Shown: piece by piece, positions 1 through 64,000 of the stretch | Layout of the letters: every line of letters begins with the position of its first letter | How positions within the stretch are numbered: position 1 is the first letter of the stretch | Origin: Latrodectus hesperus | Lineage: Eukaryota; Arthropoda; Arachnida; Araneae; Theridiidae | Reading direction: 5' to 3' | DNA length: 64,000 nt | Assembly: GCA_037975125.1 (NCBI GenBank) | Contig: CM075857.1 | Coordinates: 39,518,436 to 39,582,435 of the forward strand | Program-made: the position numbers and the translations under genes | Notes under the pieces: model-generated | Seen by the model: the letters and a program-made list of their open reading frames with translations, nothing else | Told to the model about the DNA's origin: nothing | Database searches by the model: none

Positions 1-21006
<21,006 letters not shown>

Positions 21007-21012
21007 GGTTTC

Positions 21013-24000
21013 CTAAAAAATAAAATAAATGTTTTGGTTTGTTTTTCTTAATTTCAAATATATACTATTCTAATCTACAAGATAAGAATTTCAATATATC
21101 AAATAGAAGATCAACAATTAAAAATTAAACCCAGCTTCTTTTGTGCTAAATGATAAGTTAGTAAATTTATACACATTAAGATATATTTCATTGTAAATAC
21201 AGCTATCAACTTTCCAATCAAAATTATGTAATATCAAAATATATGTAATAACATACAGATATAAAATTTTAAAAAATCCGTGTTAAAAACATATTTAAAA
21301 AATATATAATTACATCAGAACCCAGAATTTAAAGTATGAATTCTCACTACAAATAATCAAGTCTGAGGTGAGAATCCAACCTACAAATTGTAGAATGAAA
21401 ACCAGAGTTATCTCCCAGTCAGAATCTCAAATATCACATGACTTTTAATGCACTAATGAAAAAATACTGAATCATGTAAAAAAACTAATACTAGATGGAT
21501 GAAGGCAACCAAAAGTGCTTTCCCTTTTGTTTTCTATTTTTTTAACTGTATAAATTTTTTCAATTTTAATATTATAAAAAAATTCAAAAATTATCAACTT
21601 ATTGAAGAGTAAGGACAAATCTGTTCAAATTTTCCAAGAAAAAGATTATTGTCATGCAATCAATTATGTATAAATTAACAAGCGACAAAACTATATGCAT
21701 ATGCAAAAGTATAGTTGCTAAATGAAAAAGTAATTAGAAAGAGCATTTTAAATACAATTCATAATTCACATTATATTTTAAAGAATATATGTGACAAATA
21801 TTTCTATAGAAACGATGTGTTTTTAATGCTATATTAAAAATAGTTGAAAAGAGAAATAAGGTTTACAAACTATGTGTAAGTAATTTTGGGTGGCCTATAC
21901 TTTACAATGGCAAGCAGTTTCTCACCATTTTGCACCATATTGTTAGTTATGTTGATTTATTTCTGGTTGGTCTATCATTTTTCAGTGGTATTTTGTTCTT
22001 TCAAACATGCACAAAAACAAGCTTGACAAAAAAAATCCACAATTTTAACCAAGGGGCCCTATAGTATATTTTTCTCGTAATTTTAACTTAACGATAATTT
22101 TGAAATAATTTTAATATCTAGTGCTATGTAAATTAAGTATATCTAATCTTATAAATTCCTAATAATATTTATATTGAACATATTGGGGTTGCATTCAGGC
22201 TTAGTCCTACTATACATAATAAGATGGATTTGGCAACATTAGCGATGTTTGCTGACATTAGCAAGGGCAATAAATTTTGCAATATGTAGTTGTTGATTTG
22301 GCAAGATTCAGTAGATATGTTTATGTATTGCCATTTCAAAACTCCTAATTTTTTGTTTTTGCTTATGCCAAATTTTGGAAATCAAGTAGAAGTACTGATA
22401 TCAAACTCTATCAGGACTTAAAAATATCATGCAACTTACATTATAATTTCACTCATTAAGTTTGCAGTAAAAATTTTAGCATGCTCATAAAAACCAGAAG
22501 TTTCTGTTACTCCCTCACCCATGCTGATTTATTTAATCTTTATGAAAATAAAATTAACTGAAATTTCATCTTTGAAAAAATTAAATTTTAAAATGGAATA
22601 AGTAACTGTCACATAGTGTTATTTTTCAGTTGAGCTTGAAATTTGAACTTTCAGGAGTTTAAAGATGTCTGAATATTTAAATATGAAGTTATTTTGGATT
22701 TTGTAACTGAAGAAAAGTTTACAGTATAAATCAAAGCATAACTTACTGCCATCTTGGCACCGATACCAATAAATTGAGGGACCAATAGAAAGCCTAATGT
22801 ATGGAATGAAAGGCACTAAAAAATAAAATGTTTGACTCATATTTGACCAAATGCATATGGTGACAAATTCACAATGGCAATACATCATTGAAGAAGGCAA
22901 AAACTTTTATTGCCATGATAAAATTTGTTTGTCTCAGTGTAGTAGCCAGCAAAAGGGTGTAGAATTTTGAAATTTCATTTTCTTTTATAAATTTAATTTT
23001 CAGAATAATGATTTGTAAAATTTTACAATAATTGCAATTTATAAATACTTGCTTTTAATGTTATGTTGATTCATTCATAAATCAACATAACATTAAAAGC
23101 AAGTATTTATAAATTGCATGGTACATTAAATTGCATAACATTAAAAGCAAGTATTTATAAATTGCACGGAATTCAAGTTTTTCATGGTACATTTACATAT
23201 TTGCCATTTTTATTTTACTGTTTTCCTTGCTTTTTAATGTCAAGTCTAGGTAACAATTGTAAAAACTTTATTTGGTCATTGGCAACACTCTTCAATGTCT
23301 CACTAAACCATTAGTACCATTTTTCAAAATTACGCCAAACCTGTTATGTATACTATGATTTTACACTGATTTCATTCTAACTAAATATCATGAAAATTTC
23401 ACAGTACATAGATAAATATCAAAGATTAGTGCCTTTTCATGCTGTTAGTGAGATAAAGCAAAACTTTAAATTATTAAATCTACTTAGTACAAAATAGACA
23501 TCAGAAGCTACAAACAAGTTTATTAAGATTTACAATAAATTACAACTACTTTGTTAACATTCAGTTACTAAAAAAGATTAAGATATATAAAGAAAAGGCA
23601 TGAAATTTGTAGAGTTTGTCACTAAAAAACAGAATGCACCTAAAAATTTAGATAGAAAATAATATATTCATCAAACTAATATCTACATTTGTACAAAAGC
23701 ATATACGATTTAAAATTCAAAAAAAAAAGCAATATTTATTTTGCACGAAATTTAACATTTATGAAATCAAAATGAAGTTACATTAGTAAATATAATTTGT
23801 CCAATTTTTTAAGTATACCAATAATAAATTATTAAAAATAGGTAAATCAGATAAGCATCAAAAATTTTAAATGCTTATATGTAATTTTTTATCAATTAGC
23901 TTATTAAAAAGAAAATATCTGTTGGCTCTAAATATGAACAGTTGGGAGATACTTCCACAAGCAGAACTGCTCCGATTTTACACCAAATTCCTTGCCAAAT

Positions 24001-24192
24001 ATACCAAGAGGGTGATAGCAATCTTGCTATGGTGCTACTGAACTATATATTTTGCATATTTCAACATACACCTTGATTATTGCATATAATGAAGATTTCA
24101 ATAAAATAATGCAAAATTAAGGATATATTTTTTTAAGTAATTTATTGTAGGATTTTTGTACTTACTTTTCAATTAAATAAGTTATATTTCTC
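21013..24192. other. Upstream of NKAP coding exon 1; probable 5' UTR intron and flanking DNA
   Basis: AT-rich. Because an acceptor site precedes the NKAP ATG, at least the part next to 21013 is intronic. I could not place the 5' UTR exon or promoter. The hairpin at 23033-23118 is the only clear structure. An open frame on the minus strand at 22619-22900 has no recognisable domain and is probably chance. Confidence 0.45.
23033..23118. repeat. Perfect 39-bp inverted repeat (hairpin)
   Basis: 23033-23071 and 23080-23118 are exact reverse complements separated by 8 bases. The outer 33 bases of the right arm recur again in direct orientation at 23134-23166, so the same word is present three times within 135 bp. 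Confidence 0.93.
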
Positions 24193-25482
24193 GGCGCAGA
24201 TGCCGTATAATCCAGTATTCCAAATTCTGGATTTTTTTAGCGATGAAGAAATGTTACCAAGATGACGTATTGAGAGATTTTCTAATGTATCTGGAAACTT
24301 CGTTTTTATTACATCATATATACATGGAGTCCTATAAGAATTATGCAGAAAATTCGGCTCAGTTTTACTGTACGGTCACCCTTGGCGCGTTTTTTTTTTG
24401 AAGCCAAATTTGGCGAACAGAACATTATATTTTGTTAGATGCGATTCTCGCGAGATGCTCGTCATACAGATGAAGACCAATAAGAATTAAGGTGAAAATT
24501 CGATTTTATTACGTCATCGCGATGAAATTTAAAAAATTTTGTTCCATTTCAGCATTTTACTAGAAATATTTGCGAATTAACTACGTAAGATTTTTTATTG
24601 TGTTTTAGAATTTACTTGACAGTTTGGATAATTAATATCCAGGTTGTATTGCTCTTTTTCATTACTTTAAAATTTTAAATTAAAGTTACTGTTTAAAATT
24701 GTATCGATGCATTATTTCTTTAGTTTATGTATGATATTCTTATAATTTATATAATTACTAAAATAATACATAATTTGTATATACATTTTTAAAATTATTG
24801 TTTCTGTATTTAATTTCTTAAAGATATTCTATTTAACAGTTTAATTTGTACTTAAGAATTTATATTTATTCTTTTCCGAATATTGCTTTATTTTTCATTG
24901 TTATTCGTCTTCGGATTCTTCTAGAATTTTTGTTAGAATTCGTATTCTGATTTTCTTAGAACTGATATTCTTTTCTTAGAACTAATTCGCGTTCGTTTCC
25001 GAAGTAATTTATTTTTTTCAGCTCCCTCTTTCTTTTCGAAATATTTTTGTGATGGCTGGCGCATGGGGTATGTCAATATCGAAATATTTTGTTTTATTTT
25101 AATAAAAAATTTTATGGATAATTTAACATATCAACTGTATTATTTTACCATTAATGTTTGAAATCTATAAATTTGTGTTTTTTGTTAATTTTGTAAAATT
25201 ACTTGAGTATATTGATAGATACCAATAATGTATGAAATATTTGTCACTATTTCAGCCATTATTCCTCCCGCCGTTTTTCCCGAAATTTCGCCAGCAGTAT
25301 GACGTCATACGGCCTTGGCGACTTTTTCAAAATTTCGCCAAGGGTGACCGTACAGTAAAATTTAACCGAAAATTCTATTTTAGTAACGCTAGTACTTACG
25401 TCACGATACGCCATCTTGGCAACATTTCTTCATCGCCAAAAAATTCAGATTTTGGAATCATGGATTATACGGCACCTGTGCC
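24193..25482. mobile_element. MITE-like element with long diverged TIRs, copy 1
   Basis: The left end (GGCGCAGATGCCGTATAATCC) and right end (GGATTATACGGCACCTGTGCC) are inverted copies. Similarity continues inward for about 200 bp, including the AGCGATGAAGAAATGTTACC word and a TACTGTACGGTCACCCTTGG block on each side. No transposase frame is seen. A relative lies at 55478-56168. TIRs contain AAGATGGCG/AAGATGACG and TGACGTCA-like words. No target duplication is obvious. Confidence 0.75.
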
Positions 25483-25864
25483 TTTAATTTTCATCAGATT
25501 AATTAAAATTTTGTTTATTGTTTCTAGAAAAGTTTTTTCTTCTTATTCAATTTCAATATTTGAGAGAATTATCTTCCTTAATTTGTGCATTTGATTCATA
25601 ATTTAATGTATCCTAATCTTACCACATTAATAAAAAATCAATCAATAATTTAAAAAACCGTAGCTTCTTACAGAATTCAAATGATAAAATTAAGTCAAAT
25701 CACAATTTTTGAGATATTATAATATAAAATATATTTACTATTTATTCAATATTTTTAATAATACATGTGATTACCTTCTTTTAATGTCTTTAAACTTTAC
25801 ACATTTCCCAACATTTTATTGATGATTTAAAAATACTAGATAAACAATTCAAAAGAGTTAATAC
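25483..25864. other. Intergenic DNA, nothing recognised
   Basis: AT-rich sequence between the MITE and the 114-bp repeat. Confidence 0.5.
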
Positions 25865-25978
25865 CACAGACTAATATGAATAAGACGTACATCTTGCCAA
25901 AAATAACGGCACGCCAAAATTTTAATTGCCGCTAGGCGGCGTGACCGATGCGAGATACCACTATCGAGTGGGAAATGC
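25865..25978 (+). repeat. 114-bp repeat, identical inverted copy at 49654-49767
   Basis: Every base from CACAGACTAATATG to GAGTGGGAAATGC matches the reverse complement of 49654-49767. It is GC-richer than its surroundings, with GCCGCTAGGCGGC as an internal palindrome. GC-rich sequence continues to about 26130 but is not shared with the other copy. Confidence 0.9.
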
Positions 25979-28514
25979 GGGGATATACGGGTACTCGTGT
26001 TGCCTCCGCCGAGTGACACATTTCATCGCCTTCTTCGCCAAATCTAAGCGATTACAGTCACAGCATGGTAACCCAGCTACGATGAGCTGTAGGCGGAGCT
26101 ATCGTTGCCCGGGGAAAATGTGATTGGGTGAAATATAAGGTGGAGAAATAAACATCATTATGACATGTGAGTGAACGTAGTATATTTAGCAGCGTTTTTA
26201 TTGTTCTAAGGTATTTCGTTCATAATTATATTAGGATTTTTCTGATAATTTTATAAAGCGATTGTCTTATTATATAATGGAAAATGATTCAAAAAATAAT
26301 TCTTTGCAATTTTGCACTTCAAATATTAAAAGTATTTCATCGGCATTAATAGACGTTCCTTTACAAATATAAAAATCAAAAACATTTATTGTTAGTAAAA
26401 ATAACTAAAAATAAAAGAGTTTTTGATTTTTATATTTGTAAATAACATAACACAATAAGTAACTATAAATATGATACAACAAAAACATAGACAACAATCT
26501 ATCATATTTTACATCCAAGCGTACATGATGTAAAGAACTTAAATAAATACTTTTCTTGTTGGTGTAACTCATGTTTTTGAAACAATGATTTTATTAATGC
26601 GTTTGGTACCAGTGATTATGACATTTCAATATTAGTACTTGGGCCTTTAAATGAAAAAGTTAAATGTAACATAACCAATAGTATTACTTATCTTCTATAA
26701 ATAAAATTATTCCATCAAAACTCATCCTGTGCTTTTAAAAGCAATGAAAAGAGAAATTAGATAATTTAAATTGAAGCTTGCATGGTAGTTTAAGTACTTA
26801 TTGATGATTTTCCCTATTTTTTCAGAAATTAAATTTAAAATTGTTTTTGCCATATTATATCTGATAATCATAAATTACATGAATAAAAATTAGCATATTT
26901 ATACTTTATATCTTTTATCTGAAAGTATATAACATATTACATAAGTATCATTAAATACTATAATTTACATATGTATTCTCCTACTTACCAAAATTAAATA
27001 TGTGTAATAAAGGAATAAATGTTTTTGAATTAAACCTGTGAATTAAATATATTTATTGTGTATATTTGTATGTTGAAGTTACTAATCACTAATTTTTTGC
27101 AATAGCATATTCAGCATTTCTCATTATTCAAACTCCAAATCATTCAAATATAAGATATTAACTCTTGTTAATGCAATAAAACCACTTATTTTGTAACATT
27201 TGCTGAGCTTATAATTTAATCTCCAAGTTTTTTGTCCAGATCACCTAAATCTCGACACATAAGTATATATTTATTTAACTGATTTTTAATTATTTCATTT
27301 ATACAGTTTGTTTTGTAAGTTCATAAGATTATATAAGTAGTTACAAATATGCAAAAGAAACTAAAGGGTTGTAACAACTAAAAATCAATTAATAAAACCT
27401 ATTATCAATAATTATGGATATTTGTCTTCAACTCTTATTACTAACATCCGTGCAATTTGTAGGTTTATTCTTGTGCATAAAGAATTTTGGCAAGAGATTT
27501 TCCCACGCTTTCTTGAGAAATTTTGATCTGAAAACTCAGCAAACTGAGTCAGAATTAAGGCATTATCACTCTTTCTTGCAAATCTCATTAAATTAATTCA
27601 CATTCATTACTACTTGCATCTAAATGTATGTGCAGAGTTGTACTGACCATTACTGTAAATATTGTTAAAAATGTGTGTATAAGTATTTATATTACTAATC
27701 TAATCTAGAAAATGTGGGAACAAGTGTATGGAAAAAAAAGAAATTTTTACTTATATCAATTTATGAAATAATATTTACTGTTTGTGTATACTTTATAATT
27801 AAAATAATCTAGAAATATTTTCGGCAAATAAACTCTACTAAATGTATGGATTATTCAAGAATATGCATGCAAGATATCTGACCTAGTAAATAGTCCCTAT
27901 TTATTTTTATTTATAAAGAATATGAATGAGTGTGATGTCACGCGGCTTGGCCATACCAGATGAAAATACATGGCTCGACGATTAACCAAATGATAGGTAA
28001 ATGGAAATAATTGTTATATCCTCATTAAAATCTTTCCCTGTGACTAATAATTACTCCCCATTGGCAGTCAAAGCTAATAAATTGGTGGTGAGCGCCTGGA
28101 GCACTGGAACTCGGTCATCCAAAGTGGCAAGAAGTGGATCTAGTGTTTGTTAGGTTCCTAGCCTAAATGGCCATGTACCTTCTGTTCCTAAGAAATTTTT
28201 CTACACCTAACTTTAGTTGAGATTAACATAATGATTTCAAAACATAAGGTTATTTAAACACAAAAGATTAAGAAAATATTTTGCTTAGGTTAAAGTGCTC
28301 CCAACGAGAGTTCTTTGCATGATATTGAATAAACATAAAAAAGAAAAAATGGCAACCAAAGTGGCAACCAGCCTCCCTTGAGAAATTTTGAGTACAAATA
28401 CCACAGGAAGTTAAACTGCTTTTCACACATCTGGTAATAATTTAAAATCGATCAACAAACTAGGGGAGATAACACTTTTCCATGAACCAGAATATCTCCT
28501 GTCAATAAAGTAAG
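25979..28514. other. Intergenic DNA with one hairpin
   Basis: The first 150 bases are GC-rich and probably repeat-derived. After that it is AT-rich with no supported gene. An open frame at 27414-27596 has no recognisable domain. Confidence 0.45.
26360..26442. repeat. 24-bp perfect inverted repeat with 35-bp loop
   Basis: 26360-26383 and 26419-26442 are exact reverse complements (TTTACAAATATAAAAATC... and mirror). No gene is adjacent. Confidence 0.9.
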
Positions 28515-28820
28515 CAATTATAAAATGATCTATCGAGACACAGATGCTGTCTGCGTTTTACCCAGTTCATGGGAATTTGAAGGATATCTATTTTGGTGCT
28601 CTCCCACAATAAATAGTAATATAATATAAACTCATAAAGATATTATAATGCAAGGATGGATATTATAATGAAAGGCTGGATTCCAATTATAAAATGATCT
28701 ATCGAGACACAGATGCTGTTTGCGTTTTACCCAGTTCATGGGAATTTGAAGGATATCTATTTTGGTGCTCTCCCACAATAAATAGTAATATAATATAAAC
28801 TCATAAAGATATTATAATGC
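28515..28820 (+). repeat. Direct tandem duplication, period 169 bp
   Basis: The block starting CAATTATAAAATGATC at 28515 recurs at 28684 with very few changes over about 135 bp (GCTGTCTGCG versus GCTGTTTGCG), separated by a short diverged linker. It is a young duplication of non-coding sequence. Confidence 0.9.
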
Positions 28821-29155
28821 AAATAATAAAAGCACTTTCTTTAAAATAATTCAAGTTGTAAATAGTTCTGAAGATTTAGGTTATGCTTTTTAATTTGAAA
28901 CAACAAAAATCGAATAAAAATAATCAGAACTCGAGAATTGGATTCAGAAATGTAACAAGAAAATAACAAGACTTGCTATAATTTATAAATAATTTAAAAT
29001 AATTATTAATTTTACATATTAATATAATTATTTTCAAAAATGTATATTTTACAGCAGTGAATGATGTTAATATATAATATATGTAGATTAAATGTATTTA
29101 TAAATAACAGTGAGTTAGGATAAATTAATTAGTTATGCAAACATTTCATTTGCCA

Positions 29156-29420
29156 TTAATGATGAATTTGATTATTTACTTCATCAGTGTTGATCACTTC
29201 AAGTTTTTCAAATTCACTGCTTAAAAATGCTAAGTCACTCCAATTATTTTGTCCCATGGTTGATCGTATATGTCAGAATTAATTTTAATTTACTGAACGA
29301 ACGTTCACAGCTAACAATTGACGTTGAAATAGTAAAAATTGTCTGTACTCTCATAATTTTAATAACATCTTCACCATACTAGATTATGCAAGTTAAAAGC
29401 TTCAATGGAGTTTAAGATTT
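29156..29420 (-). pseudogene. C-terminal remnant of a hAT-type (ZMYM1-like) transposase
   Basis: On the minus strand the end of a hAT transposase dimerisation domain is legible: TSIVSCERSFSKLKLI, then, after a one-base frame change, NNWSDLAFLSSEFEKLEV and a stop at 29158-29156. This pattern (CERSFSKLK.I...L..L..LS.E) is typical of the C-terminus of hAT/ZMYM1-type proteins. The rest of the transposase is not seen. The Polinton-like element starts about 330 bp to the right. Confidence 0.65.
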
Positions 29421-29739
29421 AATTTCTTTGGAGCATTGAATTATATACTTATATATTTTTTATAATAAAATCATAAATATTCTCAGCCAAAACATGTAAA
29501 TTTGTAATATTTTTTATTTTTCAAAAACTGATACACTCAGTATTTAAGTTTTCTATTGAATAAAATTCTTATTGGGAATTAGACTTTTAATTGTTGTTCC
29601 CGATCTAATTAGACCTCGTGTAAAAAAGATCGTTTAAGGACAAACAAATCAATACAGGTATTCATACTAGACAAGAATTTTAACATTCTTATCTCATGAT
29701 TATGCGAAATTTTCTCAGTCGTTTACTTTACCAATGATG

Positions 29740-29745
29740 CATGTC
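29740..29745 (+). repeat. 6-bp target-site duplication, left copy
   Basis: CATGTC, identical to 43447-43452. Six bases is the duplication size known for Polintons/Mavericks. Confidence 0.9.
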
Positions 29746-29811
29746 AGTAGTGAGAAAAGGAGAGTTCACCGACACGCGCAGCACGCAGCAGCCTCTTATC
29801 AGCAGTAGCGG

Positions 29812-30040
29812 TGACGTCATAAGTTTGTAGTCTTATACGAGGGTTTAGAGTGACGTCATATGTTTGTGATCTTACACGAGGGTCTTATCACTAAGCAGAG
29901 TATGTGACGTCATTGAATAGTGCTGCCATCTATGGAGAAATTTTGAAACTTTTTATATTAATGCTAAGAGTGATGTCATTGAATTGTGGTGCCATCTATG
30001 GAGGAATTTTCAAACTTTTTATACTAATGCTGCCCTCTAT
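29812..30040 (+). repeat. Subterminal block with repeated TGACGTCAT words, left arm
   Basis: TGACGTCAT occurs at 29812, 29851 and 29905, with a one-base variant at 29971. Tandem half-repeats (TGCCATCTATGGAG...TTTTGAAACTTTTTATA) follow. TGACGTCA is the CRE/ATF consensus. Whether host factors or element proteins use it is unknown. Confidence 0.75.
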
Positions 30041-30090
30041 GGGATTAATTTTGAACTGTATATTTTTATTTTTAAAAATGAACATTTCCA

Positions 30091-30159
30091 GCCGTGGGGA
30101 CAGAACCTCAAACCTCAGCCGTGGTAGTCCGTTATCTTAACCACTGAGCTACTCGGACT
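30091..30159 (-). ncRNA. tRNA-like segment in left arm
   Basis: On the minus strand, GTCCGAGTAGCTCAGTGGTTAAG resembles an acceptor/D-arm with a pol III A box, and GAGGTTCTGTCCC sits at the B-box distance. The T-stem and acceptor stem do not pair well, so it is not a working tRNA. It could be an internal promoter or a captured tRNA fragment. Confidence 0.4.
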
Positions 30160-30852
30160 TCGAAAAGGGAATGGTTTTTATGGTTTATTATCATAGTGGA
30201 TTATTTGGACTTAGAATTTTTTGTAGTGATTTTAAATAGAATTTTTATGTTTAAGGATTATAATGTATTTTAAAGTGTATAATATTAGGAATTTATTTTT
30301 TTTACGATATGAATTTTTTTTCAATTTAAAAGGAAATGAATCCTGAACTTAATTACAATGTAGAGAATTTTAGAATATTAATTACAATGTTGAGAATTTT
30401 AGAATATCAATTAAATTTTATTGGAAAAGAGATAGAATTTATTTTTACGATAAAAAGACTAATTATTTTTCGAATACTACTGACAGAATTTATTATTTAA
30501 AAATATTAATGAAATTTAAAACAAATGTTAATTGTTTTGAAGTTGATCATTATTTTAAAATAAAATTCTAGACATTTTGTAAATGATTTGAACTTAGAAT
30601 AAATGACTGAATTCTATTTACTTACCTTTATGGTCACATCTGTAAAGTTTTTATATTAGTTAAAATAATGCTGATTTCCACACCACGCAAGGCGTACAGC
30701 ATATTTGGCGCGTTATCTCCTTTTATTTTATGCTTGGCGAGATTCCCCAGTAGGCCTATTTTCCAAGCTTTTTTAAATGAATATGTACAACTAATGATTT
30801 ATGAATATATACAAGGAATTATGGTATTGGATTCGGCATCATCTTCAAGGAA

Positions 30853-31085
30853 TTATGGAATGTTGTTTGGGATCTTATGATGACCATAAGAGTAAGAGGA
30901 TATACCGTCGTCTAAGAGATACCTTTTATCATCAAAAGGAGAGAGGGAGATTTTGTTGATAGATGTTGTGTAAAGTTGATGGTTTGTGCTTTGTATTCGT
31001 TTTTGTTCCATTCTTTTTATTTCTCTTTGAAATAGACATCGTTTGTAATTATGATGTTTGAGTTGTTTTCTAACAACATTTCTGT
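30853..31085 (-). pseudogene. Out-of-frame C-terminal end of left polB
   Basis: Directly downstream of the polB stop, in a different reading frame, lies sequence typical of the Polinton polymerase C-terminus: NVVRKQLKHHNYKRCLF and FDDKRYLLDDG...YGHHKI. A single-base difference near CTAAGGGAGTGA separates it from the main frame. The right arm has the same arrangement. It may be a frameshift mutation fixed before the arms duplicated, or, less likely, a programmed frameshift. Confidence 0.75.
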
Positions 31086-34000
31086 TCACTCCCTTAGATG
31101 TTTTTTCTCACCTTCCGAAGATAATATAGTGTACATCTTAGACCGTAATCCTATAAATTCGAAGATAGGCTTCCCATTCAATTCATCCTTGAAGCAGCCA
31201 ATTTTCTTTTTGTTTTCAGTGCTGAAGAGAGGGTGATCTGGAGGGTAATCGGAGGTATCGTAAATGTTGATATTTTTCTTCATATCAACATATGCATCTT
31301 CTGATTTAATCTCGTAGGTAAGAGAGTCTGTATCCGTGAAAAGCAATGATGCATTACTTCCATATTGTCTCTTGATGATGTTGTAGTGGAATTCATACAT
31401 CAAAAGTTTACTTAACTCTAAGATAACAAACCCAATGTAGATTGGACGATTGAGAATCACTGTGTTTCTCAATCGTTCTATACCTACGAGATCATTATCA
31501 AAAATTTTAAATTGTTTGAAAGAGGGAGCGGCTACTAATTTTTTTGCTTTGTGTTCGGTGTTTACTAGCTGAACATCTATGTGCTTTCTAACATTCTCCA
31601 TTGTTTTTCCATATACGCTATTATTCATCAGTTTGAAAAAATCCTTTTCAAACGATGAGGACGCGTTTTTTCGTTGTTCCGTATTAAAGTCGATGTATGA
31701 TTTAAGCCAAGGTTTTTGATTGAATTTTAAAATTTTATGTACTTTAGTTAATTTTAAGCCTAATGATAAATAAAGTTTTAAATTACGATGATATATTATA
31801 TAATTACTTTTATTTCTTAAATTTGGAATTAATTTAGTAGTGGGTATGAATTTATTACCATTTAACAAGGAGGATGCGAAAGGAGATAGATCTTCAGCTG
31901 TAACTTTGATTTTTTCTGGTGCTAATGGGTAATCATTATGTAAATCATGCAGGGCTTGAGGATAATCTAAATCTACCTCCAGAATATATCCCTCTGAACT
32001 ATTATCTGATAAATTTAGAATATGATCCAAAAGTTGATCAGATGGTGAAATCCATTCGAATTTTCCAAAAGGTAGTGGTTGAGACATAGCCCAACCGTAC
32101 AAGTTATTTGCATCTAAATACATTATATATTTAGACACATCATCTTCGCGATAATTTTGCATGTACTTGTTGTTTGCTGCAGAATACCGATGTGTTATCA
32201 TAGAAACACCCCCACGAATTCCACGTTCTATAAACAAATGCATGTCTATATCCGTGAATAGTTCGAGTGTTTCTTTGGTCATTTTTAGCGATGCTTGCCA
32301 TGCTAAACCGGGAACAGTTACTAAATGTGCACAGTCTAGACCATAGTATTGCATGCAAAGTGACCGAAAATTTTGAAACACATCAGCCAACTGCAACACA
32401 TCAGATTTAACGTACAAGTCATGGTATTCACCTAAATTTTTAATGTTAAAATTTTCCCAAACGTTTTGAGCATGGTTATAATCATCAGAGGAAATACTTT
32501 CTTCTGTTAAAGAGCTATAAAATTCTTCTATAGGAGGAAGCATTTCCTCATTAAATTTGGAAAAATCAGACATATATTCATAGGGATATACTCCTTTCTT
32601 TAATAATAAATGAACGTCAGAATTATTGAAATTTTGATTTAAAATTTTGAATTGATGGGGTTTTAGATTAGAGACTAATTTTTCAAGGGAAGAATTCATG
32701 AATTGAAAACTATCTATGAAATTTAATGATACTTGTATTTTACCATATGTTTTACTTAAGCTAAATGAAATATACTTTTCTAAATTATGGGGGATTACAC
32801 TCAAGGTATGATCTTTGACTTTCCCCAAACCCTGCATAATTAAATGACCATCATAGTGTTTTAAATTATGGAATACTACTGGAATTTTTTTACTTAGTTT
32901 AAATTTTAAATTGCATGTGGTATGTAATGCTTGTCTATAATTAGGTGTTGAAAAATTCTGATGGTCATGGTCCCTAACGCGATCAGTTCCAAGTGGTTTG
33001 TTACAGATGTTACAATTAGTGGCGTTTCTAAATGAGTGTTCGTGTTCTGGTGTCATTTTTAAAGGGGCTATTGTAATTAATTTATTGGCCAACTCCTCTT
33101 TCTCACGTAATATATTTTCAATGAAACTGTCAACAGCATTGGGTCCTCTGTATACTGTGATAGGTTTTAATGTGTTCCCATCTGGTCCTATGATGATATA
33201 GGCATAACCACATGGTTTATGGTGAGCAATATTGTTTGTGTAAGATGTTGTGGTGTTGGGTGTGCATGTAGATATTTTTTCTATGATTGTTTCGAAATCT
33301 GCATAAATTATGTAGGGTACGGGATGTTGGAAATGATAATTAGAAAATTCTAAATTGTTATCTTCGTGATTTGGCATTTTAATGTTTTGAGGACTATGCT
33401 GTCGACAGTGAATAGCATGTTCCTTTAATGAATGTTCTTCAGCAAAACGATGGAGACACCTGTAGCAATAATATCGTACACCATTATGCACGGTACGATC
33501 ACTCATTAGCCTTGAAAAGTTCCTTATGAGGCAGTAGTGGGTGGTCTGTTCATTGGAAATGAGCAATAGATTGCAACAATCTTCATCTTCCCTGTCAGAA
33601 ATATACAGAGGGAAAACTTCCTCATCATATCCAAAGACATTGATACGAAGATTGTTCAATCTTTCGATGACTGGAATTTTGCCTACAGGAACAGGACATT
33701 CAACCCCTCCCAAATTAACATCGGTTTCAAAACTTGAATAATGACCGATACGTTCAGGATGATCCCTCCAATGAATATTGAATCGAAAAGCCAATATACA
33801 CCAGAGGAGACATTTGTGGTCATTATTCTGAATGTTTAAAACAGCCTTTTTGAGGGCTATATTCTTTGGGAGAGGTATGTAGCTACTTGCGGCTAATGGA
33901 TGATATTTTGCTGAATTTATGCTAAAGAACAAAATTTTCTCCAATACCCAACCAGACCCCCTCTCTGTAAACTCGTCTAAAGAGGAGAGAATTTTCGTTT

Positions 34001-36189
34001 CACCTTCTTCAATGTGCCTGTCTATTGTATCAGTTGTGAGTTCAATAGCACATTTGGAACGGAAGAAGGGAGAGGCAAATTCTAACTCTCCATCTTCAGA
34101 CATTCTGCTCATTAAAACTTTCACCACCCCGTACCATTTAATGGATGATAATTCTTCAAGTTCCTCCAACAACTTACTACGAATCTTGGGTCTCATCTCT
34201 TCGAAGAATGAAATAAAATCAGATTCGTTTTCTTCGAGAGGTTCGAACGTGAAGATGGCAAAAGTGTTGAGAGCTCTTTGCTGAACTCGAAGACGTTTAG
34301 GGTGGATAGGTACGGCCGTGGACTTACGTTTTACGTGATGTGTTGTGCGAACATGTGCAGTTAATTGTAACCTTGAATTAAATTTTAATTCACAGTGATT
34401 ACATTCATGCATTTTATTGCGCTGGTGAGTTAACACATGTCTTTTTAAATCATTGTTGCGTGTAAACTTTTTCTCACATATGTCGCATGTAAAATTTTTA
34501 ATATCACTGTGAATCTTCAAGTGTTGATTTAAATTACGTTTCAAGGTAAAACTTTTTCCACACAGATCGCAAACCTAAAAACCGAAATAACTCGTTTTAG
34601 AATTTTAATTTCTCTTTTATTATTTTATGATCATTTAACATTTTAATAGATTTTATTATTATAATTTTTTAGAGTATATAACTAACTAATTATATTTTAC
34701 AAACAATTGTGTTTTGATTTACGAAATATAAATTCAAGTTAAATTTTTTTTCAAACTTTAGTAAACTTTGAATCAATACTAATGTTAGATAATTTTAATT
34801 GTAGAGGGAATTCTATTACTGTATGTATAAACTTTAAAACTTATCAAAAAAGGGAACTTGGTATAAATTTTATATATAACACTGATTACAAAATAATATC
34901 ATGAAACATGCAAGTACTCACATGAGCAGATGAGTTTGAAATTGATGATTCAGCCTTTGATTGTTTGATAGTTGACGATACGCCACTAGACGATGTAGTA
35001 GGTTCGACATCCCAAACAGGGTTTGAGTCATTCCATTCATCTTGTAATTCTGTGGCGTTGAGAATTTCTCTCAATTCCTCATGAGGAATGCCAAAGTTAA
35101 TAAACTACGGAAAATAAAAATGTTAGTATAATGATCTAATCAAATTAAAAAGAGTTGTTTTCCGGTCAAATACATTCACTTTAAAACAAAGGTATGCGAT
35201 ATTACACTGAAATCGGGAGATAAATATATCACGTGACTCTAGCTTTGCGATAACTCTAATCAATGTGACTCGTTATACATGCGTCATCACGTTATTGGTG
35301 TGTAACAATTCTTATCATAAAATGCAATAGCTATCTTATCATTTAAGTAAGCCGATGAATGTACTATATAATTAAATTCTATTAGAATTTATACTTTTTT
35401 TATTTAAAAAGGTAAGTTATAATAATATTTTTTTAAAGAGGTAAGTTATACAAACTTGTTACTGTAAATAATTATTTTAATTTCAACAAAAATAAACTAA
35501 ATGTCAGCCTAAACTGAAATATTGTATTCACCAAAGCTTTCTAACATTTATTTTAAATTATTCCATTATATTGAACTAATCATTAAATAACATAAGATCT
35601 TTTTATAAGTCAAAACATTTAAAATATATCTATGTTAAAACATACTATGTAAAATAAATTAAAAACACTTTATAAAAATGGTTTAATTGAAACCGTTAAA
35701 CATTTATATTTACAGACTATGTAAAATAATTTAATAACACGTTAAACTAGTAAACCATTAAAACAATTAAACATTTATATTTACAGACTATATAAAATAA
35801 GTTAATATTCAACAGCGTTAAACATGTAAATTGAAATTAAAACATTTAAACATCTTATATTTACATACTCTATTAAATAAATTAATATGAAATAGTCTTA
35901 AACACGTAGATTGAAATTAAAACAGTTAAAATTTTATATTTACGCTTGATATGAAAAAAATTAAAAACACTATTTTAAAATAAGTAGATTGCAAAAAATA
36001 GATAATTTATATACACAGTTAAAATATCTTTACACTATACAAATTATATTAAAAACTTTGATTAGAATAGAGAAACACTAAACATAAATAACAATAAATG
36101 TAATCATTTAAATATTAATTCAGGCTAAGAAAAAATTTACTTACTTGAGAAGATTCCATAGCTGAATTCTGATTCTGAGAAGATTCCAT
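31086..36189 (-). CDS. Zinc-finger-tagged family B DNA polymerase (Polinton polB), left copy
   Basis: Three exons: 36189-36145, 35104-34922 and 34574-31086, all GT-AG, phase 0 at both joins; about 1,238 residues to the stop. The N-terminus is short and Ser/Gln-rich. Exon 3 starts with three C2H2 fingers (CDLCGKSF...H...H, CDICEKKF, CNHCELKF). The polymerase part has exonuclease motifs YADFET and NLKHYDGHLI, a HDHxxFxTPNYRQALH...CNL zinc/HNH-like motif typical of Polinton polymerases, and polymerase motifs A (YLDANNLYGWAM), B (NNSVYGKTMENV) and C (LFTDTDSL). Exonuclease and polymerase acidic residues are present. Replication would be protein-primed in the known family. Transcription is outward from the element centre under a heat-shock-like promoter. 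The expected last ~75 residues continue in another frame after the stop. Confidence 0.88.
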
Positions 36190-36298
36190 AACTAAATTCT
36201 AATTCTAAGATTCCATAGTCGATTGAAGACGTACTGAACTAAAAGCGTACTTTCACTTAAGCAGATGAGAGTAAGTATGAAATGTTGATAAAGTTTCA

Positions 36299-36421
36299 CC
36301 CCTTTTTATATCCAGCGAAGAATGTTCCAGAACTGATAACATACCATCATCCAATCACTCTCCTTCTATTGGCTTCTATCAAATGTCTTTCGGAAACTGA
36401 CAGAACATTCTAGAATGTTCT
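36299..36421 (-). promoter_or_regulatory. Heat-shock-like promoter of left polB
   Basis: On the minus strand: a four-unit element GAAnnTTCnnGAAnnTTC (36402-36421), a three-unit element at 36320-36332, and the TATA box TATAAAAAGGGG (36310-36299). The ATG is 110 bp downstream at 36189. This matches the classical heat-shock factor consensus of alternating nGAAn units placed close to a TATA box. Confidence 0.75.
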
Positions 36422-36764
36422 AAAATCCCTTCTTTAATATAACATTTAAATTCGACATAGTTGAGGCTTTGGGAGATACAGTGAAAATTAATCAAATGTG
36501 ATTAACGCTTTCAACCCCTTGCTCTTATCAGAACCTCGTTATCATTATCTATGAAATGCGCATAACGAGTGAAATCTGTTCTTTGGAAATATGATATCAG
36601 TTATTTACATAGAAGCTGATCGAAGCTGATAGAACATGGTAGAATGTTTTAACCCCTCACTCTTATCAATAATTAATCATAGGGGGGCCGTTATCTACTA
36701 AAAGATTGCGTCTTCTGAATCATGACGTGTCTCATGTGAAATACGCTTACTTCCAGAAACTGAT
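36422..36764. other. Unique 343-bp spacer at the centre of the palindrome
   Basis: Not part of either arm. It includes one degenerate heat-shock-like word (GAACATGGTAGAATGTTT, about 36633-36650) and two related AACCCCTnnCTCTTATCA words (around 36514 and 36650). It separates the two divergent promoters. Confidence 0.7.
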
Positions 36765-36887
36765 AGAACATTCTAGAATGTTCTGTCAGTTTCCGAAAGA
36801 CATTTGATAGAAGCCAATAGAAGGAGAGTGATTGGATGATGGTATGTTATCAGTTCTGGAACATTCTTCGCTGGATATAAAAAGGGG
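36765..36887 (+). promoter_or_regulatory. Heat-shock-like promoter of right polB
   Basis: Mirror of the left promoter: a four-unit GAA/TTC element at 36765-36784, a three-unit TTCnnGAAnnTTC at 36854-36866, and TATAAAAAGGGG at 36876-36887. The ATG follows at 36997, after a CAGT-type initiator-like stretch. Confidence 0.75.
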
Positions 36888-36996
36888 TGAAACTTTATCA
36901 ACATTTCATACTTACTCTCATCTGCTTAAGTGAAAGTACGCTTTTAGTTCAGTACGTCTTCAATCGACTATAGAATCTTAGAATTAGAACTTAGTT

Positions 36997-39900
36997 ATGG
37001 AATCTTCTCAGAATCAGAATTCAGCTATGGAATCTTCTCAAGTAAGTAAATTTTTTCTTAGCCTGAATTAATATTTAAATGATTACATTTATTGTTATTT
37101 ATGTTTAGTGTTTCTCTATTCTAATCAAAGTTTTTAATATAATTTGTATAGTGTAAAGATATTTTAACTGTGTATATAAATTATCTATTTTTTGCAATCT
37201 ACTTATTTTAAAATAGTGTTTTTAATTTTTTTCATATCAAGCGTAAATATAAAATTTTAACTGTTTTAATTTCAATCTACGTGTTTATGACTATTTCATA
37301 TTAATTTATTTAATAGAGTATGTAAATATAGATGTTTAAATGTTTTAATTTCAATTTACATGTTTAACGCTGTTGAATATTAACTTATTTTATATAGTCT
37401 GTAAATATAAATGTTTAATTGTTTTAATGGTTTACTAGTTTAACGTGTTATTAAATTATTTTACATAGTCTGTAAATATAAATGTTTAACGGTTTCAATT
37501 AAACCATTTTTATAAAGTGTTTTTAATTTATTTTACATAGTATGTTTTAACATAGATATATTTTAAATGTTTTGACTTATAAAAAGATCTTATGTTATTT
37601 AATGATTAGTTCAATATAATGGAATAATTTAAAATAAATGTTAGAAAGCTTTGGTGAATACAATATTTCAGTTTAGGCTGACATTTAGTTTATTTTTGTT
37701 GAAATTAAAATAATTATTTACAGTAACAAGTTTGTATAACTTACCTCTTTAAAAAAATATTATTATAACTTACCTTTTTAAATAAAAAAAGTATAAATTC
37801 TAATAGAATTTAATTATATAGTACATTCATCGGCTTACTTAAATGATAAGATAGCTATTGCATTTTATGATAAGAATTGTTACACACCAATAACGTGATG
37901 ACGCATGTATAACGAGTCACATTGATTAGAGTTATCGCAAAGCTAGAGTCACGTGATATATTTATCTCCCGATTTCAGTGTAATATCGCATACCTTTGTT
38001 TTAAAGTGAATGTATTTGACCGGAAAACAACTCTTTTAATTTGATTAGATCATTATACTAACATTTTTATTTTCCGTAGTTTATTAACTTTGGCATTCCT
38101 CATGAGGAATTGAGAGAAATTCTCAACGCCACAGAATTACAAGATGAATGGAATGACTCAAACCCTGTTTGGGATGTCGAACCTACTACATCGTCTAGTG
38201 GCGTATCGTCAACTATCAAACAATCAAAGGCTGAATCATCAATTTCAAACTCATCTGCTCATGTGAGTACTTGCATGTTTCATGATATTATTTTGTAATC
38301 AGTGTTATATATAAAATTTATACCAAGTTCCCTTTTTTGATAAGTTTTAAAGTTTATACATACAGTAATAGAATTCCCTCTACAATTAAAATTATCTAAC
38401 ATTAGTATTGATTCAAAGTTTACTAAAGTTTGAAAAAAAATTTAACTTGAATTTATATTTCGTAAATCAAAACACAATTGTTTGTAAAATATAATTAGTT
38501 AGTTATATACTCTACAAAATTATAATAATAAAATCTATTAAAATGTTAAATGATCATAAAATAATAAAAGAGAAATTAAAATTCTAAAACGAGTTATTTC
38601 GGTTTTTAGGTTTGCGATCTGTGTGGAAAAAGTTTTACCTTGAAACGTAATTTAAATCAACACTTGAAGATTCACAGTGATATTAAAAATTTTACATGCG
38701 ACATATGTGAGAAAAAGTTTACACGCAACAATGATTTAAAAAGACATGTGTTAACTCACCAGCGCAATAAAATGCATGAATGTAATCACTGTGAATTAAA
38801 ATTTAATTCAAGGTTACAATTAACTGCACATGTTCGCACAACACATCACGTAAAACGTAAGTCCACGGCCGTACCTATCCACCCTAAACGTCTTCGAGTT
38901 CAGCAAAGAGCTCTCAACACTTTTGCCATCTTCACGTTCGAACCTCTCGAAGAAAACGAATCTGATTTTATTTCATTCTTCGAAGAGATGAGACCCAAGA
39001 TTCGTAGTAAGTTGTTGGAGGAACTTGAAGAATTATCATCCATTAAATGGTACGGGGTGGTGAAAGTTTTAATGAGCAGAATGTCTGAAGATGGAGAGTT
39101 AGAATTTGCCTCTCCCTTCTTCCGTTCCAAATGTGCTATTGAACTCACAACTGATACAATAGACAGGCACATTGAAGAAGGTGAAACGAAAATTCTCTCC
39201 TCTTTAGACGAGTTTACAGAGAGGGGGTCTGGTTGGGTATTGGAGAAAATTTTGTTCTTTAGCATAAATTCAGCAAAATATCATCCATTAGCCGCAAGTA
39301 GCTACATACCTCTCCCAAAGAATATAGCCCTCAAAAAGGCTGTTTTAAACATTCAGAATAATGACCACAAATGTCTCCTCTGGTGTATATTGGCTTTTCG
39401 ATTCAATATTCATTGGAGGGATCATCCTGAACGTATCGGTCATTATTCAAGTTTTGAAACCGATGTTAATTTGGGAGGGGTTGAATGTCCTGTTCCTGTA
39501 GGCAAAATTCCAGTCATCGAAAGATTGAACAATCTTCGTATCAATGTCTTTGGATATGATGAGGAAGTTTTCCCTCTGTATATTTCTGACAGGGAAGATG
39601 AAGATTGTTGCAATCTATTGCTCATTTCCAATGAACAGACCACCCACTACTGCCTCATAAGGAACTTTTCAAGGCTAATGAGTGATCGTACCGTGCATAA
39701 TGGTGTACGATATTATTGCTACAGGTGTCTCCATCGTTTTGCTGAAGAACATTCATTAAAGGAACATGCTATTCACTGTCGACAGCATAGTCCTCAAAAC
39801 ATTAAAATGCCAAATCACGAAGATAACAATTTAGAATTTTCTAATTATCATTTCCAACATCCCGTACCCTACATAATTTATGCAGATTTCGAAACAATCA

Positions 39901-42107
39901 TAGAAAAAATATCTACATGCACACCCAACACCACAACATCTTACACAAACAATATTGCTCACCATAAACCATGTGGTTATGCCTATATCATCATAGGACC
40001 AGATGGGAACACATTAAAACCTATCACAGTATACAGAGGACCCAATGCTGTTGACAGTTTCATTGAAAATATATTACGTGAGAAAGAGGAGTTGGCCAAT
40101 AAATTAATTACAATAGCCCCTTTAAAAATGACACCAGAACACGAACACTCATTTAGAAACGCCACTAATTGTAACATCTGTAACAAACCACTTGGAACTG
40201 ATCGCGTTAGGGACCATGACCATCAGAATTTTTCAACACCTAATTATAGACAAGCATTACATACCACATGCAATTTAAAATTTAAACTAAGTAAAAAATT
40301 CCAGTAGTATTCCATAATTTAAAACACCATGATGGTCATTTTGTCTGCTGGTCGCGGAAAGTCTTGATCGACCTTGGAGGTAATCCTCCATAACTTAGAA
40401 AAGTACTATTTCATTAGCTAAGTAAAACATATGGTAAAATACAAGTATCATTGACAATTTCATAGATAGTTTTCAATTCATGAATTTTTCCTTGAAAAAT
40501 TAGTCTCTAATCTAAAACCTCATCAATTCAAAATAACCAGCTTTCAATGATCCTGAGTTCGTTGAAGTATAGGAGTATCTGCCGTTCATATGTCCATCCC
40601 TCCAATTAATGAAAGATGCCATTCTCCATGAAGTAATTTGATCTCTTTCAGAATATACATGTTCGGATGATTATAACCTGCTCAAAACGTCTAGAAAATT
40701 TAACATATTAACAACTGATAGTATACCAGACGGCATGATTTAATCTGCATCAGACGTTCAGTAAGCAAATAGATGGTTTAGGTGTACACGCGCGTCAGCT
40801 GATGCAGGCAGATGTGTAAATTATGGACTAGAGCTTTTGCATGTTTGATAGTATGTCTGATTCCCGGTTTAGCGATGTAAGCATCGCGTAAAACGTAATC
40901 AAAGCAAAGCGACTCGAATATTCGACGGATATGACATGCACTTGTGTTATAGAACGGGAATTCACGTGAAGATCGGTGTTTCGATGATGAAAACATGCAG
41001 TATGCATTCATCAAAGCAACATAAATACAATGAATTTACGATGATAAAGCTCAAATATATAATGCATTAGACGGCAAACATGTTCTACGCTGCATTATCA
41101 ACCACGTAACGTTTTCAGACCTGAATGATTTCACCATCGTGACCGACTTTGGATCATATTCTCGAAAGTTACAATCGAGAAGACTTAACCAGGACATATT
41201 CTGGGGATTTTGTATTTATCCTCGCCCTGCAAGCTGACTTTACATAATTTTTGATGATACCACATTACACTCAGAAAAAATCAAAGTTTAAGCAGCTGAA
41301 GATCTATCTCCTTTCGCATCCTCCTTGTTAAATGGTAATAAATTCATACCCACTACTAAATTAATTCCAAATTTAAGAAATAAAAGTAATTATATAATAT
41401 ATCATCGTAATTTAAAACTTTATTTATCATTAGGCTTAAAATTAACTAAAGTACATAAAATTTTAAAATTCAATCAAAAACCTTGGCTTAAATCATACAT
41501 CGACTTTAATACGGAACAACGAAAAAACGCGTCCTCATCGTTTGAAAAGGATTTTTTCAAACTGATGAATAATAGCGTATATGGAAAAACAATGGAGAAT
41601 GTTAGAAAGCACATAGATGTTCAGCTAGTAAACACCGAACACAAAGCAAAAAAATTAGTAGCCGCTCCCTCTTTCAAACAATTTAAAATTTTTGATAATG
41701 ATCTCGTAGGTATAGAACGATTGAGAAACACAGTGATTCTCAATCGTCCAATCTACATTGGGTTTGTTATCTTAGAGTTAAGTAAACTTTTGATGTATGA
41801 ATTCCACTACAACATCATCAAGAGACAATATGGAAGTAATGCATCATTGCTTTTCACGGATACAGACTCTCTTACCTACGAGATTAAATCAGAAGATGCA
41901 TATGTTGATATGAAGAAAAATATCAACATTTACGATACCTCCGATTACCCTCCAGATCACCCTCTCTTCAGCACTGAAAACAAAAAGAAAATTGGCTGCT
42001 TCAAGGATGAATTGAATGGGAAGCCTATCTTCGAATTTATAGGATTACGGTCTAAGATGTACACTATATTATCTTCGGAAGGTGAGAAAAAACATCTAAG
42101 GGAGTGA
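36997..42107 (+). pseudogene. Zinc-finger-tagged family B DNA polymerase, right copy, disrupted
   Basis: Same gene as the left copy, in mirror orientation. Exon 1 is 36997-37041 (ATG to GTAAGT), exon 2 is 38080-38262, and exon 3 starts at 38610. Exon 3 is open to 40307, covering the three zinc fingers, the exonuclease DFET motif and the HDH...CN motif. There one A is missing from a run of A near 40290 and the frame is lost. From there to about 41310 the sequence is scrambled and full of stops, removing motif A. From 41325 to 42107 the frame is open again and retains motif B (NNSVYGKTMENV) and motif C (FTDTDSL), identical to the left copy. It cannot encode a whole polymerase. Confidence 0.88.
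40285..41310 (+). other. Localised highly diverged patch in right arm
   Basis: About 1 kb whose left-arm partner (31883-32884) is a clean open frame. Here substitutions and small indels occur every few bases, with no codon periodicity and many stops. The flanks on both sides return to near identity within a few bases. The patch also has more CG dinucleotides than its partner. Confidence 0.85.
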
Positions 42108-42340
42108 ACAGAAATGTTGTTAGAAAACAACTCAAACATCATAATTACAAACGATGTCTATTTCAAAGAGAAATAAAAAGAATGGAACAAAAACGAATAC
42201 AAAGCACAAACCATCAACTTTACACAACATCTATCAACAAAATCTCCCTCTCTCCTTTTGATGATAAAAGGTATCTCTTAGACGACGGTATATCCTCTTA
42301 CTCTTATGGTCATCATAAGATCCCAAACAACATTCCATAA
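42107..42340 (+). pseudogene. Out-of-frame C-terminal end of right polB
   Basis: Same sequence and same frame break as at 30853-31085 (VVRKQLKHHNYKRCLF, FDDKRYLLDDG). The shared lesion means it predates the arm duplication, or the arms have been homogenised since. Confidence 0.75.
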
Positions 42341-43032
42341 TTCCTTGAAGATGATGCCGAATCCAATACCATAATTCCTTGTATATATTCATAAATCATT
42401 AGTTGTACATATTCATTTAAAAAAGCTTGGAAAATAGGCCTACTGGGGAATCTCGCCAAGCATAAAATAAAAGGAGATAACGCGCCAAATATGCTGTACG
42501 CCTTGCGTGGTGTGGAAATCAGCATTATTTTAACTAATATAAAAACTTTACAGATGTGACCATAAAGGTAAGTAAATAGAATTCAGTCATTTATTCTAAG
42601 TTCAAATCATTTACAAAATGTCTAGAATTTTATTTTAAAATAATGATCAACTTCAAAACAATTAACATTTGTTTTAAATTTCATTAATATTTTTAAATAA
42701 TAAATTCTGTCAGTAGTATTCGAAAAATAATTAGTCTTTTTATCGTAAAAATAAATTCTATCTCTTTTCCAATAAAATTTAATTGATATTCTAAAATTCT
42801 CAACATTGTAATTAATATTCTAAAATTCTCTACATTGTAATTAAGTTCAGGATTCATTTCCTTTTAAATTGAAAAATAATTCATATCGTAAAAAAATAAA
42901 TTCCTAATATTATACACTTTAAAATACATTATAATCCTTAAACATAAAAATTCTATTTAAAATCACTACAAAAAATTCTAAGTCCAAATCATCCACTATG
43001 ATAATAAACCATAAAAACCATTCCCTTTACGA

Positions 43033-43102
43033 AGTCCGAGTAGCTCAGTGGTTAAGATAACGGACTACCACGGCTGAGGTTTGAGGTTCTGTCCCCACGG
43101 CT
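43033..43102 (+). ncRNA. tRNA-like segment in right arm
   Basis: Mirror copy of 30091-30159, with the same A-box-like TAGCTCAGTGGTTAAG and degenerate B box. Confidence 0.4.
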
Positions 43103-43149
43103 GGAAATGTTCATTTTTAAAAATAAAAATATACAGTTCAAAATTAATC

Positions 43150-43381
43150 CCACAGAGGGCAGCATTAGTATAAAAAGTTTGAAAATTCCTCCATAGATGG
43201 CACCACAATTCAATGACATCACTCTTAGCATTAATATAAAAAGTTTCAAAATTTCTCCATAGATGGCAGCACTATTCAATGACGTCACATACTCTGCTTA
43301 GTGATAAGACCCTCGTGTAAGATCACAAACATATGACGTCACTCTAAACCCTCGTATAAGACTACAAACCTATGACGTCAC
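43150..43381 (-). repeat. Subterminal TGACGTCAT block, right arm
   Basis: Mirror copy of 29812-30040, with the same spaced TGACGTCA words near the right terminus. Confidence 0.75.
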
Positions 43382-43446
43382 CGCTACTGCTGATAAGAGA
43401 CTGCTGCGTGCTGCGCGTGTCGGTGAACTCTCCTTTTCTCACTACT

Positions 43447-43452
43447 CATGTC
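43447..43452 (+). repeat. 6-bp target-site duplication, right copy
   Basis: CATGTC directly after the right terminus. The flanking sequences beyond the two copies differ, so the inverted symmetry stops exactly at the element ends. Confidence 0.9.
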
Positions 43453-44804
43453 TACTTATTTTTAATTTTTAATAGGACATTCTTACGATTTTAAAATATT
43501 TTTTTATTCAAAAGAGTTTGTTTTTGTTTTTTCATATTGTTTTACGCAATGGCATATTTTCTTTTTGATTCAATAATTTATACATTAAGATCTTTTTAAT
43601 TTTTTACAGTGCAGAATCGGCATAAATCGAACATTATTTTTTACAATAATTATGCCAGATTTCATTATATTCCTCCAGAATGATTTCTCTTAGGCTAAAA
43701 CAGGTTTTTGTTATAAATTGTAATAATTAAAAATAGGTTTTAAATAAGTAAATGTAAAGAATACAAGCTAGACAGAAAACGAAATTCGATATTTTTTTTT
43801 TTTTTTTTTTGTTCCAAAAATCAAGATTTTTAAAAGTCAAAATTACATTAATCTTATAATACTCTATAAAGATATAAATACCATAAGCAAGAAAAATTAA
43901 ATTATTAACTATGACTATCAGATCTGACAATAATTTTTTTCCAGTCCAAGGACATTAACAATTTTTAAATATCTGATCAAATTTGAACTTCAAAATCTGC
44001 CTTATTTTTGTGTAAACTTATGCGTAAAAGATACGATTAAAAACAGATACATAAAACTACTGTTTTCTAGAATGAGTATTAATAATATATTTTCATTTTT
44101 GTGTAATAGATGGAGTAATAAAGAAATAATTTTGCTCACTTCTAATCAATAAATGGTGATTATCAAAAAAATAATTTTCTATTCTTTGGATGAGTACAAA
44201 TCTTTAAACATTTATTCCAATTATAAGTTTCATTTTATTACATAGTTAATTCCACACTTTTAAAGGATTTGAAATTAAATACTCAATTTAAATTCTGAAG
44301 CAACAAATAAATGGCAAATTAAATTGATAAAATAAAAATTTATTATTAACATGGTTTTAGATAAAGTAAATTGAATTGTAAAATAAGATTAGAAATTTAA
44401 TTTTAGAAATAATTAGATAAATGACCTATTTTGTTTACAGAATTTATTCCATACACATTTTATGCAATTTAAAAGAAAGATAAATTTTACAATTATTCTG
44501 TGATTAATAATTTATGATTCAAAAATATTTAATTTCTTTTATTAAAGAGAAAAAATTGAATACATGTATTATTATAGAAAGCGATTTTAAGCATTATTGC
44601 ATTCATTTGCTTTTCGATTCATAAAATTTCTGTTAGAGTTTTCCTCATTTGCTTACATTACTACAACCGCCCTACTAGGTAACGCCATTCACCACACCCC
44701 TTTTCAGACTACCTCTTTAGGTTTGTATTAAATAAGAAACGTCGCCAAAATATACCAAGTACGGTTACAGTTTACCTTGCCAACACGACTTCGGAAAAAC
44801 TCTC
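43453..44804. other. Intergenic DNA, nothing recognised
   Basis: AT-rich with a T-run near 43794. The last 150 bases (44660-44804) are GC-richer and may be repeat-derived, but I cannot assign them. Confidence 0.45.
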
Positions 44805-45274
44805 GGAAATGCATTGATGTCTATGGGAAAAAATATCTTTAAAAATAATTAAATGAAACTGAAAATAATGTGAAATAGTTGAATTTATATGATAAATATA
44901 TTGAATATTAATCTGTCATTGATTATAGTAAAACAAATGATAATGGAAATACAAAATCTGACATTTTATTGTTAGGTGTTATGCAGAATAGAACCAATTT
45001 TACTTTCGTTTTTGTGGATAGAGTAACATATATTTTAAAAAATTCATTGTATCTATATATATTATCAATATTATATGAATAGTTATATTTAATTATTGAT
45101 GTTTTCCCTTGATTATTTATTTTTATTTCCTCTGTGTTTAACCATTTAATAGATAGTTTATAAAGCTGAAAGATATTTTGATAGATACATTATTTTAATG
45201 CATTTTACCATTAATTGTAATTTTAGAAATTGAATTTCATATTTTAGAATAATTAATTAAAATTCAATATATTT
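44805..45274 (+). repeat. Left 470-bp TIR of the THAP element
   Basis: Reverse complement of 49191-49661 with almost no differences. It ends at ...ATTCAATATATTTT. Confidence 0.92.
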
Positions 45275-46532
45275 TAATAGGAAATCAAATTCTATTCAAT
45301 TATCTTTAAATATAAATATAGTTATGATATTAAAATTAATATCTAATTTGAATCAAATTTAAGTTTTACATTTCAATTTAATTATTCTAGTGATTTTTAT
45401 AGAAAATAATTTTAATATTAATTTTTTTGTTATTCTAATTTTATAAATTCTTTTATCCCTTGTTAAAGCTTTTAATATATTTTGCTATGATGTTGCACAT
45501 TTTATTGTAATTCATTTTTTACACAATTAAAAATTAAATATTTCTTAAATTCATTATAACCAATAACTATGTTATGTAATTAAATAATTATTTAAATATA
45601 ACATTTCTTAAAATTATAGGTAGGAACTACTTAAATTTAGTTACAAATCATCAACTACAATAGGCTTTCTTATTTTTCATTATTTTTCCTGAATAATATA
45701 ATAAAAATCTAAATTTACATTTCTTTAAAAAGACAGCAATAACAAAAAGTGCAAATTAAACTAAATCTTTTTCCTTCATTTAATATGAATTACAAACCAA
45801 ATATCCTACTTCACAGAGTCACTTTTTTAAAATAATAGTAACTCATGAAAAATAGAGTATTTAGTTAAATGGGATATATGGTTCAATGCATCCAACAATG
45901 TCAGTCAAGTATGAATATTTGTGTCATGGAAATTTCACTAACTTTGTATTGTGTATCTAACTTTTGCTTGACTATGAGTTGGGTTTTTTCTAAAAGAAAA
46001 TAATAACTTTATTAAATATCAAAAAATACATAGTAATACATAAAACTGAGAAAAAGCATATAAAAGGAATAATTTGAAAATTTAGTGAATTTAATTTAAA
46101 GTAAAATTAACAAGATCAAATTCAATGCAAATACAAAAAGAATACAGGTATATGTCAAGTTTGTTACTCAAGATCAAATTAAAAATGATATAAATATGGT
46201 AGAAATAAAAATTATAATAAACATTTCCTTAAATAAATTATGCAAATATTTGAAATTGTTTTAAATGTTTAGCACTTATAAACACAAAAATATAAATACT
46301 TAAAATTACAATAGTTATCAAATTATAAAATAAAATATTCAATATTTTTTGTGCATATGTTTCATCTAACATCCCTGTAAAGTTGTTAAAATTTATTTAT
46401 TATTATGAATACATGGAAAATAATTACATACTTCTTAGTAAACATATTTAATTATTTCCAAATACAAATATTATAAATGTTAATTTTACAAGAACAACTA
46501 AATGTTTATCCAGGCAAATGCCAGAAAAAAAA

Positions 46533-46551
46533 ACACACACACACACACACA
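46533..46551. repeat. (CA)n microsatellite
   Basis: A short CA run of about 19 bases inside the THAP element. Confidence 0.95.
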
Positions 46552-46796
46552 AATACAATTTCACATCTGCATGCACACATAATTTTAAATTATGACATAA
46601 CATAGGCACAAAAAGTCTGGATTAAAGTGTCATAAAGGTAGAGCTTTAAAGTAATGACAAAGGGAAAAAATTTGTTGACACTGTACTCAGACAGCCTATG
46701 TTACCCAGAATTACTTCTGGTCCTCATTGTTCTGAGGCTGAGTGGACCCCAAGTCGTCTAAGATAAAGTTATAATTTTCATTAAGAATAAAAAATT

Positions 46797-46835
46797 GGAA
46801 GCTAGTGCTCTACCACTGAGCTTCCAGCGACTCAC
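46797..46835 (-). ncRNA. tRNA-like 5' half inside the THAP element
   Basis: On the minus strand GGAAGCTCAGTGGTAGAGC resembles a tRNA D-arm with an A box. No matching T-arm was found downstream, so it may be a SINE head or tRNA fragment. The adjoining GC-richer segment 46690-46765 may belong to the same insertion. Confidence 0.35.
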
Positions 46836-47041
46836 CTATACAAAAAAATTATAATTTTGATAATTTTCTATATTTTTTTGATTATTTTGAAGTATTTTTT
46901 TACAACAACCAGATTTTTTTATGTAAAAATTGCTAGGAACATAACCTGAGCAGTTTTTTCCTCTATAAATATAAAATAAGTAATTTTAATACATAACAAT
47001 GTTTATTTGTATTTAATAAATGAGAAAATTATTTTACTTAC

Positions 47042-49062
47042 ATATTCCTAGCATCAGCACAGATAATATACTTCTCCACATTTTTAATCAAATCACATAT
47101 ACTTTCCATTGCTGTTAGCCTGCAACTGTTCCCAATTGTAGTTAAAATTCCTTTTAAGAAAACCTAATAAAATTGAAAGCTTCTTAGCAAATAAAATTAA
47201 AACTGTGCAAAAATTTAAACAAATAGAATAATAGTAAGCATACTTTGACATTAAGATTTTCATTTATTACAATCCACCTTTCTAAACAATGATCAATAGT
47301 CCAGAACAAAAGAACCACAGAATCCCTTGTAATAGAGTATGACCATTGAGCAGACATAAAGAGATGCTGGTGTAAATGTGTTTTTAAATATTCAAAATTA
47401 AATTCAGGTGTTGGTAATGAGGACTCCAGTATATCATGGTCAATTTCAGGTATTGATTCTATAATATTTTCTGTAACGGAATTTAAAAAGATTATTTTAA
47501 TTTTTAAATAAATAAATAGAAACAAATTCTAAAAAAAATGCTTCAATCTAAGATCATAAATTCTAACAAAATTTTTACATATATTTCATATCACCATTCT
47601 AGTTTATTGGATAAATTATAAATAAAAGCAAATGACATTCTTTGATCAAATGTACGTAGCAAACTTTCACCTAAAAGCAACAAATCTTTAAATAGTAACA
47701 ATTTTTATGAATGCAAATTACAAATTTGCTAAGATGAAGCAGTTAATTTGAATGAGATTACTTTTTAAAAAAATAACCTACTGAAATAATCAATTGAAAT
47801 TCATTTTGTAAATTTCAATACACTTTGAATAATAATCTATAAAATATTTATAGAACTGAATGAGTTTGATTGGAAATCATTTATTAAGTATTCAATTACT
47901 GATAAATTTTTCTTGACAATGATAAATTGCTTACCATGCATAGAAGTTTGCTCATTTTTCACTGATGAATTGTCACATACTTTCTTTGCTGTATTTCTAA
48001 CAGCAGGCAGTTTTCTTTTTCTTGTGCTTGATGAAAAGTACTTGGGCAAATTCGGGAAGATGCTTGGAATAGCATCTTTCATCAAATTTGGCCTTCCTTT
48101 TGGCAGTTTCCACACCTAAGCACATATATTCACAAAACATTAAAAAATGTCTTAATACATTTCAAAAAATTTATACAACACAAATAACTTACAGTTCCAT
48201 CTGATAACTTTTGTGTATAATAGCTATCTAAGTCTTCTTCTTTAAAGTGCAAAGAACACACTACATCTGAAGAAGTCAATTGCTTGTCAGCCCGAGGAAT
48301 TGCCCGTCTCCATTTTTCAAGCAAGTTTGGATCCTAAATCAATAATACATTATAATATGCAGAATAAATTAACAACAAAGTTATAATTATATGTTTACTT
48401 ATGAGTATATCAGCTTTGTTAATACCAAGTTATAATTATATTTTCCTGTTTTATTTAAATCAGTGAATCAGTCACTTAAGGGATTTTCTTAATTTTAGCT
48501 TCTGTATTGATACTAAATTATATTTACATACAATTTAATTCAATAATATAATTTAATTCAATAAATAAAGAAGGCAATTTAAAATAAACAAGGCAATAAG
48601 AGAAATATGGGGGTAAAGTTAGATTGATATCTAAATATTTGATGAATTACTTACAAGTATTTTTAAATTTTTTCACAATACACAATATCCAGAAATAAAA
48701 AAGAAAAACACAATCAACAACCTGAAATGGTTGCATTTTAATTAACCAGCAATTATTTGATAACAAAAAAGAACTAAACTAGATAATTTATTATATTTTG
48801 ATAACAAAATTCAATCGCCGATTGCATGCCAGATCGCAAAAAATAATACAAATGCATACATTTTATTCATTTTACAACATAATAATAACTTATCAAGATA
48901 AAAATTATTCATTGAAAATAAAAGTAGATGAAATATATTTTGCACGTTGTATACCTTTGGTGCACTAAAAAGGCTTGGTAGTTTTTCCCCATTCCTCTTT
49001 CTTAGATTAATATCCGATTTGTAGCCGCCTTTACAGCCAGGACAAAAGCATGATTTTGGCAT
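47042..49062 (-). CDS. THAP-domain protein, five exons visible, 3' end unclear
   Basis: Exons 49062-48955, 48333-48193, 48115-47935, 47470-47244 and 47163-47042 join in phase with GT-AG sites, giving about 259 residues before a GTAAGT donor. The first two exons form a THAP zinc-finger domain: MPKSCFCPGCKGGYKS, LFSAPK, DPNLLEKWRRAIPR, then VVCSLHFKEEDL. Exon 3 adds LPKGRPNLMKDAIPSIFPNLP, the usual post-THAP AVPTIF/SIFPN motif. Exon 4 has SAQWSYSITRDSVVLLFW and exon 5 NVEKYIICADARNM. I do not recognise the part after residue 110. No DDE-type catalytic motif or further exon was found in 45275-47041, so the gene may be truncated. It would bind DNA through the THAP domain. Confidence 0.72.
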
Positions 49063-49190
49063 TTTATTATAATAAAAGTATTTAGAGACTATAAAAACAA
49101 TAAGTATCAACTGTAAAATGCTACACAACACAATGTTAGTAAATTCAATCACTTGAGAACTTGATATGCTTTTTACGCCGCCTGGTGTCA

Positions 49191-49661
49191 AAAATATATT
49201 GAATTTTAATTAATTATTCTAAAATATGAAATTCAATTTCTAAAATTACAATTAATGGTAAAATGCATTAAAATAATGTATCTATCAAAATATCTTTCAG
49301 CTTTATAAACTATCTATTAAATGGTTAAACACAGAGGAAATAAAAATAAATAATCAAGGGAAAACATCAATAATTAAATATAACTATTCATATAATATTG
49401 ATAATATATATAGATACAATGAATTTTTTAAAATATATGTTACTCTATCCACAAAAACGAAAGTAAAATTGGTTCTATTCTGCATAACACCTAACAATAA
49501 AATGTCAGATTTTGTATTTCCATTATCATTTGTTTTACTATAATCAATGACAGATTAATATTCAATATATTTATCATATAAATTCAACTATTTCACATTA
49601 TTTTCAGTTTCATTTAATTATTTTTAAAGATATTTTTTCCCATAGACATCAATGCATTTCC
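49191..49661 (-). repeat. Right 471-bp TIR of the THAP element
   Basis: Mirror of 44805-45274. Its inner edge is about 130 bp upstream of the THAP gene ATG, so it probably contains that gene's promoter. Confidence 0.92.
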
Positions 49662-49767
49662 CACTCGATAGTGGTATCTCGCATCGGTCACGCCGCCTAG
49701 CGGCAATTAAAATTTTGGCGTGCCGTTATTTTTGGCAAGATGTACGTCTTATTCATATTAGTCTGTG
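49654..49767 (-). repeat. 114-bp repeat, identical to 25865-25978 inverted
   Basis: Exact reverse complement of the copy 24 kb away. It overlaps the last 8 bases of the THAP element's right TIR (GCATTTCC), and 20 bases separate it from the next element's TIR. Confidence 0.9.
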
Positions 49768-49787
49768 ATCTTGCCGAAATGTATAAC

Positions 49788-49875
49788 ACAGGCGGCTAGA
49801 TCCTGCACCCTTGCAAATACGCGTTCGTTCTCTGATTGGTTGATCACATTCTTTGTTACTAGTGCTGTCATCTAT
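49788..49875 (+). repeat. Left 88-bp TIR of the C2H2 element
   Basis: Inverted match to 53016-53103, including TGCAAATACGCGTTCGTTCT. It ends with the CTAGTGCTGTCATCTAT word. Confidence 0.9.
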
Positions 49876-49947
49876 CGGTTATTCAGAAATTTGTAAATTC
49901 ATTTTCAAAATTACGGTGCATTTCCGATCACGTTGTCTTTCATTAAA

Positions 49948-50269
49948 ATGGATGTTCATAAATGTGATAAGTGCAATAAAGTATTTTATCAAAAAAGATA
50001 TTTGAGTAAACATAACGTCAGAATTCATCGAAAAAATTTAACGGCTTCAAAAACTAAAAAAATATTTAAGTGCAATAAATGTGATAATCTATTTGATTCT
50101 TACAGTAACGAAAAGGAACACCGTAAAATTCATTTTACCATTCACTGTGGTGAAGAAAATTGTGTTGAAAGATTTGAAAATTTGGAAAAGTTAAGACAGC
50201 ATTTAAGATATAGCCATAAATTCGAAGATCAAGATAAATATGAAGAAAAGACTTTTGAATCACACGAAG
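49948..50269 (+). CDS. First exon of a C2H2 zinc-finger protein
   Basis: ATG at 49948 (AAAATGG) and an open frame to donor GAAG|GTATGT at 50269; 107 codons plus one base. It encodes three C2H2 fingers: CDKCNKVFYQKRYLSKHNVRIH without the final spacing problem (HX4H), CNKCDNLF...HRKIH, and a third with wider spacing, CGEENCVERF...HLRYSH. The C-terminal end is acidic (EDQDKYEEKTFESHEG). Later exons were not found in the element, so the protein may be truncated or use a distant exon. Nucleic-acid binding is the only function that can be inferred. Confidence 0.65.
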
Positions 50270-51367
50270 GTATGTAATATTAATGTATTAAATCTTGCTA
50301 TTTTACAGCCATTACTCATATGGCTGTCAAATCACTGAATAAATTATATTTTAAAATATTATTATTGAAATAAATGCTTGTTAACTTATAATCGAAATAT
50401 ATATTGAAATACATAACATAGAAAAACAGCAAATCATGATTAATTTTTGTCATATATAGAAGAAATATTATTTACCTGTGAAATCTATTTTATTATGTTA
50501 ATTTTTTTTTGAATTAAATATTCAGATTTTAAATTATTAAAAATGTACAATTTTGTGGATATTTTTCAGTTAGTATATATTAAAGCAACAGAACCATTTC
50601 TTTTAATAATTTTAGAAACATATAGTGTTGATTTTGAAATGTTTCTGCAATGCGTAACAGCAAATAATAATTAGACAGTAAATTAACTACTTATTATAGC
50701 TATTTTAAATCATCACAAATATAACTATAAGAGAAACTACAAAAGTTGTTTTTATTTCTATTTTATTCAAAATTAATGAAATTTCTTGATAAAAATTTTC
50801 AAAATAATTTAATAAAATTCATATTTAATGTAATAAAAAATTATAATAAAGACATGTTCACATTTTCGAGCAGAACATACTAAAGTAAAGTAATAGCAAA
50901 TTTTGGTTACTTCAATATTCTTGAAAAGTGCTAAAGGGGGAAAAACTTGCATTGCAGTGAAAGCCTAAACTATGTAGCATCGCGAAGCAAAAATGAAGCA
51001 CTTTCTTCACCGAACCCTAGACGGTTAAGGGATTAATAATTTAAAATAAATAACTATAAAAAATGTGATGTGATATGCTAAATTCTACATTGCATAATGT
51101 GTATGCATAAAATGTGTAGCTTTTGTGTAACAGAATACCTAGAAATCATATGTTCTAGCTCTTTAGTAAATAATCGCTTATACTTATTGTTTATTATTAA
51201 AGCAAATTCGTTTTTTACTATATTAATTGTGTAGTGAATAAAGTTTTATTGACATAACATCCATGTGATAAAACTCACTCCTGTATGAAGAGAAATGTGT
51301 GGAATATCTGAAACCTACTGAAACTAAATTTTTTGAAAATTTTGTTTGTAAATAAAATATTTTCTCC

Positions 51368-51376
<9 letters not shown>

Positions 51377-51449
<73 letters not shown>
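51377..51449. repeat. (TA)n microsatellite
   Basis: A TA run of about 73 bases after a short CT run, inside the C2H2 element. Confidence 0.97.
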
Positions 51450-51453
<4 letters not shown>

Positions 51454-51747
51454 GAAAAATAACATCAAGTATTATGTAGTCAATATCAGATAAGGCTTTT
51501 ATTTGATGCAGATTTTTTAATTACATCTGTACACTTAAAAATCTTTTCTGATACTTTTCTATATAAAAAATTTCTTTTCTGAATAACCATTGAAACAAAT
51601 TATTTATAAAAAGACATTTTAACCTCATATAAATGTTATTGAATTTTGTGTTGCTTTATTGCAATTGCTAATAATTCATGATCTGGATAAAATCCATATA
51701 TATATAAGCATTATATTATTATATGCATATAAGCTTATATTATATTA

Positions 51748-51750
<3 letters not shown>

Positions 51751-51831
<81 letters not shown>
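51751..51831. repeat. (TA)n microsatellite
   Basis: A second TA run of about 80 bases, 300 bp from the first. Confidence 0.97.
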
Positions 51832-51833
<2 letters not shown>

Positions 51834-53015
51834 ATAATGTATCTGGGATATATTGGTAATGTGTGGTAGAAATCTATACATATTACTAAATTAATTTTTT
51901 AAGTATGATTGAAGCACTTTTAAAATAAAGTTTGATTCTAACGTAAAGAATTAAAACTTTCCTTTTCCCATTATCAATATAAAAAATTATATAGGCTTTC
52001 TTTCATAAACAATTATAATTGAATCAGATTGCCTATGTACTTGATTTAAATATCATTCAAAGTTGATATATTATAAAAATTTTGCTGTTATATACATTTT
52101 ATTTCAACTTAATTATACTGTCAGAGAAATAAATTTAAATTAACTATTCTATTTACAAATTTTAAGATGGCGAAAGGATAAAAAAACAACACTGGATAAA
52201 TCATTTTAAATGCTTTATGAATAAAGAATATTGTTGAGTAACAAGGCCTTACAAAGCTTAATAAAATATGTTTAGATATAATAAATAGAGTGTATTTTTT
52301 CAAATATTGCTTTTTTCAGACATAATTTTGTTACTGAAATCACACATTTCTCATATAAATTTCCTTTAAAATAAATTGATGTACTTGATCGCAATGTAAG
52401 AAACATACAGAAGTTATTTTAAAAAAGGCACTAGTTTAACATATAATAATTACATTTGTTTTCATTTCAGCTAAATTTAATTGCTTACAATTACTTAATA
52501 CTTATTTTACAGTTTAAATATATAATTACTAATTTAAAACTAATAATAAACAGTGACTCAAAATATTAATAATAATTGTAAATTCAAATTTCAATCTTAG
52601 TGCATTCTTTATAAGACAAACATACAAAACTAAATTTTAATTTCTAATCAATTTTTTCCTTTATTAAATATACACACGGTAAAAAAATCTGTGTAAAGTT
52701 GTAGGAAAATATTTAAAAAAATATGTAAGAAATATAAGTTAAATAGTTTTCATATATGACTTTTTTGATATTATTAATAATGTTTGAAAGTGCATACTCA
52801 AATTTTCAATAAAAATAAAAAACACTTTTTACAAGATATTTTTTCGAAATAATAAAAATATTCTTCTGAAACAGTATGTTTATATTAGTTAATAAACATA
52901 CTTAATGAATTTGTAATAAATATGTAAATAAATATATTAGAAAATCATGTGGCTGAAATAATTTATACTTTTATAATTAAAATAATATTTCCGTTTATAG
53001 TTTAATTGTTTTCAT

Positions 53016-53103
53016 ATAGATGGCAGCACTAGTAACAAAGAATGTGATCAACCAATCAGAGAACGAACGCGTATTTGCAAGGGTGCAGGATCTAGCCGCC
53101 TGT
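53016..53103 (-). repeat. Right 88-bp TIR of the C2H2 element
   Basis: Mirror of 49788-49875. It carries ATAGATGGCAGCACTAG, the unmutated form of the inner word. Confidence 0.9.
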
Positions 53104-53887
53104 TATTTACGGCAGCCAAGATAGGACCTATCTTTAGTAATACGTTTGTTACATTATATGCAGCTCATTATGATTATAAAGGATTTTATTTTAAATATTT
53201 AAATTATAAGGAAGCTATTTTAAATTGTGAGTAAAATAATTACCATGCTTAAAATGTATAATTCTTTCATTCCATTTTGAAAATAAATATAAGTAATAAA
53301 TTTGTTTTCTTTTAAGCAATATTTAAATAATTTAGCAAAATTTATAAATTATATCATAAAAATCAAATTTTATTTTATTTTTTACATTACATATATTCAG
53401 ACTTGTATGCTTGATTCTTGAGATCCGCTTGTAAAAGTCTTCGTCGATAATAGGACAATAGCACAATGACAGATGTACAACCACAGGGCCACGGTGGGAA
53501 TCGAACCCACACTCCTACGCTCTCAAGCGATTAGCGGAGTGATGCTTTTGACCACTCAGCCACGGAGCGCAAAAAAAAAAAAAAATCAGATAATGTTGAA
53601 ATTAACATTTAGAAAAAAAGAGAAGTGAAGTAAAAAAACAAGTAAATATTTACAAATTAGCAACTGTCAACGAATGATGATGAATATATGAAGGATTTAG
53701 CATATATAAATTTAATTATAGTGTGTACCATATTTTTAATAATTCCCATCAACCAACCAATCAAAGCTAAATATCAATTTCAATAGCAAAATTCAACACG
53801 CGGAGTTTCGCTCTCGGTTGTCTCATTTTGTATTTTAGAAAATATAAAATAAGGTATATTTTTAATTTAGATTTTTAAAAATTAAAT
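53104..53887. other. Intergenic DNA with a tRNA-like sequence and possible promoter
   Basis: AT-rich apart from the tRNA-like sequence (53486-53571) and the CCAAT-containing stretch at 53750-53830. Confidence 0.4.
53486..53571 (-). tRNA. tRNA-Ser-like sequence, probably pseudogene or SINE head
   Basis: On the minus strand GTGGCTGAGTGGTC (A box), a long variable region and a perfect T-arm (GTGGG TTCGATT CCCAC) follow class II tRNA order. A CTTGAGA loop could give a TGA (Ser) anticodon. The acceptor ends do not pair, and a run of A (plus strand) abuts its 5' end, so it is unlikely to be a functional tRNA. Confidence 0.4.
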
Positions 53888-53983
53888 ATGGTGAGAAAAA
53901 GGGTCTTAGATAATATTTATGAGAGAAGTAGAAAGCGATCTCCATCATCTTTACCTACAACGCCATCAACAGACTCAAATTAG
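53888..53983 (+). CDS. Candidate first exon of an unidentified gene
   Basis: ATG at 53888 opens a 31-codon frame (MVRKRVLDNIYERSRKRSP..., Ser/Thr/Pro-rich end) that reaches TAG at 53983, immediately followed by a strong donor GTAAGA. The upstream 150 bp holds CCAAT words (CCAACCAATCAAAG) and a small CG-rich patch, as in a promoter. If the donor is real, the TAG is the last codon of the exon. The next exon at 58789 is open in the matching phase. It could be a first coding exon with a stop mutation or sequence error, an upstream ORF, or chance. Confidence 0.3.
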   Translation: MVRKRVLDNIYERSRKRSPSSLPTTPSTDSN

Positions 53984-54174
53984 GTAAGATAATTTTTCAA
54001 ATTTATTGGCTGATAACTTTAAATATATTTTAAATTTATTGTGTTTCTTCAAGATGGTTATGGTATTAACTCTGGAAAACTGAAATCGGTATCACAAAGG
54101 GTGTACAAATTCTAATTTAAATTTTAAAATTATTAAAAATCAAATGCCATGTAATTTTTTCGGTAAAAGTTACC

Positions 54175-55096
54175 AGATGGGTACGGGATTGGCGCGATTT
54201 CAAATTTTGGCACCAAGCGCTCTACAGCTCTGTCGCCAACCTAAATTGCGTCACTACGCGCGATAAATTTCAACCAATAACGATCGCGTTCGAACTTCAG
54301 CTTTGAAATCACGCGTTTTTTCGAATTCCAAATAGTAAAAAGTTGAATATTTCATTACAATTAAATACTGTAGAAGTTTTAAAATTCGAATAAATAGAAA
54401 GGAAATTTTTATCACTTGATTTTAAATATACCGAGCAATGGCGCCCACCTTAAAAAAACATCAGTGTAGCGCTACCTACTGCAGTGCCAACCGGGCAGTA
54501 AAGCTAAATTTCGAACTTTAAAAAATTTCACTTTTTGTTTAAACTCGAATTTTAAATATACCGAGCAATGGCGCCCACCTTAAAAAAACATCAGTGTAGC
54601 GCTACCTACTGCAGTGCCAACCGGGCAGTAAAACTAAATTTCGAACGTTAACAAATTTCACATTTTGTTTAAACTGGAATTTTAATATACCGAGCAATGG
54701 CACCTACATAAAAAAAATATCAGTACGCGGCACATTCTAACACTAACATGCAATACACACTTAAAATTCACAACTTAAAAATTCATATACTTACTTTCTT
54801 ACTACCATCACGCTCTAAATAAAAAAAAAAAAAACGTAAGTTTAAAACATTCTCATCCATAGTTAATTATCGTTAGCAACACACAAACTCCAAAATTCGA
54901 ATATTGAAACTCAATTATTAAATATTATTCTAAAATAGTTTCAAGGGTTACATACAAAACGCGCATGTCACGCGATCACGTTACCCAATAAAAAAAATAG
55001 GTCATACATACGTAATCCGAACCGTTAAACCAGTTTGACGAACTTATCGCACCACTTTATCGCCTGCTTGGCGCATTTTACCCTCCGTACCCATCT
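54175..55096. mobile_element. MITE-like element with 12-bp TIRs and internal tandem repeat
   Basis: The termini AGATGGGTACGG and CCGTACCCATCT are perfect inverted copies, and further weak symmetry (GGCGCG.../...GGCGCA) lies inside. The 922-bp element is CG-richer than its surroundings and has no coding capacity. Its middle is built from a 130-bp tandem repeat. No target duplication is evident. Confidence 0.6.
54421..54740 (+). repeat. 130-bp tandem repeat, about 2.5 copies
   Basis: The block beginning TTTAAATATACCGAGCAATGG starts at 54421, 54551 and 54681. The first two copies are almost identical; the third is diverged and truncated. Confidence 0.9.
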
Positions 55097-55477
55097 CTTC
55101 ACTTTAGCGATTTTTTCGTCTGTAAGTAAAAAAAATCCCACCCTTATGTAATTGAGCCTAAACATTTATTACTTTTGAAAATAGGATATAAACGACAAAA
55201 TATACAAGTAAATCCTGATTTAAAATAATTAACATAAGAAACAATATAATCAACATAGGAGAAATATATAATTATTTGAAAAACATCTAGGTTGAAATTT
55301 TATTTAGACTCATGATTTACTGAAAACAGAAAATAATGGTGATAAATTTATTAATGTTTAAAGTGAACACAATATGCTCAATATAAAAGAAACAATGTAT
55401 CCAGTGTTCAATTTAAAAATAATCCATTTTATTCATTTAAAAATGAATAAGAAATATATTTTATTTATTCATTTTTT
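55097..55477. other. Intergenic or intronic DNA, nothing recognised
   Basis: AT-rich gap between two MITEs. Confidence 0.5.
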
Positions 55478-56168
55478 GGCACAAGTGCCATATAACTCAT
55501 GGTCCCAAATTGGCGACGACAAAATTTTGCCAAGATGACTTAATTGTGACGTAATGTTACGTGAATGTGTTGTAATTGTGACGTAAAAAATTCATTTCGA
55601 AAGACTTTACAAATCTAATTATTAAATTTAAACCTCATAAGTAAAGAGTGTAAATATATATTTTGGAAATATTTTTAAAAAAATGAAACATAAGAAAATG
55701 CAAATATTTTTCTTATTCGTTTCTGAAATTACTTCGGAAGAACTAAGAATACCTTATTATTTTAAAATGATATTTTGAAACACAGACATAATTAACTGTA
55801 ACAATTTTGACATATGCTGAAAAAGTAAATGCAGAACACAAAAATGATTATTTAAAATAATGAAAAAGAGCAATACAATCTGGAATTAAAGTATCCAAAA
55901 TGTCAAGCAAAGCGTAAAACACACTAAAAAATTCTTACCAAATTTCTTCTCAAATATTTCTAATAAAATGTGAAAATGGAATAAAATGTTTTTAATCTTG
56001 TTGCGATGACGTAAACACACGGGTTGTCAAAATTGAATTTTCAACCTAATTCTTATTGGTTTTCATCTGTATGATGAAATAAAAATCAAGTTGCAGGTAA
56101 AAAAGAAAATTCACCAAAAAATCCCCGAACTCAGAATTTGGCATTCTGGGTAATATGGCACCTTTGCT
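55478..56168. mobile_element. MITE-like element, copy 2 of the 24-kb family (shorter)
   Basis: The ends GGCACAAGTGCCATATAAC and ...AATATGGCACCTTTGCT are inverted copies related to the TIRs at 24193-25482. The interior also matches that copy in inverted orientation (AAAGAGCAATACAA..., TCTTATTGG.TTTCATCTGTATGA). At 691 bp it is about half the length of copy 1. No coding capacity. Confidence 0.7.
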
Positions 56169-58788
56169 TTTTTAAAATAAGTACAGTGTCATTTAAAAAT
56201 TATTAAAATGTTAAAAAGTGAAAAGAAAATCATGCCAGGATTATTGCTGTTGGGAATAGATCAAATCACTTTATATTTGTTTTGTCGCTCTTGGTAAAAT
56301 GATGGATCTAATCATTCTAGGACTAATAAAGAAAATTATATTCATGGGGAAATGTAAAAAGAAATAATCCAATGAAAATGGAAAGAAAAATATTTATTTA
56401 TTAGATCACAAGTAACTACCTTGAATAACTCTTTGAAGAATGCTATTAAAATTGAGAACTATGAATTAAAATAAAATATCCTAAATCATTATGTGATGAT
56501 GAAAACATGATTTTAAAATAAAAGCAAAAAGGAATGAGATTCAGGTATATACCATGGTTGCTATTAGTCTAAATTACTAAAAGAATTTTAAAAAATTATA
56601 TTTTAAAGCAATTGTATGACATTTGCAATTTCATTAACATAAAAATATTTAACCAATATTTTATTTTAAGTTAATTATACAGTTGACAGCTATTAAATGT
56701 TAGAAACTACTAGTTATATTTTTCATCATATGCATTTGTTGTACCTTTTAAAAGTTTGTTACAAATTTCAATCTATTGAAAATTGATGAGCTAAAAGCCA
56801 TTGAGGAAGGAACAAAAGAGGAGCTGCCCTATTGGTCAGTGCTTGATGTGTGTGCTATATCCTCTCTGTTTTTCAAGACATTATACTAAAATCTGTTCTT
56901 TACTATTAAGCCTCTTATTGAATTGAAATATTTGAAAGAAAATATACTTATTTAAACTTCATTGTTTAAACAGAAATTATTTTAATGAATGTTTATTGAA
57001 TAATCATTGTAAAAGAAAAATTTTATCTGTAAAAAGAATTAATTTAAGGAAGATTAATTTTATAAGTTTAGGAATACATTTAATTATTTTGCTAGTGAAT
57101 AAATTCCAGTTTTTTAAAACAAAAGTACTGAGTTTTTAACATTACATTAATATTAAAATATCATACTTCTTGAGAAGATATATTTATCATATATAAATCT
57201 TATTAAATATAATAAAATCAAGATTTATTGAAATTCAATTTTTGATTAAAAAAATATATTTTGTTTAGTTTCTAGGTTTCTTACAGGACTTTATATTAAT
57301 TTTTTTTTTTATTTTACATTATTCAATGAAACTCATTTACAAAGTATTGATCATAAAAACTTTTTTTTTCTAATATTGAACTAAAAATACACCAAAGGAA
57401 AATTATATGTACATATATATAGATATACTATATAGTTTGTCTTTGTCTTCTTAGAGTTGGGTTTGTATGTCATTGGGCACCTCTGCTTTTATCAGCATTT
57501 TACTACATAGTTACTATATAAATATTTATATAGATATATATACCATATGCATATAAATAAATTTATACACAGAAGCTTAATCCTTTCTTATAAAGGAAAA
57601 AATTATAACTAAATAGCAGAATATTGCATGGATAAAATCACAGGGAATAACATGGGTAGTTTACTTTGCCACTGATTATTAATAAAGAAAAGAAAAATCG
57701 ACATTTTTCATGATTATAAATGTAATAATATGATATTTAATTTAATTCACATAATATTCAAGTGTTTATCTCAAAGTCAATGGTGAATAACATGCCTAAA
57801 TTTTTTTTTATTGAAATACATAATAATTAGCAAAAATACAAAATAAGCAATTAACTATCAATAAAAATAACTTTTTTAAAAATAGTAAGTAATTTAGATC
57901 ATTTTTGTTTTGGTGTGTGCAATTTAAATGAAAATAATGCTTTCCTATACTTTGTCCTCAATAAGAAAGTACTGTTTCCCTTGAAAGACAGAGGGGGCTA
58001 GGTATTAATAGCTAGCTATTTCACTGGCATTCATGATATTTCATGGTTAGAACTACTTCTCTTATATTCCTTCCTCCATGGTATAAGTTAATTTCACATA
58101 TACTAATTTGAGACTTTGCTTTTTGCATGCTTATTTAGTTTGTATTACTTAATAGTTTAATTTTTGGAATTTTTATTCATTTGTTCAACATTATATTTTT
58201 TTCATTGTTTTCATAGTGTGTTTCAAAAATAAAACCATTTAAAAATGTCTTTATTTATTTAATTATTCTTGAATCTGTGATTTGTTATGTTTTTTATTAT
58301 TCTTTTTATTAGTTGTAGATATTTTTGGTGCTAATTGTGATTGTAAATTTAAGCATTAAAAATTGCGAATCAAAATGTAAATAGCAAATAATAGTAATGT
58401 AAAAAACTTTTTTTATGTACAAATTAATATGTGTAATAATTCTTTTAACATGTTTCAAAATTTAAGCTATAAGATTTTTTTTATTAGATATAACTGTGAA
58501 ATCTCTAATATTTATGTATTAAATTAACACATGGTATAATCAGAACATTATATTTCAAAAGGTAAAACATGTACCATAGTAAAAAATGGATTTCATAACT
58601 TCCAATTCTTGCTGTGTGAAAGCTTAGTTATTATTTGAATTTTAATGCGATTTCCAAGTTTTTAAACTAAATTTTCCTTGAATCCCTTTTTAAATTATTA
58701 TTACTCATATGAATTTCAAATTTGTTTTTTTTTAATTTTAATATGAATTATATATTTTATTTTTTAAGTCTTTATTTCTTTAATATAG
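56169..58788. other. Probable intron or intergenic DNA, nothing recognised
   Basis: AT-rich. Slightly GC-richer words at 56800-56870 and 57950-58080 do not resolve into any gene or repeat family. It ends at the acceptor of the exon at 58789. Confidence 0.45.
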
Positions 58789-61700
58789 GAAAAAGATATA
58801 CTAAGCAACAATTTGCTTAATCTCTACCTGCAACAAGTGCCTGAACTTCTTAAAGATTCCACTCCTGATCAAAAAGAAGTTATTTTGTTAAATAATGATA
58901 CTGAAAAAACTGATCAGGTAAAAGAGTTTTTTCTATTTTAAGTTTTGTGAATTTGGCTTAACACTATAGTAGTGTGAAATCGATACAATTCACCAAATAT
59001 GCTTATTGCATCCAAGAACTCCGCTTTATATACCTGCTACTCATTTACATAAGTTGAAAATGAAGCACTTTGTTTCAATGAACAATCAGAGAGTTATTTT
59101 AATGAAGTGATAAGTCACTCTTCTGAAACTGCATGTATTTTTGGCTGTCAGCAGCTATGTATGTATAAAATTTAGATTTACAGATATTGAGTGAACAACA
59201 GGATAGATGATATGAGAATTCTCCGAAACTAAGAACGACTAGGATATGGTCAAGAGATAAAGTAAGTTTAATCTTCTTGGTTATCTCATTTTGAGCGTAA
59301 TTGGTATTCGGTAACAAAATATTGTGGGTAGCGATGTAATTTAGAATGACAATAAAACTGTGCGTGGGGCGCTTGGCACGAAAATTAGAAACCCGCCAAA
59401 CCTGCACACTTCCCTAATTTTTAACCCATTATTTTAGCCTTTGCTTTTGATTTGTAGAACTCATTAATTCATCTGCTTGTTTAAAATTATCAAAATAAAT
59501 TAAAATATCTATAACTTGTAGTCAGTCTGATGCAAAATAGTTGATTATGCTTTAGAAAATTATTGTCTAATGAAATTTTCTAAACAATATTTTTTATTTA
59601 TATCTGGAAAATATTATAAAATTGCACTTATACAATTTGACAAAATTTAAAATGAAAGAAAATAATTTTGTTTATATATGTCTTAATAGTCTTTCTTGTT
59701 TAAAAAATAAATGGAAAATAGTATAATAAAGAGTTAAATATTTATTTAAAAATATATTTATTTATTTATTAATATTCATTTAAATTGGGAAGGAAATTTT
59801 TCCTTTGGGAATTGACTGCCTAACTGAAAATAAAAAATGTAAGTATTATCACATAAGTGTGTAAGTAAACGTAAATTATAAACACATGATTCCAAATATA
59901 ACTATAAATAGGAATAACAAAGCTTTCAGGAACATATGTTTATTAATATTATTAAAGTTTCACATTACAATATATAACAATGGCACATTACATATAATTT
60001 CACAAAACAGCCACACAAAGAAAGAAGCAACGAACAAATCCACTTCAATATCTTAAGTTATCTCAAGTGTCGTTCTGGGAAATGTACTAGTTGCACCTAG
60101 TGCCATCTACCCACTTAAACAAGGAAGGCAGCTGTAATTATACCCACTACAAAATGAATTAATGTTTTCAAATTTAATCATAAGTTAAAATTTAAAATGC
60201 TTATGCTACACATATCCTTAAAAAGTTGATCAAATTACTGATCTTCAAAATTTTGGTTGCCAACGATCAACTGGCAACCATAAATTTGTTAACTTTCTAT
60301 TGGCTGTGCTTGTATTTTTGTTTTATGTTTCAAGGTTTATTAATTTCGATAATCCTTTTGAACTAAACATCTATAATTCTACTGTCCCAAAAAAGCATTG
60401 GTTGCCTAGTTGATTAGGACATAGTTCATGTTATAAGAAAGTAAATGAGTTCAAATCCTGATCCAACCAAAGAGCCATTGTGATCACCTAATGGGGGCAA
60501 GGCCATATAAAATATGTTGTGGTCACAATGTCCTCCATGGGAAATGATACCTCTGGGGGTGGCAGGCCAGCTTGAGAATCTTCTGCTTGGTTTCTACTTC
60601 TAAGTAATAAAGATCTACCCACTTTTGGGGTCTCTGTGGCATGCTCACAAGGTTGATCATCTATATAAAAGTGTTATTACTTCCCTTATGGTGGTGAAAA
60701 ATGAAAATTCTAGTAGGCACGCATATGAAACAACTGTTTGACTAATTTTGAAAATATATTCATTAATTTAGAATTGTGTAAATAATTTTAATATGGAATT
60801 ATTTTTGACAACTGAAAATTTCAAGTCAAAAGTAGTATAGATATATTAATTTTCTTCATGTGTGCTTGGCAATAATACATCTTGTTTTATTTTTGTCACT
60901 AGATAACAAAGCTAAGAAATATATAAGTAAATAACATAATTAGCCATTATCCTAACATTCTAGTAACACTTGTCGATATTCTGTTTTTAATAACTTTTAA
61001 AACGAAGTTAAATATATTTTAAAATTTAAATATACTTGTTTGGTTAATTATTAAATGAAAGATATGGATTATTTTCTAACTGCGCAAAAGAAGAAAAAAC
61101 GTCGCATAATCTGCGGCAAGTTTTTTGGCCAATATTCGAAAATGTTTACTACTGGTAAAATGGGCCAAATAAAATTTAAAAAATATTTGATTAATATAAT
61201 AAGTAGTTCAGAAAAAATATATATTATGCAAAAGATCTGTTTGGATCCACCTCAACACAAAGTGCAATAAACTGAGATGAAAGCATGACATTGATTCAGA
61301 TCCAAGAAGATTCTAGTAAAACTAATCAATTTTTAGTTTTTAATAACTTTTAAAATGAGGTTAGACATAATTTAAAAATAAAGTGTATTTGTTTGGTTAA
61401 TTATTAAAGGAAAGAAATGTTTTATTTTTTAACTGTGCATTGGAGAGCATTTTTGACAGTCAAAAAGCTAACTTCATTTGTCTCTTGACTGTTTCCCGGT
61501 CTTTGAATTCCGTAGTTTCATAATTCTTGTATCAACTATCTTGCTGTTCATTCAATGTCTGTAAATCTGAATTTTTACACATGTGCTGCTGACAGCCAAA
61601 ACATAAGCAGTTTTGGAAAGGTGACTTATTATGTCATCAAACTCATTCTCCAATTGGTCTATTACATTGGCAATCTACTTCGTATGTCAGCACTTTTTTC

Positions 61701-63259
61701 CAAATGAAGAACAATCAAACTAAAACTAGTATTTCAGAATCGAGACTGGCAATATCTTAAAGTGTCATATTTTCAACTTGTGTAAATGAGTAGTGGGTAT
61801 ATAAAGCAAAGATGTTGATTACAACTTTACAATAGAAGTTTGATTACAAATGCTCTTGGATGCACTAGCGATTATGTCAGGTATTTATCTGAAGTTTATT
61901 TAATATAGATTGTATTGAAGTTAAGTTTAACCTTTTTGAGTTTTAGTTCTATATTTGCGTTAATCACTATCATATTTTGTGATTATTACTATTGACCTGA
62001 TGATACGTATGTCAACCTTAATGTAACTAAACTTTAATTTTGTCTAATAATTTTTGTAAATAGTTATTGAATAAATTATATTTTTTTAATATCCTGTCAA
62101 TATCATGTCAACACACGCTTCATTATATATGTAGGTACTTACATAATAGCCAGACAAAATTTTTTCATTTGCACTGCGCATGCATAGTTTTTCACCTTAC
62201 ATTAAGATGATTGTCACCATTCTTTTTATTTGCTTTCATTATAGCTTTTAGTTTAAAATTTGCTGGGTAACTTAAACTTTTTCACTTCCACATAATGCTA
62301 TATGAATTTAAATGTTTCCATAATAGAACATCTTGTTTGAAGACAGAAGGTAAAATGACTTTAACCAATTGTTGTTGTCTTGTGCCTGCTAGACTGGCAT
62401 TATGGAGTGCGCTACTCCATATTTTCAATTGAACCATATTTGGGTGTGGAGTCCAACTTCCTCAATACACACATGCCATAGGTACTTGTTTATAGGGTAG
62501 ATAACCATTCATAACATATTCCCACAAAGATAGGAAGACAAAGAAAGTACATCCATGGTCGAAATGAGATTCAAACCCATCTAAATTTAATAGCTTATTT
62601 TATGATTTATTTAATATGTGAAATAGTAAAATTGAATGTAAGTTAATGTTACTGGCAGTTAATGTTTACTGGGTAGCTAATATTAGTTTGTTTTTATTGT
62701 TTAGTTTTATGGATTGTGTTCCAAACATAATTACATTTATAAAAAATTACAATATTATTTTCTGATAGAATTATCTTCAAATGAATTATGACTGCTATGT
62801 TGTCTTAAGTAGCAATTATTGGTATGGAATCTAAATTATCCTTTTTTCATCTAGTTCATATTGAGTGTGAATGAAGTCACTAAAAAATTTTGGTTGATAT
62901 TGTTTAGAGTCAGTATTTTTAAACGTGGTAATGCTTTGTTTACTTCATATTTATTGGGTGGTGCATTAACTGTTTTATTATTTTTATTTAATAAATATGT
63001 TTCTTTTCTTTCTACAAAATGGAATTATTTGCATGGAATTGTGTTCATTTTTTCCTGGGTATTGAGAATTATAGGTTTAGTATTAAATAAGGCCTTTCAC
63101 GATGAAAAGAATATTTTTATGTCAGTGTACATTTCTATTTATTTAATAATTAGTAAATTGCATTTCAACATTTTACCCGTAGTTGATTATTTGCAATCAA
63201 CTTATTATTGTTCTACTGAAAGTTTAACAATATCCATTTTTTGCTTTTTTATATTATAA
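58789..63259 (+). CDS. Unidentified host gene, last two exons, multi-pass membrane C-terminus
   Basis: Exon 58789-58917 (acceptor AATATAG, donor GTAAAAG; 43 codons) encodes NLLNLYLQQVPELLKDSTP..., an acidic, Leu/Gln-containing soluble segment. Exon 62855-63259 (acceptor CATCTAG) joins in phase 0 and encodes 134 residues to a TAA. It starts SVNEVTKKFW and then has about four hydrophobic segments (around FTSYLLGGALTVLLFLF, GIVFIFSWVLRIIGLVL, VYISIYLIISK and ISIFCFFIL), so the product is probably an integral membrane protein with a short C-terminus. I do not recognise the family. The 3.9-kb intron holds an inverted-repeat element and a SINE. The first exon may be at 53888, with a problem described there. 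Confidence 0.5.
60396..60715 (+). mobile_element. tRNA-derived SINE
   Basis: The head 60396-60469 is tRNA-like: GGTTGCCTAGTTGATTAGGAC (A box) and GAGTTCAAATCCTGATCCAACCA (B box and CCA-like end). It is followed by about 250 bp of GC-richer body (GGGGTGGCAGGCCAGCTTGAG, TCTACCCACTTTTGGGG). The 3' end is uncertain, near AAAATGAAAATTC. Confidence 0.6.
60981..61440 (+). repeat. Diverged direct duplication of about 105 bp
   Basis: 60981-61085 and 61332-61440 share TTTTTAATAACTTTTAAAA, TTGTTTGGTTAATTATTAAA and TTTTCTAACTG/TTTTTTAACTG in the same order. It lies inside the inverted-repeat element. Confidence 0.8.
62385..62590 (-). repeat. Possible SINE remnant
   Basis: A GC-richer block with a B-box-like GGGTTTGAATCTC on the minus strand near 62568. 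No A box was found, so the assignment is weak. Confidence 0.3.
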
Positions 63260-64000
63260 TGAATTAATGTATATTATATGTTTACATTTTATAAAAGGAA
63301 TTAATCTTTATTGTCACAAAATAGAAACAAATTTAGAATATTTTTTTAAATTTTTTTATATAAATGCAAAAAGATTGTTAGTGTTAAAATATTTAAAAGT
63401 AAAATGAAAATAGTAGATTTTTCTGGCTATGGTTAAATATTTTTATGTAAAGTAGTCTGTAGTTGCTGGAGTTAGACACTCTAAGTGTTAAAATATTTTA
63501 GTGAAATAAGAATTTGCATATCAATTTTGCAAAATAGATGCTACAAATGCTATTCCATTTTGAGTATTACTGAATTGCATGTGTGTTACACAAGTCAATA
63601 TAATAGTAAATTTATTAACTTTAAATTTTATCATTTTTATTAAATAAAATCAATGTGACTACTTGAATTTTGTAAATGTAGGCATAAAAAATGAAAAATG
63701 ATAGAAAACAACCACTGCTTGGTAGAACACTGGCAAAATTTGCTTTAAATTACAATAAATTGTAAATAAAATATTAGCGAACCAAGAAATCATCAATGTA
63801 TCTTGAAAACATTTCTAGTCCTTACTATATTAATAATTTTGGATCTTGAATTTTATAAAAGAAATTAATGTTAGCGTTTGCGAAAATTTTGTTACCGCTC
63901 TTCAAAGATTTGGCTCTGCTATGTGTGATGAATAATAAAATTAATTTTTCTTATTTTTATTTTAATCATGCTTTTTATTTTTATATGTCTTAAATATTAT
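63260..64000 (+). other. Downstream of the membrane-protein gene, probable 3' UTR
   Basis: Follows the TAA at 63257-63259. AATAAA-type words occur at about 63643 and 63765 and could serve as polyadenylation signals. No further gene is seen before the window ends. Confidence 0.4.

Follow-up and report, generated by a model that had tools for sequence, protein, structure and literature searches.

In defective adenovirus genomes, among them the symmetric recombinants of type 12, the DNA is linear and protein-primed, one half of the genome is lost and the other is mirrored, and the same origin is present at both ends. Defective adenovirus genomes with inverted left ends were reportedly described by Daniell in 1976. 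Inverted copies, short spacers and strand switching are also features of ODIRA and of foldback chromosomal amplification, but the products there are chromosomal or origin-dependent and are not bounded by transposon termini. Polintons (Mavericks) are thought to replicate as free linear protein-primed DNA, largely by analogy with adenovirus (PMC8097293). The adintovirus gene set, which includes an adenovirus-like protease, a packaging ATPase and an integrase, is described in PMC8363768.

The element analysed here lies within a 64,000-nucleotide stretch of Latrodectus hesperus DNA (the window). It resembles a Polinton/Maverick in having a 6-bp target site duplication, PolB, and (AGT)2...(ACT)2 ends such as PMC8097293 gives for vertebrate Mavericks, and its kin in the same genome carry integrase, protease and ATPase genes. 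It differs from one in that it consists of the polB half twice, in mirror order, such that the inverted repeat runs over its whole length, and in that it lacks the integrase, ATPase, protease and capsid-sized open reading frames (ORFs). The element is not unique: it is one of six palindromes found beside ordinary full-length copies. Its features are as follows.

29740..29745, no strand: left target site duplication CATGTC, read directly
29746..36422, plus strand: left arm, 6677 bp; inward order: polB-side terminal inverted repeat, polB, intron, promoter region
31089..34574, minus strand: left-arm PolB open frame, 1162 codons from stop to stop, with C2H2 fingers at the N-terminus
36403..36420, no strand: GAACATTCTAGAATGTTC, a perfect palindrome, at the left arm's inner end
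36421..36422, no strand: putative fold-back junction with 2-bp microhomology TA, arm joined to the 5' part of an AlkB-like gene
36423..36763, no strand: unique centre (loop), 341 bp, order as in ordinary copies
36764..43446, minus strand: right arm, 6683 bp, mirrors the left arm
36766..36783, no strand: second copy of the heat-shock-element-like palindrome, position as in the ordinary copies compared
36876..36882, plus strand: TATAAAA, read directly; mirror copy at 36304-36310, minus strand
36997..37041, plus strand: putative first coding exon of the right-arm polB; a GTAAGT donor follows, and the left arm has the mirror copy
38610..40304, plus strand: N-terminal open part of the right-arm PolB
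40300..41290, plus strand: garbled stretch within the right-arm PolB
41292..42104, plus strand: C-terminal open part of the right-arm PolB
43447..43452, no strand: right target site duplication CATGTC, read directly

The first-pass annotation had described two mirror arms of ~6.7 kb around a unique centre of 343 bp, with the symmetry stopping at a perfect CATGTC duplication and AG...CT termini. Alignment of 29746-36422 with 36764-43446 bears out the arms, and reading of both sides confirms the duplication and the termini; the centre is indeed unique but measures 341 bp. CATGTC directly abuts the AGTAGT...ACTACT termini at both ends, and the terminal inverted repeats of this element are the whole arms. 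The arms differ in 415 of 6734 alignment columns, with 402 of the differences confined to bins 31846-32945 (~40300-41290 in the right arm) and the other 13 elsewhere. The loop keeps the ordinary order and holds the first ~23 codons of the AlkB-like gene, whose 5' end is joined to the arm over TA.

The presence of polB in both arms, also claimed at first pass, stands, but the right copy is not open as assembled, its frame being broken by the garbled stretch of ~1 kb. Against the other polB copies that were fetched, this stretch aligns at ~73% with 86-88 gap openings, and it is probably a failed consensus; a diverged but real copy is less likely, because such values occur between near-identical flanks. 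The nearest named relatives of the window PolB are orb-weaver spider proteins (66%), and it matches the PolB of a Corynactis coral adintovirus at 53%, a point of likeness to the Adintoviridae. Several of the matches carry PF03175, and we identify the frame as a predicted PolB by homology to these proteins and to the named adintovirus PolB. Pfam detects only zinc fingers in the protein, a PDB search with the ORF gave zinc-finger chains only among the best 60 of 150 matches, and PHROGs gave a weak match to endonuclease VII (E 0.0068). A first exon of the left-arm PolB probably lies more inward. In the right arm, TATAAAA at 36876..36882 is presumed to be the polB promoter and 36997..37041 is presumed to be spliced as the first polB exon, roles that we infer from sequence. 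The GAACATTCTAGAATGTTC palindrome fits the motif of a four-unit heat-shock element and is a candidate for one; the pattern has two exact matches in the window vs. none in 100 shuffles.

The missing genes were looked for by tblastn (E up to 1e-5) over positions 29000-44200, the queries being the ten proteins that an ordinary copy in this genome encodes. No integrase, protease, ATPase or capsid-sized ORF was found in this interval, in agreement with the first-pass annotation; the sole match was a 23-residue piece of the AlkB-like protein. As the integrase is absent here and present in 8 of 9 ordinary copies (see below), the element is a non-autonomous derivative of a Polinton and not an autonomous Polinton.

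We searched one draft assembly (1.64 Gb) with the window centre, scoring 40 of 58 candidates, and found the centre at 38 loci: 31 with an ordinary centre, six palindromes (the window included) and one that is partly rearranged. Nine of the 31 ordinary loci were read on both sides and the other 22 on one side only. In those nine, a single PolB arm is followed by the centre and then by a second half with other genes; the left arm of the window is homologous to one half only of such copies. The second half encodes an rve+chromo integrase, a protease, an A32-like ATPase and capsid-sized ORFs. The protease, the ATPase and a 469-aa ORF occur in all nine, and the integrase in eight of them within the part fetched. 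In an ordinary copy, the Pfam scores of rve (47.6 bits), Chromo (39.8) and Pox_A32 (30.1) are all over the cut-off, while Peptidase_C5 (20.8, cut-off 21.3) and Adeno_IVa2 (20.9, cut-off 21) fall just under it. The 254-aa and 469-aa ORFs have no Pfam match but sit at the place expected for capsid genes. Terminal repeats measure ~0.77 kb in the ordinary copy at C6:107.87 Mb. The family is a Polinton of ~16 kb of the adintovirus type: its ordinary copies carry the adenovirus-like protease, packaging ATPase and integrase of the described gene set, with the Peptidase_C5 and Adeno_IVa2 scores just short of the cut-off. Relative to the Adintoviridae, the window palindrome is a defective derivative, and the 254- and 469-aa ORFs of the ordinary copies are candidate capsid genes, Pfam giving no match for either.

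Two of the six palindromes have PolB arms, and the other four carry the AlkB-like gene without PolB. Integrase, protease, ATPase and capsid-sized ORFs are absent from all six when the ten family proteins are used as queries. The search covered centre-bearing palindromes, and all six are described from the sequence of the one draft assembly. A perfect 6-bp duplication flanks each of the four palindromes that can be read into both flanks; at the three other than the window it reads AGCGTG, ATCGAC and TGCATG. This answers the proposal that the centre should lead to further copies with their own duplications, and a one-off rearrangement is ruled out by the five further palindromes. The locus C13:12.22 Mb was considered as a seventh and set aside: an arm-to-AlkB junction of the same kind is present, but there is no polB in the right arm, and at the position expected for the start of a full arm the left end was not found.

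The loops are short, at 341 nt in the window, 75 in C1377, 116 in C8:52.8 Mb, 94 in C4 and 172 in C18. The C1377 junction has an 8-nt microhomology, CCACAAAA, for which a random fold-back null gives P 0.0004 (at least 8 nt), whereas the 2 nt of the window are expected by chance in one of five cases. The C4 junction has zero microhomology and two extra bases. At the junction common to C8:52.8 Mb and C3:27.96 Mb, the microhomology is 1 to 4 nt long, judged by eye and depending on the parental variant assumed. These two loci have the same palindromic junction with private bases in common, and no similarity was found between their flanks. Because one junction is common to two insertions with unrelated flanks, the palindrome must have moved as a palindrome. 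It is these sister loci that demonstrate the mobility claimed at first pass; the window copy does not, its junction having been seen at one locus only and not found at the other 37 centre loci.

Taken together, these observations make it probable that the window element arose from the polB half of a ~16-kb Polinton as a fold-back (snap-back) dimer, which was then integrated in trans. Mirror arms reaching to the replicon terminus and a short unique loop, the traits of such a dimer, are both present, and the mirror stops at the element terminus and takes in no flank, which is what the folding of a free linear molecule should give. According to this model, replication would take place on free linear DNA bounded by the element termini. 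A strand that is displaced or still being synthesized, and whose 5' end is the polB-side terminus, would halt early within the AlkB-like gene; its 3' end would pair over TA with its own sequence ~341 nt upstream and prime synthesis, and the self-primed strand would be copied back as far as the polB-side terminus. In another round of replication, the hairpin would become a duplex whose two ends are identical and bear an origin, and integrase from ordinary copies may then insert this duplex, making the 6-bp duplication. The AlkB-type palindromes, being without polB, need replication in trans, and could be maintained like defective satellites. A hairpin dimer followed by integration in trans, the route suggested at first pass, is the best fit to the single-arm ordinary copies, the palindromes' own duplications, the fold-back junctions and the junction common to two insertions.

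A different origin is conceivable, in which an ordinary Polinton was inserted first and the polB half later overwrote its integrase half on the chromosome, when a break was repaired from the inverted arm via the terminal repeats (gene conversion or synthesis-dependent strand annealing). Repair of this kind could be initiated by the ~0.77-kb terminal repeats of ordinary copies, and it would retain the target duplication and give identical sister arms, both of which are observed: in two test pieces, the sister arms differ at 0/1400 and 1/2250 positions in the window and at 1/1422 and 8/2250 in C1377, where the median over all pairs of 12 arms is 1.2% and 2.1%. Repair from a distant arm, however, predicts neither the short local loops (75-341 nt) nor the complete loss of the integrase half. 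Furthermore, the C8/C3 junction, with its private bases, is common to unrelated sites, and the palindrome therefore predates an integration, there at least. We regard conversion as unlikely.

The palindromes could also be assembly artefacts, the polB half having been entered from both flanks through the terminal repeats of many similar copies and two copies joined mid-way. Similar copies are numerous in this draft genome, two of the six palindromes have a 500-N gap at one end, the window copy contains the garbled 1-kb stretch, and target duplications, being features of the locus, would outlast a misjoin. Assemblers, however, join along common sequence, and the joints here create new junctions that none of the 31 ordinary centres has; they differ among the palindromes, and one recurs at two loci. 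Sister arms are also the closest pair in three of four tests (both pieces of the window, one of C1377) and, in the 2250-bp piece of C1377, the third closest of 66 pairs. An artefact is thus a poor candidate, to which we give little weight. Finally, a break in an integrated copy that folded back in the chromosome to give a hairpin-capped inverted duplication in situ is highly improbable, for although chromosomal breaks can also yield fold-back loops and microhomology, the mirror should then extend into one flank, and it stops at the terminus with a 6-bp duplication in 4/4 readable palindromes, with no flank-to-flank mirror detected in the window by blastn.

A close parallel to the proposed fold-back dimers is that with the defective adenovirus genomes, in which one half is likewise lost and the other repeated in mirror order. 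Those genomes belong to a lytic virus and occur as DNA in virions or infected cells, whereas the spider palindromes are integrated with target duplications, one of them recurring at two loci. No palindromic relative was found among viral contigs in a scan with a single protein; an alignment-based scan gave one 15.5-kb stretch with PolB at 40% and without an inverted repeat of at least 60 bp. In the open-licence literature, no description of a Polinton palindrome was among the matches listed.

It is difficult to see how palindromes that are symmetric exactly to the element termini, each with its own target duplication, could form from anything but a free linear molecule, and therefore the inference that Polintons replicate as free linear protein-primed DNA becomes readable from genomes. 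On balance, we lean towards the view that fold-back palindromes arise recurrently as a mobile by-product of an animal Polinton, and perhaps make up a standing class of satellites: its free linear protein-primed replicons would snap back repeatedly (at least in the events at the window, C1377, C4 and C8/C3) and acquire the same origin at both ends. As palindromes they would then spread to the detriment of full-length helpers, and their junctions taken together would be a fossil record of the free linear replicative form. The palindromes also suggest that Polintons have an equivalent of defective interfering genomes, and those without polB lend themselves to testing, in a natural setting, whether replication and integration occur in trans.

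In the window palindrome (29746-43446), a unique 341-bp sequence separates two head-to-head arms, 6677 bp long on the left and 6683 bp on the right. This bears out the mirror arms and short unique centre described in the first-pass annotation, although the centre had been put at 343 bp. The termini claimed there were also read directly: AGTAGT...ACTACT marks both limits of the mirror symmetry, and CATGTC directly abuts them on the outside on both sides. A single stretch (left 31846-32945, right ~40300-41290) holds 402 of the mismatched columns between the arms; the rest of the alignment has 13. Against the same ten full-length matches from other fetched polB arms, the left-arm version of this stretch is 98.8-99.8% identical, and the right-arm version is ~73% identical with 86-88 gap openings. 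We read the right-arm version as a failed consensus, which would make the arms probably near-identical over their whole length; the window sequence was taken as assembled, with this stretch left unmended. In the assembly the structure is genuine, and related ones occur elsewhere in the host genome.

Elsewhere in the window, 44805-45275 and 49191-49661 form a 471-bp perfect inverted repeat, with 3.9 kb and short ORFs only between the copies, which looks like another DNA transposon or an inverted-repeat pair. A LINE-type element has two open frames, 11034-12353 and 12750-16067; endonuclease, reverse transcriptase and RNase H domains are encoded in the second.

polB had been assigned to both arms; the left frame is indeed open, but the right copy contains the garbled ~73% stretch.

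31089-34574, minus strand: PolB open frame of the left arm, 1162 codons

Pfam finds only C2H2 fingers in this protein, at its N-terminus. A protein search returned relatives as 7983 of 7990 scored candidates; among the best 120 of the 7983, the closest named ones are from orb-weaver spiders (66%), a named coral adintovirus PolB is at 53%, and several bear PF03175 or PF02945. Going by these closest proteins, the host is probably an orb-weaving spider. Across an alignment with ten relatives, polymerase motifs stay invariant, among them DANNLYGWAM (~821-830), NSVYGKTMEN (~985-994) and DTDS (~1081-1084). A weak endonuclease VII-like match was also seen. At the presumed polB promoter, and at the equivalent place in the ordinary copies compared, a four-unit heat-shock-element-like perfect palindrome (36403-36420 and 36766-36783) adjoins a TATA box; the pattern has 2 matches in the window vs. 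0 in 100 shuffles, and polB may be heat-inducible.

Matches to the 341-bp centre number at least 43, at no fewer than 38 host loci, a lower bound with 40 of 58 candidates scored. The 38 loci comprise 31 ordinary centres (the arrangement of full-length Polintons), six palindromes and one rearranged locus. Nine non-palindrome loci were fetched on both sides of the centre: all nine have a single polB arm on one side (divergent at C5:42.77 Mb, 70-97% in pieces) and protease, ATPase and a 469-aa ORF on the other. Integrase is present at eight and was not found at C1:107.3 Mb within the stretch fetched. Another 22 loci are ordinary, as read over ~0.5 kb on the AlkB side. One complete copy is:

C6:107871474-107887446: ordinary copy, 15,973 bp, terminal repeats ~0.77 kb, GGCGAG on both sides

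Its proteins match rve, Chromo, A32-like ATPase, 2OG-Fe(II) oxygenase (AlkB-like) and PC4 above the Pfam cut-off, and Peptidase_C5 and Adeno_IVa2 slightly under it; the 254-aa and 469-aa ORFs have no Pfam match. Queried with ten proteins from one ordinary copy, 29000-44200 yielded 23 residues of the AlkB-like protein and nothing else, in agreement with the earlier claim that integrase, ATPase, protease and capsid genes are absent. At 11 loci the ordinary copy is of a subtype with ~470 bp missing from the 5′ region of AlkB; this subtype is the source of the C1377 palindrome, the other that of the window palindrome. At the rearranged locus, C13:12.22 Mb, the joint between one arm and the 5′ end of AlkB lies two bases from the window's AlkB-side breakpoint, and polB is gone from the other arm; the locus may be a fold-back that has decayed, or it may mark a hot spot for breakpoints.

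Further copies with their own 6-bp duplications, which the first-pass annotation had proposed to look for, were found among the other palindromes, named here by contig:

C1377:8802-24501: polB arms, loop 75 nt, turns inside PC4-like gene, ATCGAC duplication
C4:121624468-121638573: AlkB-type arms, loop 94 nt, AGCGTG duplication
C18:1416374-1429829: AlkB-type arms, loop 172 nt, extra mid sequence, TGCATG duplication
C8:52840959 to gap after 52853296: AlkB-type arms
C3:27950268 (after gap) to 27962222: AlkB-type arms

C8 and C3 each end at a 500-N gap. Sister arms in these palindromes are 99.2-99.9% identical over 5.9-7.8 kb. Both termini of each palindrome are polB-side ends: similarity of the arms to the polB arm extends past the shared terminal repeat. 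By tblastn, polB is missing from 8/8 halves of the AlkB-type palindromes, whose arms hold a second AlkB-like gene with ~42% identity to the AlkB of the ordinary element; its frame is intact in C4 and broken in some of the other palindromes. We infer that these four insertions are a polB-less palindromic lineage.

Read inward, the window arm runs ...GAATGTTCTA, then AAATCCC.... The corresponding ordinary sequences are ...GAATGTTCTATCAG... (arm) and ...GTGGGGTAAAATCCC... (AlkB gene), which have TA in common; the 341 bp between the breakpoints keeps the ordinary order. This junction was met at one locus. The C1377 junction has the same geometry, with CCACAAAA (8 nt) common to both sides. In 20,000 random fold-back trials, microhomology reached ≥2 nt in 21%, ≥4 nt in 3.0% and ≥8 nt in 0.04%; by this measure the C1377 overlap stands out, and that of the window does not. 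C8 and C3 share the junction GATCGAAGC joined to GGATTTCACATGAGGCATG, which includes bases absent from the ordinary copies compared and has an overlap of 1-4 nt that varies with the parental variant assumed. The C4 junction has zero overlap and two additional bases. As we read them, the AlkB-type palindromes have in common an older, window-like joint of arm to AlkB 5′ end, ~100 bp deeper, and appear to have folded again at differing points.

A strand started at the polB terminus would run inward and end in the AlkB gene, where its 3′ part would pair back 341 nt upstream and then copy back; the TA overlap and the loop in ordinary order are the outcome predicted. The mirror stops at the element terminus, the flanks are unique and the 6-bp duplication is present in 4/4 palindromes with both flanks readable. 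These features argue for a free linear molecule, since a chromosomal fold-back would have carried flanking DNA into the mirror. Over 5.3 kb C8 and C3 agree at 99.5%, and they share a junction, with no detectable similarity between flanks; because of this, their palindrome is older than one or more of its insertions. Sister arms are the closest pairs over a 1400-bp piece (window 0, C1377 1 difference). Over a 2250-bp piece the window pair is again closest (1 difference), and the C1377 pair ranks third (8), behind an unrelated ordinary pair (2). Conversion in place as the maker of the window palindrome ranks second and is improbable; misassembly, ranked behind both, is less probable still. Fold-back on a free linear Polinton, followed by integration in trans as first proposed, is the best explanation and a likely one, given the junction geometry, the duplications and the shared C8/C3 junction.

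The window element is a palindromic Polinton derivative and is non-autonomous. Adenoviruses yield defective mirror genomes, and the window palindrome works alike.
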